A DNA stretch of 62,365 nt from Bacteroidaceae bacterium. Its GTDB lineage: Bacteria; Bacteroidota; Bacteroidia; Bacteroidales; Bacteroidaceae. Below are positions 1 to 62,365 of this stretch, in pieces. Position numbers and translations under genes: made by a program. The notes under the pieces are model-generated. The model was not told where the DNA came from and did no database searches. It saw nothing but the letters and a program-made list of their open reading frames with translations. The stretch spans positions 1 to 62,365 of the forward strand of contig JAFWYQ010000019.1 of assembly GCA_017517605.1 (NCBI GenBank), read 5' to 3'. Numbering within the stretch: position 1 is the stretch's first letter; each line of letters opens with the position of its first letter.

Positions 1-165
1 CAAGGGCCACGTCACCTTGTTGGCCGCTACCTCCATTTCGGCCAGTCCCTTCACGTTCACCACACGGTCGCGGTTGGCAAAACCATCCAAACCACCCTTC
101 ACACACTTGCCCATCAGCAGCAATCCTACTGCCAGGATGAGGGCTTCAATCTTCCAACTTTTCAT
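1..165 (-). CDS. SIMPL (DUF541) domain protein, N-terminal part only
   Basis: The gene begins with ATG at 165 and runs off the left edge, so only 55 codons are visible. After a short charged start there is one hydrophobic segment (about residues 7-18, ALILAVGLLLMG) that would act as a signal or anchor. It is followed by RVVNVKGLAEMEV (about residues 34-46), the usual opening strand of SIMPL-domain proteins, whose typical wording is 'vkGlaE.ev.aD'. Family members are periplasmic or membrane-attached and mostly of unknown function. A promoter-like element lies just upstream (202-233). The rest of the domain cannot be checked here. Confidence 0.65.
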   Translation of the reverse strand, partial: MKSWKIEALILAVGLLLMGKCVKGGLDGFANRDRVVNVKGLAEMEVAANKVTWPL

Positions 166-201
166 AAGGCAATACTTTTCGTTAATGATAGTATCGGGTG
201 A

Positions 202-233
202 CAAAAGTACCGATTCTTTTTCTAAAGAACAAA
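202..233 (-). promoter_or_regulatory. Bacteroidetes-type promoter for the SIMPL-domain gene
   Basis: Read on the minus strand, TACTTTTG (complement of 202-209) matches the -7 element TAnnTTTG, and TTTG (complement of 230-233) lies 20 bp further upstream as the -33 element. Transcription would start about 10 bp before 190, giving a short leader before the ATG at 165. Confidence 0.55.
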
Positions 234-410
234 TAAAATCCCCGTTTTCCACCTCATTCCCCTACTCTTTTTAGGAAAGATTGTCTATCTGTAGATGATT
301 GTCTACAGAGTAATGGCATTGTGATAAAGCAAGAAGCCGTACTTCATCCCTCAAGAGGCCGTACTTCAATAGCATAGAAGCCCTACTTCTTGAACCGTTT
401 CACGGAGGTG

Positions 411-490
411 ATACAATCGTCTCACATGGGTGATACAGTCGTCTCACGAATGTGAGACATCCGTATCACCTCCGTGAGACGGTTCAAGAA
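411..490. repeat. Long imperfect palindrome
   Basis: The left arm ttgaaccgtttcacggaggt continues to gatac. The right arm is gtatcacctccgtgagacggttcaa, which pairs over about 25 bp with one mismatch. Between the arms are three further short pieces of the same wording (gtctcac or gtgatac alternations), so several alternative hairpins are possible. No reading frame crosses it. It could be a dispersed palindromic element, but no second copy is in this window. Confidence 0.6.
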
Positions 491-587
491 TCGGTACTTT
501 TGGGTCGTTAAATACGGACTATTAGCTTATTTATCATGTACTTCTATTCCATTGTCATCCATAAAGGGAATGATTTGATTAGGGATA

Positions 588-648
588 AACAAAAAAACTT
601 TCATTGCCAATGAATCATTTTATTCAATTGGCAATGAAAGTTCTTATT
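588..648. terminator. Hairpin terminator downstream of the acyltransferase gene
   Basis: The arms aactttcattgccaat and attggcaatgaaagtt pair over 16 bases around a T-rich loop. On the minus strand the 3' arm is followed by a run of T (complement of aaaaaaa at about 591-597). It lies about 40 bp beyond the stop of the minus-strand acyltransferase gene and fits an intrinsic terminator. Confidence 0.65.
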
Positions 649-685
649 ATCCTTTAACCACCCAATCATGGGGAGGGGATGGGAC

Positions 686-1249
686 TTATCCAATATCCCC
701 TATCGTGAAATTCTGAGGGATTTTGCCCTTGAAATCCTTCATGTAGAGCTTGATTTCGCGCAAATCCTTCTCGATGTCACCCGAGGGTATCAATTCCTTT
801 TCACAAGTGATGAGTTTCTTTTCGTAATCGATGCCGATAACCACAATGGGCACACCGGCCTTCATGGCAATGTGATAGAACCCCTTCTTCCAATTAGGGT
901 TGGCCTTGCGGGTTCCCTCGGGAGTGATGGCCAAATGGAATGTTTCGCTACGGTTGCAAGCATCCACCATCTGATCTACCAACGAATTGCGCCGACCTCG
1001 ATTGACGGGGATTCCTCCTATGGCACGAAACATGGGTCCCAAAGGCCAGAAGAACCACTCTTTCTTCATCATAAACTGAGTCTTTCGCCCAATGGCGGCA
1101 TAGAAGAGCTTACCTATGAAGAGGTCCCAATTGCTGGTGTGAGGGCCACAACAGATGATATATTTAGGATGGTCGGGCACGGTCACCTTCGTTTTCCATC
1201 CTAATACCTTATAATATATAAAGCTGCAAATCTTCTGCTTCACCCCCAT
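686..1249 (-). CDS. PlsC-type 1-acyl-glycerol-3-phosphate acyltransferase family protein
   Basis: This 187-residue protein carries the acyltransferase signatures: HTSNWD at residues 37-42 (the catalytic HX4D), GGIPVNR at 78-84 (phosphate-binding block) and ITPEGTR at 108-114. The family moves an acyl chain from CoA or acyl-ACP onto a lyso-lipid at the inner membrane. The protein is shorter than classical PlsC (about 240 residues) and lacks a clear N-terminal membrane segment, so the acceptor is uncertain. I chose ATG at 1249; the frame also allows TTG at 1255. The gene follows the 88-codon gene within 2 bp, so the two are probably co-translated. Confidence 0.8.
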   Translation of the reverse strand: MGVKQKICSFIYYKVLGWKTKVTVPDHPKYIICCGPHTSNWDLFIGKLFYAAIGRKTQFMMKKEWFFWPLGPMFRAIGGIPVNRGRRNSLVDQMVDACNRSETFHLAITPEGTRKANPNWKKGFYHIAMKAGVPIVVIGIDYEKKLITCEKELIPSGDIEKDLREIKLYMKDFKGKIPQNFTIGDIG

Positions 1250-1251
1250 AA

Positions 1252-1518
1252 TCAATGCAGATTGCCAATTTCGTCAATAATGGCATCTACCTGTGCTTGG
1301 AAGTCGGCACGAAATGCTTTATAGAATCCCTTGACATTGCCCGGCTGGGTGTGGCTGATACGGCTGATGAATTCATCCTGCATATAGAGGACACGAGCCA
1401 TCAGCTCGTCCACCTTCTGACCATCAATCCCCGGTACTACCTTAGAAAGCACTACGCACTCGGCAAAGAGTTCGCCTACAATATAATTCACCTGCTTCTT
1501 CAAAATTCTTCTTTTCAT
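1252..1518 (-). CDS. Small conserved-looking hypothetical protein (88 residues)
   Basis: I do not recognise the family. The protein is basic at its start (MKRRILKKQ) and otherwise looks like an all-helical soluble protein, with no signal peptide, membrane segment or cysteine pair. It ends with TGA at 1252-1254, immediately before the ATG of the acyltransferase, so the two form a tight operon. A promoter-like TACCTTTG sits about 100 bp upstream (1620-1627). It is probably real because of this context and its clean codon usage, but no function can be given. Confidence 0.6.
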   Translation of the reverse strand: MKRRILKKQVNYIVGELFAECVVLSKVVPGIDGQKVDELMARVLYMQDEFISRISHTQPGNVKGFYKAFRADFQAQVDAIIDEIGNLH

Positions 1519-1619
1519 AGCTTATTACATTATTTAAATTATAAACAATGGCACATGGATGACGCTGATTATATACCCTGGCGTTATGCCTTTCCGTCTT
1601 CACGCACCTGAATTGAGAG

Positions 1620-1627
1620 CAAAGGTA
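1620..1627 (-). promoter_or_regulatory. -7 element for the 88-codon gene / acyltransferase pair
   Basis: The minus-strand sequence TACCTTTG is a perfect TAnnTTTG. No good -33 element is seen at the usual distance, so this is a weaker promoter call. It would give a 5' leader of about 90 nt. Confidence 0.4.
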
Positions 1628-1691
1628 GGGATTAATTTTCAATTACGAATTATAAATTAGGAATTATGATGAAAAAAATATCATTTTTCTA

Positions 1692-1720
1692 TTGCATATC
1701 AAAAATAAGTTGTAATTTTG
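1692..1720 (+). promoter_or_regulatory. Promoter of the aromatic amino acid operon and its leader peptide
   Basis: TAATTTTG at 1713-1720 matches the -7 element TAnnTTTG, with TTG at 1692-1694 placed 18 bp upstream. Transcription would begin near 1727, about 22 nt before the leader peptide ATG at 1749, as an attenuator requires. Confidence 0.65.
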
Positions 1721-1748
1721 CATCGGATTAAACCAAAAGATTGAAAAT

Positions 1749-1841
1749 ATGAAAGCGTTACAGGCATTTTTTTACTTCTTTTTTTACTTTTACTTTAGCA
1801 ATGAAGTGAAGCGGGAGGTTGTGTATATGCCTTACAGATGA
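1749..1841 (+). CDS. Phe/Tyr leader peptide of the aromatic operon attenuator
   Basis: A 30-codon frame starts with ATG at 1749 and stops with TGA at 1839-1841. Codons 7-16 (1767-1796) read FFYFFFYFYF: seven Phe and three Tyr codons in an unbroken run. The frame lies between a good promoter and the gene for prephenate dehydratase, the committed step to Phe. By analogy with the known pheA and pheST leader peptides of enterobacteria, it should act as a sensor: scarce charged tRNA-Phe or tRNA-Tyr stalls the ribosome on this run. The peptide itself probably has no other role. The overlap of its 3' end with the antiterminator arm (1810-1828) supports coupling. Confidence 0.85.
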   Translation: MKALQAFFYFFFYFYFSNEVKREVVYMPYR

Positions 1842-1874
1842 ATAGAATTGAACAATTTGATATGACATCCCGCT
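1810..1874 (+). promoter_or_regulatory. Antiterminator hairpin of the Phe/Tyr attenuator
   Basis: agcggga at 1810-1816 pairs with tcccgct at 1868-1874. The stem can be extended through tgt/aca and tatat/atatg (1824-1828 with 1860-1864). The 3' arm is shared with the terminator stem, so the two folds exclude each other. The 5' arm begins 14 nt after the last codon of the Phe/Tyr run and would be free when a ribosome stalls there. It would be largely covered by a ribosome reaching the stop codon at 1839-1841. Confidence 0.75.
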
Positions 1875-1904
1875 TTTCCGATAAGGATTTGCGGGATTTT
1901 TATT
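1867..1904 (+). terminator. Intrinsic terminator of the Phe/Tyr attenuator
   Basis: atcccgc (1867-1873) pairs with gcgggat (1891-1897) and is followed by the U-rich tract ttttatt. It ends only 14 nt before the ATG of the dehydratase gene, so it can only serve to abort transcription before the operon. Confidence 0.8.
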
Positions 1905-1917
1905 ACGAAAAAGAAAC

Positions 1918-2760
1918 ATGAAAAAGATAGCCATACAGGGCATGATAGGGTCGTTTCACGACATTGCCGCCCACCAATACTTCGGCGAAGAGGAGATTGA
2001 ACTGATTTGTTGCAACACGTTTGAAGAGGTGTTCGAGGAAATCCGCAAGGATAGCAATGTGATTGGAATGACGGCCATAGAGAACACCATTGCAGGAAGC
2101 CTGTTGCACAACTACGAGCTGCTACGCGATAGCGGAACCACCATCGTGGGTGAACACAAACTCCGCATCAGCCATAGCCTGCTCTGTCTGCCCGGCGAGA
2201 GTTGGGATGACTTGGTGGAAGTGAACTCGCATCCCGTAGCATTGGCACAATGCCGCGAATTTCTGCAAAAACATCCACAACTGAAGATTGTGGAAACAGA
2301 CGATACCGCCGGAAGTGCCAAGAACATCAGCGAGAAACAACTGAAAGGCCATGCGGCCATCTGCTCAAAATTTGCCGCTCCCCTTTACAATATGGAAGTG
2401 TTGGAGGAAGGCATTGAGACGAACAAGCACAACTTCACCCGCTTTCTGGTTGTGGCCGATCCCTGGAAGGCTGACGAACTGCGTGAACGTTCGAAGGTGA
2501 ACAAGGCAAATATTGTATTCTCTCTGCCACACAACGAAGGAAGCCTGTCCCAAGTGCTCTCTATCTTCTCGTTCTACAAAATCAACCTGACCAAGATACA
2601 GTCACTGCCCATTATCGGACGCGAATGGGAATACCTGTTCTACGTAGATGTCATTTTCGACGATTACCTACGCTTCAGACAATCCATTGACGCCGTATCA
2701 CCCTTGACAAAAGAACTTAAAATATTAGGAGAATATGCAGAAGGAAAATCAAGCATTTAA
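1918..2760 (+). CDS. pheA: Prephenate dehydratase with ACT regulatory domain
   Basis: This enzyme converts prephenate to phenylpyruvate, the committed step to phenylalanine. The 280-residue protein is a stand-alone dehydratase with no chorismate mutase part. The catalytic domain spans about 1-185, with ENTIAGS at 55-61 and the hallmark TRF at 174-176. An ACT domain follows (about 197-270), with GSLSQVLSIF and QSLP at 228-231, where Phe-sensing family members usually have ESRP. Feedback inhibition by Phe is likely, but the Glu-to-Gln change at the ligand motif is worth noting. The gene is first in the operon behind the attenuator, and its last 26 bases overlap the next gene. Confidence 0.93.
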   Translation: MKKIAIQGMIGSFHDIAAHQYFGEEEIELICCNTFEEVFEEIRKDSNVIGMTAIENTIAGSLLHNYELLRDSGTTIVGEHKLRISHSLLCLPGESWDDLVEVNSHPVALAQCREFLQKHPQLKIVETDDTAGSAKNISEKQLKGHAAICSKFAAPLYNMEVLEEGIETNKHNFTRFLVVADPWKADELRERSKVNKANIVFSLPHNEGSLSQVLSIFSFYKINLTKIQSLPIIGREWEYLFYVDVIFDDYLRFRQSIDAVSPLTKELKILGEYAEGKSSI

Positions 2761-3922
2761 GATACAACCCGCCGAACGCCTGCAAAGTGTAAGCGAATAC
2801 TACTTCAGCCGTAAACTGAAAGAGGTGGCCCAAATGAATGCCGAAGGCAAAGATGTAATCAGTTTGGGAATCGGAAGCCCCGACATGCCTCCTTCTGAGG
2901 AGACCATCAATGTACTTTGCGAACAAGCCAAACGTGCCGATGTACACGGATACCAGCCAACTGTGGGTATCCCCGAACTTCGCAAGGCAATGGCTGATTG
3001 GTACAAACGATGGTACAATGTAGAGTTGGATGCTGCTACTGAAATACAACCCCTCATTGGTTCGAAGGAAGGTATCCTGCATGTGACGTTAGCTTTCGTC
3101 AACCCGGGCGACCAAGTGTTGGTACCCAACCCCGGCTATCCCACCTACACCTCTTTGAACAAGATACTGGGAAGCGAAATAGTAAACTACAACCTTAGGG
3201 AAGACAAGGGATGGCAACCCGACTTTGAAGAACTGGAGAATATGGACTTGAGCCGCGTGAAAATAATGTGGACCAACTATCCCAACATGCCGACAGGAGC
3301 CAATGCAACGATGGAATTGTATGAAAAGCTGGTGGCCTTTGCCCGCCGACACAACATTGTCATCGTAAACGACAATCCATATAGCCTCATTCTGAACAAG
3401 AAGCCATTGAGTATACTGAATGTCCCTGGCGCCAAAGAGTGTTGCATAGAATTCAACAGCATGAGCAAAAGCCACAATATGCCCGGATGGCGTGTAGGCT
3501 TGTTGGCCACCAATGCCCAATTTGTACAATGGATTCTGAAGATAAAGAGCAATATCGACTCCGGCACATTCCGCCCCATGCAACTGGCAGCAGCTCAAGC
3601 CTATAGCAACAGCACTGCATGGCACGAAGAGGCAAACATCAACGTATATAGCCGACGCCGACAATTGGCAGAGGAAATCATGCGCACCTTAGGATGTACT
3701 TTCGACACTAATCAAGTAGGCATGTTCTTATGGGGACGCATCCCCGACTCGTACAACGATGTAGAGGAACTGACCGAACGAGTATTGCACGAAGCACGTG
3801 TATTCATCACTCCCGGATTCATCTTTGGAAGCAACGGTAAACGCTACATCCGCATTTCGCTCTGCGCCAAAGAAGAAAAGCTGGCAGAAGCGTTGAAGAG
3901 AATTAGAGAATTAGAGAATTAA
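2735..3922 (+). CDS. Class I/II PLP-dependent aminotransferase of the aromatic operon
   Basis: This 395-residue fold-type I aminotransferase has the PLP-binding Lys245 in SMSKS, the ring-stacking and cofactor segment NYPNMPTG (181-188) and Asp213 in VNDNPYS. Its position between the dehydratase and DAHP synthase genes argues that it transaminates phenylpyruvate and/or 4-hydroxyphenylpyruvate as the last step to Phe and Tyr. Automated annotation may name such proteins LL-diaminopimelate or aspartate aminotransferase, because the subfamily is broad. The start codon lies inside the preceding gene (26-base overlap), which suggests translational coupling. Confidence 0.88.
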   Translation: MQKENQAFKIQPAERLQSVSEYYFSRKLKEVAQMNAEGKDVISLGIGSPDMPPSEETINVLCEQAKRADVHGYQPTVGIPELRKAMADWYKRWYNVELDAATEIQPLIGSKEGILHVTLAFVNPGDQVLVPNPGYPTYTSLNKILGSEIVNYNLREDKGWQPDFEELENMDLSRVKIMWTNYPNMPTGANATMELYEKLVAFARRHNIVIVNDNPYSLILNKKPLSILNVPGAKECCIEFNSMSKSHNMPGWRVGLLATNAQFVQWILKIKSNIDSGTFRPMQLAAAQAYSNSTAWHEEANINVYSRRRQLAEEIMRTLGCTFDTNQVGMFLWGRIPDSYNDVEELTERVLHEARVFITPGFIFGSNGKRYIRISLCAKEEKLAEALKRIRELEN

Positions 3923-3949
3923 AAATTAAGAATTAAATACTATTATATC

Positions 3950-5017
3950 ATGGAGTTAGAATTAAAACCCTTAGCATTACCCGGTGTTCCAATGGAACGA
4001 CCGATAGTTATAGCAGGCCCCTGTAGTGCCGAAACAGAGGAACAAGTAATAAACACCGCACGCTCATTAGCCGACAGAGGCACTAAAATATTCCGCGCAG
4101 GTATATGGAAACCACGTACCAAACCCGGAGGTTTCGAAGGTATTGGCGTAGATGGTCTCCCTTGGATGAAACAGGTAAAAGAAGAGACCGGTATGCTGGT
4201 AGCCACAGAAGTGGCAACCGCCAAACATGTATACGAATGCTTGAAAGCCGGCATCGACATCCTATGGATTGGAGCACGCACAACCGCCAACCCTTTTGCC
4301 GTACAGGAGATTGCAGATGCGTTGAAGGGAGTTGACATTCCTGTGTTGATAAAAAATCCCGTGAATCCCGATTTGGAATTGTGGATTGGAGCATTAGAAC
4401 GCATCAATGGTGCCGGACTTAAACGATTGGCCGCCATCCATCGCGGATTTTCATCCTACGACAAGAAAATCTATCGCAACTTGCCACAATGGCACATCCC
4501 CATTGAATTGCGCCGACGTATACCTGAATTACCCATCTTCTGCGACCCCAGCCATATTGGTGGGAAACGCGAATTGGTAGCACCGCTTTGCCAACAAGCT
4601 ATGGATTTAGGGTTTGACGGACTTATTATTGAAAGCCATTGCAATCCCGATCAGGCTTGGAGCGATGCTTCGCAACAGGTAACACCTGATGTACTGAACT
4701 ATATACTCGACTTGCTGGTTATCCGCGAAGGAAAGCAAAGTACTGAGAATTTGAGCGAGCTACGTCATCAGATTGACGAATGCGATAACCAAATCATTGA
4801 AGTGCTTGCCAAACGTATGCGGGTGTGTCGCGAAATAGGTACATTCAAGAAAGAACACGATATGACCATTCTACAAACCGTACGCTACAACGAGATACTT
4901 GACAAACGAGGAGCACAAGGTGCCCTTTGCGGTATGGGCTCTGAATTCATAAAAAAAGTGTTCGAGGCAATCCATGAGGAAAGTGTACGCCAACAGATGG
5001 AAATAATAAACAAGTAA
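3950..5017 (+). CDS. Bifunctional 3-deoxy-7-phosphoheptulonate synthase / chorismate mutase
   Basis: The 355-residue fusion combines the first step of the shikimate pathway with the branch to prephenate. Residues 1-260 are a class I-beta (KDO8PS-like) DAHP synthase: IAGPCSAET at 21-29, RAGIWKPRTKP at 49-59, and metal and substrate residues in CDPSHIGG (198-205) and ESHCNPD. Residues about 266-350 form an AroQ-type chorismate mutase helix bundle, LRHQIDECDNQIIEVLAKR at 271-289. Fusing the two allows feedback by prephenate, as known for homologues. It is the third gene of the operon, 27 bp after the aminotransferase. A palindromic element follows it. Confidence 0.93.
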   Translation: MELELKPLALPGVPMERPIVIAGPCSAETEEQVINTARSLADRGTKIFRAGIWKPRTKPGGFEGIGVDGLPWMKQVKEETGMLVATEVATAKHVYECLKAGIDILWIGARTTANPFAVQEIADALKGVDIPVLIKNPVNPDLELWIGALERINGAGLKRLAAIHRGFSSYDKKIYRNLPQWHIPIELRRRIPELPIFCDPSHIGGKRELVAPLCQQAMDLGFDGLIIESHCNPDQAWSDASQQVTPDVLNYILDLLVIREGKQSTENLSELRHQIDECDNQIIEVLAKRMRVCREIGTFKKEHDMTILQTVRYNEILDKRGAQGALCGMGSEFIKKVFEAIHEESVRQQMEIINK

Positions 5018-5020
5018 AAA

Positions 5021-5090
5021 GTTACGAGCTACGAGTGACGAGTGAAAAGCTTTAGTGCCGCATGATACTTGTAGCTCGTAGCTTGTATCT
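5021..5090. repeat. Dispersed palindrome, family A, copy 1
   Basis: The element lies between the DAHP synthase and prephenate dehydrogenase genes. The left arm reads gttacgagctacgagtgacg, the loop contains ccgcatga, and the right arm reads acttgtagctcgtagcttgt. Three more copies with the same wording are at 46687-46752, 46849-46906 and 57331-57410. Its place inside an operon means it is unlikely to be a simple terminator. Confidence 0.75.
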
Positions 5091-5105
5091 AACAAACTAA
5101 CAAAT

Positions 5106-5879
5106 ATGAAAATACTTATTTTAGGAGCAGGCAAGATGGGTTCTTTCTTTACGGACGTACTCAGTTTTCAACACGAAACGGCGGTGTATGATGTCGATCC
5201 ACAACGATTGCGTTTCGTATACCACACTTACCGCTTCACTACATTGGAAGAGATAAAGGAATTCAAACCCGAACTGGTCATCAATGCCGCTACGGTGAAA
5301 TATACCCAAGAGGCATTCCGACAAGTAATGCCTGTATTACCCAAAGAATGTATTTTAAGTGATATTGCTTCTGTAAAGACAGGACTGAAAGAATTCTATG
5401 AGTCGACCGGCTTCCGCTATGTTTCGACTCACCCGATGTTTGGTCCCACATTCGCCAACTTAGACAATCTGAGCCGCGAGAACGCCATCATCATCAACGA
5501 AGGGGACTATATGGGTCGTATCTTCTTCAAGGATTTGTACAGTTCACTGAAACTGAACATCTTTGAATACACGTTCGACGAACACGACGAGACGGTGGCT
5601 TACTCTTTGTCCATTCCGTTTGTTTCAACGTTTGTATTCACGGCCGTAATGAAACACCAAGATGCACCGGGTACGACATTCAAGCGCCACATGGACATTG
5701 CTCGTGGGCTTTTGAACGAAGATGACTATCTGTTGCAAGAAATCCTGTTCAACCCCCGTACACCCGGGCAAGTAGAAGGTATCCGACGCGAATTGAAAGA
5801 ATTGCTGGAAATCATTTCGAACAAAGATGCAGAAGGAATGAAAAGGTATTTGACCAAAATCCGAGAGAAAATCAAATAA
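5106..5879 (+). CDS. tyrA: Prephenate dehydrogenase
   Basis: This enzyme oxidises and decarboxylates prephenate to 4-hydroxyphenylpyruvate, the committed step to tyrosine. The 257-residue protein opens with a Rossmann NAD(P) loop, GAGKMG at 7-12. The family's substrate-site motif THPMFGP lies at about 111-117. No ACT domain is present, so feedback by Tyr at the protein level is not evident; control may come from the operon attenuator. The gene is last of the aromatic set, separated from the DAHP synthase gene by the family A palindrome. Confidence 0.9.
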   Translation: MKILILGAGKMGSFFTDVLSFQHETAVYDVDPQRLRFVYHTYRFTTLEEIKEFKPELVINAATVKYTQEAFRQVMPVLPKECILSDIASVKTGLKEFYESTGFRYVSTHPMFGPTFANLDNLSRENAIIINEGDYMGRIFFKDLYSSLKLNIFEYTFDEHDETVAYSLSIPFVSTFVFTAVMKHQDAPGTTFKRHMDIARGLLNEDDYLLQEILFNPRTPGQVEGIRRELKELLEIISNKDAEGMKRYLTKIREKIK

Positions 5880-5901
5880 ACAAACAACCAATAATACTAT
5901 T

Positions 5902-6885
5902 ATGAAAAAGACAATTTCAATTCTATGGCTAATATGGGCAGGAATCTGTACGGCACAAGCGGCAAAGAGTTATGACAACGCAGACACCATTGTGGTGGCT
6001 CAAGATGGAAGTGGTGAATTCCAAACTATCAGTGAAGCGGTAGAGGTGTGCCGCGCTTTTATGGAATACCACAAGGTAATCTATATTAAAAAAGGTGTGT
6101 ATTGCGAAAAGGTGGTAATCCCCTCGTGGTTAACCAACATCGAGTTGTGTGGTGAGGATGCAGAAACTACTATCTTGACACACAACGACCATGCCAATAT
6201 GGTGTATCCAAATACAACGCTGAAAATAGGAACCTTCCGCACTTATACGCTTAAGATAGAAGGTAGCAACATCACAATCAAAAACCTAACTGTCGAAAAC
6301 AATGCACCACGACGCGGACAGGCCGTAGCACTACATACAGAAGGGGATTGCATCAAACTGATAAATTGCAGATTGTTAGGCCATCAGGACACTGTATATA
6401 CAGGTGTAGGAAATACACGTGTCGTATTCAACGGATGATACATCGAAGGCACTACGGATTTCATCTTCGGCCCTTCAACTGCTTGGTTTGAGAAGTGCCA
6501 TATACACAGCAAATCAAACAGTTACATTACGGCTGCATCCACGCCAAAAGGAATTAAATGGGGTTATGTTTTCAACCAATGCAAACTTACGGCAGACGAA
6601 GGAGTGAACAAGGTTTATTTAGGACGACCATGGAGACCCTATGCCTATACCCTATTCATGAATTGCGAATTGGGTAGCCACATTGTGCCCGCAGGATGGC
6701 AGGCATGGAGCAACAAGGAGGACTTGAAAACCACAACATATTTGGAATACAAGAACTATGGATCTGGTGCAAACACAGACAAACGCATCAGTTGGAGCCG
6801 ACAACTCACCGACCAAGAGGCAAAGGAAATAACTCTCGAAGAGGTAATGCACTTGCAGGAATCCGAATGGGATGTAGTACTGTAA
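5902..6885 (+). pseudogene. Pectin methylesterase (CE8) interrupted by one in-frame TGA
   Basis: The reading frame is intact from ATG 5902 to TAA/TGA at 6885 except for TGA at 6436-6438 (codon 179). Around it the protein reads VFNG-stop-YIEGTTDFIFG; related enzymes usually have Cys there, one base from TGA. Residues 1-20 are a signal peptide ending in AQA. Catalytic features are all kept: GHQDT at 160-164, DFIFG starting at Asp186, LGRPWRP with Arg242 and Trp244. The enzyme would remove methyl groups from pectin outside the cytoplasm. As sequenced it is truncated to 178 residues without the catalytic Asp pair. It could be a recent pseudogene or a sequencing error. It starts 22 bp after tyrA. 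Confidence 0.85.
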
Positions 6886-6908
6886 TGCATTATTCTTCAT
6901 GTTTTTTA

Positions 6909-6938
6909 TTGCCAAATCAAAATAAATGCCTAAATTTG
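6909..6938 (+). promoter_or_regulatory. Promoter for pyrH
   Basis: TTG at 6909-6911 and TAAATTTG at 6931-6938 with a 19 bp gap match the Bacteroidetes consensus. Transcription should start near 6945, about 16 nt before the ATG. Confidence 0.65.
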
Positions 6939-6960
6939 CGACCTAAAGACATTTATAACT

Positions 6961-7671
6961 ATGGCAAAATTCAAAAGAATACTCCTGAAATTGAGCGGAG
7001 AAAGCTTGATGGGAGAACAGAAATACGGTATCGACGAAAAGCGCTTGGGTGAATATGCCCAGCAAATCAAGGAAATCCACGACATGGGCGTGCAGATTGG
7101 CATTGTCATTGGTGGTGGAAACATTTTCCGAGGATTAAGCGGTGCCAACAAAGGTTTCGACCGTGTAAAAGGCGACCAAATGGGCATGTTGGCCACAGTC
7201 ATCAACAGTTTAGGCCTCAGTTCAGCATTAGGTGCCATTGGTGTGAAAGCCCGTGTATTGACCGCCGTCCGCATGGAGCCAATCGGCGAGTTCTACAGCA
7301 AATGGAAAGCTATCGAAGCCATGGAGCAAGGCGAAGTTGTCATCATGTCCGCCGGCACAGGAAACCCCTTCTTCACCACCGATACAGGCTCATCCCTGCG
7401 CGGTATCGAAATTGAAGCCGAAGTGATGCTGAAAGGTACACGTGTTGATGGAATCTATACTGCCGATCCAGAGAAGGATCCTACGGCAACCAAGTTTACC
7501 GACATCACCTATGACGAGGTGTTGGCACGCAATCTTCGCGTGATGGACCTCACTGCAACATGCATGTGCAAGGAAAACAACCTGCCCATCTATGTCTTCA
7601 ACATGGACATTGTGGGCAACCTAAAAAAAGTGATGGAAGGAGAAGAAATCGGGACATTGGTGCACAACTGA
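6961..7671 (+). CDS. pyrH: UMP kinase
   Basis: This cytoplasmic enzyme phosphorylates UMP to UDP with ATP in pyrimidine nucleotide synthesis. The 236-residue protein has the amino acid kinase fold signatures: KLSGESLMG near the start, GGGNIFRG at about 49-56, and GTGNPFFTTDT at about 136-146. Length and order match bacterial PyrH. In many bacteria pyrH is followed by frr, as here, although a tandem repeat lies between them. The enzyme is normally hexameric and inhibited by UTP. Confidence 0.95.
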   Translation: MAKFKRILLKLSGESLMGEQKYGIDEKRLGEYAQQIKEIHDMGVQIGIVIGGGNIFRGLSGANKGFDRVKGDQMGMLATVINSLGLSSALGAIGVKARVLTAVRMEPIGEFYSKWKAIEAMEQGEVVIMSAGTGNPFFTTDTGSSLRGIEIEAEVMLKGTRVDGIYTADPEKDPTATKFTDITYDEVLARNLRVMDLTATCMCKENNLPIYVFNMDIVGNLKKVMEGEEIGTLVHN

Positions 7672-7683
7672 TTCTTCTGAACT

Positions 7684-7757
7684 GTTAACACGGTTCACGA
7701 ACAGAGTTAACACGGTTCACGAACGGAGTTAATACGGTTCACGAACGGAATTAACAC
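7684..7757 (+). repeat. Tandem repeat, three 22-bp units plus a partial fourth
   Basis: Units start at 7684, 7706 and 7728 with the wording gttaacacggttcacgaacg and a two- or three-base tail. A partial fourth unit (attaacac) begins at 7750. Each unit contains two small palindromes, gttaac and gttcacgaac. It lies 13 bp after the pyrH stop and 48 bp before frr. It has no reading frame and no T tract. Confidence 0.8.
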
Positions 7758-7804
7758 ATCATCATTATCAATAAAAGTAGAAATAAACTCAAAACAAGAA
7801 ATAT

Positions 7805-8365
7805 ATGATAGACGTAAATGTATGCCTCAACGAGGCTGAAGAAAAAATGGACATGGCCATCATGTATTTGGATGAATCATTGGCTCATATCCGTGCCGGA
7901 AAGGCAAATGTACGCATCTTGGACGGCATCCGTGTAGATTCATACGGAAGCATGGTTCCCTTGAACAATGTAGCAGCCATCAGCACTCCTGATGCACGCA
8001 CCATTGCCATCAAACCATGGGACAAGAGCATGTTTCGCGTAATTGAAAAGGCTATCATTGATAGCGACCTTGGCATTACCCCCGACAACAACGGCGAGAT
8101 AATCCGTTTGGGTATTCCTCCCCTCACCGAAGAGCGTCGTAAGCAATTGGCAAAACAATGCGGAAAGGAAGCTGAAACTGCAAAAATCAGTATCCGCAAT
8201 GCCCGTCGTGATACCATTGACACACTGAAAAAGGGTGTGAAGGACGGATTGGCAGAAGATGCTGAAAAAGATGCCGAAACCAAAGTACAGAAGCTCCACG
8301 ACAAGTTTATCAAGAAAGTAGACGAAATGCTTGCCGACAAGGAGAAGGAAATCATGACAGTATAA
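7805..8365 (+). CDS. frr: Ribosome recycling factor
   Basis: The 186-residue, highly charged helical protein releases 50S subunits after termination together with EF-G. The length and the segment SLAHIRAGKANVRILDGI (about 24-41) match the family: an 'R.GrA....ld.i' stretch, then a hinge, then a long C-terminal helix pair. It follows pyrH, the usual neighbour. An AT-rich palindrome begins right after the stop. Confidence 0.95.
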   Translation: MIDVNVCLNEAEEKMDMAIMYLDESLAHIRAGKANVRILDGIRVDSYGSMVPLNNVAAISTPDARTIAIKPWDKSMFRVIEKAIIDSDLGITPDNNGEIIRLGIPPLTEERRKQLAKQCGKEAETAKISIRNARRDTIDTLKKGVKDGLAEDAEKDAETKVQKLHDKFIKKVDEMLADKEKEIMTV

Positions 8366-8452
8366 TATTAATTATGAATTAAGAATTATGAATTATGAGA
8401 TGAGCGTATTTCAATTGTAATTCATAATTCTTAATTCATAATTCATAATTGA
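8366..8452. repeat. AT-rich palindrome made of aattatgaatta units
   Basis: The left arm (about 8369-8398) and right arm (about 8419-8451) are built from repeats of aattatg/cataatt wording and pair over about 30 bases around atgagcgtatttc. Single arms of the same wording occur at 1630-1668, 3905-3940 and 34140-34180. The element fills the whole gap between frr and rsgA. Confidence 0.7.
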
Positions 8453-8456
8453 ATCC

Positions 8457-9392
8457 ATGCACGGCCTCGTCATCAAGAATACAGGCAGTTGGTACACCGT
8501 ACGCACCGACGACGGACAACTGATTGAATGTAAAATCAAAGGAAATTTTCGACTGAAAGGAATACGCAGTACCAATCCGGTAGCTGTAGGAGACCGCGTG
8601 CAAATCATTCTAAACCAAGAAGGCACAGCCTTTATCAACGAAATAGAAGACCGTAAGAATTATATCATCCGCAAGGCAAGTAATCTATCCAAGCAATCAC
8701 ACATTTTAGCAGCCAATCTCGACCAATGTCTATTAGTGGTTACCGTCAACTATCCTGAAACATCCACCACTTTCATTGACCGATTCTTAGCTTCAGCAGA
8801 AGCCTACCGCATACCCGTAAAATTGGTGTTCAACAAAGTCGATTGCTACGATGAAGATGACTTGCATTATTTGGATGCCTTGATAAACCTCTATACAACC
8901 ATAGGGTATCCCTGCTTTAAAGTATCGGCCCTCACCGGAGAAGGTATTGAAGAAATAAAGCAATCACTACAAGGGCAAATCACGTTATTCTCAGGAAACT
9001 CTGGTGTAGGGAAAAGCACTCTCATAAATGCCTTGATGCCCCATCTGAATGTAAAGACAGGAGAAATATCCAACGTACACAACAAAGGAATGCACACCAC
9101 AACCTTCTCCGAAATGTTCCCCACTCCCGATGGTGACGGATACATTATCGACACACCAGGAATCAAAGGATTCGGCACCTTTGATATGGAGGAGGAAGAA
9201 GTAGGACACTATTTCAAAGAAATTTTTCACTATGCAGCAGAATGCAAGTATGGAAACTGCACCCACACCCACGAACCAGGATGCGCGGTGCGACGTGCAG
9301 TAGAAGAACATCTTATCAGCGAAAGCAGGTACACTTCTTACCTAAGCATGTTGGATGACAAAATTGAAGAAAAATATCGCCAAGGATATTAA
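8457..9392 (+). CDS. rsgA: Small ribosomal subunit biogenesis GTPase RsgA
   Basis: This circularly permuted GTPase acts late in 30S assembly. The motifs appear in the permuted order that defines the family: an OB-fold N-terminus, NKVD at 126-129 (G4), GNSGVGKS at 180-187 (G1), TT in the G2 region at about 214 and DTPG at 232-235 (G3). A zinc site follows, with Cys263, Cys268, His270 and Cys276. The 311-residue length is normal. It follows frr, so translation-related genes are grouped here. Confidence 0.95.
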
Positions 9393-9477
9393 ACATCCCT
9401 ACCTTTTTTTATAACAAGAGGAAAAGAGGTCTATTGTATTACGATTCTGTTGCATATTTATCCAAATTATATATTTA

Positions 9478-9504
9478 TTGCACATAAAAGCAAAAAATGT
9501 GCCA
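9478..9504. promoter_or_regulatory. Operator-like inverted repeat, upstream copy
   Basis: TTGCACA (9478-9484) and TGTGCCA (9498-9504) form a 6 of 7 inverted repeat with 13 bases between them. The spacer contains aaaagcaaaaaa. A near-identical element covers the transcription start 61 bp downstream (9539-9567), as a second copy in the same orientation. Confidence 0.6.
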
Positions 9505-9511
9505 TTTTTTA

Positions 9512-9542
9512 TTTGCCGAACAAATAAAATAGCATATATTTG
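9512..9542 (+). promoter_or_regulatory. Promoter of the acyl-CoA ligase gene
   Basis: TTTG at 9512-9515 and TATATTTG at 9535-9542 with exactly 19 bp between them match the Bacteroidetes consensus. The promoter lies between the two operator-like repeats. Confidence 0.75.
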
Positions 9543-9567
9543 CACAATCTAAGCAAAAATGTGCAAA
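9539..9567. promoter_or_regulatory. Operator-like inverted repeat overlapping the start site
   Basis: TTTGCACA (9539-9546) and TGTGCAAA (9560-9567) are a perfect 8-bp inverted repeat with 13 bases between them. It begins inside the -7 element, covers the expected transcription start and ends one base before the ATG at 9569. A bound repressor would block the promoter. Confidence 0.65.
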
Positions 9568-9568
9568 T

Positions 9569-11230
9569 ATGGAAAAGACTTTTATAGGGCTCATAGAGGA
9601 TTCTTTAAAAAAGAACTGGGATTTGGATGCCCTAACTGATTACAATGGAAGTACGTTGCAATATAAAGATGTAGCGCGAAAAATTGAGAAATTACATATC
9701 CTCATGGCTGAGGGTGGCGTAGAAAAAGGTGACAAGATTGCCATTTGCGGACGTAACTCATCGCATTGGGGAGTAGCATTTTTGGCTACAGTCACATACG
9801 GAGCAGTAGCCGTTCCCATTTTACATGAATTCACACCCGAAGTTGTACATAATATTGTAAACCATTCAGATGCCAAATTCATGTTTGTAGGCGATATTGT
9901 ATGGCCAACACTCGAAGCTGAAAGCATGCCGGTTTTACAAGGAATCATCTTAATAAATGATTTCTCATTGTTGGTGAGCCGTTCGGAAAAACTGACATAC
10001 GCACGCGAACATCTGAACGAAATGTTTGGAAAGAAATATCCAAAGAACTTCCGCATAGAGCACATTCATTACGAACATGAGACTTCGCCCGAGCAGTTGG
10101 CTATTATCAATTACACATCAGGTAGTACAGGTTTGTCAAAAGGTGTAATGCTTCCATTCCGTTCTTTGCTTTCAAATATTGAATTTGCAAAATCCGCACT
10201 TAAACTGAAGCCAGGAAGTAACGTCATATCCATGTTGCCAATGGCACATATGTATGGTATGGCATTCGAATTCCTTTATGAGTTCTGCTTAGGATTGCAT
10301 ATCTATTTCTTGACTCGTGTACCCAGTCCCAAAATAATATTCCAAGCTTTTGCAGATGTGAAGCCTCACCTTGTCGTGGCTGTACCTCTGATTATTGAGA
10401 AGATTATGAAGAAGTCTGTATTGCCCAAGTTACAAACTCCGACAATGAAAATCCTTTTGAAAGTACCCATCATTAACGACAAGATAAAAACATCTGTACG
10501 CCAGAAAGTTATTGATGCATTTGGAGGACGATTCTATGAAGTTGTAGTAGGTGGAGCAGCTTTCAATCAAGACGTAGAAAAATTCTTGCGAATGATAGAC
10601 TTCCCCTATACTGTAGGATATGGAATGACAGAATGTGGTCCCATTATATGTTACGAAGACTGGGAAAAATTCAAAATGGCCTCATGCGGAAAAGCTGTTG
10701 ATCGTATGGAAGTAAAAATCCTTAGCCCCGATCCAGAAAATATTGTAGGAGAAATCGTATGTCGTGGAGACAATGTGATGCTCGGTTATTACAAGAACGA
10801 AGAGGCAACCCGTGAAGCTATCGATGCCGATGGTTGGTTGCATACCGGAGATTTGGGTGTAATCGATGCAGAAGGAAACCTCACTATCAAAGGACGTTCT
10901 AAAAACATGTTACTGAGTGCTTCGGGACAGAATATTTACCCCGAAGAAATTGAGGACAAATTGAACAACTTGCCTCATGTAGCAGAAAGCATCATTATTC
11001 AAAAAGACGAAAAGTTAGTAGCACTCATCCATCCTGACTATGATGATGCCGCTGCAAACGGTATATCTGAAGCGGAAATCGACCAACTTATGCAAGCTAA
11101 CATTCAGGAGTTGAATACAATGATTCCTCACTATTCACAAATTTCACGTTTCACTATCATGAAGGAAGAATTTGAAAAAACTCCCAAAAAGAGCATCAAG
11201 CGCTTCCTTTATCAAAACTACGCTGGATAA
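9569..11230 (+). CDS. AMP-dependent acyl-CoA ligase (long-chain fatty acid type)
   Basis: This 553-residue ANL-superfamily enzyme should activate a carboxylic acid with ATP to an acyl-adenylate and then a CoA thioester. Motifs in order: the phosphate loop YTSGSTGLSKG at 182-192, YGMTECGP at about 350, GDLG and the hinge near KGRSKNMLLSASGQNIYPEEIE, and a C-terminal Lys in PKKSIKRF. Fatty acids are the most likely substrate by similarity to FadD/AAS-type ligases, but the acid cannot be fixed from sequence. It stands alone between a duplicated operator-like repeat and a strong terminator, so it is a separately regulated single-gene unit. Confidence 0.85.
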   Translation: MEKTFIGLIEDSLKKNWDLDALTDYNGSTLQYKDVARKIEKLHILMAEGGVEKGDKIAICGRNSSHWGVAFLATVTYGAVAVPILHEFTPEVVHNIVNHSDAKFMFVGDIVWPTLEAESMPVLQGIILINDFSLLVSRSEKLTYAREHLNEMFGKKYPKNFRIEHIHYEHETSPEQLAIINYTSGSTGLSKGVMLPFRSLLSNIEFAKSALKLKPGSNVISMLPMAHMYGMAFEFLYEFCLGLHIYFLTRVPSPKIIFQAFADVKPHLVVAVPLIIEKIMKKSVLPKLQTPTMKILLKVPIINDKIKTSVRQKVIDAFGGRFYEVVVGGAAFNQDVEKFLRMIDFPYTVGYGMTECGPIICYEDWEKFKMASCGKAVDRMEVKILSPDPENIVGEIVCRGDNVMLGYYKNEEATREAIDADGWLHTGDLGVIDAEGNLTIKGRSKNMLLSASGQNIYPEEIEDKLNNLPHVAESIIIQKDEKLVALIHPDYDDAAANGISEAEIDQLMQANIQELNTMIPHYSQISRFTIMKEEFEKTPKKSIKRFLYQNYAG

Positions 11231-11239
11231 AATGCATAA

Positions 11240-11280
11240 AAAAGAAAAGGGTTGCACAACGGCAACCCTTTTCTTTTTAT
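11240..11280 (+). terminator. Intrinsic terminator after the acyl-CoA ligase gene
   Basis: aaaagggttgc pairs with gcaaccctttt and is followed by ctttttat. The A-rich 5' side makes it able to work for the convergent minus-strand gene as well. Confidence 0.85.
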
Positions 11281-11289
11281 ACATACAAA

Positions 11290-13428
11290 TTACTCATTCG
11301 TATGTTCTGTTGTAGTAATCAAATCATCCGTAGCATCAGCATTTCCTATCCACCGAACAGGTAATCCTTCGTTGCTACAGCAATCATATGTATAAGCATT
11401 TGCTTCATCTTCTACATCATTATATCCCGTGATACCACCACTAAAACAACTTTTCGCATTGCTTGCCGAAGAACTTGCATAATTCGTACTTTTATGTACA
11501 GAAGCTGAATTACCATTATATCCAACAATACCTCCTGCTGCAACATTACTTTCATCTGCCATAGAACCAACAACGATAACATTTCCATAATTTTCACCAG
11601 ATAAAACCATTGCCGACGAATCATTCATAGCGACCACTCCACCACCATATGCTTTTGTTCCTGCTGACAAAGTCACATTTACAATTCCTTTATTGATTAC
11701 ATCCTTTACTTTAGCTTTGGAGTTTTTACCAACAATTCCGCCTCCGGCAGCCTCGTTGTGTGAAGTTTGAATCGTCACATTACCATAGTTGCTGCATCCA
11801 CCTACTAAAACAGATTGTCCCGAAGCAATAGCAACAATACCTCCCATACGTACATTACCATTACGCCCAATCAGATTACGCATATTCTCGCAATCAGATA
11901 TAGAAGCCTTATCGGATGCACCACCAGAAATTCCACCAATATGCAAATATGCCTTTTCGTTTGTATTGACATTCTCTGCCGTAATAGCTCCATAATTCTG
12001 ACACGAAGAAATTGTTCCCAATAGATCTCCAACTATACCTCCGACATAAGCATTTGTCATGGTTTCCGATTCATAGTTCATACCAGCTTCAACATCTACA
12101 TAACTACGGCAATTTTGAATTGTGCCCTTATTGATTCCACATACGCCTCCCACATACAATGTTGAGAATTTATCACACGAGACATTAAAATCCCCACTCA
12201 CAATCACTTGACGGATAACGCCATTGGATACTCCAAATAGTCCTGCCACACTAACATTATCCGACAACACGGGATTCAGATTCTTGATGTGAGAATAGTT
12301 TCCATTAAATGTTCCTTTAAATGATGTGTTATCACTAATTCCTATTGGAGTCCAAGGCTTGTTATTCATGTCTAAATCAACAAAGAGGGATATACTTTTA
12401 CCTTCAAAACTACACCCTTCGTTTACCAACTTGACCAACCCTGCCAAATCAGCCGGTTGATACAATGAAAAGGTAGTAGCATCATCCGTGTACCAATCTG
12501 TATTGACAGTTTCCCCATCCCATACATCAGGTATTGTTGTATCTGTTATCCCACCAGATACACCATCAACCCAATCTGAAATTATAGCACTAAACGATGC
12601 ATTAGCCATATTGTCTGTCAAAGTAATTTCATAGGTATATTTCTTACCCGATTCCCATTGGGAATTTTCCTCCAACGCATAGAAAAAACTTTTCCCCGAT
12701 TGCAAAGAAATAATAAACGATATTTTATCGCACGACTGAGGTATCATAATACCCTCAACATGAGCAATAGCCTCTGAATATGTAACAGGTAGTTTCATCT
12801 CTTGTTTTTGTGTACCCAAGGTAATACTACCGTCGACCAACGAGAAGTTTGCATTACTTGTTGCATTACGAACACTCACAGTCACTCCATCCAGTTCCGT
12901 TTCACTAATTCCACTACCTGCTTTAATATCAAACAAGACCTTACTTAATTGATGAGCAAATGTCAGCTGTTGTACTGTTGTTGTAGCAACCACATTCTCT
13001 ATATTATCACTATAAAGGAAATCTATCATGGAGGGATTATTCTGTTGTCTTACATCCAAATAGACCGAATAATTCTCTACATTACCAAATGGATAATAAG
13101 CGATAAAACTCACATTTTCAGACAAAGGATAATATAATTTGTCCAAATCGGTATCAGGCGACATTCCCCCATTTGCATCCGTTATATACTTACAATTAAC
13201 TGATTTCTCATAAACAGAAGCATCAGACAATTGCTCACCGTACTTGTACATATAAACTCCAACTGCATCTCCAACTCCCAATAGGTTTCCTGATACACGT
13301 GTAAGTATCTGACTGGACAAATTAACTTCCTCATCACTCATTCTGAACGAATCAACAGCTTCGTTACTACACGCTACGGTGAAAAGTATTCCAGATAGGA
13401 ACACCATTTTTTTTAACTTAGTATTCAT
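11290..13428 (-). CDS. Fimbrillin-like lipoprotein with C-terminal GLUG repeats
   Basis: The 712-residue protein begins with a lipoprotein signal, with the lipobox Cys at residue 20 (FTVAC). The N-terminal third resembles Bacteroidetes fimbrillins: a SFIAYYPFG strand, then TFAHQLSKVLFDI. From about residue 390 it turns into repeats of the GLUG type, in which GGI(V/C)G..NG.I..C.N.G.I units recur about ten times. GLUG repeats are found in secreted proteins, some of them adhesins. It is probably surface exposed through an outer-membrane lipid anchor and may be an adhesin or a pilus-associated subunit. It is a single gene in minus orientation, divergent from queA. Confidence 0.8.
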   Translation of the reverse strand: MNTKLKKMVFLSGILFTVACSNEAVDSFRMSDEEVNLSSQILTRVSGNLLGVGDAVGVYMYKYGEQLSDASVYEKSVNCKYITDANGGMSPDTDLDKLYYPLSENVSFIAYYPFGNVENYSVYLDVRQQNNPSMIDFLYSDNIENVVATTTVQQLTFAHQLSKVLFDIKAGSGISETELDGVTVSVRNATSNANFSLVDGSITLGTQKQEMKLPVTYSEAIAHVEGIMIPQSCDKISFIISLQSGKSFFYALEENSQWESGKKYTYEITLTDNMANASFSAIISDWVDGVSGGITDTTIPDVWDGETVNTDWYTDDATTFSLYQPADLAGLVKLVNEGCSFEGKSISLFVDLDMNNKPWTPIGISDNTSFKGTFNGNYSHIKNLNPVLSDNVSVAGLFGVSNGVIRQVIVSGDFNVSCDKFSTLYVGGVCGINKGTIQNCRSYVDVEAGMNYESETMTNAYVGGIVGDLLGTISSCQNYGAITAENVNTNEKAYLHIGGISGGASDKASISDCENMRNLIGRNGNVRMGGIVAIASGQSVLVGGCSNYGNVTIQTSHNEAAGGGIVGKNSKAKVKDVINKGIVNVTLSAGTKAYGGGVVAMNDSSAMVLSGENYGNVIVVGSMADESNVAAGGIVGYNGNSASVHKSTNYASSSASNAKSCFSGGITGYNDVEDEANAYTYDCCSNEGLPVRWIGNADATDDLITTTEHTNE

Positions 13429-13457
13429 GGCTTTTATTTATAAAATTAAAATATATA

Positions 13458-13465
13458 CAAAAATA
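13458..13465 (-). promoter_or_regulatory. -7 element for the fimbrillin/GLUG gene
   Basis: Minus-strand TATTTTTG lies 30 bp before the ATG at 13428. The intergenic region is A/T rich and holds a divergent promoter for queA about 75 bp away. Confidence 0.5.
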
Positions 13466-13539
13466 AAAGATTCTTTTCAAGGAAGCAACTCTTTTATTCA
13501 AAAAAGCATCTACAAACTATAAAAATACAATTATTATAG

Positions 13540-13547
13540 CTATTTTT
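13540..13547 (+). promoter_or_regulatory. -7 element for queA
   Basis: TATTTTTG lies 17 bp before the ATG at 13565. The -33 region is AT-rich without a clear TTTG. The position implies a very short leader. Confidence 0.45.
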
Positions 13548-13564
13548 GCATAAAATTTACGTCA

Positions 13565-14845
13565 ATGAAGCACACGAAACACATCCATATAAAAGAATAT
13601 AACTATTCTCTACCAGAAGAGCGGATAGCCAAATATCCCCTATCCCAAAGAGATCAATCCAAACTTTTGGTTTATAACAATGGGGAAGTCAGTGAAGACA
13701 TATTCACTTCATTACCATCTTTTCTTCCTTCAGGGAGTTTGATGGTATTCAACAACACCAAAGTCATACAGGCGCGAATGCATTTTAGGAAAGAGACAGG
13801 CGCACTTATCGAAGTGTTCTGTCTGGAACCTTATTCCCCAAATGATTATGCTCAAAACTTCCAACAAACAGAATGTTGCAGTTGGTTATGTCTCATCGGA
13901 AACCTGAAAAAGTGGAAAGAAGGAACTTTGAGTCAAGAGATAGAATTCAAAGGACAAACACTGACTTTATCTGCCACACGTGGTGCATGTATCGGAACAA
14001 GCCACCAAGTTACATTTGAATGGAGATACAAAAATGATGCCGAGGATTCTATGAATCAAAAAGAAAGCAAACCTACCTTTGCTGAAATTTTAGAAGCTGT
14101 AGGCGAGCTCCCTATCCCACCCTATTTGAACCGTGAAACAGAAGAACAAGACAAGAAAACCTACCAGACAGTATATAGCAAAATCAAAGGTAGTGTAGCT
14201 GCACCTACAGCAGGATTGCATTTCACGCCACAAGTGTTAGAAACTTTGGATGCACATGGTATTGAACGTGAAGAATTGACATTGCATGTCGGAGCCGGAA
14301 CTTTCAAACCCGTCAAAAGCGAAGAAATCGGAGAACATGAAATGCACACAGAATATATCTCTGTAAAAAAACAAACGATTGAACGACTAATCGCCCATCA
14401 AGGAAAGGCTACAGCCGTAGGCACAACCAGTGTTCGCACCTTGGAAAGCCTTTATTGCATAGGAGTAACGTTGAACAAGAATCCATTTGCAACGGAAAAG
14501 GAACTACATGTAAAACAATGGCAACCATACGAATATGCAGATACCGTACAAAGCGGCGATACAATAGAGTTAAGCACAATACAGGCATTGAACGAAATTC
14601 TCGAATATATGAACCGGAACAATATGGATATATTACATACAAGCACACAAATTATTATTGCGCCTGGATACAAATACCATATTGTTTCTCGCATGATTAC
14701 CAATTTCCACCAACCACAAAGTACATTGTTGTTACTTGTGTCTGCATTTGTTGATGGAGATTGGAAAACAATTTATGATTATGCATTACAACATGATTTT
14801 CGTTTTTTGAGCTATGGTGATTCAAGCTTGTTAATTCGTAATTGA
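13565..14845 (+). CDS. queA: S-adenosylmethionine:tRNA ribosyltransferase-isomerase
   Basis: QueA transfers the ribosyl part of SAM to preQ1 in tRNA to make epoxyqueuosine. The 426-residue protein has the family's landmarks: YNYSLPEERIAKYPLSQRD near the start, SLMVFNNTKVI at about 58-68, AAPTAGLHFTP (about 213-223), LHVGAGTFKPV (240-250) and a C-terminal NFHQPQSTLLLLVSAF. It is somewhat longer than the E. coli enzyme because of an insert around residues 90-150. The downstream NUDIX gene follows almost without a gap. Confidence 0.93.
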   Translation: MKHTKHIHIKEYNYSLPEERIAKYPLSQRDQSKLLVYNNGEVSEDIFTSLPSFLPSGSLMVFNNTKVIQARMHFRKETGALIEVFCLEPYSPNDYAQNFQQTECCSWLCLIGNLKKWKEGTLSQEIEFKGQTLTLSATRGACIGTSHQVTFEWRYKNDAEDSMNQKESKPTFAEILEAVGELPIPPYLNRETEEQDKKTYQTVYSKIKGSVAAPTAGLHFTPQVLETLDAHGIEREELTLHVGAGTFKPVKSEEIGEHEMHTEYISVKKQTIERLIAHQGKATAVGTTSVRTLESLYCIGVTLNKNPFATEKELHVKQWQPYEYADTVQSGDTIELSTIQALNEILEYMNRNNMDILHTSTQIIIAPGYKYHIVSRMITNFHQPQSTLLLLVSAFVDGDWKTIYDYALQHDFRFLSYGDSSLLIRN

Positions 14846-14853
14846 CAGATTCT

Positions 14854-15366
14854 ATGCAAGACAACAATCAAGAAATGTTTCCCATTGTGGACGAAGAAGG
14901 CAACATCTTACATGCTGCCACTCGTGGAGAATGCCATAATGGAAGTAAATTATTGCATCCCGTCGTACATCTTCATGTGTTCAATTCAAAAGGAGAGATT
15001 TATCTACAAAAGCGTCCATTATGGAAGGATATACAACCAGGAAAGTGGGATACAGCTGTTGGAGGACACATCGATTTAGGAGAAAGTGTAGAGCAAGCCC
15101 TCCTGCGCGAGACTCGTGAAGAATTAGGAATTACCCTTCACGAAATTCCACAACCAATTGCGCACTACGTGTTTGAAAGCGAACGTGAACGCGAATTGGT
15201 GTTTGTCCACAAAATAATTCATGACGACCCCATCACTCCCAGTAATGAACTGGATGGGGGAAGTTTTTGGCCAATGACATCCATTAAGGAAAACATTGGA
15301 AAAGACCTCTTCACACCCAATTTTGAAAGCGAGTTTCAGAAACTCGAATCCGATCTGAAAGGCTGA
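14854..15366 (+). CDS. NUDIX hydrolase
   Basis: The 170-residue protein carries the full NUDIX box GX5EX7REXXEEXG, seen as GHIDLGE, then RETREELG, at about residues 72-93. Members hydrolyse nucleoside diphosphates linked to another group. The local wording (LQKRP..K....GKWD.AVGGH) resembles the YfcD/isopentenyl-isomerase-like branch, whose true substrate is often unknown. I chose ATG 14854; a TTG at 14842 overlapping the queA stop is also possible. It is probably co-transcribed with queA. Confidence 0.8.
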   Translation: MQDNNQEMFPIVDEEGNILHAATRGECHNGSKLLHPVVHLHVFNSKGEIYLQKRPLWKDIQPGKWDTAVGGHIDLGESVEQALLRETREELGITLHEIPQPIAHYVFESERERELVFVHKIIHDDPITPSNELDGGSFWPMTSIKENIGKDLFTPNFESEFQKLESDLKG

Positions 15367-15411
15367 TTGCCCATCATGACGAATGCAGATATCCTCATTT
15401 TCTTTATTTAT

Positions 15412-15487
15412 ATATACAAATTGCGTGGATTACAATCGATATGTTATCAACGTATCAAATTTCTTGTAATCCACGCAATTGTGTATA
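15412..15487. terminator. Long hairpin between convergent NUDIX and DUF349 genes
   Basis: The arms tatatacaaattgcgtggat...tacaa and ttgtaatccacgcaattgtgtata pair over about 24 bases with one or two mismatches around a 27-base loop. It probably terminates transcription from both sides. The core 'gcgtggattacaa' resembles the family B palindromes at 22003, 31740 and 43959. Confidence 0.65.
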
Positions 15488-15496
15488 AAAAAGTTT

Positions 15497-17353
15497 TTAT
15501 GCTTCTTCCTGCTCGTCGATGACTTTTATCTTATCAACAATCAGTTGCAAATCGGCTTTCAACTTTTCTATTTTACGATTCATTTCAGCTACCAAGCTAT
15601 TACCTTTCTTTGAAGAACTAGTAAGGAAACCGATATTATTCTCGTATGTTTGGATTTCGTTCTTCTTCATCTCATAAGAGCGCATCAGTTTTTCGCGTTC
15701 ACGCGCAAGTGAATTACCTCCACCATTGTTCAAGTTTGAACGGAATTTATTGAGATTCTTCTGAGATGCGGTAATATTGAACTTGTCGAACAATGCATCT
15801 ACTACGGCACGATATTCCTTATAGATTTTATCCTTTTCCTTGAAAGGTACATGTCCGACTTTGTTCCATTCCTGCATCAATGCGCGCACTTCTCGTTCGG
15901 CTCCATCTACCACTTCATCTGTATTAAATGCGGTCAATCGGGCAATAATATCCTTCTTCTTGGCCAAATTTTCCACCTCAACCGAGCGTTGCGAAGAGGT
16001 TGCCTTCCCTTTTTGTTCAAAGAAATAGTCGCAAGCAGCGATAAAGCGTTTCCATACAACATCTGATTGCTTGTGAGGTACTGCGCCTATGGTTTTCCAC
16101 TCCTTTTGCAACTTAGTCAGTTTGTCTGCCGTCTCTTTCCAGTCAGTACTTTCTTTCAAGGCCTCAGCTTGTTCACACAAAGCGATTTTCTTTTCCAGAT
16201 TTTCAGCCATATTCTCCTTGTACTGCTTGAAGTATTCGGCTTTGCGGGTAAAGAAATTGTCGCATGCTTGACGGAAACGCTCGAATATCTTCACATTCAT
16301 CTTTTGCGGAGCATAACCGATAGTCTTCCATTTAGCTTGTAAAGCCAATACCTCTTTAGTCTTTTCTTCCCATTGGGCAAAACCTGTCAATTGGTCAAGA
16401 TCCATACCCTCCACTATTTCGCAGATGACAGTCTTCTGATCAAGATTGTTCTGCTCTGCTTCCTTAATTGCTTCGAAGTGACTCTGGTGACGCTTATTCA
16501 CCTCTGTCGAGGCATTCTTGAAACGCACCCACAACTCCTCGCGCAAATCCTTGGCCACAGGGCCTGTCTCGCGATACTCCTGATGCAACTTCTGCAACTG
16601 GTGGAAAGCTGACACAACATCTGTTTCCTCTGCCAATTTCTCAGCCTCTTCGCACAAGCGGGTCTTTATCTCCAGGTTTTTCTTGAAATCGTATTCACGG
16701 AATTCGTTATTCAATTTCAGCAAGTCGTAGAACTTCTCCATGTAGAGTTGGTAGCTTTTCCACACTTCGTTCACCTTTCCAGCGGGGATATTCTTTATTT
16801 CCTTCCACTCTTGTTGAATCTGCTTCACTTCGTTGTAAGCATTCGTGTCAATCACACCTTCACAGATAGCTTTCAAACGTTCAATGATGGCCAGTTTCTT
16901 TTGCAAGTTTTCCTCGCGCTCAGCCTCTTGTTGTTCAAGCAATGCATTGCGTTGCTGCTTGATGATGCCCATAGCCTCTTTGTATTCGTCTTCCAAAGTA
17001 TTGCGTTCGGGTACAAAGGCTTCAGCATCATTACCGGCTTCTACCCATGCAGCAAAAGCCGCATCGTTCGCCACACGGTGCAATTTATAGAAGTTCAACT
17101 TCAAGGCATCCAACTCCGCCTTATCCGACACGTCGCCAGCCTCAGCAATCTCCTTCAATCGGGCAATCACCTCTTCGCGGGTGTCACGCATCACATAAGT
17201 GGTGGCTTCTGCCTCCTCAATTGTCTCTTCAGTGTTCAGAGTTTCCTCCATCTCACTCGGCTGACCGTCTGTTACAGTCTCAGCCACTACTGTTTCGTTT
17301 TCTTCCAACTTCCCTTCTTCCAAGGTTTGGTTGGTTTCGTTAGGATCCATCAT
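15497..17353 (-). CDS. DUF349 repeat protein
   Basis: The 618-residue, acidic and almost entirely helical protein has an N-terminal run of Glu/Thr-rich low-complexity sequence (residues 1-60). It is followed by several DUF349 units, each about 75 residues, marked by recurring W(K)xIG-x-(A/V)P and FxxACDxFF. The E. coli family relative YicR/YfbR does not help; the function is unknown. No signal peptide or membrane segment is present, so it is cytoplasmic. ATG 17353 was preferred over an upstream TTG. It is a large conserved gene of Bacteroidetes by my recollection. Confidence 0.85.
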   Translation of the reverse strand: MMDPNETNQTLEEGKLEENETVVAETVTDGQPSEMEETLNTEETIEEAEATTYVMRDTREEVIARLKEIAEAGDVSDKAELDALKLNFYKLHRVANDAAFAAWVEAGNDAEAFVPERNTLEDEYKEAMGIIKQQRNALLEQQEAEREENLQKKLAIIERLKAICEGVIDTNAYNEVKQIQQEWKEIKNIPAGKVNEVWKSYQLYMEKFYDLLKLNNEFREYDFKKNLEIKTRLCEEAEKLAEETDVVSAFHQLQKLHQEYRETGPVAKDLREELWVRFKNASTEVNKRHQSHFEAIKEAEQNNLDQKTVICEIVEGMDLDQLTGFAQWEEKTKEVLALQAKWKTIGYAPQKMNVKIFERFRQACDNFFTRKAEYFKQYKENMAENLEKKIALCEQAEALKESTDWKETADKLTKLQKEWKTIGAVPHKQSDVVWKRFIAACDYFFEQKGKATSSQRSVEVENLAKKKDIIARLTAFNTDEVVDGAEREVRALMQEWNKVGHVPFKEKDKIYKEYRAVVDALFDKFNITASQKNLNKFRSNLNNGGGNSLAREREKLMRSYEMKKNEIQTYENNIGFLTSSSKKGNSLVAEMNRKIEKLKADLQLIVDKIKVIDEQEEA

Positions 17354-17478
17354 TGTCAATACGTTTATAATTGGTATAGAGTTTTAGGTTTTCAAAACCT
17401 TATGAGTGGACAAAGTAACATAATAAATGTTTAATTCCCGCCTTTTTTGCCCACTTTTTTCATTTTTAGGATGTTTTT

Positions 17479-18282
17479 TTATTTTTCAAGAGCACTTTCT
17501 CCCTTCAACTCCGCCTCTACACGATTGGTGAGTTCAACGAATTGCTCTACCGAGAGTTGCTCTGGGCGCTTGTTGAATATCTCGTCGGCCAACAAGGAAC
17601 TCTCCTTTCCGAGGATGGGTTTGATAGAGTTGCGGAGCGTCTTGCGACGTTGATTGAAGGTGGTCTTTACTACTTGCTTGAAGAGTTGTTCGTTGCATCC
17701 CAACTCCTTCGTATCGTTACGTGTCATGCGGATGACAGCACTCTTCACCTTGGGAGGCGGATTGAATACATGCTCGTGCACGGTAAAGAGATATTCAACC
17801 TTATACCATGCCTGCATCAGCACGCTCAGGATGCCATACGTCTTGCTACCCGGTGCGGCAGCCATTCGTTCGGCCACCTCCTTCTGTATCATACCCGTGC
17901 AACAAGGGATAAGTTCCTTATACTCCAGCATCTTGAAGAATATCTGGCTCGAAATATTATAGGGATAGTTGCCCGTGAGTACAAAAGGTTGTCCGTCGAA
18001 CAGTTGTTCAAGGTCCATTTTCAAGAAGTCTGCCTCAATAATATTTTTCTCCAACGAAGAAAAATTTTCTTTCAGGTAGGCTACGGATTCGAAGTCAAGT
18101 TCCACCACTTTCAAGAGTCTTTCCTTGGGGATAAGGAATTGGGTGAGCACACCCATACCCGGTCCTACTTCCAACACAGGAAGCCCTGGACAGGCATCCA
18201 CCGTATCGGCAATATCTTTGGCAATCTTCAAGTCCTTCAGGAAGTGTTGTCCAAGGAACTTTTTGGGTTTTACAAGTCGCAT
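17479..18282 (-). CDS. rsmA: 16S rRNA dimethyladenosine transferase
   Basis: RsmA (KsgA) dimethylates two adjacent adenosines near the 3' end of 16S rRNA during 30S maturation. The 267-residue protein shows GQHFLKD at about 9-15, the SAM loop LEVGPGMG at about 36-43 and the adenine-methylase motif NYPYNIS at about 106-112. The frame is open up to 18351. However, a promoter-like TATCTTTG lies at 18312-18319 on this strand, and homologues begin near 'RLVKPKK.LGQHFL', so the start is ATG 18282. Confidence 0.93.
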   Translation of the reverse strand: MRLVKPKKFLGQHFLKDLKIAKDIADTVDACPGLPVLEVGPGMGVLTQFLIPKERLLKVVELDFESVAYLKENFSSLEKNIIEADFLKMDLEQLFDGQPFVLTGNYPYNISSQIFFKMLEYKELIPCCTGMIQKEVAERMAAAPGSKTYGILSVLMQAWYKVEYLFTVHEHVFNPPPKVKSAVIRMTRNDTKELGCNEQLFKQVVKTTFNQRRKTLRNSIKPILGKESSLLADEIFNKRPEQLSVEQFVELTNRVEAELKGESALEK

Positions 18283-18311
18283 ATATTTATATCTATTTTG
18301 CTTTGTGGCGA

Positions 18312-18319
18312 CAAAGATA
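18312..18319 (-). promoter_or_regulatory. -7 element for rsmA
   Basis: Minus-strand TATCTTTG is a perfect TAnnTTTG about 30 bp upstream of ATG 18282. It lies inside the longer open frame and therefore helps decide the start codon. Confidence 0.6.
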
Positions 18320-18384
18320 CACATTTTCTTGTGAAAAAGAAGAAAAGCCAACTATTCTTTTAGAATATCTGTCAATGCTATCGT

Positions 18385-19224
18385 TTATAATGACCGAGAG
18401 AAAATATTTTCAGCGCATGCATATCCCTCGTTGTACAGGTCTGTCAATTTTTGCACATTTCTCTCCATACGGTCAACAACAATGGGCTTTTCCGGACGGA
18501 TGACAATGATGCGTCCTTCATTCTCCATCCGTTCAATCATTTCCAACTGTTTATTGTATAACACATTGCGCATAGCGAGGGCTTGCCGTAGTCGTGGATA
18601 CTGATGGTAAATAAAGGAGGGATGTTTGATGATTTTTTCCTTTTTACGATACCCTTTATTGCGAGTAAGAACCACTATGTTCTTTTCAAAACCTTGACTG
18701 ATTGCCCGTTCAAGGGGAATACTGTCTACAATACCTCCATCGAGCATCGGACGCTCGTCAACATAACAAATCGGACACACATAAGGCAGGCTTGCCGATG
18801 CCTTTACAATGTCTATCAGACGGTGGCGGTCGTTGTACTCCTCCATATAACATGCTTCACCCGTAAGGCAATTGGTGGTAACCATCTCGAAACGCATACC
18901 ACGAGCGAAATAACTGTCGTAATCGAAAGGAAGAATCTCCTCGGTAAAACGGTTGTAAAGCATATCCATATTAATGATACTACCCGTGCGTATCAGGTGA
19001 TTGATACCGATATACTTGTACTTGTCCAACAAATCTATGTTGCTGAATTTGGCTCGTCCACGTTGGTGCGACACATACGACACGCCATTGCAAGCACCTG
19101 CACTCACACCAATGCCATAGGACACCTCAATGCCGTTATCCATCATATAGTCGAGCACTCCGCTTGTGAAGGTACCGCGCATACCGCCTCCTTCCAATAC
19201 CAATCCTATTTTTTCCAGTTTCAT
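18385..19224 (-). CDS. Patatin-like phospholipase family protein
   Basis: The 279-residue protein has the three patatin landmarks: the oxyanion loop GGGMRG at 12-17, the nucleophile elbow GVSAG with Ser41 and the catalytic Asp162 in DGG. There is no signal peptide, so it is a cytoplasmic or membrane-associated esterase of the YjjU/RssA type rather than a secreted toxin. The lipid substrate is not evident. It is a single gene divergent from the aminopeptidase. Confidence 0.85.
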   Translation of the reverse strand: MKLEKIGLVLEGGGMRGTFTSGVLDYMMDNGIEVSYGIGVSAGACNGVSYVSHQRGRAKFSNIDLLDKYKYIGINHLIRTGSIINMDMLYNRFTEEILPFDYDSYFARGMRFEMVTTNCLTGEACYMEEYNDRHRLIDIVKASASLPYVCPICYVDERPMLDGGIVDSIPLERAISQGFEKNIVVLTRNKGYRKKEKIIKHPSFIYHQYPRLRQALAMRNVLYNKQLEMIERMENEGRIIVIRPEKPIVVDRMERNVQKLTDLYNEGYACAENIFSRSL

Positions 19225-19289
19225 AGTGCAAAATTACCTCTTTTTACCTTAATAGATGCAAAAAGTCCGCATATTTCATTTTTATTACG

Positions 19290-19297
19290 TATTTTTG
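19290..19297 (+). promoter_or_regulatory. -7 element for the aminopeptidase gene
   Basis: TATTTTTG at 19290-19297 predicts a start near 19304, about 48 nt before the GTG at 19352. Confidence 0.45.
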
Positions 19298-19351
19298 CAT
19301 GAAAATACGATTTTACGTAAATTAAATCATCAATATTAAATCTGAAAACAC

Positions 19352-20743
19352 GTGTTTACAGCAAATGTTTATAAAGAACGCCGCGATGCGTTGCGCCGCC
19401 AAATGGGCGACGGCATAATCCTGTTGTTGGGCAATGCAGAAGCATCATCCAACTACCCTGCCAATACATATCATTTCCGCCAAGACAGTTCGTTTCTCTA
19501 TTTCTTCGGCATCAATCATCCGGGATTTGCCGGTGTGGTGGACATCGAGAGTGGAGAAGAGATTCTTTTCGGTAACGATTTTACCATGGACGACATCATT
19601 TGGATGGGTCCCCAACCGAGTGTTGCCACACAAGCCACCGAAGTTGGTATAGAGAAGAGTGCTCCGCTTGCACAATTGAAGACTGTGGTAGAGAATGCTA
19701 TGCGCCAAGGACGCAAAGTGCATTTCATCCCACCCTATCGGTATGCCAACAAAGTATGGTTGGAGGAACTGACAGGTATTCGTGTAGCCGAATTGGCCGC
19801 CCATGTGTCGGTTGAACTCATTAAAGCCATTGTGGCTCTTCGCTCTGTAAAAAGTGCGTTAGAGATTGAAGAGATTGAGCGTGCTTGTGACATTGGTTAC
19901 GAAATGCACACCACCGCCATGCGTATGTGCAAACCTGGGGTAAAAGAACAACTGATAGCCGGCACTATCGAAGGCATAGCCCTTGCACATGGTGCAGGAG
20001 TATCTTTCCCTTCCATCCTTTCTATGAATGGCGAGACATTGCATAATCACTACCATGGCAATCTGTTGCAAGAAGGCCGTATGATGTTGACCGATGCCGG
20101 TGCCGAAACCAACATGAACTATTGTTCGGACTTCACACGCACCGTACCAGTAGGCGGACGTTTCAGCCAACAACAGAAAGAGGTATACAACATTGTGGTA
20201 GCGGCCCACGATTGCGCTATCGACCATGCTCGCCCTGGAAACACTTGGAAAGAGGTTCACATAGAGGTATGCCGTACATTGACACGAGGATTGAAAGATA
20301 TAGGCTTGATGAAGGGTGATGTAGACGAAGCCGTAGCAGCTGGTGCACACGCATTGTTCATGCCTCACGGATTGGGTCACATGATGGGATTAGACGTACA
20401 CGACATGGAAGATCTTGGCCAAATCTACGTAGGTTACGATGACGAAATTCGCCCATCTGACCAATTCGGCTTAGCATCTCTGCGCATGGGGCGTCGTTTA
20501 CAAGAAGGATTTGTCATTACTGACGAACCGGGTATCTACTTCATCCCCGCTCTTATCGACCAATGGAGAGCAGAAGGAATGCACTCCGACTTTCTTTGTT
20601 ACGATGCGATTGAGAAATACAAGAATTTCGGAGGTATCCGTCTGGAGGATGATGTACTCATCACTGCTACAGGTTCGCGTTTCCTTGGACAAAAGCGTAT
20701 CCCTCTCTACGTGGATGAGATAGAAGAAATCATGAATAAATAA
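19352..20743 (+). CDS. Xaa-Pro aminopeptidase family protein (M24B)
   Basis: The 463-residue metalloprotease has an N-terminal creatinase-like domain and a C-terminal pita-bread domain. The five metal ligands are present: Asp in LTDAGAE, Asp in SDFTRT, His in HGLGH, Glu in TDEPG and Glu in RLED. Such enzymes remove an N-terminal residue next to proline. It starts with GTG; no in-frame ATG is available before the conserved YKERRDALRRQM. No signal peptide is visible, so it is cytoplasmic. It is followed 25 bp later by a secreted C1 peptidase, and the two may share a transcript for peptide use. Confidence 0.9.
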   Translation: MFTANVYKERRDALRRQMGDGIILLLGNAEASSNYPANTYHFRQDSSFLYFFGINHPGFAGVVDIESGEEILFGNDFTMDDIIWMGPQPSVATQATEVGIEKSAPLAQLKTVVENAMRQGRKVHFIPPYRYANKVWLEELTGIRVAELAAHVSVELIKAIVALRSVKSALEIEEIERACDIGYEMHTTAMRMCKPGVKEQLIAGTIEGIALAHGAGVSFPSILSMNGETLHNHYHGNLLQEGRMMLTDAGAETNMNYCSDFTRTVPVGGRFSQQQKEVYNIVVAAHDCAIDHARPGNTWKEVHIEVCRTLTRGLKDIGLMKGDVDEAVAAGAHALFMPHGLGHMMGLDVHDMEDLGQIYVGYDDEIRPSDQFGLASLRMGRRLQEGFVITDEPGIYFIPALIDQWRAEGMHSDFLCYDAIEKYKNFGGIRLEDDVLITATGSRFLGQKRIPLYVDEIEEIMNK

Positions 20744-20768
20744 AGAATTTAAAATCAACGTATAAACA

Positions 20769-21980
20769 ATGAAAAAACATTTGACATTAGCCGCCCTCGC
20801 CCTGATGGGCGTAGGAGCCATGGCACAAGAGGCTGCAAAAGCCGACACAACAGGGTTTGTATTCACTCACACCAAAGAGATTCCCATCACCAGCATCAAG
20901 GATCAGAACCGTGCAGGTACTTGCTGGTGCTACTCTACACTGAGCTTCATTGAAGCCGAACTCCTTCGCATGGGAAAAGGCGAATACGATTTCTCTGAAA
21001 TGTACATCGTCTATAACACCTATATGGATCGCGCTGACAAAACCATCCGTACACATGGGGATGCCTCTTTCTCGCAAGGTGGCTCATTCTATGATGTCCT
21101 CTATGGAATGAAGACTTTCGGTCTTGTACCCGAAGCAGAAATGCGCCCCGGTGTAATGTATGGTGATACCCTTTCAAACCACACCGAGCTTTCAGCCGTA
21201 ACCGATGCATACGTAGCCGCCATAGCCAAAGGCAGTCACAAAAAGTTGCAAATGTCACCCGAAGGAACTCCTCTGTGGCGTAAAGGATTGGAAGGAATCT
21301 ATGATGCATATTTGGGCAAACGTCCCGAAAAGTTCACCTACGATGGCAAGGAATACACTCCGCAAAGTTTCTACGAAACATTAGGATTGAATGCCGATGA
21401 TTATGTTTCATTAACCTCATACACTCACCATCCATTCTACAGCAAATTCGTATTGGAAATCCAAGACAACTGGCGTTGGGCAGAATCATACAACTTGCCC
21501 ATTGATGAATTGATGGAAGTATTTGACAATGCCATCGACAAAGGGTACACCATCGCATGGGGTAGCGACGTAAGCGAAGATGGATTCACCCGCAACGGTT
21601 TGGCCGTAATGCCCGACTTGGAAGAAGGTCAGGAATTAGGAGGTAGCGACATGGCCCGTTGGTTGAAAATGAGCGCTGCTGAAAAGAAGGCAGAATCTAT
21701 CACACGCCCCGTACCTCAAAAGTGGTGCACACAAGAAGAGCGCCAACTTGGATACGATAATTGGGAGACTACCGACGACCATGGTATGCTCATCTATGGT
21801 AAAGCCAAGGATCAACAAGGTACTGAATACTATTTGGTAAAGAATTCATGGGGTAAAGCCGGTAAGTACGATGGAATTTGGTATGCATCCAAGGCATTTG
21901 TCCGCTACAAAACTATGAACATCGTGGTACACAAAGATGCTCTTCCCAAGGATATAAAGAAAAAGTTAGGTTTGAAGTAA
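20769..21980 (+). CDS. Exported C1-family (bleomycin hydrolase-like) cysteine peptidase
   Basis: The 403-residue protein carries a signal peptide (residues 1-19, ending GAMA). The papain-type triad is present: Cys52 in GTCWCYS, His in TTDDHGMLI and Asn in VKNSWG. The arrangement, with large inserts between Cys and His, is that of aminopeptidase C / bleomycin hydrolase. Those enzymes are usually cytosolic, so the signal peptide marks the Bacteroidales exported subfamily. It probably trims peptides in the periplasm. It is 25 bp downstream of the Xaa-Pro aminopeptidase. Confidence 0.88.
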   Translation: MKKHLTLAALALMGVGAMAQEAAKADTTGFVFTHTKEIPITSIKDQNRAGTCWCYSTLSFIEAELLRMGKGEYDFSEMYIVYNTYMDRADKTIRTHGDASFSQGGSFYDVLYGMKTFGLVPEAEMRPGVMYGDTLSNHTELSAVTDAYVAAIAKGSHKKLQMSPEGTPLWRKGLEGIYDAYLGKRPEKFTYDGKEYTPQSFYETLGLNADDYVSLTSYTHHPFYSKFVLEIQDNWRWAESYNLPIDELMEVFDNAIDKGYTIAWGSDVSEDGFTRNGLAVMPDLEEGQELGGSDMARWLKMSAAEKKAESITRPVPQKWCTQEERQLGYDNWETTDDHGMLIYGKAKDQQGTEYYLVKNSWGKAGKYDGIWYASKAFVRYKTMNIVVHKDALPKDIKKKLGLK

Positions 21981-22002
21981 TACTGAGCCACATTGCATTC
22001 AA

Positions 22003-22060
22003 GCGCGGATTACGCGGATTACACAGAGAATAAAGCGGTGTAATCTACGTAATTCGCGTT
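22003..22060. terminator. Family B palindrome acting as a hairpin after the C1 peptidase gene
   Basis: gcgcggattacgcggattacac pairs imperfectly with gtgtaatctacgtaattcgcg and is followed by tttatttttt. Other copies with the same 'gcacggattacgcagatta' wording are at 31740-31804 and 43959-44027. Confidence 0.7.
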
Positions 22061-22135
22061 TATTTTTTACATTCATGCCATTTGTTGTTGAAGCAATTTT
22101 CCTAATATGTTAATCCAAATATATCACACTGTAAA

Positions 22136-22198
22136 GTATGGAAGTCAACGCATGGGGTATGAAAGTCATTACATGGAGTTTGAAGATACAGGAGTTGA
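22136..22198 (+). repeat. Degenerate tandem repeat, three 21-bp units
   Basis: Units begin at 22136, 22157 and 22178. The first two read gtatggaagtcaacgcatgg and gtatgaaagtcattacatgg; the third is more diverged (gtttgaagatacaggagttg). The repeat is non-coding and lies between the hairpin and the recJ promoter. Confidence 0.6.
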
Positions 22199-22476
22199 AT
22201 CCTCTCTCCCCTTATTGACATGTAGCAGACAAACACAATAAATTGTTTTTTCCAAAATGCCACTCGAGAGTTTGTTACGCGATTGGGAAATATATCATTA
22301 AAAAGTTTAAATATAATAGTGAAACCATGCAGTTTTTCCGAGTTTTTTCGTATCTTTACCCGTTCAAATGTACCCCAACGGGATTTGTTACCATATAACA
22401 GCTTATGCTGCACCTTTTTACGCCAGATTAACCATCTGACACCGAGACAAGAAAAAGAAATAAAAAACATATATAA

Positions 22477-24201
22477 ATGAATAACAAATGGATTTACCAA
22501 TCACCCACCAATGGAGACATCGAGGCGGCTAAAGAGCTATCCAAGCAATTGGGCATAAGTCCTGTGCTATGCCGTTTGCTCAGGGAACGTGGCATCCATA
22601 CGGCCGAAGAAGCTAAGTCCTTTTTCCGTCCGCATTTGAGTGAATTGCACGATCCCTTCCTAATGAAGGACATGGACAAGGCTGTGGCCCGTTTGAACGA
22701 AGCCATGGGGCGCAAAGAGCGCATCCTTGTGTGGGGCGACTATGATGTGGACGGTACAACAGCCGTTGCGTTGGTGTACAAGTTCTTGCAACAGTTCTAT
22801 TCCAATATGGACTATTACATTCCCGACCGCTACAACGAAGGGTACGGTGTAACCTATAAAGGAGTGGACTATGCTGTTGAAACTGGTGTAAAACTGGTGA
22901 TTGTATTAGATTGTGGCATCAAGGCTATTGACGAAATTGCCTATGCCAAGGAAAAGGGTATTGATTTCATCATCTGCGACCATCATGTGCCCGACGATAA
23001 ATTACCCGATGCAGTAGCCATCCTGAATGCCAAGCGACAGGATGCGACCTATCCTTACCCTCACTTGTCAGGATGTGGTGTAGGTTTTAAATTTATGCAA
23101 GCCTTTGCCAAGGACAATGGCATTGAATTCTGCCATTTAACCCCTTTGCTCGACTTGGTAGCTGTAAGTGTGGCCAGCGACATTGTTCCTATCATGGGCG
23201 AAAATCGTGTGCTTACTTATCATGGATTACGCCAAATCAACTCCAATCCCAGTGTAGGCCTGAAAGCCATTATTGATGTGTGTGGTCTTAGCGACAGGGA
23301 AATCACCATGGGGGACATTATCTTCAAGATAGGTCCTCGAATCAATGCAAGTGGACGAATCCAAAATGGAAAAGAAGCTGTAGACCTGTTGACTGAGCGC
23401 GATTTTAAAGCAGCCATAGCAAAGAGTAACCAAATCAACCAATACAACGAAACCCGTAAGGATTTGGACAAGGCCATGACCGAAGAGGCCAACAAGATTG
23501 TGGAAAGTCTGGAAGGTCTGGACGACCGTCGCAGTATTGTCATTTTCAACGAACAATGGCACAAGGGGGTAATTGGTATTGTAGCCAGCCGATTGACAGA
23601 GATTTACTACCGGCCGGCCGTAGTGCTTACCCGCACAGACGATATGGCTACAGGCTCTGCACGTTCAGTATCAGGATTTGATGTGTACAAGGCGATTGAA
23701 AATTGCCGCGATATTTTGGAGAACTTTGGCGGACACACATACGCTGCGGGGCTTTCGATGAAGATTGAGCACGTAGAAGAATTTACCCGCCGTTTCGAGG
23801 AATATGTAACAGAACATATCCTACCTGAACAGACAACGGCAACCATCAACATCGATGCAGAACTGGATTTCAAGGAGATCTCTCCGAAGTTCTATAATGA
23901 TTTGAAGCGCTTCAATCCCTTTGGACCGGACAACCATAAACCCGTATTCTGCACACACCAAGTGTATGATTATGGAACCAGCAAAGTTGTAGGACGGGAC
24001 CAAGAGCACATCAAGTTGGAATTGGTGGACAACAAGAGCAACAATGTGATGAATGGCATCGCCTTCGGACAAAGTTCACAAGCCCGATACATCAAGACCA
24101 AGCGTGCCTTCGACATCTGCTACACCATTGAGGAGAATACTCATAAGCGTGGCGAAGTACAGTTGCTCATCGAGGACATAAAGCCCTTTGAAGAAAATTA
24201 A
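22477..24201 (+). CDS. recJ: Single-stranded-DNA-specific exonuclease RecJ
   Basis: RecJ degrades single-stranded DNA 5' to 3' in recombination and base-excision and mismatch repair. The 574-residue protein has the DHH phosphoesterase motifs: DYDVDGTTA at about 88-96, a DCGIK segment, CDHHVPD at about 168-174 and the DHHA1 glycine motif FGGHTYAAG at about 417-425. An OB-like C-terminal domain follows. The length is normal. recQ follows on the same strand, separated by a palindromic repeat; RecJ and RecQ act together in the same recombination pathway. Confidence 0.95.
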   Translation: MNNKWIYQSPTNGDIEAAKELSKQLGISPVLCRLLRERGIHTAEEAKSFFRPHLSELHDPFLMKDMDKAVARLNEAMGRKERILVWGDYDVDGTTAVALVYKFLQQFYSNMDYYIPDRYNEGYGVTYKGVDYAVETGVKLVIVLDCGIKAIDEIAYAKEKGIDFIICDHHVPDDKLPDAVAILNAKRQDATYPYPHLSGCGVGFKFMQAFAKDNGIEFCHLTPLLDLVAVSVASDIVPIMGENRVLTYHGLRQINSNPSVGLKAIIDVCGLSDREITMGDIIFKIGPRINASGRIQNGKEAVDLLTERDFKAAIAKSNQINQYNETRKDLDKAMTEEANKIVESLEGLDDRRSIVIFNEQWHKGVIGIVASRLTEIYYRPAVVLTRTDDMATGSARSVSGFDVYKAIENCRDILENFGGHTYAAGLSMKIEHVEEFTRRFEEYVTEHILPEQTTATINIDAELDFKEISPKFYNDLKRFNPFGPDNHKPVFCTHQVYDYGTSKVVGRDQEHIKLELVDNKSNNVMNGIAFGQSSQARYIKTKRAFDICYTIEENTHKRGEVQLLIEDIKPFEEN

Positions 24202-24202
24202 T

Positions 24203-24297
24203 TAATGTGCTAATGTGTCAATGTACTAATGTGCCAATGGAATAGGCCATTACGATGCATAGCACATTGGCACATTGGCACATTAGCACATTGGTAT
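24203..24297. repeat. Dispersed palindrome, family D, copy 1
   Basis: The left half is built from aatgtgctaatgtgtcaatg-like units and the right half from cacattggcacattagcaca-like units, forming an overall palindrome around 24245. The last bases abut the TTG start of recQ. A second, less regular copy is at 51517-51600. Confidence 0.7.
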
Positions 24298-24298
24298 C

Positions 24299-26218
24299 TT
24301 GGCAAATTATCACAACATATTGCAGCAATATTGGGGTTATTCCTCTTTCCGTGGCATTCAAGAAGAGATTATTGAAAGCATCGGAAGCGGACGCGACACC
24401 CTTGGTCTGATGCCTACAGGCGGTGGCAAGAGTATCACGTTTCAGGTTCCCGCCATGGCCCAACAGGGACTCTGCCTTGTCATCACCCCCTTGATTGCCT
24501 TGATGAAAGACCAAGTAAGCAATTTGCGTGCACGGGGCATCAAAGCGACAGCCATCTATACCGGACTGACACACGACGAAATCATTGTCGCTCTCGAAAA
24601 CTGCATTTATGGCGACTACAAGTTTCTCTACGTCTCCCCCGAACGACTCTCTTCCGAACTCTTTTTAGTCAAATTGAAGCGTATTCCCGTATCGATGATC
24701 ACTGTCGATGAAAGCCACTGCATCTCGCAATGGGGATACGATTTCCGTCCTGCTTATCTGAAGATTGCCGACATCCGAAAGATGCTCCCTGGAGTTCCTG
24801 TGCTTGCTTTGACGGCAACAGCCACTCCAGAAGTGGTGAAGGATATACAGCTTCGCTTAGGGTTCAAGCAAGAGAATGTATTCAGCATGAGTTTCGAGCG
24901 TGAGAACTTGGCTTACGTGGTACGTCAGACGGATAGTAAGGAGAACGAACTGCTCCACATTCTACAACGCATCCCCGGCAGTGCCATCGTCTACACCCGT
25001 AGCCGCAACCGCACGCGCGAAGTGGCTGAGTTTCTTCGCCAACAAGGGATAACCGCCGAATTCTATCATGCCGGGCTTCCCAATACGGATAAAGACATCC
25101 GACAGAACAAGTGGAAAAAAGACGAATCGCGTGTCATGGTAGCCACCAACGCCTTCGGTATGGGTATCGACAAGCCCGATGTGCGTCTGGTAGTACACGT
25201 CGACCTGCCCGATTCACCCGAAGCATATTTTCAGGAGGCCGGACGTGCCGGACGCGACGGAGCCTTTGCTTATGCCGTACTGCTCGTCAGCTCGCGCGAT
25301 GCACAGACACTGAAGCAACGCATCCCCAACACCTACCCCGACAAAGAGTTCATTCGCGAGGTGTATGAGCACCTGAGCTACTACTATCAATTGGCCATGG
25401 GCAGCGGTGAGGGGGTAACGTATGAGTTCGATCTTGAAAAGTTCTGCCGCAACTTCAAGCACTTCCCCGTTCCCGTAGACAGTGCCCTGCGTATTCTCAC
25501 CCAAGCCGGATACATCGAGTATGTTGATGAACAGGAGAATGCTTCGCGCCTGATGTTCACCGTACGCCGCGACGAACTGTATGGCACACGCGACGATATT
25601 GACACGGAGAATCTACTCCGCGTACTCCTGCGCACCTACACCGGGCTGTTCACTGACTATGTCTATATCGACGAGCATCTGCTGGCCCATCATGCAGGGC
25701 TGGACTGTCACCGCGTGTACGAGATTCTGAAATCGCTGAACTTTAACCGTATCATCCGCTACATTCCCCACAAGAAAACGCCACTGATACGTTACACCCA
25801 ACGCCGCGAAGAGAAGGAACGCCTCGTAATCCCCCCTTCCATCTACGAAGAACGTAAAGCTGCATACGAAAGCCGCATCAAGGCTATGACGGAATACGCC
25901 ACCACAGCCAACAAATGCCGCAGCCGCATGTTGCTCTACTATTTCGGTGAAAAAAACGAGCACGATTGCGGCCAGTGCGATGTCTGCCTAAGCAATCACC
26001 CGACAGGCCTCAAACGTATCGTATTCAGCGAAGTGAAATTACTGCTAAAAAAACAACTGGAGGCAAACAGCGAGATCTCCCTCCTCTCCTTTATCGAACA
26101 GGCTGAAGCCATCTGCCCGCGCGAAAAGGCAGTAGAAGTACTCCGCTATCTGCAAGCAGAAGAACAGATAACCCTGGATGGCGAACTGATACGAAGCACC
26201 AGTGCCCTGCAAACGTAG
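24299..26218 (+). CDS. recQ: ATP-dependent DNA helicase RecQ
   Basis: RecQ unwinds DNA 3' to 5' in recombination repair. The 639-residue protein has motif 0 (FRGIQEEII), Walker A PTGGGKS at about 39-45, a DESH box in place of the usual DEAH and SQWGYDFRP (aromatic-rich loop). Later come QEAGRAGRDG (motif VI) and a zinc site of four Cys in KCRSRM, HDCGQC and DVC. The C-terminus lacks a clear HRDC domain. The start is TTG at 24299; the first in-frame ATG would cut into Walker A. This rare start sits directly against the family D palindrome. Confidence 0.92.
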   Translation: MANYHNILQQYWGYSSFRGIQEEIIESIGSGRDTLGLMPTGGGKSITFQVPAMAQQGLCLVITPLIALMKDQVSNLRARGIKATAIYTGLTHDEIIVALENCIYGDYKFLYVSPERLSSELFLVKLKRIPVSMITVDESHCISQWGYDFRPAYLKIADIRKMLPGVPVLALTATATPEVVKDIQLRLGFKQENVFSMSFERENLAYVVRQTDSKENELLHILQRIPGSAIVYTRSRNRTREVAEFLRQQGITAEFYHAGLPNTDKDIRQNKWKKDESRVMVATNAFGMGIDKPDVRLVVHVDLPDSPEAYFQEAGRAGRDGAFAYAVLLVSSRDAQTLKQRIPNTYPDKEFIREVYEHLSYYYQLAMGSGEGVTYEFDLEKFCRNFKHFPVPVDSALRILTQAGYIEYVDEQENASRLMFTVRRDELYGTRDDIDTENLLRVLLRTYTGLFTDYVYIDEHLLAHHAGLDCHRVYEILKSLNFNRIIRYIPHKKTPLIRYTQRREEKERLVIPPSIYEERKAAYESRIKAMTEYATTANKCRSRMLLYYFGEKNEHDCGQCDVCLSNHPTGLKRIVFSEVKLLLKKQLEANSEISLLSFIEQAEAICPREKAVEVLRYLQAEEQITLDGELIRSTSALQT

Positions 26219-26301
26219 TAGTGACCAGTAGCTCGTCGCCAATCACTATTTGAACTTTGAACCTTAAACTTTGAACTATATATAATATAAGGTATAAGCA
26301 A

Positions 26302-26592
26302 ATGAATACAAACCAGCCCCCGCTCTCCCCCTTAGTAGAAAATCTGATGTACGCCGCCGCCCTTTCCGTCTCACTAGGAAAAACCGACGATGCCATCCTG
26401 CTGTACGATAAAGTCCTTGCCCTGATGCCCGACTATGCCAATGCCTATTACGAACGTGGCCGTGCCCGTCACTTGGGAGGCGACGTGCTCGGAGCATCCG
26501 AAGACTTGAAACGTGCACTTCAACTATCTCCCGAACTGGAAAAAGAAATTACCTGTTCCGAACAGATGAATTATCAAAAAGGATGCAAATGA
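26302..26592 (+). CDS. Small TPR protein
   Basis: The 96-residue protein contains about two tetratricopeptide units: ALSVSLGKTDDAILLYDKVLALMPDY..., then AYYERGRARHLGGDVLGASEDLKRALQLSPEL. No signal peptide is present. TPR proteins bind partners; none is indicated here apart from recQ 83 bp upstream on the same strand. It ends just before a long palindrome. Confidence 0.75.
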   Translation: MNTNQPPLSPLVENLMYAAALSVSLGKTDDAILLYDKVLALMPDYANAYYERGRARHLGGDVLGASEDLKRALQLSPELEKEITCSEQMNYQKGCK

Positions 26593-26613
26593 TTTTATGT
26601 TCTCCCCCTTTCA

Positions 26614-26751
26614 CAAAGTGAAATGCTGTGCTACACTTCTTTATTCACAATCTTTAAACGTACGTTTAAAGGCTTTGAATATTTGTTTAAAGGTTATAAA
26701 CGTATATTTATAGCCTTTGAACAAAGAAGTCCAGCGCAGCATTTTACTTTG
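26614..26751. repeat. Long nested palindrome between convergent genes
   Basis: The outer arms caaagtgaaatgctgtgct (26614-26632) and agcgcagcattttactttg (26733-26751) pair with two mismatches. aaagaag/cttcttt extends the stem. Inside is an 18-base perfect palindrome TTTAAACGTACGTTTAAA (26653-26670) and further tttaaagg/cctttgaa pieces. It probably serves as a bidirectional terminator, though it is much larger than needed. The gap holds no gene. Confidence 0.7.
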
Positions 26752-26792
26752 TCGAGCTTTTGTTTGAACTTTATCACGCAGATGATGAAGAA

Positions 26793-27458
26793 TCAGAACG
26801 CATAGGTCACGAATCCCCTTCCCTCTGCATATTTCTCCAATAGCGATTGCATATAGGCAATCGTCTCTTGCAAGTGGACTGTATCGCCATCATACCCATT
26901 GACGATGGCCAATAGATGCGTGGTGGAGAGAGCGAGTTTCGTACGCTCATTGTCGCTTGTCGGAGTCCCCACACCGCCTACGGCATCGCGATAGACAGGC
27001 ATTCCTTCGATATTCAGTTCACCACGGCCGATACCTTCGTATGGCTCGCCTGCACGACCGATGCCGAGAGTTAATGTATCACCCTCGAACTTGTCGGCAT
27101 CGAATCCACCGATGGAATAGCCCGAAGCAATGGAAACCAAGTTTATCAAATCAACCACCGTATCCACTTTGTACAATTCAAGTCCGCGCAATAAACGACG
27201 GCAAAGAGCTTCACCAGACGGACGATAGCGGCTCGGATCTTTCCCACACCGCTTATATGCCATACGCGTAGCTTGTATAGAAGGCATTTCCTTGATGGAA
27301 TCTACCGTGTAGCGTGCCCGATATTCGTCGGTAAACTTTGCAATCTCCTGCCACAACTCTTCGCTATAGGGCGTATTCATTACCGTCGCCTCCAAAGCCA
27401 TTCCTTTAAACTCAGGACAGGCACGCTTTATCTCTTCCGAACATTGGATATGTATCAT
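26793..27458 (-). CDS. B3/4 tRNA-editing-like domain protein
   Basis: The 221-residue protein matches the B3/4 domain of the phenylalanyl-tRNA synthetase beta subunit as a stand-alone protein: PSIQATRMAYKRCGKDPSRYRPS (shortened here) at about 60-85, LVSIASGYSIGGFD, then GRGELNIEGMPVYRDAVGG. In PheRS this domain hydrolyses mischarged Tyr-tRNA-Phe; what free forms act on is not established. I chose ATG 27458, whose ATGA overlaps the TGA stop of the upstream gene, implying translational coupling. ATG 27464 is the alternative. It is last in a three-gene operon with an alarmone-synthetase-like gene and a permease. Confidence 0.8.
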   Translation of the reverse strand: MIHIQCSEEIKRACPEFKGMALEATVMNTPYSEELWQEIAKFTDEYRARYTVDSIKEMPSIQATRMAYKRCGKDPSRYRPSGEALCRRLLRGLELYKVDTVVDLINLVSIASGYSIGGFDADKFEGDTLTLGIGRAGEPYEGIGRGELNIEGMPVYRDAVGGVGTPTSDNERTKLALSTTHLLAIVNGYDGDTVHLQETIAYMQSLLEKYAEGRGFVTYAF

Positions 27459-28372
27459 GGCCATATATAACAAAGTTTTGAAATAACAGAAAATTTACGA
27501 TTAAAAAAATCATTCAGAATAACTCTAATTTCATCAGATTCCAAAGCCATCAACTCAGAATTATTCATCTCGATTCGATTAATCAAGAACACCAAATTAT
27601 CGTAGGTCAATTCTACACGTTTCTTATGATTCAGTAATGTCAAAATAATAACGAAACGATCAGTCTTCAAAATATTTTCAGCCACTTCAGGATGTTGATA
27701 AAGAAAATCTTTGATACGTGGTGAAAAATCATCTCCTTGTATACGAATGTGCATCTTATTACGCAACATTGCCCGGTAATTTCTATTCTGCAAATTAGAC
27801 CGTGCCATTTGATCAAACAAAGATTTCATGGTCCATTCTGTAGTCTCCAAAGTTGCAATAATCCCATTCAATACACGGGAATAAGATTCACAATCAACCC
27901 AATCCTCCTTACATTTATAACGAAGGTCATGTTCTACTTCATGCCATCCTTCAGAAAAAATGGTACGAATTTGTATCTCAAATGTATTGTCAATATAAGG
28001 CGCAAACTCTTCTGGCAGAGCTTTACGGAAGTCTTCAACGAACTCAAAGGGTAAGTTGCAAGTTAAATTCAAACGTTGGGGGCGAAATGTAGAAGAATCA
28101 AGTTCATCAATAGAAGTACGAATAACCTCTCCCAAACTGTAATAAAAAGCCAACACATCCACATCATCTTGAAAATAAACTACAATACGCAGTCCTATCA
28201 CATCTTGGATGAGTAATTTCCCACTTTTATAGAACTCCCCTTTCATCTGCATTTTGTGAGACAATGAACTCATTGTCTTTACACGAGAGAAAAGCCGAAA
28301 CATCAGTCCACATTGATTCAACTGCTGAAAGAGATAATTCTCTATTCTATCTGCAATAAGTCGAAGTTCCAT
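27455..28372 (-). CDS. RelA/SpoT-domain (small alarmone synthetase-like) protein
   Basis: This 305-residue protein has a (p)ppGpp-synthetase-type domain in its N-terminal two thirds. Visible signatures are Arg30 and Lys32 (SRVKT), QDVIGLRIVV at 56-65, EIQIRT at 132-137 and EGWHEVEHDLRYK at 141-153. These match nucleotide- and magnesium-binding positions of the family, so it could be active. There is no HD hydrolase domain. Residues about 200-305 form an extension I do not recognise. The gene lies 30 bp after the SLC13 permease gene and overlaps the B3/4 gene by 4 bp. The product may be ppGpp or another pyrophosphorylated nucleotide. Confidence 0.8.
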   Translation of the reverse strand: MELRLIADRIENYLFQQLNQCGLMFRLFSRVKTMSSLSHKMQMKGEFYKSGKLLIQDVIGLRIVVYFQDDVDVLAFYYSLGEVIRTSIDELDSSTFRPQRLNLTCNLPFEFVEDFRKALPEEFAPYIDNTFEIQIRTIFSEGWHEVEHDLRYKCKEDWVDCESYSRVLNGIIATLETTEWTMKSLFDQMARSNLQNRNYRAMLRNKMHIRIQGDDFSPRIKDFLYQHPEVAENILKTDRFVIILTLLNHKKRVELTYDNLVFLINRIEMNNSELMALESDEIRVILNDFFNRKFSVISKLCYIWP

Positions 28373-28402
28373 ATATCAAAAATTTTAAATCACAAACGAA
28401 TA

Positions 28403-30184
28403 TTATAACGGGAACAATAGCAATGTTATAAAAATATTAGTCGCTAAAATAATAAAATTCATAGGCAAACCGATGCGGGCAAAATCAGCAAAACGGTATC
28501 CACCTGGACCATACACAATCATATGGGTGGGCGATCCTATTGGAGTAGCGAAACTAGATGACACTGCAATCATAAGGGCCACACAAAATGTCAACGGATT
28601 AACATCCATATTCACTGCCGTTTGATATGCTATAGGAAAAAATATTGCTGCCGTAGCAGTATTACTCGTAAACTCCGTAATAAAAGTAGCGACCAAACAA
28701 ACTCCTATCAATGCAACGTATGGACTTCCATCGCATATAACAAGGATTCCCTGCGAGATCCATTCTGCAATACCAGTTTCCTGAATAGCTGTTCCCAAAC
28801 TAATACTTCCTGCAAATATCATCAGTAAACGCCAATCAATACTCTCACGAGCTTGTTCGATAGAGCAAAAACGACATATAATCATTGCAAAAGCTGCCAC
28901 AAAAGCAGCCTGTAGCAGAGTCATATATCCCAACGACGAAATCACCACCATCAGAATCATTATCACGGACGAAAAGAATGTACGTTTATCAGGTTTATAG
29001 AAATCTGTCGATTCTACCTCTGTCAAATCATATCCCGAATTAGGAGTAATTCTGTAATTATTCGAACATTCCAAAAGTAAAGTATCCCCAGCTTTTAATT
29101 CTACTTCACGAGGACTCCCATCCACGACTGTGCCTTCGCGAGCAATGGCAACCAATACCAGGTTGTTTTCTTCTTCGAAAGAATTGTCACACAACCGCGA
29201 ACCTATAAGTGAACTTTTAAATCCTACTGTTACCATCTGCATCTTACGGTTCTTTTCCATTTCGTCCAACGAAAAAACATGATGAGTAGCATTAACCAAC
29301 TGATATTTTTCACGCAAAGCCATAATTTTCTCCACATTACCAGAAAATATCAAACGGTCTCCTCCAAAAATAAATTCATTCTCATCTATAACCGTAACAA
29401 TCTCTCTATCCATACGGATAATTTCTATCAAATGTCCACCATCCACATTATGCAAACCGGTTTCCTTAAGGGTTTGACAAACTAACGGAGACATTGTAGG
29501 AACCAACAATTCAACGGTATAAGAGTCTGTTCCTTCCAACGCATCTTCAGGAGATTGACGAACTGGAATAAATCGGCTGAGAGCTATTGTAGAGAGCACT
29601 CCTACAAACAGGCAGAATAATCCTACCAACGTAGGTGTAAAAATACTCAAAACGACACCCGTTTCATTGGTATAAAAACCAGAAATCAACAAATTGGGCG
29701 GTGTGCCAATCAATGTACAAATACCTCCCATACCCGATGCATAACTGAGTGGGATAAGAAGTTTGGAAGGGGGAATACCCATTTTCTTTGACCAAAGACG
29801 TACGACTCCAGTAAACAAAGCCACTACTGTTGTATTGTTCAAAAATGAACTTAAAGCGGCAACTGGCAACATCAATCGGGCGATAGCTCGATGATAATTC
29901 TTTGGAGTACCCAAGCAATAGCGTACTACCCACTGCATAAAACCGGTTTGAACCAATCCTTTAATGACTACGAACAACACCCCTATGAGCACCACCGTAG
30001 AAGAGGAAAATCCACCCAGTACTTTATTTGCAGGAATGACTCCACTGACCAACAACAAGGCCATACCTCCTAAAAACACAAAATCAGAAGGCAGTTTTGT
30101 ACATAGTTGTAGTACAAATACCAGAATCACAACAAGTACTACAAACCATGCAGCACCACTAAGTCCTAAGAAGAGCATCTCCAT
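28403..30184 (-). CDS. SLC13/DASS-family permease with RCK_C (TrkA-C) domains
   Basis: The 593-residue inner-membrane protein has about eleven hydrophobic segments split in two halves by a soluble stretch of about 170 residues (roughly 200-380). That stretch carries two TrkA-C-like units (LVPTMSPLVCQTLKETGLHNVDG... and VTVGFKSSLIGSRLCDNS...). Family signatures SFLNNTTVVALF and TSNTATAAIFFPIA are the paired SNT-type substrate and sodium motifs. Such transporters carry sulfate or dicarboxylates; the substrate is unknown. ATG 30184 was chosen over a TTG. It leads the operon with the RelA/SpoT-like and B3/4 genes. Confidence 0.85.
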   Translation of the reverse strand: MEMLFLGLSGAAWFVVLVVILVFVLQLCTKLPSDFVFLGGMALLLVSGVIPANKVLGGFSSSTVVLIGVLFVVIKGLVQTGFMQWVVRYCLGTPKNYHRAIARLMLPVAALSSFLNNTTVVALFTGVVRLWSKKMGIPPSKLLIPLSYASGMGGICTLIGTPPNLLISGFYTNETGVVLSIFTPTLVGLFCLFVGVLSTIALSRFIPVRQSPEDALEGTDSYTVELLVPTMSPLVCQTLKETGLHNVDGGHLIEIIRMDREIVTVIDENEFIFGGDRLIFSGNVEKIMALREKYQLVNATHHVFSLDEMEKNRKMQMVTVGFKSSLIGSRLCDNSFEEENNLVLVAIAREGTVVDGSPREVELKAGDTLLLECSNNYRITPNSGYDLTEVESTDFYKPDKRTFFSSVIMILMVVISSLGYMTLLQAAFVAAFAMIICRFCSIEQARESIDWRLLMIFAGSISLGTAIQETGIAEWISQGILVICDGSPYVALIGVCLVATFITEFTSNTATAAIFFPIAYQTAVNMDVNPLTFCVALMIAVSSSFATPIGSPTHMIVYGPGGYRFADFARIGLPMNFIILATNIFITLLLFPL

Positions 30185-30264
30185 ATCTCCCAAATACTAT
30201 TTTTATCTGTATTCAAAAGTGAGGTTCGTTTTTTAAACGTTTCTTAATATAACCCTTAAAGGAT

Positions 30265-31617
30265 TCACTCGCCAAGACTCTTCGCTATCACCTCGTCAGG
30301 CAAATCATAATTCATCAAGTTTCCTGCCAAATATTGATCATACGAAGCCATATCAACAAGACCATGACCTGACAGATTGAAAAGGATAATCTTCTCTTCA
30401 CCCGTCTCGATGCATTTCTTGGCCTCGCGCACGGCCGCCGCAATGGCATGGCACGATTCGGGGGCAGGGATAATGCCCTCGGCTTGAGCAAAGAGGCAAC
30501 CAGTTTCAAAAGTCTCAAGTTGAGGTATATCAACGGCTTCCATCAAACCATCTTTCAACAACTGGGAAACAATGACACCTGCACCATGGAAACGAAGTCC
30601 GCCCGCATGAATATTGGCAGGAGCAAATTTGTGACCGAGCGTATACATGGGAAGCAAAGGAGTATATCCTGCCTCATCGGCAAAGTCATATTGGAACTTT
30701 CCACGAGTGAGTTTGGGACATGAAGCGGGTTCGGCAGCTATAAAGCGAGTCTTACGTCCCTCCTTGATGGTATGACGCATAAAGGGGAAACTGATGCCTG
30801 CAAAGTTTGAACCTCCACCGAAGCATCCGATGACCACATCAGGATATTCACCAGCCATTTCCATTTGCTTTTCTGCTTCAAGACCAATTATGGTTTGGTG
30901 CAAAGAGACATGGCTAAGTACAGAGCCAAGCGTATATTTGCAATTGGGAGTCGTACGTGCCAATTCAATAGCTTCAGAGATAGCAGTACCCAAAGAACCT
31001 TGGTGGTTGGGTGTCTGTGTAAGGATATCCTTACCTGCGCGGGTAGACATTGAGGGCGAGGGAGTCACCTGTGCACCGAATGTCTGCATGATGCTACGTC
31101 TGTAAGGTTTCTGTTCATAGCTGATTTTTACCTGATAAACAGCAGCTTCAAGACCAAAAAGCTTGGCAGCATAAGACAATGCTGCCCCCCACTGACCTGC
31201 ACCCGTCTCAGTCGTCACATTAGTGACACCTTCCTGTTTGCAATAATAGGCTTGAGGAATGGCCGAATTGAGTTTGTGAGAACCAATAGGGCTCACACTC
31301 TCGTTCTTGAAATAGATGTGTGCAGGAGTACCCAAAGCCTTTTCCAATCCATAGGCACGCACAAGCGGAGTCGAACGCCAATACTTATAATATTCACGCA
31401 CAGGTTCAGGAATCTCTATCCAAGCATTTTCCTGATCAAGTTCCTGATGACACAATTCCTTGGCAAAAAGAGGATAAAGGTCTTCAGGCTTGAGCGGTTC
31501 CTTTGTCTGCGGATTCAAGGGCGCCATGGGTTTGTTCACCATGTCGGCCTGAATATTGTACCAATAGCGGGGTATATCGTCCTCGGAGAGGAAAAATCTT
31601 TTCTGTTTCGTACTCAT
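30265..31617 (-). CDS. TrpB-like PLP enzyme (TrpB2 type)
   Basis: The 450-residue beta-replacing enzyme belongs to the TrpB2 branch, which is longer than TrpB1. Landmarks are the PLP lysine in GSHKLNSA, ETGAGQWG (catalytic Glu region), GCFGGGSNF (phosphate cup) and a C-terminal LSGHG. TrpB2 can make tryptophan from indole and serine without the alpha subunit, and may salvage indole. There is no trpA or other trp gene nearby, and no Trp-rich leader peptide upstream. A good promoter (31646-31676) makes it a separate unit. Confidence 0.9.
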   Translation of the reverse strand: MSTKQKRFFLSEDDIPRYWYNIQADMVNKPMAPLNPQTKEPLKPEDLYPLFAKELCHQELDQENAWIEIPEPVREYYKYWRSTPLVRAYGLEKALGTPAHIYFKNESVSPIGSHKLNSAIPQAYYCKQEGVTNVTTETGAGQWGAALSYAAKLFGLEAAVYQVKISYEQKPYRRSIMQTFGAQVTPSPSMSTRAGKDILTQTPNHQGSLGTAISEAIELARTTPNCKYTLGSVLSHVSLHQTIIGLEAEKQMEMAGEYPDVVIGCFGGGSNFAGISFPFMRHTIKEGRKTRFIAAEPASCPKLTRGKFQYDFADEAGYTPLLPMYTLGHKFAPANIHAGGLRFHGAGVIVSQLLKDGLMEAVDIPQLETFETGCLFAQAEGIIPAPESCHAIAAAVREAKKCIETGEEKIILFNLSGHGLVDMASYDQYLAGNLMNYDLPDEVIAKSLGE

Positions 31618-31645
31618 AATTCTTTCAATTTGTTATTTGAAGCCG

Positions 31646-31676
31646 CAAAAATACATAAAAATGTCATATAAACAAA
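31646..31676 (-). promoter_or_regulatory. Promoter of the TrpB2 gene
   Basis: On the minus strand TATTTTTG (31646-31653) is preceded by TTTG (31673-31676) at exactly 19 bp. The leader to ATG 31617 is about 20 nt. Confidence 0.7.
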
Positions 31677-31739
31677 ACATAACGGTGATATTTTGTTCAC
31701 ACATGCTCCAACTACGTCTATTTCCATCGAAAAACACAA

Positions 31740-31804
31740 GGCGCGGATTACACGAACTGACACGGTTCTATACATCTTTCCGTGCAATCCGCGTAATCCG
31801 CGCC
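31740..31804. terminator. Family B palindrome downstream of guaA
   Basis: ggcgcggattacac pairs with the right arm gcaatccgcgtaatccgcgcc around a loop with tctatacatc. It is placed 20 bp beyond the stop of the minus-strand guaA-like gene. Confidence 0.65.
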
Positions 31805-31823
31805 TTACTCTATTCTGAAAATT

Positions 31824-33134
31824 TTATTCCCACTCGATTGTAGCCGAAGGCTTCGGCGACATGTCGTAGCAGACACGGTTGATTCCCGGCACTTCCTTGA
31901 GGATGCGGTCGGTAATCTTCATCAAAATGGGCCACTCGATTTGCTCGATGGTGGCGGTCATGGCATCTACGGTGTTGACGGCGCGGATGATGACGGGCCA
32001 GTCGTATGAACGTGCATTGTCCTTCACACCTACACTCTTGAAGTCGGGCACTACGGTGAAGTATTGCCATACCTTCTTGTCAAGACCGGCAAGGGCAAAC
32101 TCTTCGCGAAGGATAGCGTCTGATTCACGGAGGGCTTCGAGACGATCACGAGTGATGGCACCCAAGCAACGTACACCCAATCCGGGGCCGGGGAAGGGCT
32201 GACGGTAAACCATTTCGTAAGGCAAACCGAGCTCTACACCACAAGCACGAACCTCGTCCTTGAAGAGTTGCTTCAACGGCTCTACCAACTCAAATTGGAG
32301 GTCTTCGGGAAGACCACCCACATTGTGATGGCTCTTTACCATCTTGGCAGTCTTCGTATCACTTTCCACAATGTCAGGATAGATGGTTCCCTGACCCAAG
32401 AAGTCGATACCACCGGCCAACTTGCGAGCTTCTTCTTCAAACACGCGGATAAACTCGCCACCAATAATCTTACGCTTCTGTTCAGGATCAGCCACACCTT
32501 CGAGCAATCCCAAGAAACGGTCGGTAGCATCCACATACACCAAGTTGGCATTCAACTGATTCTTGAACACTTCAATCACATTTTCACTTTCGCCTTTACG
32601 CATAAGGCCGTGATTAACGTGTACACACACAAGATTATCACCGATAGCCTTGAGCAAAAGAGCTGCCACTACAGAACTGTCCACTCCACCAGAGAGGGCC
32701 AGCAACACCTTCTTGTCGCCCACCTGACGACGAACAAGTTCAATCTGGTCGGCTACGAAATTCTTCATATTCCAATTAGCTTCGGCCTTGCAGGTATCGA
32801 ATACAAACGACTTGACTGCTACCTTGATAGCCTCCTCATTGTTTTCGAACTGAGCGAGTTTCACATCACAAAGTGCCTTATCGTGTCCGGCTGCCATCAC
32901 GGGGAAACCTGCCTCGTAGATTTCGGGCAATACGTCGATAGCCACGCCATCAATCACATTATTGGGGCCTCCGTTGATGATGATACCCTTTACGTTGGGC
33001 AATGCCTTCAACTCGGCAGCAGTGATGTCGTGCGGATAGATTTCGCTATACACACCCAGTGCACGGATGGCTCGGGCAAGCACGGTATTTTCGTGGCTTC
33101 CCAAGTCGAGGATTACAATCATGTCTTGCTTCAT
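31824..33134 (-). CDS. guaA: GMP synthase with a degenerate, shortened glutaminase domain
   Basis: GMP synthase aminates XMP using ATP and ammonia. The ATP-pyrophosphatase part is intact: SGGVDSS at 148-154, a dimerisation domain ending in the invariant TIEWE and RQPFPGPGLGVRCLG. The N-terminal class I glutaminase domain is only about 120 residues instead of about 200. Where the nucleophile motif GxCxG should be, it reads PVMAAGH (78-84), and the His/Glu part of the triad is missing. The protein should therefore depend on free ammonia or a partner glutaminase. The total is 436 residues instead of about 510. It has its own structured leader. A normal guaA may exist elsewhere. Confidence 0.85.
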   Translation of the reverse strand: MKQDMIVILDLGSHENTVLARAIRALGVYSEIYPHDITAAELKALPNVKGIIINGGPNNVIDGVAIDVLPEIYEAGFPVMAAGHDKALCDVKLAQFENNEEAIKVAVKSFVFDTCKAEANWNMKNFVADQIELVRRQVGDKKVLLALSGGVDSSVVAALLLKAIGDNLVCVHVNHGLMRKGESENVIEVFKNQLNANLVYVDATDRFLGLLEGVADPEQKRKIIGGEFIRVFEEEARKLAGGIDFLGQGTIYPDIVESDTKTAKMVKSHHNVGGLPEDLQFELVEPLKQLFKDEVRACGVELGLPYEMVYRQPFPGPGLGVRCLGAITRDRLEALRESDAILREEFALAGLDKKVWQYFTVVPDFKSVGVKDNARSYDWPVIIRAVNTVDAMTATIEQIEWPILMKITDRILKEVPGINRVCYDMSPKPSATIEWE

Positions 33135-33340
33135 TTTCTTCTTATCTTATTTAGTTAATCATTTATTGTTTCTCTATATAAACAAAGAAAGCGCTATCCA
33201 ACCATGTGGATAACACTTTTCAATTGTTTTGCAAGGGGCGCATCCAAGAGTCAGCCAGCCAAGCTGTCTGCACACCACTCAAAGAAAAGATGCTCTTGCA
33301 TTGCATATTGCTTAAATTCTTTTATAGCTACGTTTCATTT
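33135..33340 (-). ncRNA. Putative structured 5' leader of guaA
   Basis: Between the probable start site (about 33345) and the ATG there are about 200 nt without a credible gene. They begin with a small stem (CGTTTCAAATGAAACG, 33331-33346) and continue with a G/C-richer part (about 33225-33300) than the AT-rich gaps nearby. The leader ends in the terminator-like hairpin. This is the layout of a riboswitch or attenuator. I do not recognise a known riboswitch class, and the purine riboswitch core is not apparent. Confidence 0.35.
33188..33219 (-). terminator. Terminator-like hairpin in the guaA leader
   Basis: On the minus strand a 13-bp stem (with two G-U pairs) closes a six-base loop, AAAGUGUUAUCCA against UGGAUAGCGCUUU, and is followed by CUUUGUUU. 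It lies 54 nt before ATG 33134 and downstream of the likely promoter at 33352-33359. It is thus either an attenuator for guaA or a misplaced terminator of rsmE. Confidence 0.6.
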
Positions 33341-33351
33341 GAAACGCGGTG

Positions 33352-33359
33352 CAAAAGTA
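33352..33359 (-). promoter_or_regulatory. -7 element for guaA
   Basis: Minus-strand TACTTTTG matches TAnnTTTG. A clear -33 element is not seen at 19-20 bp, so confidence is moderate. Confidence 0.4.
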
Positions 33360-33431
33360 ATACAAAATCACGAAACTGATGCATAAGGAGAGATTTTTTT
33401 TTGAACTTTTATTTCTCCTTTACCTTTCGCT

Positions 33432-34133
33432 TCAGGAATTTGCCAAGTTGAGAATGTGGCAAGCCACAAGGGCAGCCGTCTCGGTACGCAAACGCGAGCG
33501 TCCCAAACTGATAGGTACAAAGCCGTGCTCGATGGCCAATTGCACCTCTTCGCGACTGAAGTCCCCCTCAGGGCCTATCATCACCACGGCATCTTCGCCC
33601 AATTTTACCACGTGCTTCAGCAGGGGTTTTTCGCCTCCCAAATCGTCGTAGCAATGGGCAATGAACTTTTGTCCCGGGCGCTCTTGCTTGACAAAGCGGG
33701 CAAAGTCCGTCATTTCATTCAGAATGGGCTTGGTTGGCTTGAGGGATTGCTTGACGGCTGACACTAAGATTTTATCCACACGCTCGGTCTTGATGACCTT
33801 GCGCTCGGAGAAGCGGCAATTCAAAAAAGAGAGTTCATTGAAGCCTATCTCTGTGGCCTTTTCGGCAAACCATTCTACTCTATCCATATTCTTGGTAGGA
33901 GCCATAGCGATATGCAGGTGACCCGTCCACTGAGGCTCGGGAGTTTCCTTACTGAGAATGCGGAAAAGGCAACGCTTAGGAGAGACCAAAGTGAGTTCGG
34001 CTTCGTAAAAATTGCCTCGCCCATCGGTTATCTGTATATGCTCTCCCTCGGTCATGCGAAGCACACGGGCGCAATGGCCGGCCTCTTCGGCAGGCAATTC
34101 GAGATGAGTTTCTATATCGGGGACGTAGAACAT
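33432..34133 (-). CDS. rsmE: 16S rRNA m3U1498 methyltransferase
   Basis: This SPOUT-class enzyme methylates U1498 of 16S rRNA. The 233-residue protein has an N-terminal PUA-like barrel and the C-terminal knotted SAM site: VVMIGPEGDFSREEV at about 187-201 and SLGRSRLRTETA at about 213-224, both diagnostic for RsmE. No operon partner is obvious; the bifunctional-nuclease gene ends 86 bp downstream on the same strand. Confidence 0.93.
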   Translation of the reverse strand: MFYVPDIETHLELPAEEAGHCARVLRMTEGEHIQITDGRGNFYEAELTLVSPKRCLFRILSKETPEPQWTGHLHIAMAPTKNMDRVEWFAEKATEIGFNELSFLNCRFSERKVIKTERVDKILVSAVKQSLKPTKPILNEMTDFARFVKQERPGQKFIAHCYDDLGGEKPLLKHVVKLGEDAVVMIGPEGDFSREEVQLAIEHGFVPISLGRSRLRTETAALVACHILNLANS

Positions 34134-34219
34134 GAGATGAATTAGGAGTTATGAATTATGAATTATGAATTATGAGTTAGGACTACGATTTTTTTGCCTA
34201 CGGGGGAATTATTTTTTCC
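34134..34219. repeat. AT-rich repeat arm plus tttttt-cctacggg repeats
   Basis: 34140-34180 holds single-arm copies of gaattatgaattatgaatta. 34190-34250 has three runs of the kind T(6-7)-(g/c)cctac(g)gg, the last two inside the 3' end of the bifunctional-nuclease gene's flank. No structure of clear function is seen. Confidence 0.4.
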
Positions 34220-34780
34220 CTACCCTTCGGTATTTTTTTCCCTACGGGAGATTTCATCACGCAATTGGGCTGCCAATTCGTACTTCTCTTCGCGAATGGC
34301 TCGCGAAAGGGCTTCGCGCAACACATCTATATCTACAGATGAGACAGGAATGGAAATGGCTCCATGCCCATCTTCAAAAATATGTTCGCGGGCAAGCAAC
34401 GATTCAGACGTATATACAGGTGCTTCGAACCGAAGGGCAAGAGCAATTGCATCGCTGGTGCGTACATCCACATGCTGAACAACACCATCCTGTTCGAGTT
34501 CGAGCATCGAATAATACACGCCATCCAATACCTTATATATATATACTTCGCGAAGGACAATGCCGAAGGCCTGCATGGATTGTACGTAGACATCGGGCAT
34601 CAAGGGACGCCCCACCTTCACACCACGCATAGACACCAAGATGGCCTGCGCTTCGAACGGACCTACCATCACCGACAATTTCCGCATTCCTCCGACTTCA
34701 CCCAAAAGGAGGAAATAGGGAGTTTTCCCCGATGTCCCTTGCGTGATGTCCAGCACCTTCATCAATACTTTTTCTGTCAT
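34220..34780 (-). CDS. Bifunctional nuclease (DUF151) domain protein with UVR motif
   Basis: The 186-residue protein has a DUF151/bifunctional-nuclease domain (about 5-125, with VGPFEAQAI and DVRTSDAIALALR). A C-terminal UvrB/UvrC (UVR) helix motif follows (LREALSRAIREEKYELAAQLRDE, shortened here). The domain is named after a plant homologue with reported RNase/DNase activity; the bacterial function is unsettled. ATG 34780 was chosen over an upstream GTG. Confidence 0.8.
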   Translation of the reverse strand: MTEKVLMKVLDITQGTSGKTPYFLLLGEVGGMRKLSVMVGPFEAQAILVSMRGVKVGRPLMPDVYVQSMQAFGIVLREVYIYKVLDGVYYSMLELEQDGVVQHVDVRTSDAIALALRFEAPVYTSESLLAREHIFEDGHGAISIPVSSVDIDVLREALSRAIREEKYELAAQLRDEISRREKNTEG

Positions 34781-34962
34781 AGTTTTCCGTTTTTTTTCAT
34801 TGGACACCTATATGATTATCCTCTAAACATCTGCCCAAATAGAGATGTTCACACGAAGGCACACAGGTTTCTGCTTGCAAAAATAATGTAAACTGAGAAT
34901 ATAGCAAAAGAAGAGGGACAAAAAAACACTCCATCTACAGATAAAGTGTTTCAAACAGGCAT

Positions 34963-35030
34963 AAAAAAAAGAAGGTTGTCTCCCGACAACCAATCTTCCA
35001 TTAACCTTAAATCTAATACCATGAAAAACA
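34963..35030 (-). ncRNA. Candidate small RNA, about 65-70 nt
   Basis: A near-perfect promoter on the minus strand (TTG, 20 bp, TATCTTTG) points into a short stretch. The stretch ends with the stem GGTTGTC-ggga-GACAACC (34974-34991) and a run of eight T (34963-34970), the textbook end of an intrinsic terminator. Between them lies the unstructured GUAUUAGAUUUAAGGUUAA. No reading frame is present. The unpaired part, read on the other strand, contains aataccatgaaaaac, wording I associate with the start region of Bacteroides genes. An antisense action on translation starts is therefore imaginable. The hairpin could alternatively be the terminator of the GH43 gene. Confidence 0.55.
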
Positions 35031-35035
35031 CGGTG

Positions 35036-35066
35036 CAAAGATACGGTTATTTGTTAAATCTACAAT
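35036..35066 (-). promoter_or_regulatory. Promoter of the candidate small RNA
   Basis: Minus-strand TATCTTTG (35036-35043) with TTG (35064-35066) 20 bp upstream. It is only 60-90 bp downstream of the GH43 stop, where no other plus- or minus-strand gene begins. Confidence 0.6.
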
Positions 35067-35126
35067 AACTAATATTAGTTTTGTACATTTATTTAATCTT
35101 TATTAACTTTCATCCTTTCACTGTAA

Positions 35127-36839
35127 CTATTTACTTGTAGCATGCAAAGCGATAGTAGTGCCGGTGAAACCTCCTGCCGTAGCGGTAGAGAGATAGCTGG
35201 CATCAACACCTGTAGCAAGCGTTTTCCAAGTTTCACCCTTGTCGAGTGAATAGGCAAATTCATAAGAAGTTCCTTCGGAGAGTACACCAAGGTCGAAGCA
35301 TGTTGCATCTTGCGGAAGTGACTCGGTAGAGATTACCTTATCCTCGTCCGCACCAACCTTTATCAATGAGATTGTACGTCCCTCCTCACTTTGGCTTACA
35401 GCCATGAAGAGTTGATGAGTTTCGTCCTTGAAGAGCATAAGTCCAGCCTTCTCGTTACTATTGGCAGGATTGAAGTACATGCGTGTCTTGGTCATGAAAT
35501 TGTGATGTTGCATACGACGGCAAACCAAAGCGGGCACTCCACGCTCCTTCGCACTCTTGTCGGCACACTTCAGAGTGAGGTAACCAGGAGTCTGAGTCAA
35601 TGAATAGAGGTCGGTAGCAGGGCCACGGAGGGTCATCCATTGCATACCCAATACGGTATCGGCAAACTCTTCGTTCACGTTGAAATTACCGAAGGTCACC
35701 TCTTCGCCACGCACCACACCTTAGCGACGCTGAATCATAGGAATCTCCTCATCACCTTGCATGAAATAGGGGAAGCCATCCTCGCTCCACTTCACAGGCA
35801 TCAAGAAAGTTTCACGACCCAAATTCTCAAATTTATTATCGATAGGACGGCAAGCCAAGAATACTCCCCACCAGTCGCCTTCAGGTGTTTGCAGAATGTC
35901 AGCATGTCCGGCACAAGTAATGGGATTCGGACGTGTAGGATCGAGGTGACGCTGTGTCAAGATAGGATTCTTCTTCCAAGGCACAAAAGGTCCCCAAGGA
36001 GAATCGCTACGGAAGATTACCTCAGAGTGGTTCACACTGGTACCTCCTTCAGCATCCATCAAGTAGTACTTACCATTGATTTTGTACATATGAGGTCCTT
36101 CAATCCAAATGGGTTTCTCCTCAGGATGTACACCCTTGTTTACAATAATCTTGCGCGGGCCAACCATCTTGTCGTTCTTCCAATCGAATTCCTGCACACG
36201 GATAGTACGGTGTCCGTCATACTCAGCCTTGAAATCGGGGGCATCGTCGTTGTTCACCACATACGCCTTGCCATCCTCATCGAAGAAGAAACTGGGATCG
36301 ATACCTCCCACCTCGGGCACACGAATAGGATCACTCCACTCACCAAACGGATCTTTGGTCTTTACATAAAAGTTGCCGGCACCCACATTGGTAGTTATCA
36401 TATAATAGGTTTCGTTATGTGGATTGTAACTGATGGCAGGAGCAAAAATTCCACCACTCACATGCTGTCTCTCCATATTAACCAATTGTGACGGACGACT
36501 GAGCACATGGCCAACCTGTTTCCAATTCACAAGGTCGCGACTATGGAAAATAGGCACACCGGGGAAATAGGTAAACGTAGATGTCACCAAGAAATAATCG
36601 CCCTTTCCGTTGGTACAGATACTGGGGTCAGAATACCATCCGGGAAGGATGGGTGTGTAGAAACTTTGCTCATCGGGCAAAGGATTCTGTTCGTAGAAGC
36701 GATCCTTTCCTTCGTAAGAAAAGTTGTCAAACAAGGCTGTACCTGGAGTTATCTCAGGAGCATCGTTGCCCGAGAAACAACCAGCAAGCATACTGCCAGT
36801 AGCGGCACATAGCAAGATTTTACTCAATACTTTGTTCAT
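35127..36839 (-). pseudogene. GH43 glycoside hydrolase lipoprotein interrupted by one in-frame TAA
   Basis: The frame runs over 570 codons from ATG 36839, broken only by TAA at 35723-35721 (codon 373), between IQRR and GVVRGEEVTFGN. The lipobox is GSMLAGC with Cys21. The five-bladed catalytic domain is whole: Asp71 in YSDPS, Asp181 in GIDPS and Glu247 in IEGPH. The stop falls just before the C-terminal beta-sandwich domain common in beta-xylosidase or arabinofuranosidase-type members. The truncated 372-residue product would still contain all catalytic residues but lack the sandwich, which often completes the active site. The substrate is probably xylan or arabinan. Confidence 0.85.
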
Positions 36840-36882
36840 ACTTTGTGTGTTTTACTGATGAATAATAAAATTAACAATGGTG

Positions 36883-36913
36883 CAAAGATAGTGCAAGCCG
36901 AGCGTAATACAAA
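36883..36913 (-). promoter_or_regulatory. Promoter of the GH43 gene
   Basis: Minus-strand TATCTTTG (36883-36890) with TTTG (36910-36913) 19 bp upstream is a full consensus match. Confidence 0.7.
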
Positions 36914-37039
36914 ATAAATCCTTATTTATTTTTATTACCGAGGCAGAACCTTATATTAGATAACATGCAAAACGAGAGAGACAAAATGAATGTGTTTATT
37001 TTTTATTACCAAAAATACGTTTAAAATAATTCTTTATAT

Positions 37040-37047
37040 TATCTTTG
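37040..37047 (+). promoter_or_regulatory. -7 element for the beta-helix protein gene
   Basis: TATCTTTG predicts a start near 37054. This favours ATG 37076 as the true start, because the ATG at 37061 would have almost no leader. Confidence 0.5.
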
Positions 37048-37075
37048 CAATCTAAAAAATATGCGTATGATGATA

Positions 37076-39601
37076 ATGAATAAAAGAATTACTCTGCTAT
37101 TGACTTTTATCGCAACTATAAGTATCACTACGGCACAAACTGTTTTCTTACACGGAAAAGAAAAGCTGAAGACTAACTCACATACTTGGTTGGTGAAACC
37201 TCAAGCCACACCCGCAGAAGTGAAAAGCGGCACGGTATTCCGTACGGTAAAGGATGCCATGCTGGCGGTGGACAGTATCCAATTGACGGTGTTCGACGAG
37301 GTATTTACCGAAGCAAAGCCCCTCAGCATCTACATCACTCCGCATGTTTATTGGATGGACGATCCTGATGACCCCGCCGTGCGCCGCCCACAAAAGGGCG
37401 ACAATGCCCCTTTCGGATTGAAAGTGGAGATGAGCCACACACGCCTCATCGGCTTGAGCAACAATCCTGAGCACACCATCTTGGCATGCAATCGTGGACA
37501 AACACAAGGAGCCATAGGCAACTTTACCATGTTGCACCTGACAGGTGAAAACATTACCTTCGAGAATCTGACCTTAGGAAACTATTGCAACGTAGATTTG
37601 GTGTATGAACCCGACTCTACCCTCAATCGCAAAAAACGGGCCGATGCCATTGTACAAGCCCAATTAGCCATTGTTCGTGGCGATCGTGTAGTGGCACGCA
37701 ATTGCCACTTCATCAGCCGGTTGAATACTTGTCCGTTGGTAGGAGCCCCACGTACCTTTTATGAAAATTGCTATTTTGAATGTACTGACGATGCATTATG
37801 CGGCACAGGAGTACATTTGAATTGTCGTTTTACGCTATTCAGCGGAAAACCTTTCTATAGCACCCAAGGGACCGGAGCGGTATTCTTGAATTGCGATCTT
37901 CACTCACTGACAGAAGACACGCAATATTTGACTAAAGTGGGAAGCCCCGTTACCATGGTGGATTGCCGATGGACAAGCAAAGAACCTGACTTAACCATCA
38001 ACTGGACACCGAATCCCACCGATGACTTGCGGTGCTACCAATACGACCTTACCTTGAACGGAAATCCTTTATTGATAGACAGTGCACGTAAACACCTGAC
38101 CATCGACCTGACGGACAAACCGCTATTGGAGGCTTTCCGCCTGACCATCCCCAAAAGCCTGCTCGTCGACGGTGCAACGGGAGATACGGTTGTGTATAAC
38201 CTGTACAATCTGCTCGGAGGAGAAGACGGATGGAATCCTGCACAACTACCAGACTTCATGAAGAAGTACGGCCACCAGGCAGTAGGTATGATACCGAGCG
38301 AACGGAAAAGCAGTGTTGAAACGGGTAAGGATATATTTACTCTAAAAGTTGCGCGAACAGCATTTGGTGAAAAAGCAGACTTTACCCAACCACAACCTAA
38401 CATCAGTTGGCGCGTAGAAGGAGAACATCCCACTTGCGTCACTATCAATCCGCAATCCGACGGAAGCCTACAAGTAACAGGCAATAATCAAGGTGAAGAA
38501 CCTGAAATCGTTCACCTCATAGCCACCGACCCTATGGGGTTGGAAACGGCTTGTGTGCTGACCGTTCATCCATGCCAATTGCCACCACCCGACTTTACCC
38601 GCCAACCTACATTGACACAACACGGCGACACCCTCGTTCTTGACTATGCCCTCGACTTGCAAGGACGAGCCGACCGCTCCATCATCACTTGGCAACGATG
38701 TACAAATACCGAAGGAGACAACGACATCGTAGTAGCCACTTCGCACACAGGTGAGCCGATGCGCACCTACCCGCTGACCGCCGCAGACAAAGGCTATTAC
38801 ATCCGCGCCATCATTGCTCCGAAAAGCCCAAGAAGCCCAGTGGGAAGCATTTCTGTATTGACAACAGGTGAGCCTATGCATCCGAAACAAGAGGAAATCA
38901 ACCAAATACATACCCACTTCGAAGATTTCCCCACCACCCGGCAAACGGCTATCCATCCAGGATTCTGGACGGTAGATGCCTACAAGCCCACTGACACCCA
39001 AGAGTACGAGTGGACACCCTCACCCTTTGGCGACCCTTGGTATTTTGGCGAAGGAGTGGATGGTGCCGAAGGTTTCCAAGGATTGATGCAGGGTACGCGC
39101 GGTGCACGGCTGCTCTACACCCCTCTTCCACGTGAATATGGAGACATGGACTTGATTCTTGACGTTGTGCCATGCAAACCTGCTGGACAAGGATTCGGTA
39201 GTGCCACTGGTCAATATATGGATATATACATCAAAATGGATACGCGTACTTTAACGGGTTATGCCCTTCGCATCATCCGCACCACCAAGCACGACCGTGC
39301 GGTAGATTTCCAGTTGATGAAATATACCAATGGAGAGGCTACCCCCATCAGCAAAGCCATCACCTCGAACTGCTATCGCAAAGGATGTGTCATCCGTTTG
39401 AAGGTAGAAGGCCCGATACTTACCGCCAACGTAAAGAATGTGTTGCCACTCCCCCAGCCACACCACCCGGATATTGTGCGCGAAGTGGACTTGAGTGCAG
39501 CCATTGAGCCTAACACGTTCGGAGGCATAGGTGTACAACATACCGGCTCAACAGGTGCCAGCGCATCGATGTTGAGAGGATTAAGAGTTAATTGGAAATG
39601 A
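37076..39601 (+). CDS. Secreted right-handed beta-helix protein (pectinesterase-like) with Ig-like and C-terminal lectin-like parts
   Basis: The 841-residue protein starts with a signal peptide (cleavage after about TTAQ). Residues about 40-330 resemble the pectin methylesterase/pectate-lyase beta-helix (FRTVKDAMLAVDS, ITFENLTLGNY, NCHFISR, ENCYFEC). However, the GHQDT/DFIFG catalytic motifs are not found, so esterase activity is doubtful. An immunoglobulin-like region (about 440-500) and a jelly-roll-like C-terminus (about 640-841) follow. The role is probably polysaccharide binding or cleavage outside the cell. The final TGA overlaps the ATG of the LuxR-type gene (ATGA). Confidence 0.7.
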   Translation: MNKRITLLLTFIATISITTAQTVFLHGKEKLKTNSHTWLVKPQATPAEVKSGTVFRTVKDAMLAVDSIQLTVFDEVFTEAKPLSIYITPHVYWMDDPDDPAVRRPQKGDNAPFGLKVEMSHTRLIGLSNNPEHTILACNRGQTQGAIGNFTMLHLTGENITFENLTLGNYCNVDLVYEPDSTLNRKKRADAIVQAQLAIVRGDRVVARNCHFISRLNTCPLVGAPRTFYENCYFECTDDALCGTGVHLNCRFTLFSGKPFYSTQGTGAVFLNCDLHSLTEDTQYLTKVGSPVTMVDCRWTSKEPDLTINWTPNPTDDLRCYQYDLTLNGNPLLIDSARKHLTIDLTDKPLLEAFRLTIPKSLLVDGATGDTVVYNLYNLLGGEDGWNPAQLPDFMKKYGHQAVGMIPSERKSSVETGKDIFTLKVARTAFGEKADFTQPQPNISWRVEGEHPTCVTINPQSDGSLQVTGNNQGEEPEIVHLIATDPMGLETACVLTVHPCQLPPPDFTRQPTLTQHGDTLVLDYALDLQGRADRSIITWQRCTNTEGDNDIVVATSHTGEPMRTYPLTAADKGYYIRAIIAPKSPRSPVGSISVLTTGEPMHPKQEEINQIHTHFEDFPTTRQTAIHPGFWTVDAYKPTDTQEYEWTPSPFGDPWYFGEGVDGAEGFQGLMQGTRGARLLYTPLPREYGDMDLILDVVPCKPAGQGFGSATGQYMDIYIKMDTRTLTGYALRIIRTTKHDRAVDFQLMKYTNGEATPISKAITSNCYRKGCVIRLKVEGPILTANVKNVLPLPQPHHPDIVREVDLSAAIEPNTFGGIGVQHTGSTGASASMLRGLRVNWK

Positions 39602-40188
39602 GCCCTATGCCCGAATTTGCCATCATCGACCCCAATACGCTCAGCCAGATGGGCCTGAAGCAGTTGTTGCAAAGCATCATCCCCCAAATGGAGGTGCGTT
39701 GCTTCAGCACGTTCAGCCAATTGATGGACGACACACCGGAGATGTTTACGCACTATTTTGTGGCAGCACCCATCGTGTTGAAGCACACGGCATTCTTCCT
39801 TGAGCGGAAACGGAAGACATTCGTGTTGATAAATGGCGCAAGCAACACCTTCAGTGCTTTTCATACCTTGGACACTTCGCTTCCAGAAAAGGATCTAACG
39901 AAAGCCCTGCTACAATTGCACGAAGGAGGACACAAGCATCACCCCCACCCGCCTCACATTCACAAAAAGGGTAGCGATAACTTCCGCCTATCGCCACGCG
40001 AAGTGGAGGTATTGACACTTATCGTGCGCGGATATATAAATAAGGAGATAGCCAACCAACTCAACATCAGTTTGACAACGGTTATCAGCCATCGGAAGAA
40101 CATCATTGAGAAACTCGGCATACGCTCCGTTTCGGGACTTACCGTCTATGCTGTAATGAACGGATTGGTGGAGGCAAATCAGATATAG
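39598..40188 (+). CDS. LuxR-type response regulator with degenerate receiver and His-rich linker
   Basis: The 196-residue protein ends in a clear LuxR/GerE helix-turn-helix (about 132-190: LSPREVEVLTLIVRGYINKE, SLTTVISHRKNIIEKLG). The N-terminal about 105 residues resemble a receiver (FAIIDPNTLSQMGLKQLL) but have no recognisable acidic pocket or phospho-acceptor Asp. The linker between them is rich in His (GGHKHHPHPPHIHKK), which might bind a metal. ATG 39598 overlaps the stop of the beta-helix gene, so the two are co-translated; a regulator coupled this way to a secreted enzyme is unusual. Confidence 0.78.
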   Translation: MSPMPEFAIIDPNTLSQMGLKQLLQSIIPQMEVRCFSTFSQLMDDTPEMFTHYFVAAPIVLKHTAFFLERKRKTFVLINGASNTFSAFHTLDTSLPEKDLTKALLQLHEGGHKHHPHPPHIHKKGSDNFRLSPREVEVLTLIVRGYINKEIANQLNISLTTVISHRKNIIEKLGIRSVSGLTVYAVMNGLVEANQI

Positions 40189-40243
40189 TGAAGAGTGAAG
40201 AGTGAAGAGTGAGGAATGAAGAATGAAGAATGATGAATTAAAG
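40189..40243 (+). repeat. Purine-rich short tandem repeat (gaagagt / gaagaat)
   Basis: Repeats of gaagagtga, then gaatgaagaatga, occupy the gap before the C11 peptidase gene and run into its first possible codons. The same wording recurs at 60339-60365 in the prophage edge. ATG 40223 lies inside the repeat, which is one reason to prefer ATG 40244. Confidence 0.6.
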
Positions 40244-41497
40244 ATGAAGAATAAGAGTATAAAACATAGTATATTTTTCTCCCCTGTCTGGAAAAAAGTT
40301 TTTTTAGGTTGGGCAATAATTTTGTCAAGCGTAATGGCATCTTGCAAGGACAATGACAAAATCAAAGAACCCGATGTGATTATACCTACGCAAACCCTAC
40401 TGATGTACATGCCGTGGTCGAGCAATCTGACAAGCTTTTTCAAGATAAACATTGCCGACATGAAAGATGCCATTGCTGATGACGTGCTCGAAAATGAGCG
40501 CGTGATTGTATTTTTAGCCACATCGCCAACCAAGGCATCATTGTTCGAATTGATTTATGTAGCGAAAGACGGCACATGCGAAGAGAAAGTACTGAAAGAA
40601 TATGAAAATAATCCCTACACCACGGCAGAAGGTATTACCACCATACTGAATGATATGAAGACCTTTGCTCCTGCCACCACTTATTCGATGACCATCAGTG
40701 GACATGGCATGGGATGGTTGCCTGTACAAGACAAAACCTCCACGACATATATCCAAGCCTCAACCACTCACACAACAGCACCCGTTTACCATTGGGAAAC
40801 AGAAAGCGATTATCAAACACGCCACTTCGGAGGAACTACAACCAACTACCAGACAGACATCACCACACTGGCCAAAGCTATTGAGAATGCAGGTATCACA
40901 ATGGAATACATCCTGTTCGATGCCTGCTACATGTCCTGCATCGAAGCTGCTTACGACCTACGACACGCTACCCGCCATCTCATCGCATCCACCTGCGAAA
41001 TAATGGGTTACGGTATGCCTTTCCACCCCATGGCCGAACATCTGTTGGGCGACATCAACTACGAAGGCATCAGCCAAGCCTTCTACGATTTCTACATCAA
41101 CTACTCCATGCCATGCGGTACGCTTGCCATGACGATTACTTCCGAGCTTGACAGCTTGGCCACCTTGATGCACGAAATCAACACCCGCTATACTTGGGAC
41201 AACCAGCAGACCTCTTCGTTGCAATACCTCGACGGATATTCACCTCACCTATTCTACGACTATGGCGACTATGTGTCGCACCTCTGCACCGACACTCTCT
41301 TGCTCACCCGTTTCAACGAACAATTACAACGTGCCGTTCCTCCTGCCTCATGCAAGCATACACCGACCTTTTATTCAGCATATAACAATCGCCAAAAAAG
41401 CATTCAATCGTTCTGCGGACTTACCATCAGCGCCCCCAGTACCCACCATTTGGCCACTCCTAAAAACCAAACAAATTGGTACAAGGCTACACATTAA
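40244..41497 (+). CDS. Clostripain-related cysteine peptidase (C11), lipoprotein
   Basis: The 417-residue protein has a lipoprotein signal (Cys34 in VMASC) and the clan CD dyad of clostripain-like peptidases: His in SGHGMGW and Cys in FDACYMS. Such enzymes cut after Arg or Lys and may self-process; in Bacteroides, secreted C11 peptidases can activate toxins. It lies 55 bp after the LuxR-type gene on the same strand and could share its transcript. It has no inhibitor gene next to it. Confidence 0.85.
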   Translation: MKNKSIKHSIFFSPVWKKVFLGWAIILSSVMASCKDNDKIKEPDVIIPTQTLLMYMPWSSNLTSFFKINIADMKDAIADDVLENERVIVFLATSPTKASLFELIYVAKDGTCEEKVLKEYENNPYTTAEGITTILNDMKTFAPATTYSMTISGHGMGWLPVQDKTSTTYIQASTTHTTAPVYHWETESDYQTRHFGGTTTNYQTDITTLAKAIENAGITMEYILFDACYMSCIEAAYDLRHATRHLIASTCEIMGYGMPFHPMAEHLLGDINYEGISQAFYDFYINYSMPCGTLAMTITSELDSLATLMHEINTRYTWDNQQTSSLQYLDGYSPHLFYDYGDYVSHLCTDTLLLTRFNEQLQRAVPPASCKHTPTFYSAYNNRQKSIQSFCGLTISAPSTHHLATPKNQTNWYKATH

Positions 41498-41572
41498 ACA
41501 AAATCATTCATTAGATTTGAGATAAAAGGCAACGTAAAAATGTCTATTTGACACAACAATCAAGCAAATCCC

Positions 41573-41603
41573 TTTGTTGTTTAAAAAAATAGCCGTACCT
41601 TTG
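41573..41603 (+). promoter_or_regulatory. Promoter of the malic enzyme gene
   Basis: TTTG at 41573-41576 and TACCTTTG at 41596-41603 with 19 bp between them; start of transcription near 41610, leader about 45 nt. Confidence 0.75.
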
Positions 41604-41655
41604 CGCCAATTTTCCACAAAAAGGCAATATTTAACAACAAAATAACAGTAAAAAG

Positions 41656-43953
41656 ATGGTAAAGATAACAAAAGAAGCAGCTCTTGCCTATCATGCACAA
41701 GGCAAACCAGGAAAGATTGAAGTCGTACCCACCAAACCTTATAGCACACAGACAGACTTGTCATTGGCTTACTCTCCAGGAGTGGCCGAACCGTGTCTGG
41801 AAATCGAAAAGAATCCACAAGATGCCTACAAATATACCGCCAAAGGAAACTTGGTAGCCGTAATCTCCAATGGTACGGCCGTACTTGGGTTAGGCGATAT
41901 CGGTGCCATGGCCGGCAAACCGGTGATGGAAGGTAAAGGCCTATTGTTCAAAATATATGGCGGCATCGACGTTTTCGACATCGAAGTAAACGAAAAGGAT
42001 CCCGACAAGTTCATCGAAGCCGTTAAAGCTATCGCTCCTACCTTCGGAGGTATCAACTTGGAGGACATTAAAGCACCCGAATGCTTCGAAATCGAACGCC
42101 GTCTGAAAGAAGAGTTGGATATACCCGTCATGCACGACGACCAGCATGGTACAGCCATCATCTCATCAGCCGGTTTGCTGAATGCATTAGAGGTAGCAGG
42201 AAAGAAGATTCAAGATGTACGCATTGTAGTAAATGGTGCAGGTGCGGCCGCTATCTCATGCACCAAACTTTATGAAGCATTGGGAGCAACGCACGCAAAC
42301 ATCGTAATGCTCGACTCCAAAGGTGTAATCCGTAGCGATCGAGAAGGACTTGATCGTCCTGGTAATGAAATGAAACGCTACTTCGCCACCGACCGTCGCG
42401 ACATTACCACATTGGAGGAAGCCGTACGAGGTGCCGATGTTTTCCTTGGTTTGTCAAAGGGTAACGTATTGAGTCAAGATATGGTTCGCTCAATGGCCGA
42501 ACACCCTATTGTCTTTGCTTTGGCAAACCCCGTACCCGAAATATCGTACGAAGATGCCATGGCTGCACGTCCCGACGTACTGATGTCAACCGGACGAAGC
42601 GACTATCCCAACCAGATAAACAACGTCATCGGATTCCCCTACATCTTCCGTGGTGCATTGGACGTAGCCTCCACCGCCATCAACGAAGAGATGAAACTGG
42701 CCGCCGTACGCGCCATTGCAGCACTGGCCAAGCAACCCGTGCCCGACGTGGTGAACGAGGTGTACCACGTGAACAATTTCACCTTCGGACCCGATTATTT
42801 CATTCCCAAACCCGTTGATCCACGTCTCATTACCGAGGTTTCTATGGCCGTAGCCAAAGCTGCCATGGAGAGTGGCGTTGCACGCAAACCTATCGAAGAT
42901 TGGGATGCTTACCGCCAACACTTGAAGGAACTGATGGGACAGGAAAGCCAGCTCACCCGCCAATTGCGCGATACAGCCCGCCGCAATCCGCAACGTGTGG
43001 TATTTGCAGAAGGTATCCATCCCAATATGCTGAAAGCAGCCGTAGAGGCCAAAGCTGAAGGTATCTGCCACCCCATCGTTTTAGGCAACGACGAGGCCAT
43101 TACCAAACTGGCTAAAGAACTAGAGTTAAGCCTCGAAGGTATTGAAATTGTAAACCTACGCCATCCCAACGAAGCACCGCGTCGCGAACGCTATGCACGC
43201 ATCCTTGCCGAAAAACGTGCACGCGAAGGCGCCAATTTTCAGGAGGCAAACGACAAGATGTTCGAGCGCAACTACTTCGGTATGATGATGGTAGAGACGG
43301 GCGATGCCGATGCCTTCATCACCGGACTTTATACAAAATACAGCAACACCATTAAGGTGGCCAAGGAGGTTATCGGCATCCAACCGGGCTTCAAACACTT
43401 CGGCACCATGCACATCCTCAATAGCAAAAAGGGTACCTACTTCCTGGCCGACACACTCATCAACCGCCACCCGGGTACTGACACACTCATCGACGTGGCC
43501 CGATTGGCCGACAAGACTGTACGCTTCTTCAACCACGAACCCGTGATGGCCATGCTGAGCTACAGCAACTTCGGCTCCGACCCCGAAGGAAGCCCTGCCA
43601 AAGTACACGAAGCGGTTGACTATATACAAAAAGAATATCCCGAATTGGCCATCGACGGTGAGATGCAGGTAAACTTCGCCATGAATACCCATCTGCGCGA
43701 CGCGAAGTATCCCTTCACCCGCTTGAAAGGCAAGGAGGTGAATACCTTGATATTCCCCAACCTCAGTTCGGCAAACTCGGCTTATCAGCTTATCCAAGCC
43801 ATGAACAGCGATATGGAGATTATCGGCCCCATCCAAATGGGATTGAACAAGCCCATCCACTTTACCGACATCGAAAGCTCCGTACGCGACATCGTGAACA
43901 CCACCGCCGTAGCCGTTATCGATGCCATTGTGGCCAAAAAGATGAAAGAATAG
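41656..43953 (+). CDS. maeB: NADP-dependent malic enzyme (MaeB type, with phosphotransacetylase-like domain)
   Basis: The 765-residue protein decarboxylates malate to pyruvate with NADP. Residues 1-420 hold the malic enzyme part: YSPGVAEPC, the metal and substrate site in MHDDQHGTA at about 155-163 and the Rossmann loop [10 protein letters not shown]. Residues about 430-765 resemble phosphate acetyltransferase but act as a regulatory domain in MaeB, sensing acetyl-CoA. The architecture and length are typical. It is a single gene with a strong promoter and a family B palindrome after it. Confidence 0.95.
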
Positions 43954-43958
43954 TTTTT

Positions 43959-44027
43959 AGGCACGGATTACGCAGATTACATGGAGTATTCCCCCAACCG
44001 TACAATCTCTGTAATCCGTGCCTTACA
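43959..44027. terminator. Family B palindrome after maeB
   Basis: ggcacggattacgcagatta pairs with the right arm taatccgtgcc after a loop with cccccaaccgtacaatct. It is the third copy of the 'gcacggattacg' family. Confidence 0.65.
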
Positions 44028-44043
44028 TATCAACTTTTTACTT

Positions 44044-44214
44044 ATGCGTTATCGTCTCAATCGCCCTCAAGCCCTCCTCCTCATCCTTTTTTGGATTGTA
44101 CTTTGCTACATCGTCCTCGTCAGTGCCGCACACATTGATGGCCCGCTCATCCTGACGCTCATCATTTCGGGTGCCCTTGTCTTTATACCTATATATAAAA
44201 GGTGGAAGAAATGA
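44044..44214 (+). CDS. Small membrane protein, 56 residues
   Basis: The peptide starts MRYRLNRPQALLLILFWIVL and has two hydrophobic segments (about 10-29 and 35-51) with a positive N-terminus and a KRWKK tail. I do not recognise a family. The clean two-helix hydrophobic hairpin with flanking charges, in a gap that otherwise ends palindromic, argues that it is translated. A longer frame upstream runs through the palindrome and is unlikely to be used. Confidence 0.5.
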   Translation: MRYRLNRPQALLLILFWIVLCYIVLVSAAHIDGPLILTLIISGALVFIPIYKRWKK

Positions 44215-44226
44215 TTTCTTCTTTAA

Positions 44227-44267
44227 GTGATGTATAAAAAATTAACCGACTTATTTTTACACATCAC
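44227..44267 (+). terminator. Hairpin after the small membrane protein gene
   Basis: gtgatgt-a-taaaaa pairs with tttttac-acatcac. The loop is AT-rich. It lies 12 bp after the stop and may end that transcript, though the T tract is inside the stem. Confidence 0.45.
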
Positions 44268-44312
44268 GAAGTTCTACATTTCCACGATAAAAAAAATCGC
44301 TCTACCCCCTTC

Positions 44313-44339
44313 ACACTTTCAGAAAAAGTGTTACCTTTG
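44313..44339 (+). promoter_or_regulatory. Promoter with inverted repeat before the nitroreductase gene
   Basis: TACCTTTG at 44332-44339 is a perfect -7 element. Directly upstream, ACACTTT (44313-44319) and AAAGTGT (44325-44331) form a perfect 7-bp inverted repeat that a repressor or activator could use. No clear -33 element is seen. Confidence 0.5.
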
Positions 44340-44365
44340 TCAAAATTTTATTCTTCAAAGGTATT

Positions 44366-45010
44366 ATGGAAAAGACTAAACGTTATTGCAAACTCGCATT
44401 GATGACTATGAGTTTGGTTGGTGCCTCAATCGTCGGCACGGGAGTGTTATCATCCTGTAAAGGAGAAAATCAAGAAGCCACAAACAGTGCTGATGCAGTG
44501 ATTGAGAACATCATGACGCGTACCAGCATACGTGCCTTCACCGACCAACCTGTAGACGAAGCCACCGTAGAGAAAATTCTCCGTGCAGGAATGGCAGCCC
44601 CTACAGCAGTGAACAGACAACCTTGGGCCTTCGTGGTGGTAAACGACAGAGCACAAAAGGAGCGCCTCAGAGAAGTACACCCCTATGCCCAAATGCTAAA
44701 GTCGGCCCAATTGGCCATTATCGTATGCGGTGATATGGAGCGTGCACTTCCTGGCTCTACGCAAGGTTATTGGATTCAAGATGCATCAGCCGCCACAGAG
44801 AACATCCTGCTTGCCGCACATGGCTTAGGTCTTGGCGCCGTATGGTGCGGAGTATATCCCAATCAAGATGTATTGCCCAAAGTAAAAGAGGTTCTCGGAA
44901 TGCCTTCCAACATCATCCCCCTCAACATCATTCCAATAGGTTATCCGGCACAAGATCCTCAACCAAAGGATAAATGGAAACCTGAAAATATCCACTACAA
45001 CCGTTGGTAA
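44366..45010 (+). CDS. Nitroreductase-family lipoprotein
   Basis: The 214-residue protein joins a lipoprotein signal (lipobox Cys31, GVLSSC) to a nitroreductase fold: MTRTSIRAFTDQPVDE, AAPTAVNRQPWAF (FMN phosphate contacts), AATENILLAAHGLGLGAVW. FMN enzymes of this family reduce nitro groups, flavins or quinones and are normally cytoplasmic. An exported, lipid-anchored form would need flavin outside the cytoplasm and an electron donor there. It is a single gene with its own promoter. Confidence 0.85.
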   Translation: MEKTKRYCKLALMTMSLVGASIVGTGVLSSCKGENQEATNSADAVIENIMTRTSIRAFTDQPVDEATVEKILRAGMAAPTAVNRQPWAFVVVNDRAQKERLREVHPYAQMLKSAQLAIIVCGDMERALPGSTQGYWIQDASAATENILLAAHGLGLGAVWCGVYPNQDVLPKVKEVLGMPSNIIPLNIIPIGYPAQDPQPKDKWKPENIHYNRW

Positions 45011-45345
45011 ATAACGGCATACACCAATCTATTATAAGGAAGTGTGTCAAAAAGATATCTTAAAAGTGTTTTTGGCCACTTCTTTACTATTTCATACTTG
45101 TTACAAAAAAATCTCTTCCTTTTTGTCAACGCCAAGTCTCCCCAATTACATTTTTCCTTAAAATAGACTATAAAAAGTTATCTTTTGCCGCATTTTATGC
45201 TATAATTATCACAAAATGCAATTTTTTCTTCGATTTTCTTGGAAAAATGTTGCACAGTTTGTTTTTTCACTATATCTTTGCAGCGTTTTTGAAAAAAGCA
45301 AAGAAAATAAGAACATAATAATAACAACTTAAAAAGAGTAAAAAG
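45011..45345. other. Gene-free gap before gdhA
   Basis: These 335 bases contain no credible gene. aagtg/cactt pieces at 45041-45087 could form a weak hairpin ending the nitroreductase transcript. The gdhA promoter is at 45250-45280. The rest is AT-rich and unremarkable. Confidence 0.6.
45250..45280 (+). promoter_or_regulatory. Promoter of gdhA
   Basis: TTG at 45250-45252 and TATCTTTG at 45273-45280 with 20 bp between them; leader about 60 nt, purine rich before the ATG. Confidence 0.65.
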
Positions 45346-46680
45346 ATGAATGCAGCAAAAGTTTTGGAAGACTTGAAGCGTCGTTTTCCCAATGAGCCTG
45401 AATATCATCAGGCAGTAGAAGAAGTACTTGGTACAATTGAAGAAGAATACAACAAGCATCCCGAATTTGATAAAGCCAATTTGATTGAACGCCTCTGTAT
45501 CCCCGACCGCGTGTTCCAATTCCGCGTGACATGGGCTGATGACAAGGGTGAAATCCACACCAATATGGGTTACCGTGTACAACACAACAACGCTATCGGT
45601 CCCTACAAAGGCGGTATCCGTTTCCATAGTTCTGTAAACTTGGGTATCTTGAAGTTCTTGGCCTTCGAGCAGACATTCAAGAACTCACTGACTACATTGC
45701 CTATGGGTGGTGGTAAGGGAGGTTCAGACTTCTCTCCGCGTGGCAAGAGCAACGCCGAGGTAATGCGTTTCTGCCAAGCCTTCATGTTGGAATTGTGGCG
45801 TCACGTAGGTCCTGATATGGATATCCCCGCCGGTGACATCGGTGTAGGTGGTCGCGAAGTTGGTTACATGTTCGGCATGTACAAGAAACTCACCCGCGAG
45901 TTCACAGGTACATTCACTGGTAAGGGTCGCGAGTTCGGTGGTTCACTTATCCGTCCTGAGGCAACAGGTTATGGTAACGTATATTTCTTGATGGAGATGT
46001 TGAAGACCAAAGGTATGGACCTCAAAGGTAAGACAGTGCTTATCTCTGGTTCAGGAAACGTGGCCCAATACACTGCCGAGAAGGTTCTCCAATTGGGTGG
46101 TAAGGTACTCACCATGTCTGACTCTGACGGTTACATCTACGATCCCGATGGTATCGACCGCGAGAAGTTGGATTACATCATGGAGTTGAAGAATCTCTAC
46201 CGTGGACGTATCCGCGAATATGCAGAGAAATACAATGTGAAATATGTTGCAGGTGCCAAACCTTGGGGCGAAAAGGCCGACATTGCTCTGCCCTCAGCTA
46301 CTCAGAATGAGTTGAACGGCGAACATGCACAGATGTTGGTGAACAACGGTGTCATTGCCGTAAGCGAAGGTGCCAACATGCCCTCTACTCCTGAAGCCAT
46401 CAAGATTTTCCAGGAAGCCAAGATTCTCTACGCACCGGGTAAGGCTGCCAATGCCGGTGGTGTGTCAGTATCAGGTTTGGAAATGAGCCAGAACTCAGAG
46501 CGCCTCTCATGGAGCAGCGAAGAGGTGGACAACAAACTCCACTACATCATGGAGAACATCCACGAGAACTGCGTGAAGTACGGTACCGAAGAAGACGGCT
46601 ATGTAAACTACGTGAAGGGTGCCAACATCGCCGGATTCATGAAGGTAGCCAAGGCCATGATGGCTCAAGGTATTGTGTAA
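45346..46680 (+). CDS. gdhA: NADP-specific glutamate dehydrogenase
   Basis: GdhA makes glutamate from 2-oxoglutarate and ammonia, the main ammonia-assimilation route in Bacteroides. The 444-residue length is that of the hexameric small-subunit class. PMGGGKGGSDF at about 122-132 holds the substrate Lys residues, GDIGVGGREVGYM follows, and GSGNVAQ at about 235-241 is the dinucleotide loop. A strong promoter and terminator make it a single-gene unit. Confidence 0.96.
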   Translation: MNAAKVLEDLKRRFPNEPEYHQAVEEVLGTIEEEYNKHPEFDKANLIERLCIPDRVFQFRVTWADDKGEIHTNMGYRVQHNNAIGPYKGGIRFHSSVNLGILKFLAFEQTFKNSLTTLPMGGGKGGSDFSPRGKSNAEVMRFCQAFMLELWRHVGPDMDIPAGDIGVGGREVGYMFGMYKKLTREFTGTFTGKGREFGGSLIRPEATGYGNVYFLMEMLKTKGMDLKGKTVLISGSGNVAQYTAEKVLQLGGKVLTMSDSDGYIYDPDGIDREKLDYIMELKNLYRGRIREYAEKYNVKYVAGAKPWGEKADIALPSATQNELNGEHAQMLVNNGVIAVSEGANMPSTPEAIKIFQEAKILYAPGKAANAGGVSVSGLEMSQNSERLSWSSEEVDNKLHYIMENIHENCVKYGTEEDGYVNYVKGANIAGFMKVAKAMMAQGIV

Positions 46681-46686
46681 TTGAGC

Positions 46687-46752
46687 AACAAGCGACGAGC
46701 TACAAGCGACGAGTGACAAGTTTTTGTCGCATGGAACTTGTAGCCGACAACT
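46687..46752. repeat. Dispersed palindrome, family A, copy 2
   Basis: It begins aacaagcgacgagctacaag, with loop tgtcgcatgg and right arm aacttgtagccgacaactg. It starts 6 bp after the gdhA stop. Confidence 0.7.
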
Positions 46753-46796
46753 GAATAAAGACTCCTTTTTTTTACACCATAGTGATTTAATTGTGA

Positions 46797-46837
46797 ACCT
46801 GCGCTTCTCTGTGAAAGAGAGGCGCAGGTGTTTTTTT
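46797..46837 (+). terminator. Intrinsic terminator of gdhA
   Basis: acctgcgcttctct pairs with agagaggcgcaggt with one mismatch around a short loop, then gttttttta. It is the strongest terminator in the window. Confidence 0.88.
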
Positions 46838-46848
46838 AGGACATAAAA

Positions 46849-46906
46849 AGCTACGAGTGACGAGCCTGTGCCGCATGGACAACTTGTAGCTCGTCACTCG
46901 TAGCTT
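46849..46906. repeat. Dispersed palindrome, family A, copy 3
   Basis: The left arm aagctacgagtgacgag and right arm ctcgtcactcgtagctt pair perfectly over 17 bases; the loop holds gtgccgcatggacaacttgtag. It lies between the gdhA terminator and the convergent DUF4923 gene. Confidence 0.8.
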
Positions 46907-46927
46907 GTTCACTAATTGTTTTTGCTA

Positions 46928-47644
46928 TTACTTCTGCAACTCCAAGCCAATCATAAGGCCATCGTATTGCGAAGCCAAGTCGGCTAATGTCTGCAGACTG
47001 GTGTTGCCCGACATGGCTGCCAACTTCTGTGCTATGGCCAACAGTTTGTCGGCTTCGTAGAGGAGGCTTATCTTGTTGCCTGTTTTCACGATGTTAGGGG
47101 TCATGGTGCCCAATCCTGCCAAGTAAGTCATGGTCAACTTCTTGTTTGCGGCATCCAATGCATATTGTCCGTTCATGGGCAAGGCTGAAATCTGTGCCGA
47201 ATAGGTATTGTCGTTGTTGAAGGTGAAGCTGCATGCGCCAGGCACTACTCCGAATTTCGAGAAGGTCTCGTTCAGTTTGGTTTCAATCTGTGCTGCAGCC
47301 ACTTCGCCACCGGCCTTCATCAGGAAGTTCTCGCTCTCGAACACGCAATCTACACTCTGGAAGTTCCATGTTCCTACCAAATCAGCTTCGGTCAAGGTAT
47401 TTGATGCACCCAGCACAGCTCCCAACACGTTGCCAATGAGCGAGGCCAAGCCACCTGACTCACCAGCAGTGGTGGTGGCAGATGTAGTAGAGGTGGTGGA
47501 TGTGGTAGTGGTGGATGCTGTTGTTGAGCCTTGAGCAGCATTTCCTCCAAGCATACCACCCATCAATGAACTGCCGGCTGCACCGCAACCCGACAATAAT
47601 GCTGTAGCAGCCAATGCTGCCATCGTAAGTTTCACTTTCTTCAT
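46928..47644 (-). CDS. DUF4923 family lipoprotein
   Basis: The 238-residue protein has a lipoprotein signal (Cys20 in LLSGC), then a low-complexity Ser/Thr linker (about residues 39-62). A DUF4923-type domain follows, opening with DLVGTWNFQSVDCVFESEN (about 91-109), the lipocalin-like 'GtW' strand. The function is unknown. It is probably anchored in the outer membrane with the domain held away by the linker. It is a single gene facing gdhA. Confidence 0.8.
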   Translation of the reverse strand: MKKVKLTMAALAATALLSGCGAAGSSLMGGMLGGNAAQGSTTASTTTTSTTSTTSATTTAGESGGLASLIGNVLGAVLGASNTLTEADLVGTWNFQSVDCVFESENFLMKAGGEVAAAQIETKLNETFSKFGVVPGACSFTFNNDNTYSAQISALPMNGQYALDAANKKLTMTYLAGLGTMTPNIVKTGNKISLLYEADKLLAIAQKLAAMSGNTSLQTLADLASQYDGLMIGLELQK

Positions 47645-47792
47645 ATATACTCTATCTTCTAATGTTTATTTAATTTGGGTGCAAATGTACAAAACAATCT
47701 TGTAATATGTATCATTTTGGGTGTGATTTCTCCATCATGGCGAGGAAGAAATATTTGTCGTGATGGTAACAATTCAGCGAAACAAATTATTT

Positions 47793-47878
47793 AGAACACA
47801 GAGGCACAGAGACACAGAGTTTTCCCCTTTTTCGGTGACAAATATATCTTCTCTGTGTCTTTGTGCCTCTGTGTTCTT
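47793..47878. repeat. Long palindrome, family C (agaacacagaggcacagag)
   Basis: agaacacagaggcacagagacacagag pairs with ctctgtgtctttgtgcctctgtgttct (shown in parts: cacagaggcacagagacac against gtgtctttgtgcctctgtg), with one or two mismatches over about 27 bases. There is only one copy in this window. Confidence 0.75.
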
Positions 47879-47995
47879 CCAAATAAATAAAGGATTGCAT
47901 TATCGCAGAATAGTTACTCGTGATGAGTTTTGCCTAAAAATTATCTATATTTATTAAAAAAGGTATAAAGGTGCGTGGTTGCGAGTGTTTATGTC

Positions 47996-48003
47996 TAACT
48001 TTG
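47996..48003 (+). promoter_or_regulatory. -7 element for the Ca2+-ATPase gene
   Basis: TAACTTTG is a perfect TAnnTTTG about 65 bp before ATG 48069. It rules out the longer N-terminus that the open frame allows. Confidence 0.55.
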
Positions 48004-48068
48004 CACGACGAAAACATTGGGCATGTGCCGGATGTTATAACTATTCAAGAATATCTAACAAGAGACAA

Positions 48069-50774
48069 ATGTCAACCTCACAATCCAAGTTCCAGGGCCT
48101 CAATGACGAAGAGGTCATCCGCAGTCGCGAACAGCATGGCGAGAACATGCTGACTCCTCCTGAAAAGGAATCAATATGGAAACTTTATTTAGAGAAATTC
48201 AAGGACCCTGTCATCAAGGTGTTGCTCTTTGCCGCCGTGTTGTCATTGGGTATCTCGGTGATTGAAAATGAGTATGCCGAGACGATAGGAATCATCTTTG
48301 CCATCCTTCTTGCTACGGGCATTGGCTTCTACTTCGAGTATGATGCCGGCAAGAAGTTTGACCTGCTGAATGCCGTTGGTGAAGAGACGCAGGTGAAGGT
48401 CATCCGCGGCGGGAAGGTACACTCGATACCGCGTCGCGAGGTGGTGGTAGATGACATTGTGATTATAGAGAATGGTGAGGAGATTCCGGCCGATGGAGTG
48501 CTGCTTGAGGCCACCTCGCTACAAATCAACGAGTCGAGTCTGACCGGTGAGCTGATGGTGGAGAAGACGACCAATCCCGACGACTTTGATACGGATGCCA
48601 CCTACGCCAGTAATCTGGTGATGCGCGGCAATACGGTGACCGACGGTCATGGGGTGATGCGAGTCGTCCGTGTAGGTGATGCTACGGAGATTGGCAAGGT
48701 GGCCCGCCAGTCCACTGAAGCCAGCGAGGAGGAGACGCCCCTGAACAAGCAATTGACGCGCCTGGCCAGTCTTATCGGCAAGGTGGGATTCACCATCGCG
48801 GGTGTCACCTTTGTGGTGTTCGTGGCGCGCGACCTCTACTCATGGTTCACCCTCCACGGCAGTATACAGGACTGGCACCAAGGCATGGAGGTGGTGCAGA
48901 TAGTGCTGAAATACTTCATGATGGCCGTCACCCTTATTGTGGTGTCAGTGCCCGAAGGCTTGCCCATGAGTGTCACCCTAAGTTTGGCCCTGAACATGCG
49001 CCGTATGCTGGCAACCAACAACCTGGTGCGCAAGATGCACGCTTGTGAAACGATGGGTGCCGTCACCGTCATCTGCACCGACAAGACGGGTACACTCACA
49101 CAAAACAAGATGCAGGTGTATGAGACACAATTTCCCGCATTGGCCACACACGAGGAGCTGATAACCAACTCAATGGCCGTGAACAGCACCGCCTTCATCG
49201 AGCGCAAGGGGGAAGAGGAACTTATCCCCATCGGCAACCCCACGGAGGGCGCCCTGCTCTTGTGGTTGCACAAGCAAGGACACGACTATGAGTTGTTGCG
49301 CGAAGAGTCAAAAGTCATCAGCCAGCTCCCCTTCTCCACCGAACGGAAATATATGGCCACACTGGCCGAGAAAGAGGGAAAACGCACATTATATATAAAA
49401 GGTGCACCCGAAATTATTCTCAGACACTCAAAAACTTTTTTGTCCACGGAGGAAAAAATTTGTCCCATCGAATCATACCGCGCCACTGCAGAAGAGCAAC
49501 TGATGAAGTACCAGAACATGGCCATGCGTACCTTGGGATTTGCCATAGCTGAGGTGGATGAAAAGGCTGGCTCTGATTGCGAAGAACTGGTGGCAAACTC
49601 GGCTATCACCTTCTTGGGCATAGCAGCCATCTCTGACCCCATCCGTCCCGATGTGCCCGCAGCTGTAGGCAAATGCCAGAGTGCCGGCATCGACATCAAG
49701 ATTGTGACGGGTGACACACCGGGCACCGCCACAGAGATTGCCCGTCAGATAGGCCTTTGGAAGCCTGAAGACACCGACCGTAACCGCATTACTGGAGTAG
49801 AGTTTGCGGCCCTTAGCGATGAAGAGGCGCTCGATCGCGTGATGGACCTCAAGATTATGTCGCGTGCACGTCCTACCGACAAACAACGCCTGGTGCAATT
49901 GCTACAACAACGTGGAGCCGTAGTGGCCGTTACGGGCGATGGCACGAACGATGCGCCTGCATTGAACCATGCCCAAGTGGGCCTTTCAATGGGTACCGGC
50001 ACGTCCGTTGCCAAGGAGGCCAGCGACATCACATTGCTCGACGACTCGTTCAACAGCATCGGCACGGCCGTCATGTGGGGACGTTCGCTTTACAAGAATA
50101 TCCAGCGTTTCATCGCCTTCCAGCTTACCATCAACGTGGTGGCACTGGCCATCGTATTGTTGGGTGCCGTGATGGGTACGGCCATTCCGCTGACCGTCAC
50201 CCAAATGCTTTGGATCAACCTCATTATGGACACGTTTGCCGCTATGGCCTTGGCCTCCATCCCACCCAGTGAGAGTGTGATGAAGCAGAAGCCACGCAAG
50301 AGCACCGACTTCATCATCACCCCTGCCATGTATCGCAACATCGGCGGTATGGGATTGTTGTTCGTGGGTGTGCTTGTAGGTCTCTATCTCTACATGAACG
50401 CCAATGCCTTGCTCGACTTGAAGGGACTCACCGTCGTCTTCACCATCTTTGTGATGATGCAATTCTGGAATCTCTTCAACGCCCGCGTACTGGGTACCGA
50501 TGATTCGGCATTCAAGGGCTTCAGCAAGTCGTACACCCTGTGGATTGTGGCCACCATCATTTTGGGCGGACAATTTATCATCGTCCAATGGGGAGGCAAC
50601 GTCTTCCGCACCACTCCGCTCGATTGGCAGACGTGGATGGGCATCATCGCCTCTACTTCCGTCATCTTGTGGGTAGGAGAAATTGTCCGATTGATAAAAC
50701 GCATAACATCCACATGGATGCCGACACCATACGCGAAATCATCCGCAACGACCTCTACGAAGCCTATCCCGTGA
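48069..50774 (+). CDS. Calcium-translocating P-type ATPase (PMCA/IIB-like)
   Basis: The 901-residue inner-membrane pump should export Ca2+ using ATP. It has the phosphorylation site DKTGT with Asp338, the actuator motif LTGE, the hinge GDGTNDAPAL, and about ten membrane segments with the ion-site wording VPEGLPM in helix 4 and LWINLIMDT in helix 6. Similar Bacteroides pumps end soon after the last helix. Here GEIVRLIKR is followed by an atypical tail (ITSTWMPTPYAKSSATTST...) that is really out-of-frame reading of the next gene's sequence, see 50714. The pump's core is complete. Confidence 0.88.
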   Translation: MSTSQSKFQGLNDEEVIRSREQHGENMLTPPEKESIWKLYLEKFKDPVIKVLLFAAVLSLGISVIENEYAETIGIIFAILLATGIGFYFEYDAGKKFDLLNAVGEETQVKVIRGGKVHSIPRREVVVDDIVIIENGEEIPADGVLLEATSLQINESSLTGELMVEKTTNPDDFDTDATYASNLVMRGNTVTDGHGVMRVVRVGDATEIGKVARQSTEASEEETPLNKQLTRLASLIGKVGFTIAGVTFVVFVARDLYSWFTLHGSIQDWHQGMEVVQIVLKYFMMAVTLIVVSVPEGLPMSVTLSLALNMRRMLATNNLVRKMHACETMGAVTVICTDKTGTLTQNKMQVYETQFPALATHEELITNSMAVNSTAFIERKGEEELIPIGNPTEGALLLWLHKQGHDYELLREESKVISQLPFSTERKYMATLAEKEGKRTLYIKGAPEIILRHSKTFLSTEEKICPIESYRATAEEQLMKYQNMAMRTLGFAIAEVDEKAGSDCEELVANSAITFLGIAAISDPIRPDVPAAVGKCQSAGIDIKIVTGDTPGTATEIARQIGLWKPEDTDRNRITGVEFAALSDEEALDRVMDLKIMSRARPTDKQRLVQLLQQRGAVVAVTGDGTNDAPALNHAQVGLSMGTGTSVAKEASDITLLDDSFNSIGTAVMWGRSLYKNIQRFIAFQLTINVVALAIVLLGAVMGTAIPLTVTQMLWINLIMDTFAAMALASIPPSESVMKQKPRKSTDFIITPAMYRNIGGMGLLFVGVLVGLYLYMNANALLDLKGLTVVFTIFVMMQFWNLFNARVLGTDDSAFKGFSKSYTLWIVATIILGGQFIIVQWGGNVFRTTPLDWQTWMGIIASTSVILWVGEIVRLIKRITSTWMPTPYAKSSATTSTKPIP

Positions 50775-51325
50775 TTGACGGCACTTTGGAGAATGTGTGC
50801 GGCATCGTCACCTTGAAGTCATTGATTGTGGCTCTTGACAATCCGCAATTCACCTTCGCGGATGTCATCAACACCCCGCTCTATTTGCCTGAGAATATGA
50901 CCGTGTACAAGGCATTGGAGCTACTGAAAGAACATAAAATCGGACGTGCTTTGGTGTGCGACGAATATGGAAGTACCCAAGGTATAGTGACAACAAAAGA
51001 CATTCTGGAAGGATTGGTGGGCGAAGTGGGCGACACGGCAGAAGACGAAGCCCCTTACATTGTCGAAAGAAAGGATGACCAAGGATGGCTGATAGACGGA
51101 CAATGCCCCCTTTACGAGTTTCTCACCTATTTTGATTGTGAAGAGCTGAGTGCAGATGCTCCCAATTGCAACACGTTGGCCGGCCTTCTGCTTGATTTGC
51201 TCGGTCACATCCCCGAGGTTGGCGAACGCATCAGATGGCACCATTTCCGTCTTGAGGTCATGGATATGGATGGTGCCCGCATCGACAAAGTGCTGGCAAC
51301 ACTGATACCTGAAACTGATGATTAG
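50714..51325 (+). pseudogene. Truncated CorC/HlyC-type (hemolysin family) gene, CBS pair and C-terminal domain only
   Basis: The frame from ATG 50714 encodes 203 residues. It has the end of a first CBS unit (YPVIDGTLENVCGIVTLKSL), a second CBS unit (ALVCDEYGSTQGIVTTKDILEGLVGE) and a CorC/HlyC transporter-associated domain. Intact members have an N-terminal DUF21 four-helix membrane domain and more of the first CBS unit, about 200 further residues, which are missing. Instead the sequence runs directly out of the Ca2+-ATPase gene, and the two frames overlap by 61 bases. This looks like a deletion that joined two genes. The remnant may still be translated. Confidence 0.7.
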
Positions 51326-51339
51326 TTGAGACGGTACTC

Positions 51340-51513
51340 TTACCAAAACTTATTATTCTCCTCGCTATACTCAAAGCCAACGGTGGCAAGTGTAGCGAGG
51401 AGATTTTCTTTATCAATGTCCATGTCTTCACAAAGGGCATCGAGCGAGGGATATTGGTCTCGCAACTTCATGTTGATGAAGCTGAAAAGCATCATAGGAT
51501 CTTGAGGAATCAT
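51340..51513 (-). CDS. DUF4250 family small protein, 57 residues
   Basis: ATG 51513 to TAA 51340 encodes a 57-residue protein, MIPQDPMMLFSFINMKLRDQ and so on, ending EENNKFW. The opening 'P.dP.mLlSfiNmkLRD.y' is the mark of DUF4250, a family of small soluble bacterial proteins of unknown function. The gene contains a perfect 10-bp inverted repeat (51358-51367 with 51393-51402) within its coding part. It converges on the CorC/HlyC remnant 14 bp away. Confidence 0.8.
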   Translation of the reverse strand: MIPQDPMMLFSFINMKLRDQYPSLDALCEDMDIDKENLLATLATVGFEYSEENNKFW

Positions 51514-51516
51514 ACG

Positions 51517-51600
51517 ACAATGTGCTAATTTGCTAATATGCTAAAATGACAATGTACTATTTTGTAAAAGTGACAATGCACTAATGTGACAATCTTCCGA
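51517..51600. repeat. Dispersed repeat, family D, copy 2
   Basis: Short units of the kind gacaatgtgctaatttgcta and gtgacaatgcactaatgtga follow each other. They resemble the left half of the palindrome upstream of recQ (24203-24297), but here no clear right arm is present. Confidence 0.5.
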
Positions 51601-51611
51601 TGTGTACGCAA

Positions 51612-52025
51612 TTAAAGAGTAATCAGACGCGAGCCGTCCTCCTGCTCCTCGATGGTGACTCGGACGGCCTCTTCGGGCAACACGTCTTCAATCAGCTCTG
51701 GCCATTCAATAAAGCAGAGGGCACCACTATAGAAATAGTCCTCATATCCCATGTCGTACACCTCTTCAAGGCGCTTGATGCGATAGAAGTCGAAATGGTA
51801 GATAAGTTCGCCCGACTCGTCGGCACGGTATTCGTTGACAATGGCAAAGGTGGGCGAATTGATGACGTCGGTCACGCCCAACTCTTCGCACACGGCCTTC
51901 ACGAATGTGGTTTTTCCTGCTCCCATCTTGCCATAGAATGCAAAGACGGTGTTGTCCTCCATAGCAGCCACAAACTGGCGGGCTGCTTCACGGATATTCT
52001 CTAATGATGTAATCTTTATTTCCAT
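51612..52025 (-). CDS. tsaE: tRNA threonylcarbamoyladenosine biosynthesis ATPase TsaE
   Basis: TsaE is the ATPase that resets the TsaBD complex during t6A37 synthesis in tRNAs reading ANN codons. The 137-residue protein has Walker [10 protein letters not shown] at about 32-40, [10 protein letters not shown] at about 58-67 and HFDFYR at about 77-82, all typical. It lies 60 bp after porX on the same strand and may be co-transcribed. Confidence 0.93.
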
Positions 52026-52085
52026 AATTATAAGGTTGAGGGTTGAGGGGTTAAGGATTAGGGACCAACTCCCTAGCCCTTCACT

Positions 52086-53636
52086 TCATCTTTTCTTCGG
52101 TTGCAGAGTTATCAGGGGGATGAGCATCTCTTCCATGGAAATGCCTCCATGCTGGAAGGTATCCTTGTAGTACGACACATAGTGGTTGTAGTTGTTCGGA
52201 TAGGCAAAGAAGTCGCTCCCTGTAGCAAATATATAGGTGGTGCTGATGTTGGGTGAAGGCAATTGCACTTTCGCCGGTTCTTTGACTTCAAACACCTCCT
52301 TGGCATTGTAGCTCAAGTTCTTTCCTAGCTTATAACGCAAGTTGGTGTTCACGTTTCGGTCGCCCAACACTTTTACGGGTTTGTCCACCCGGATGCTTCC
52401 GTGGTCGGTGGTGATGATGACGGTGTAGTCGCTATCGGCCAACAATTTCAGCAATTCGCGCACGGGCGAGTGGCGGAACCACGAGAGGGTGATGCTACGG
52501 TAAGCCGCTTCGTCCTTGGCCAGCTCGCGCACCGTCTTGCTCTCAGTGCGGGCATGGCTGAGCATGTCTATGAAGTTCAGCACCACCACGTTCAGGTCGT
52601 AGTGTTGGAATTGCTTGAACTGGCTGACAAGTTTCTCGGCTCCTTGTGAATCGTTGATTTTGTGATACGAGAATGTGTTCTTTCGTCTGTACCTGTCCAA
52701 TTGGGTTTGCACAAGCGGAGCTTCATTGAGATTCTTTCCCTCCTCTTCATCCTCATCCACCCACAGGTCGGGAAACATCTGTGCAATCTTGTTAGGCATC
52801 AATCCGCTGAAGATGGCGTTGCGTGCATATTGCGTAGCCGTGGGCAGGATGCTCATGTAGAGTTCTTCCTCCACGGAAAATGCCTGTCCCAACTCCACGT
52901 TCAACTGGCGCCATTGGTCATAGCGGAAGTTGTCCAACACCAGCAACACCACTTTTTCCCCTTTATCCAACAGGGGGAACACCTTGCGTTTGAAGATGTC
53001 GGGGCTCATCAGGGGACGGTTGTCAGAGGAGTTTGTCCAATCCTGATAGTTCTTCTTGACAAACTTGGCAAATCCTCCGTTAGCCTCATTCTTTTGCATT
53101 TTCAGCATCTCCGTCATGTTGCTGTCGGCTTCAGACAATTGGAGTTCCCACGACACCAGTTGGCGATAGACCTCTGTCCAGTCTTCAAATGAGCGTGCAT
53201 CGTTTATCTGCATCCCCAACCGTCCGAAGTTCTGCTGATAATTGGAGTCGGTCTTTTCCGACAAGATGTCGCGCTGATGTATGTTCTTCTTCAGCGTCAT
53301 CAATATCTGGTTTGGATTGACCGGTTTGATGAGGAAATCTGCAATTTTCCCACCAATGGCCTGATCCATGATGTTCTCCTCTTCACTTTTGGTCACCATC
53401 ACCACGGGCACCGATGGTGTCAGGTCCTTTATGCGCGACAAGGTTTCCAAGCCACTGAGGCCAGGCATGTTCTCGTCCAACATAATCAGGTCAAACGTGT
53501 GCTTACGGCACAAGTCCAATGCGTCCTGTCCGTTGGTGACCGTCATCACCTCGTACCCCTTGTTTTCCAAGAAAAGTATATGCGGACGGAGCAAATCCAT
53601 CTCATCATCGGCCCAAAGTAACAATCCGTTCTTCAT
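52086..53636 (-). CDS. porX: PorX-type response regulator fused to a PglZ/alkaline phosphatase-like domain
   Basis: The 516-residue protein has a receiver (1-115: acidic Asp10/Asp11, phospho-acceptor Asp54 in MLDENMPG, Thr82, Lys104), a helical middle and a PglZ-like alkaline-phosphatase-superfamily domain (LVLDNFRYDQW, then TTDHGS). This is the architecture of PorX. In Porphyromonas and Flavobacterium it works with PorY and controls the type IX secretion system, and its C-terminal domain cleaves cyclic or linear oligonucleotides. Most Bacteroides lack type IX secretion but keep PorX. It sits next to a PorW-like gene. Confidence 0.9.
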   Translation of the reverse strand: MKNGLLLWADDEMDLLRPHILFLENKGYEVMTVTNGQDALDLCRKHTFDLIMLDENMPGLSGLETLSRIKDLTPSVPVVMVTKSEEENIMDQAIGGKIADFLIKPVNPNQILMTLKKNIHQRDILSEKTDSNYQQNFGRLGMQINDARSFEDWTEVYRQLVSWELQLSEADSNMTEMLKMQKNEANGGFAKFVKKNYQDWTNSSDNRPLMSPDIFKRKVFPLLDKGEKVVLLVLDNFRYDQWRQLNVELGQAFSVEEELYMSILPTATQYARNAIFSGLMPNKIAQMFPDLWVDEDEEEGKNLNEAPLVQTQLDRYRRKNTFSYHKINDSQGAEKLVSQFKQFQHYDLNVVVLNFIDMLSHARTESKTVRELAKDEAAYRSITLSWFRHSPVRELLKLLADSDYTVIITTDHGSIRVDKPVKVLGDRNVNTNLRYKLGKNLSYNAKEVFEVKEPAKVQLPSPNISTTYIFATGSDFFAYPNNYNHYVSYYKDTFQHGGISMEEMLIPLITLQPKKR

Positions 53637-53674
53637 CAGTTTCTTTTTTATGGTGGGTTCTTAAAAATGTCGCT

Positions 53675-56542
53675 TTACTCTTCCACTTCTTCCCATTCTT
53701 CTTCCAACTTTTCGGCTTCGTCGGCATTCAACATTCGGGGAGCGTCGAACTGATAACCATCCATCTCAGGCATAGGCAATCCGCCCAAATGCTCTTCGTA
53801 GAATTGCTGGTAGTCATCAAAACTATAGTAGTTGCGCAAAAGTTCATAGTTCGGTTTGGAAATCAGCAGCACACGCAATCCCTCCAGGCGCTTGGCAAGG
53901 CGTTCATCAGCATACAGGCGCTTCATGTACTGGTAGCACTCTGCATAGTTCATGAACTCGCCCACCTGCATCATGCCAACACCATCCTGCTTGACGAATT
54001 GTATATCGAAGTTGCGCACCATGAAGTTGGAGAAGTTATAGCGGGCAATTTCAAACAGCAACTGGTTCTCGTTCACCCTACCGTCCTCATACGCCAAGAT
54101 GAACAGGTAAGGGTCAGTCTGCTCGGCGGTAAAGGGCGGTATGGAGTCCACCGAAAGGGAATCACCACTCATCCCACCCATACGACGTGCCCAGATGGAG
54201 CCAACAGAGAAGCTGCCCGACTGCAACAGACGGCCATCCTGCACACCCTTCAGTATCAACCCCGCCATCTCGGTAATCTCATTCTCGGGGTACTTCTCTA
54301 CAATGGTCTTCAGATTATCCAGAAATCCCTGCTGGTCACCACTCTCGAGTTGCCCCATGCCGTGCAGGAACATGAACTTCGGGCGATGCACACCTAAAGG
54401 ATACTTCGCGGATGCATATTCGGCATTGGAGGCCACCGTCTTGAAGTCGCCCCGCAGGTAAGCATCGTAGGTGACCACATACAACGAATCCTCCAGATGC
54501 TTGCCATACACGGCATTCAGGGCATAGTCAGGGTCAGAGAGCAACACTGTGTAATCTCCCATCGGGAAGCGGCTCTTCAAGCTATCCAGATAGACTGTAG
54601 CCTTGTCCTGCCTCTTCCATCGCGAATACATCAGGTAGAGGTTGTAGTACACCTCCTCCATCTGCTGATAATCAGGAAACTCCTTCAGCAATCGGTCAAA
54701 GGACTGCTCGGCCAAGGCAAAATCCTCCAGCTTGTCCTTATAAATCAATCCGCAATTGTACAATCCCTCCGACAGGATGGCGTTACTCTCCGCCATAGCC
54801 TCCTCAGTAAGAGGAATCTGCTGGATGTAGAATTGGGGATTCTTGTTGTCCGTCACCAGCGAGTCGGGTGCCTGCACTAAAGCCGTCGAGTCGCTCGTTA
54901 TCGAGTCGCCCAATGCAGCCAGGCTATCCTCTGCGGCATAGTCAATGGTGGCAAACTCCTGTGTGTTCACAACCGTCTTGTTGCGTCGTCGCCAATTGTC
55001 CTCCAGCTTACGTCTTCCCCACTTGCGTTGGAAGTCGCCCTTGCCCTGCGTTACCAACTGTTGGTTATAGAAGTACCACGACTGGTCACCACCCGCACCA
55101 ACGGTAGGTGTACGGGCAGGGGTATTGCGGTTGGCCACATTGGCCAATGCCTCTTCGCGGGCCGCCATGCGCTCGGCCAGCTCCGCCTCTTCCTTGGCCT
55201 TCTTCTCTTCCTCCTTCACCCGTTCAATGATTTGTTCAATCACCACCATACGCTCCTCCTCGCTCATCGCAGCCAGTCGTTGCAGGCTATCCTGTAGCTC
55301 TACGGCCTCAGCATGTCCCACCAGCTCGTCAAGCACTTCCGAGCGTCGGCTCACCACCTTGTATTCATCCGTCTCCTTATCCTCCAGCAAGCCTATCACT
55401 TCGGCATAGCAACGTTGTGCATCGGCATAGTCGGCCCTCTCCCAATAGAGGTCGCCCAAGCGCAGGAGCAGGATACCTTTCTCCACTCCTGAGCGGGTAC
55501 TCTTTTCCGCACCTTCCTCGTAATTCTTGATGGCTGTAAGGGTGTCTTTCTTGGCCATATACAGATTACCTATGGCATAATACACCTGGTCGAGATACTC
55601 CGTATTCTTGGGGCTACGTGCCATGCTCTTCAATCGTTTGATGGTGCGTTCGCTCTCTTTGTCCGAGGCCACCTCTGTCTGTTTGATGCGGGCATTGAAC
55701 TCCAATTCGTATGGCGGATTGGCCTTTATCACCTTTGAATAGGCATTGTAGGCCATGGCGTTGTTTCCTGTATGCTGATACACTTGTCCGAGGAGGAAGT
55801 AGTGTCGGGCGCGTTGTTTGCCCGCCTTCTCTTTCTTTATCGCCTGCTCCAGGTAGGGCAATGCCTCGCTGAACCGTCCTTGGCGAAGCAGGAAGTTGGT
55901 GTATGTGGCACTCCGTTCGCCCTCCAGTTTCCGGGGCATACTGTCGCGTGCGGCCTTGTCAAGCACATCCTCGGCATCGTAGTACCACTCCAGTTCGGTG
56001 TAGCAACGTGCCATCCACAAGCGTGCCTCGGCCACCTTGTCGGGCTCCTCAGCATACAATCGGGTGATGTAGGAGAAGGTGGAGGCCGCCTCCAAGAACT
56101 CACCCTTTTGGAATTGTGCCCTTGCCATCAGGAACCATGCATGGTGGATGAAGGGGTTATACTCCTTCTTGGCGTACCAGCGTATCATCTTCTCGGTTTT
56201 CTTCTCGCCGGCTTTCCGTTTGGGTTTCTTCTTGATGGAGTGTTGTTTGATGGCTTTTTGTGACTTTTCGATAGCGCGGTCAAAATTTCCACTACCGCTA
56301 CCTACCGTCTTTTTGTTTCCGATAAGGAAGTAAGGGAGCACCTCCATATAGTTGTCCTTGTTGGCACGCTCCTGCTCCAACATACCCTCCTTGTAGGCCT
56401 CGTCGCCGTTGTAGAATGTGTTATATTTGGCCGTGAAAGCGTGCCAACGACGAGTGTTGGCCGTGTTCTTCTTCGTCGAACATCCCACCACCATCATTGC
56501 CATCAGCAAACCAACTATTATGTATATGCTCTTATGTCTCAT
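53675..56542 (-). CDS. PorW/SprE-like TPR lipoprotein
   Basis: The 955-residue protein has a lipoprotein signal (Cys21 in MVVGC) and RRWHAFTAKYNTFYNGDEAY (about 32-51), the diagnostic opening of the PorW/SprE family. A long series of TPR helices follows to about 420, then a coiled, charged middle (KEEEKKAKEEAELAERMAAR), more TPRs and an acidic end. PorW is an outer-membrane lipoprotein of the type IX secretion machinery. Here it directly precedes porX (38 bp) on the same strand, so the two are probably one transcript. The function outside type IX secretion is unknown. Confidence 0.82.
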   Translation of the reverse strand: MRHKSIYIIVGLLMAMMVVGCSTKKNTANTRRWHAFTAKYNTFYNGDEAYKEGMLEQERANKDNYMEVLPYFLIGNKKTVGSGSGNFDRAIEKSQKAIKQHSIKKKPKRKAGEKKTEKMIRWYAKKEYNPFIHHAWFLMARAQFQKGEFLEAASTFSYITRLYAEEPDKVAEARLWMARCYTELEWYYDAEDVLDKAARDSMPRKLEGERSATYTNFLLRQGRFSEALPYLEQAIKKEKAGKQRARHYFLLGQVYQHTGNNAMAYNAYSKVIKANPPYELEFNARIKQTEVASDKESERTIKRLKSMARSPKNTEYLDQVYYAIGNLYMAKKDTLTAIKNYEEGAEKSTRSGVEKGILLLRLGDLYWERADYADAQRCYAEVIGLLEDKETDEYKVVSRRSEVLDELVGHAEAVELQDSLQRLAAMSEEERMVVIEQIIERVKEEEKKAKEEAELAERMAAREEALANVANRNTPARTPTVGAGGDQSWYFYNQQLVTQGKGDFQRKWGRRKLEDNWRRRNKTVVNTQEFATIDYAAEDSLAALGDSITSDSTALVQAPDSLVTDNKNPQFYIQQIPLTEEAMAESNAILSEGLYNCGLIYKDKLEDFALAEQSFDRLLKEFPDYQQMEEVYYNLYLMYSRWKRQDKATVYLDSLKSRFPMGDYTVLLSDPDYALNAVYGKHLEDSLYVVTYDAYLRGDFKTVASNAEYASAKYPLGVHRPKFMFLHGMGQLESGDQQGFLDNLKTIVEKYPENEITEMAGLILKGVQDGRLLQSGSFSVGSIWARRMGGMSGDSLSVDSIPPFTAEQTDPYLFILAYEDGRVNENQLLFEIARYNFSNFMVRNFDIQFVKQDGVGMMQVGEFMNYAECYQYMKRLYADERLAKRLEGLRVLLISKPNYELLRNYYSFDDYQQFYEEHLGGLPMPEMDGYQFDAPRMLNADEAEKLEEEWEEVEE

Positions 56543-56810
56543 TCAAGTTTAGCAAGTCTATTTTTTTGAGGAGAATTATCCGTAGGAGATTCTCTTTTAG
56601 GAGTGCTGGCGAATGCACACTCAGATTTTTCGCTTTGCTCAAAATGACAAAATACAGGACGGAGAAACAACGCAAGCAGCACATTTGGCTCTAACTCCCA
56701 AGCCCGAAGGGCTGATAACTCCCTTTAACTCCTTTAACTCCTCAGAAGTAAACTTATATACATAACTCCGAAAACGTCATTTTATTGTCTGTCAGAGCGA
56801 ATAAAAGGCA
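56543..56810. other. Gap with taactcc repeats
   Basis: The 268 bases have no gene. At 56691-56751 ctaactcccaagcccgaagg and ctccctttaactcctttaac resemble the arms of the large palindrome at 57249-57473. The rest is unremarkable. Confidence 0.5.
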
Positions 56811-57236
56811 TCAGTGCATCCTCCGTTCGCCCACAATCAGGAACACTTCATCCTTCAACTCGTCGGGCAATTCCACCGCTCTCAGCTGCAAGCTGCGCAC
56901 CCATCCGGCCACCTCCACCTCCTGCATGGTGTAGAGCACGTCGCGGAATTGCTCCACCTGCTCAGGTGTATAGCCATCAGCGGGCACCCCCCGATAGTTG
57001 TCCAGTTCTTCATCGTCGAAGTACTCAATCTGCTTGCTTACGGCAGCCAGCAGACTCTCCTTTTCACACGTCTGATGCTGGCCACAGCACTCCATGTCCT
57101 CTATCTGCTTGATGTCGGGAAACTCCTCCAGCTCGCCCCGCTCAATCTTCTTGCGTATCGAGCGGTTGCGCAAGGCCCCCAACCCCAAGGCTATGGCCAC
57201 CAGCACGAACAGACTAATTATTAAAATGAGTATCAT
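56811..57236 (-). CDS. Single-pass membrane protein with a CCGxHxxC motif
   Basis: The 141-residue protein begins with one hydrophobic helix (residues 1-21) and a positive stretch (RNRSIRKK). A soluble domain follows, with MECCGQHQTCEKES at about 49-62, where three Cys and a His could bind a metal or cluster. The remainder is acidic and helical (EYFDDEELDNYRG). By topology the Cys-rich part should face the cytoplasm. I recall similar conserved Bacteroidetes proteins without an assigned function. It sits between two repeat-rich gaps, upstream of the PorW-like gene. Confidence 0.65.
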   Translation of the reverse strand: MILILIISLFVLVAIALGLGALRNRSIRKKIERGELEEFPDIKQIEDMECCGQHQTCEKESLLAAVSKQIEYFDDEELDNYRGVPADGYTPEQVEQFRDVLYTMQEVEVAGWVRSLQLRAVELPDELKDEVFLIVGERRMH

Positions 57237-57248
57237 ACACTTTATGTT

Positions 57249-57473
57249 TTTTTAGGAGTTAAAGGAGTTATCGCTTCGCTAGGAGTTATCACTTCGCCTC
57301 GCTCGTTAGGAGTTAAAGCCAATAGTTTTTCAAGTGACAAGCTACAAGCTACGAGTAACGAGTTTTGTACAGCAAGGTACTTGTAGCTCGTAGCTGATAA
57401 CTCGTATCTTTTACATTTGGCTAGCAGGCCAAAGCCTGCGATAACTTCTTTAACTCCTTTAACTCCTCAAAAG
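57249..57473. repeat. Very large nested palindrome enclosing family A copy 4
   Basis: The outer left arm aggagttaaaggagttatcg (57251 on) and outer right arm cgataacttctttaactcct (about 57439-57473) are inverted. Inside lie more aggagtta units and the family A palindrome at 57331-57410 (caagtgacaagctacaagct ... acttgtagctcgtagctgat). The whole gap between aroA and the membrane-protein gene is thus one nested element. Confidence 0.65.
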
Positions 57474-57493
57474 ATTCCTCCTTCTATCTCCCA

Positions 57494-58732
57494 TTAACCC
57501 CTTATTCCAAATCCAACCATCTCCAAATCCCTCCAATATCCCGGGTACGACTTGCTCACCACCTGCGGATTGTTGATGCGCAAGCCCCCCAACACCATGC
57601 AAGCCGGAGCCAAAGCCATGGCCATGCGATGGTCCTCATACGTGTCAATGGCCGCGTCCGCCTCGGGTTGGCATCGCTCGCCCGTCCACTCCAGCACCCG
57701 GTCATCCTCCTCGCGGAGCACATATCCCAGTTTCCCGAGTTCACAGATGAGGGCAGCCATGCGGTCAGTCTCCTTTATCTTCAGGCTCTGCAAGCCCGTA
57801 AAGCGGAAAGGCACTCCCAGCATCGTACACGTCACCACCAGCGTCTGTGCCAGGTCGGGCTGGTTCACAAAGTCATACTCCATGCGCTCCACCAACCGGC
57901 CATTCTTGCACAATGTCACACTGTCGGCCTCTTCGTCATACTCCGTGGCCACGCCCAATTGCTCAAACAAGCGGGCCACCGCACTGTCCCCCTGGTAACT
58001 GTGCGCATACAGGCAGGGCAACGTCACCCGCGCCTCTGCATCCGTCGTCAGAGCCACCATTTCGTACCAGTACGATGCCGCACTCCAGTCACTCTCCACC
58101 TTGAAAGGTATCGGAGCATAAGGCTTCGGACTCACCCTTATCTCCTCATCGCCCACCCATTCGGCTTTGGCGCCAAAGTCGCGCATCAGTTGCAACGTCA
58201 GGTTGATGTAAGGGCGCGAAATCACCTCCCCCTGCAGATGCAGCTTCAGCCCGTCCGCCATCATCGGCCCAATCATCAGCAAGGCCGAGATGTATTGCGA
58301 GCTCACGTTCCCCTGCAGAGTCACCTCCCCCTTTTCCAAAGGAAGGCCCGTCACCCGCAGAGGCGGATACCCCTCATTCTCCACATATTCCACCCGGGCA
58401 CCCAACTGGCGCAGCGCATCCACCAGTATCCTTATCGGGCGCTGGCGCATGCGCTCCGTGCCCGTCATCGTCTTCACGCTCCCCTTTCGGGAAGCAAAGT
58501 AAGCCGTCAGAAACCGCATGGCCGTACCAGCAGCCATAATGTCCACCACCGGTGAGTCCTGCGTCAGCGCACGCACCATCACCCGCGTGTCGTCACAATC
58601 CGACACATTTTCGGGCATTTCACCCGCTCCGCTCAGCGCATTGATGATGAGCACCCGGTTGCTGATGCTCTTCGACGAAGGCAATTTTATCGTATTCCTC
58701 ACCTCCTTGGGAGGCGTCAAAGTAATCTGCAT
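57494..58732 (-). CDS. aroA: 3-phosphoshikimate 1-carboxyvinyltransferase (EPSP synthase)
   Basis: AroA joins phosphoenolpyruvate to shikimate-3-phosphate, the sixth shikimate step. The 412-residue protein has LPSSKSISNRVL at about 18-29 (substrate Lys), AAGTAMRFLTAYFA (about 66-79; GTAMR), RMRQRPIRILVDALRQLGA and DYxxxDHRMAMALAP-like TYEDHRMAMALAP near the end. It supplies chorismate to the operon at 1.9-5.9 kb but is unlinked from it. A promoter lies just upstream, and no leader peptide is visible. Confidence 0.94.
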   Translation of the reverse strand: MQITLTPPKEVRNTIKLPSSKSISNRVLIINALSGAGEMPENVSDCDDTRVMVRALTQDSPVVDIMAAGTAMRFLTAYFASRKGSVKTMTGTERMRQRPIRILVDALRQLGARVEYVENEGYPPLRVTGLPLEKGEVTLQGNVSSQYISALLMIGPMMADGLKLHLQGEVISRPYINLTLQLMRDFGAKAEWVGDEEIRVSPKPYAPIPFKVESDWSAASYWYEMVALTTDAEARVTLPCLYAHSYQGDSAVARLFEQLGVATEYDEEADSVTLCKNGRLVERMEYDFVNQPDLAQTLVVTCTMLGVPFRFTGLQSLKIKETDRMAALICELGKLGYVLREEDDRVLEWTGERCQPEADAAIDTYEDHRMAMALAPACMVLGGLRINNPQVVSKSYPGYWRDLEMVGFGIRG

Positions 58733-58756
58733 ACCTTTATATATATTATTTCATTG

Positions 58757-58764
58757 CAAAAATA
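58757..58764 (-). promoter_or_regulatory. -7 element for aroA
   Basis: Minus-strand TATTTTTG lies 25 bp before ATG 58732, implying a leader of about 18 nt. Confidence 0.5.
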
Positions 58765-58856
58765 GATATAATTCCCCTAATCCCCCCATCCAATCCCCAA
58801 AAAGAAGCAAAAAAGAGAGAAAATTCACGTTTTTCTTAAAAAAATCCCCCAAAACG

Positions 58857-58887
58857 TTTGTCTATTCCAAAATAAGCCGTACCTTTG
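58857..58887 (+). promoter_or_regulatory. Promoter of tRNA-Pro
   Basis: TTTG at 58857-58860 and TACCTTTG at 58880-58887 with exactly 19 bp between them; the tRNA starts 26 bp downstream. Confidence 0.75.
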
Positions 58888-58912
58888 CAGCGCTTTTAGA
58901 GAAAAGTCCAAT

Positions 58913-58990
58913 CGGGATGTAGCTCAGTCCGGTTAGAGTACGCGTCTGGGGGGCGTGTGGTCGCTGGTTCGAATCCAGTCATCCCGACCA
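58913..58990 (+). tRNA. tRNA-Pro, anticodon GGG
   Basis: The acceptor stem CGGGATG pairs with CATCCCG, followed by discriminator A and an encoded CCA. The anticodon loop CTGGGGG places GGG at positions 34-36, reading CCC/CCU. The T loop GTTCGAATC is normal. The 78-base length including CCA fits tRNA-Pro. The gene is next to an integrase, so its 3' end is probably the attachment site. Confidence 0.93.
58960..58990 (+). other. Probable attachment site (att core) in the tRNA-Pro 3' end
   Basis: Tyrosine integrases commonly recombine into the T arm and 3' end of a tRNA gene, and the integrase gene begins 137 bp downstream, pointing away. The tRNA is intact, as expected when the element restores its 3' part. 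The matching repeat at the far end of the element would lie beyond this window. Confidence 0.5.
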
Positions 58991-58992
58991 AG

Positions 58993-59030
58993 GAGTCTGA
59001 AAACGCTGATTTTCAGGCTCTTTTCTTTTT
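58993..59030 (+). terminator. Intrinsic terminator after tRNA-Pro
   Basis: gagtctgaaaa pairs with ttttcaggctc (one G-U) around cgctga and is followed by ttttcttttt. Confidence 0.8.
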
Positions 59031-59126
59031 CAAAGTGTCTATTTCTTACTTTTCAAACTGTCTGGATTTTGTCTGCTCAATTTGGAATAAACGTCAAAAA
59101 GTACAAATTTAAAGAGTTAAGACAAG

Positions 59127-60335
59127 ATGGCAAGAAAGAAAGAAATTTTGGTGTTACCGACACTGAATGATTGTGGGGTAGACCTCACAAAGGAATGGTA
59201 TGTGGAGTATGCAATGAGAAACCCGCATACCGATGAGATGAAACGCTTCCGCCACTACAAGGGGTTTAAGAAGCTGAAAACTGCTGAGGAGAGACGCGCC
59301 TTGGCCGAGGAGATTATTGCGGATATAAAGGAACGGATTCGGAGCGGGGACATCCCCTTCATGGAGAAGAAACGTTCATATCAGGATGAACTTATTTATG
59401 CCGCTGCCGCCAAACGCTGGGGAGCGGAACGTGAAGGGGTAATCACTCTACGGACTCACTTATCTGAATTTTTGGAGGCTAAAAGGGTTGAGGTCATCCC
59501 CCACTCTTTTCAGACTTACCAAAGTAAGCTGAGGATTTTCAATGAATGGTGCGAAAGGAATGATTTGGCCCGGAAACACATCAGTTTCATCACTCGTGAA
59601 CATATCTGCGACTTTCTCCGCCAAATGGTGGAAACGACACACATCAGCCGTCACACCGTCAACAAGTACAAGCAGATTTTGCATAGTTTCTTTGCCTATA
59701 TAATAAAGGTAAAGCAGATTGTACTGGAGAATCCGGTAAACAATATCCCTCGAATGGGCGAAGTAAAAGACGAAGCTCCACGTCCCATACCTGTCAGGGA
59801 GCGGAAAGTGCTGCTGACTTATATGAGGAAGCATGACCCGCAACTGATGTTGGTATGCCTGATGGAGTACTACTGTGCTATCCGCCCAAATGAATTGCGG
59901 CAATTGCGCATCCGCGACATTGACTTGGAGAAACAATCCATCTGTGTTCCGAAGGACATCAGTAAGAACCGCCTGACGGAGAGTGTGAACATCCCGCGAC
60001 AATTGCAGAAAATTCTTCTGGATATGGAACTGGAGCAGTATGATAAGGAGGATTTTTTGTTTTCATTGGGCGGTAATCCAGGACCGACAATGCTTGGAAA
60101 GAATGCCATGCGATTCCGTTTTGATGCCATCCGCAACAAGTTGGGCATTTCAGCTATCTATAAACTGTACAGTTTCAAGCATACAGGCGGTGTCGAACTG
60201 GTGAATGCGGGTGTCGATACGTGGGAACTGCAACGCCATTTCCGGCACAAGTCCATCGACACAACGGAGCGATATATCCGCAGGAACTTTGCCGTTCAGT
60301 CGAAGAAACTAAAGGATGAGTTTCCGGACATTTGA
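59127..60335 (+). CDS. int: Tyrosine-recombinase integrase (phage or ICE type)
   Basis: The 402-residue protein has a SAM-like core-binding domain (about 108-205) and a catalytic domain. Arg253 (CAIRPNELRQL), His352 (SFKHTGG), His371/His374 (RHFRHKS) and the nucleophile Tyr383 (ERYIRR) are visible. The second catalytic Arg of the HxxR motif is Gly355 here, a substitution I associate with a subset of Bacteroidetes integrases. It probably inserts the element into tRNA-Pro. It converges with the tail-protein gene across a terminator. Confidence 0.9.
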   Translation: MARKKEILVLPTLNDCGVDLTKEWYVEYAMRNPHTDEMKRFRHYKGFKKLKTAEERRALAEEIIADIKERIRSGDIPFMEKKRSYQDELIYAAAAKRWGAEREGVITLRTHLSEFLEAKRVEVIPHSFQTYQSKLRIFNEWCERNDLARKHISFITREHICDFLRQMVETTHISRHTVNKYKQILHSFFAYIIKVKQIVLENPVNNIPRMGEVKDEAPRPIPVRERKVLLTYMRKHDPQLMLVCLMEYYCAIRPNELRQLRIRDIDLEKQSICVPKDISKNRLTESVNIPRQLQKILLDMELEQYDKEDFLFSLGGNPGPTMLGKNAMRFRFDAIRNKLGISAIYKLYSFKHTGGVELVNAGVDTWELQRHFRHKSIDTTERYIRRNFAVQSKKLKDEFPDI

Positions 60336-60338
60336 CGG

Positions 60339-60408
60339 AACGAAGAGTGAAGAACGAAGAGTGAAGAATCCGATAGTCTGTACTATATGATTATTCACTC
60401 TTCGTTTT
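60339..60408. terminator. Bidirectional terminator with duplicated left arm
   Basis: aacgaagagtgaa occurs twice (60339-60351 and 60353-60365), and either copy can pair with ttcactcttcgtt (60394-60406), followed by ttttt. It lies between convergent int and tail genes. Confidence 0.75.
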
Positions 60409-60409
60409 T

Positions 60410-62257
60410 TTATTCGCTCACTTCGTAGAAGTATCCTGTCACCAACGGTTGCATTCCTTTGGAATCAATCTGCCTTTCTATTTTTTCGCACACGAACCGT
60501 TTGCCCCGTATGACGAAGAGCGGCTTCGGATCTACGCTGCCAGGATGCAGGAATCGGATGCAGCGCTTGGCCGTCTTGTCAATCTGGAGGAGACCGCTGT
60601 GACAGAGGGAATAGATGTTTGTTCCATCCGTTGGAACCAGTCCGAAGTCAAAACTCAAGGTATTGACCCGGACATTCCCCATCACTCCGCAAAAGGTTTT
60701 GCCAAACCAATACTTGCACTTTATACCCGAATCAGACAGACCGTAATGCTCTGTATCATCGTTATAGGCAACCTCAATAAAATCGGGAACCTCACTCTCT
60801 TCATTCTCCAGTGAATCATCTTCGATGTATTCCTGCAAAGAGAATCCACCTGTAGAATTACCTCGTTGAGCACGATTTTCTATGGCTACTCCAGTCACTG
60901 TAAGGACAGGAATTGAAATGGTTTCTTCCTTCACAAGTTCCTCGCGCCTGTCATAGGATTTCCAGTGTCGGACTGCAAGTGTGCCTGTAGTTGTACGAGC
61001 TGGGACAAACTTCAATTCAACATCAAGACCGGATGTCCGGTCATCTTCTGTGTCGCCTTGTGCTGGTCGTGGCCGTGCTTGGTCAACCATGCGGCTGTAA
61101 TAAGTTGCTCCGTTGTCATCAGTCCAATGGACAAAGCGTCGCCCGTTATGTTCATAGATAATCCGGTCAGTTGCGGAGTCTTCCGTATCTATTCCATCCG
61201 AATCTATCTGCACAATGGTGGCTTTGCGCATGGCAGAAGCAGGCAAGCTCAGTTCTGCCGCCAGTCCATTGTCGGTATATCCGGTTCTGCCAATCGACAC
61301 ATCTGCTTTTACCTCATTGTCAACCTCTACTTCAAAATCATCCACAATGTTGTTGATATGCTTTACATTGTGCATGAAAAAGAAACGTTTGGAAATCAGG
61401 GAGGCCATCTTCTTTACATCATCGACAATCAACACCATGCCCAAGAAAGCCTCCAGTTGTCGGAAGAATTCGTTCACCGTCCAGTGCGGCAAATGTTTGC
61501 TTATAGTTGTACTGTTGCCCGGCATACATACAAAAATCTGCTGTAGAGGTGTACCAATCATGTCGTTTCGTTCAAGCGTGTAGCCCATCTTGGTAATGAT
61601 GGCATCTATCAACCAGCACAAATAAGGCTGCGGACTGACTGCAATTATATCCGTTTCTCTGCGTCCCTCTCCTGTAGTTGCTCCGCTTGCGCCCAGAATG
61701 GGATAAGTCAGATTATTTTGGCCTGTATCCACATAGTACATCTGATTGTTCATTGTGCCCCCAAGAGTTTCATTGAAAAGGGGAAAATATACAAAATTCC
61801 TTTCCGGATACGCTCCGTACAGAGCAGCCTGATACGCTTCAATCGCCGTGTCATCAATCGTATCACGACCATACGTCGGAGCACTTTCTGTTGCTACAAT
61901 TCCCATTTCATTGATATACATCCCTTCCCCTTTGCCGAAGAAGTTGAATTCGCTGTTGCCTGCCAGCAATTGCACTTTCACACTCCGTCGGGTGATGGAG
62001 GTGATGAGTGCCGAACCTTTCAGGATGACTTTGCCACTGGCGGTGAGCAGTGCCTGTAGCGTGATGGAGCGACGGCGTGCATCGATGCGGTTGATGTGGC
62101 CGAAGATGGCAAGGTTCTGCGGACATCCCTGCAAGGGCAGTTCTATGTCGAGCGTGTACTGGCTGGCGGCAGTCAGATAGACATTCTCGTGGTTCACCTT
62201 GATGTTTAGGTTTTGGGGCAGGACTGCGGGCAGTCCGTTCAAGTGTAGTTCGGTCAT
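60410..62257 (-). CDS. Phage-type structural protein, possibly tail-associated
   Basis: The 615-residue protein has no signal peptide. I recognise no exact family. It begins with beta-rich sequence and includes a segment (about residues 200-270: PYLCWLIDAIITKMGYTLE, WTVNEFFRQLEAFLGMVLIVDD) of a kind I have seen in large structural proteins of Bacteroides prophages. The rest is beta-rich and acidic. Placement next to an integrase supports a phage origin, and a tail or baseplate-associated role is an inference. The upstream gene stops 12 bp before its ATG, so it continues a minus-strand structural operon. Confidence 0.55.
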   Translation of the reverse strand: MTELHLNGLPAVLPQNLNIKVNHENVYLTAASQYTLDIELPLQGCPQNLAIFGHINRIDARRRSITLQALLTASGKVILKGSALITSITRRSVKVQLLAGNSEFNFFGKGEGMYINEMGIVATESAPTYGRDTIDDTAIEAYQAALYGAYPERNFVYFPLFNETLGGTMNNQMYYVDTGQNNLTYPILGASGATTGEGRRETDIIAVSPQPYLCWLIDAIITKMGYTLERNDMIGTPLQQIFVCMPGNSTTISKHLPHWTVNEFFRQLEAFLGMVLIVDDVKKMASLISKRFFFMHNVKHINNIVDDFEVEVDNEVKADVSIGRTGYTDNGLAAELSLPASAMRKATIVQIDSDGIDTEDSATDRIIYEHNGRRFVHWTDDNGATYYSRMVDQARPRPAQGDTEDDRTSGLDVELKFVPARTTTGTLAVRHWKSYDRREELVKEETISIPVLTVTGVAIENRAQRGNSTGGFSLQEYIEDDSLENEESEVPDFIEVAYNDDTEHYGLSDSGIKCKYWFGKTFCGVMGNVRVNTLSFDFGLVPTDGTNIYSLCHSGLLQIDKTAKRCIRFLHPGSVDPKPLFVIRGKRFVCEKIERQIDSKGMQPLVTGYFYEVSE

Positions 62258-62268
62258 AATGGAGCTGT

Positions 62269-62365
62269 TTATCGGTGTGCATTGCGGTTCAATTTGTCAT
62301 ACTGCCTTTGCTTGCGGTCAAGTCCGTCCTGTCCGTCGAGGGTGACGCGGCAGTCCAGTCCGTCA
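62269..62365 (-). CDS. 3' end of a phage-type gene (partial)
   Basis: Only the last 32 codons are visible, ending RQYDKLNRNAHR and TAA at 62271-62269. The fragment DGLDCRVTLDGQDGLDRKQ suggests a repetitive or coiled structural part, but no family can be named. It ends just before the tail-like gene on the same strand. Confidence 0.5.
   Translation of the reverse strand, partial: DGLDCRVTLDGQDGLDRKQRQYDKLNRNAHR

Follow-up and report, generated by a model that had tools for sequence, protein, structure and literature searches.

A candidate two-amino-acid attenuator with interleaved Phe and Tyr codons upstream of aromatic operons in Bacteroidia

INTRODUCTION

Why should a short open reading frame with an unbroken run of Phe and Tyr codons stand just before an operon for the synthesis of these same two amino acids? 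The question is raised by a stretch of 62,365 nucleotides of Bacteroidaceae DNA (genome G000), the whole of which we call the window. Control of aromatic amino acid synthesis in this dominant gut phylum is little described among the literature matches listed. In Escherichia coli and Salmonella, the pheA leader (pheL) encodes a Phe-rich peptide, after which an antiterminator and a terminator that exclude each other precede pheA; E. coli pheA and trp are the textbook cases of a four-segment layout that includes a protector. The thr (Thr and Ile) and ilvGMEDA (Ile, Val and Leu) leaders show that one leader can read several products of one operon. Within the Bacteroidetes, the Bacteroid-trp motif is linked to trp genes, and earlier predictions of a Phe/Tyr leader may stand in a comparative survey by Lopatovskaya et al. 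(2010), which is cited in PMC4833913. Bacteroid-trp (RF01692) was reported as a candidate cis-regulatory motif of Bacteroidetes together with a pheA motif of Actinobacteria (PMC2864571), the pheA operon has been named among attenuated operons (PMC1183508), and long 5′ UTRs of Bacteroides thetaiotaomicron hold short frames reminiscent of leader peptides (PMC7366714).

RESULTS AND DISCUSSION

A Phe/Tyr leader frame precedes an operon for Phe and Tyr synthesis

The leader and the genes that follow it in the window are these.

1713..1720, + strand: putative promoter −7 element TAATTTTG of the Bacteroidota TAnnTTTG type, by motif fit
1749..1841, + strand: leader peptide open reading frame of 30 codons, reading MKALQAFFYFFFYFYFSNEVKREVVYMPYR, kept in relatives
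1767..1796, + strand: control region of ten consecutive Phe/Tyr codons, read from the sequence
1918..2760, + strand: pheA, prephenate dehydratase (PF00800), stop included
2735..3922, + strand: class I/II aminotransferase (PF00155), stop included
3950..5017, + strand: DAHP synthase (DAHPS)-chorismate mutase fusion (PF00793 and PF01817), stop included
5106..5879, + strand: tyrA, divergent prephenate dehydrogenase (PF02153), stop included

The operon 3′ of the leader, with pheA, the aminotransferase, the DAHPS-chorismate mutase fusion and tyrA, serves Phe and Tyr synthesis. A preliminary description of this DNA had claimed a 30-codon leader with ten consecutive Phe/Tyr codons at 1767-1796, which can be read directly from the sequence, and a promoter, for which the element at 1713-1720 is a candidate. 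We take TAnnTTTG to be the Bacteroidota −7 consensus, and it is on this basis that we call TAATTTTG a promoter element. An element of this type lies 12-60 nt 5′ of the leader ATG in 120/152 leaders, as against 3% of mononucleotide shuffles, while a sigma-70 promoter scan gave no match on the + strand. A transcription start 3′ of 1749 would speak against the leader; the promoter-like element sits 5′ of it, and the start may be expected a few nucleotides 3′ of TAATTTTG. The scored ten-codon run has seven Phe and three Tyr codons, so that Phe dominates, and Trp codons are absent from the window leader, though DAHPS also serves Trp.

The PheA of the window is nearest to those of Phocaeicola and of Bacteroidaceae from goat and buffalo gut metagenomes. 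Its TyrA (5106-5879) is very divergent, reaching 35 bits to PF02153 and passing the cut-off of none of the 12 NCBIfam models listed, compared with 98-136 bits for other Bacteroidia TyrA proteins from several genomes (L227 and L297-L305 compared).

The leader is followed by mutually exclusive antiterminator and terminator structures

Between the codon run and pheA we predict three further elements.

1808..1824, + strand: antiterminator 5′ arm (core 1808-1816, extension 1818-1824), from fold, register and covariation
1860..1876, + strand: antiterminator 3′ arm (extension 1860-1866, core 1868-1876), from fold, register and covariation
1867..1904, + strand: intrinsic terminator with stem 1867-1873/1891-1897, an inner UCC/GGA stem and a U-run, from fold and covariation

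The antiterminator core forms nine pairs (1808-1816 with 1868-1876), and the extension (1818-1824 with 1860-1866) is weaker. Because positions 1868-1873 are common to the antiterminator and the terminator, the two structures are mutually exclusive; the terminator ends 13 nt before pheA. Both had been anticipated, the terminator at 1867-1904 as found here and the antiterminator at 1810-1828/1860-1874, of which the pairing stands and the ends, close to correct, are refined to those given above. For the terminator segment (1855-1910) the predicted fold has −18.4 kcal/mol (z −4.2, 0/200 shuffles as good), and the antiterminator segment (1799-1880) gives z −2.4 (5/200 as good). Over the whole of 1799-1910 the fold reaches z −1.3 only (17/200 shuffles as good), with the antiterminator favoured. 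A simple terminator scan with a loop limit of 8 returned no + strand terminator.

The leader is widespread in Bacteroidia and seems to go with DAHPS

Conservation of the leader frame upstream of pheA in relatives had been proposed as a check, and both the frame and covarying stems are kept across Bacteroidia. We scored the best ATG frame at 153 pheA loci, each with at least 300 nt upstream. Frames with at least six Phe/Tyr in ten codons were found at 134/153 loci (duplicates included), compared with 0.8% of dinucleotide shuffles and 4/153 on the opposite strand. Beyond the class Bacteroidia, none of 20 pheA loci chosen from the same phylum carries a frame that scores 6 or more; a 46-aa frame at one of these (L328) scores 5, has no Phe/Tyr run and looks like chance.

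Leaders were then counted by operon type, as ATG frames with at least five Phe, Tyr or Trp in ten codons within 450 nt upstream. By this rule 134/139 pheA...DAHPS operons examined in the class have a leader (132/139 at a score of at least 6) and five do not; after removal of near-duplicates the count is 130/135. All 30 best-matching loci, window included, carry one, as do 13/13 pheA operons cut by a contig end, 3/4 single pheA genes at a contig end, 8/9 aminotransferase- or tyrA-first operons with DAHPS, and 7/11 lone pheA genes, these last across four families. No leader was found at any of nine operons in which pheA is joined by an aminotransferase or tyrA without DAHPS (L152, L171, L172, L176, L177, L185 and L279-L281), nor at six of eight lone DAHPS genes. 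The weak frames at the other two lone DAHPS genes (L271, L272) are probably chance; they are included in the 132 DAHPS-type leaders considered below and left out of the 130 multi-gene ones. Ten further clusters, whose upstream sequence was not long enough or whose first gene was a different one, are counted as misses. At L143, L175 and L180 leaders are visible, yet the operon was taken to begin with a frame upstream, so that these loci score as misses by operon type and are also absent from the structure and codon-content counts. The leaderless operons (5/139 pheA...DAHPS operons, 4/11 lone pheA and 9/9 without DAHPS) indicate that the Phe branch is not always attenuated, and the 0/9 result suggests that the leader goes with DAHPS, the shared first step.

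We also searched 61 genomes blindly with an arm pattern (AAAANCCCGC...GCGGG...CCCGCT), strict enough to miss the attenuator of the window itself along with most of the others known. All six matches are aromatic leaders: pheA or tyrA follows in five, and the sixth, which carries MNTFFGTYSYFYFYFTKK, stands at a contig end; the reversed control pattern gave four matches, in two other genomes.

The two structures are conserved and covary

The structures could be assessed in 144 of 153 non-redundant leaders, nine being too short. A strict terminator is present in 119/144, compared with 0.35% of shuffles, and an antiterminator overlapping the terminator 5′ arm in 106 of these 119, compared with 13.1% when the upstream part alone is shuffled. 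The 25 leaders without a strict terminator were all left as misses, although seven of them (L046, L056, L057, L077, L080, L106 and L194) are cut by a mis-called gene start and in many of the remainder a hairpin can be seen by eye, with a U-run that is shorter or interrupted. The distance from the last aromatic codon to the antiterminator 5′ arm is tightly held (median 11 nt, interquartile range 10-12, 5-95% range 8-14), so that the arm begins about one ribosome's reach past the run.

The 5′ arm reads GCGGG in 70 leaders and takes other forms in 36 (ACGGGA, GCAGGA, CCGGGA, GAGGCTT and GACTTTG among them). For 34 leaders of the latter kind, which were selected for having an antiterminator, the arms pair better with their own partners than with swapped ones (20.4 vs 13.8, p 4e-7). 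Core triplets such as GCGGGA/TCCCGC/GCGGGA, ACGGGA/TCCCGT/ACGGGA and GCAGGA/TCCTGC/G(C,T)GGGA reflect a constraint shared by the three segments. In a covariation alignment of 66 sequences (A3), 76.6% of antiterminator cells are paired (39-52% when slid) and 98.3% of terminator cells (29-48% when slid), and the antiterminator shows two-sided changes in 10/16 pairs. The covariation score is reached by 0/500 shuffles for either structure. The number of pair types is not above shuffles (172/500 as high for the antiterminator and 91/500 for the terminator), nor is the two-sided pair number of the terminator (91/500). In relatives, pairing of the outer antiterminator extension is often missing.

Conservation lies in the arms and the Phe/Tyr codons, with a linker that varies in length and sequence. 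This leaves little room for a conserved aptamer and bears on the possibility that the RNA itself is the sensor, as a riboswitch, T-box or protein-bound leader, with the frame incidental. A conserved, structured 5′ region with a terminator before a biosynthetic operon is what such a sensor would look like; however, no riboswitch, T-box or other leader family matched the window or 16 leader loci at Rfam cut-offs, and we regard direct sensing as scarcely credible. That search, with Rfam 15 at curated cut-offs, found no family matching the leader, RF01692 included; its sole matches lie away from the leaders, namely FopS and a tRNA in the window, and Acido-Lenti-1 in L265. On 1650-2000, all Rfam matches at E ≤5 are at chance level, among them Trp_leader (E 3.6, 14.2 bits against a cut-off of 41).

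Selection acts on the codon run, and the rest of the peptide changes freely

In 131 close leader pairs, which are not independent, changes within the run number 125 synonymous, 10 between Phe and Tyr, and none of any other kind. Elsewhere in the same leaders there are 179 synonymous and 412 non-synonymous changes. The peptide is aromatic and hydrophobic, and leader peptides with trans functions have been reported, such as peTrpL (PMC7298713); the frame might accordingly encode a small hydrophobic or membrane peptide acting in trans, with the hairpins a separate terminator or processing signal. The free change of the protein outside the run argues against this, as do the tight spacing to the antiterminator, the stop codon that may lie before, inside or after the arm, and a composition that follows operon content (below), and we consider a trans-acting peptide very improbable. 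The commonest run end is YFYF (74/132 leaders), in which case the final two positions ahead of the arm hold one Tyr and one Phe codon. As to codon choice, leader Phe codons are biased to TTT (0.73 vs 0.445 at the start of the first gene, non-redundant set), and leader Tyr codons are unbiased (TAT 0.449 vs 0.465).

Leader codon content tracks operon products

Where the operon is split, the genes themselves provide a natural experiment, in which leader codon composition follows pathway content. We compared the positions of pheA and DAHPS, the latter among the matches listed, in 294 genomes of the order. The seven lone-pheA leaders are Phe-only or nearly so, and the leaders of the separate operons in these and other split genomes are mixed.

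Lone pheA leader, G054: MTRFFTHFFFFFTQQ
Lone pheA leader, G503 and G697: FRFFFFFAFFF
Lone pheA leader, G513 and G702: run of six Phe
Lone pheA leader, G736: RFFFYF, the weakest, score 5
Lone pheA leader, G569: YFDFVFGFLFCF
Partner operon leader, G054 (tyrA-DAHPS): FGYYAFYYYFFY
Partner operon leader, G503, G609 and G697 (aminotransferase-DAHPS-tyrA): FAYFYYYFYF
Partner operon leader, G577: FVYSYYFYF
Partner operon leader, G736: YTYSYFFYWFY
Partner operon leader, G569: FEFYYGFYYY
Leader upstream of tyrA, G513: TYYAWSFFFFYF; the genes after tyrA lie outside the fetched locus

In five of the seven genomes with a lone-pheA leader (G054, G503, G697, G736 and G569), the DAHPS operon thus stands apart and has a mixed Tyr/Phe(/Trp) leader of its own; G702 has no partner operon among the matches listed, and the lone pheA genes of G609 and G577 and those at L104 and L163 have no leader. 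Tyr counts in the scored window of the seven lone-pheA leaders are 0, 0, 0, 1, 1, 0 and 0. Among multi-gene DAHPS operons with a leader, both Phe and Tyr occur in 130/130, and across the 132 DAHPS-type leaders Tyr is never absent and has a median share of 0.5. The difference in Tyr content between the two groups is marked (Mann-Whitney p 4e-6, in a test that ignores phylogeny). On a PheA tree of 105 proteins, a thinned set with long branches flagged (L160 with L161 among them), the low-Tyr label requires five changes, at least four of them forced by well supported branches; the label covers eight rows, the seven lone-pheA leaders and L161, a pheA-DAHPS operon with one Tyr. G054 and the G503/G697 pair are nested in largely mixed clades. 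Trp occurs in the scored window of 8/25 leaders of operons with further shikimate genes vs 7/107 others (Fisher p 0.0015, uncorrected and ignoring phylogeny). The pattern is blurred by L161 and by L265 and L267 (lone pheA, one Tyr each; L265 scores 5). A search of 20 chosen genomes for a lone tyrA preceded by a Tyr-only leader found none. Taken together, these comparisons suggest that leader codon content tracks operon products. The earlier proposal of a single sensor for Phe and Tyr is strengthened by the split operons, in which lone pheA is nearly Phe-only and DAHPS/tyrA mixed.

The attenuator could instead be in effect a Phe sensor, its Tyr codons tolerated either as near-equivalents (TWY) or as keeping the run easily slowed. 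The window run, with its excess of Phe, would suit this, as would Phe-Tyr exchange being the sole amino acid change within runs. However, Tyr makes up a median half of the run in DAHPS-type leaders and is absent or nearly absent before lone pheA, and the partner DAHPS operons are Tyr-rich in five of the same genomes. If simply tolerated, Tyr should not sort by operon content, and we judge a Phe-only sensor quite unlikely. Judged by this comparative record, the attenuator is real, widely conserved and functional-looking, and the comparative case for two-amino-acid sensing is unusually clean.

Two arrangements were met beside these. G676, for which no pheA is among the matches listed, has tandem attenuators before aminotransferase-tyrA-DAHPS-aroC (L301, reverse strand, offsets 2 and 128): the leader MQSIHTYYWSFYYFNTK (TYYWSFYYF) is followed by MSKDINNHVAYYYWYYYGNQTG (YYYWYYY; Tyr/Trp, no Phe). 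G640, G720 and G545 have pheA-aminotransferase without a leader (L279-L281) and a separate tyrA-DAHPS (L297-L299) with a Phe/Tyr/Trp leader.

A model for two-input attenuation

We propose, as highly likely on the comparative evidence, that the element is a two-input (Phe/Tyr) ribosome-mediated transcription attenuator. A shortage of charged tRNA-Phe or tRNA-Tyr would stall the leading ribosome in the Phe/Tyr run; the antiterminator 5′ arm would then stay available for pairing, and RNA polymerase would read into the operon. When both amino acids are plentiful, the ribosome would move onto or over the 5′ arm, to a stop before, inside or after it; the antiterminator 3′ arm would be left to the terminator, and transcription would end near 1900. 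With Phe and Tyr codons in alternation, the ribosome should stall at nearly the same place whichever of the two is lacking, as in an OR gate. The codons would be set by the products: nearly Phe only for lone pheA, Phe and Tyr for DAHPS operons, with Trp added in some that have further shikimate genes.

We searched for a protector helix and found that the upstream complement to the antiterminator 5′ arm is no better than in shuffled sequences (10.7 vs 10.9, n=106). With no stretch that sequesters the 5′ arm beyond chance, the element looks like a three-segment design, and from such a design it follows that untranslated RNA should read through by default, in contrast to the enterobacterial pheA leader with its four segments. 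A protector hairpin may have been missed, in which case the attenuator would still be two-input and would have four segments, as in the textbook E. coli leaders; we think this variant, which overlaps the three-segment explanation, unlikely given the lack of excess complementarity. The position of the leader stop codon relative to the arm (106 leaders) raises a further consideration for the three-segment attenuator: in 69, window included, it lies beyond the arm, while in 31 it precedes the arm and in six it falls within it. In the 37 leaders of the last two groups, a ribosome that has passed the run would plainly cover the arm. Where the stop lies beyond, a ribosome at the stop may re-expose the arm core, so that the switch must be kinetic, and this kinetic decision is the weakest point of the model.

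In its fuller form, the model describes a re-writable multi-input OR gate used across Bacteroidia, with interleaved codons, a codon set that follows gene content, three segments and a default ON state, and we regard this as probable. The codon set would be rewritten in evolution whenever operon gene content changes, and tandem gates would occur within one genome. If true, one RNA element would explain the control of aromatic synthesis across much of the class Bacteroidia, and leader codons could be read as a prediction of operon products.

Relation to known leaders

Like enterobacterial pheL, the element combines an aromatic-codon leader with an antiterminator/terminator switch before pheA; unlike pheL, it interleaves Phe and Tyr codons, lacks a protector segment in our searches, and stands before an operon that also contains the DAHPS-chorismate mutase fusion and tyrA. 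It differs from the thr and ilvGMEDA leaders in its Phe/Tyr(/Trp) set, in its phylum, and in that its codon content differs where the operon is split. The Phe/Tyr leader would thus be of a known mechanism type, in a two-amino-acid and apparently three-segment form. The preliminary description knew of no described Phe/Tyr leader peptide in Bacteroidetes, and none in Bacteroidota was found, by title or abstract opening, among the literature matches listed; but a 2021 study of Flavobacterium psychrophilum had already flagged strong clues for leader-peptide attenuation upstream of amino acid operons, with conserved structured elements, without Rfam hits, upstream of pheA and hisG (PMC9723704). Its pheA element is very probably the same system. 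That report is not known to give codon content, Tyr sensing or a distribution beyond Flavobacteriaceae.

Other RNA elements

At 30 hisG loci (L340-L369), a frame with at least four His in ten codons is present in 24/30, and terminators follow the His-rich leaders; of these frames, the ones at L356, L359 and L363 are probably chance, since they are misplaced or read from the wrong strand. The hisG locus of the window genome (L358) has the His-rich leader MTLTLTHRHHHLPIE. Together with the aromatic leaders, these his leaders suggest that attenuation by leader peptides is common in Bacteroidales. Elsewhere in the window lie the FopS small RNA of Bacteroidetes (RF04319; 34962-35031, − strand, 81.7 bits) and a tRNA-Pro (ggg; 58913-58990, + strand).
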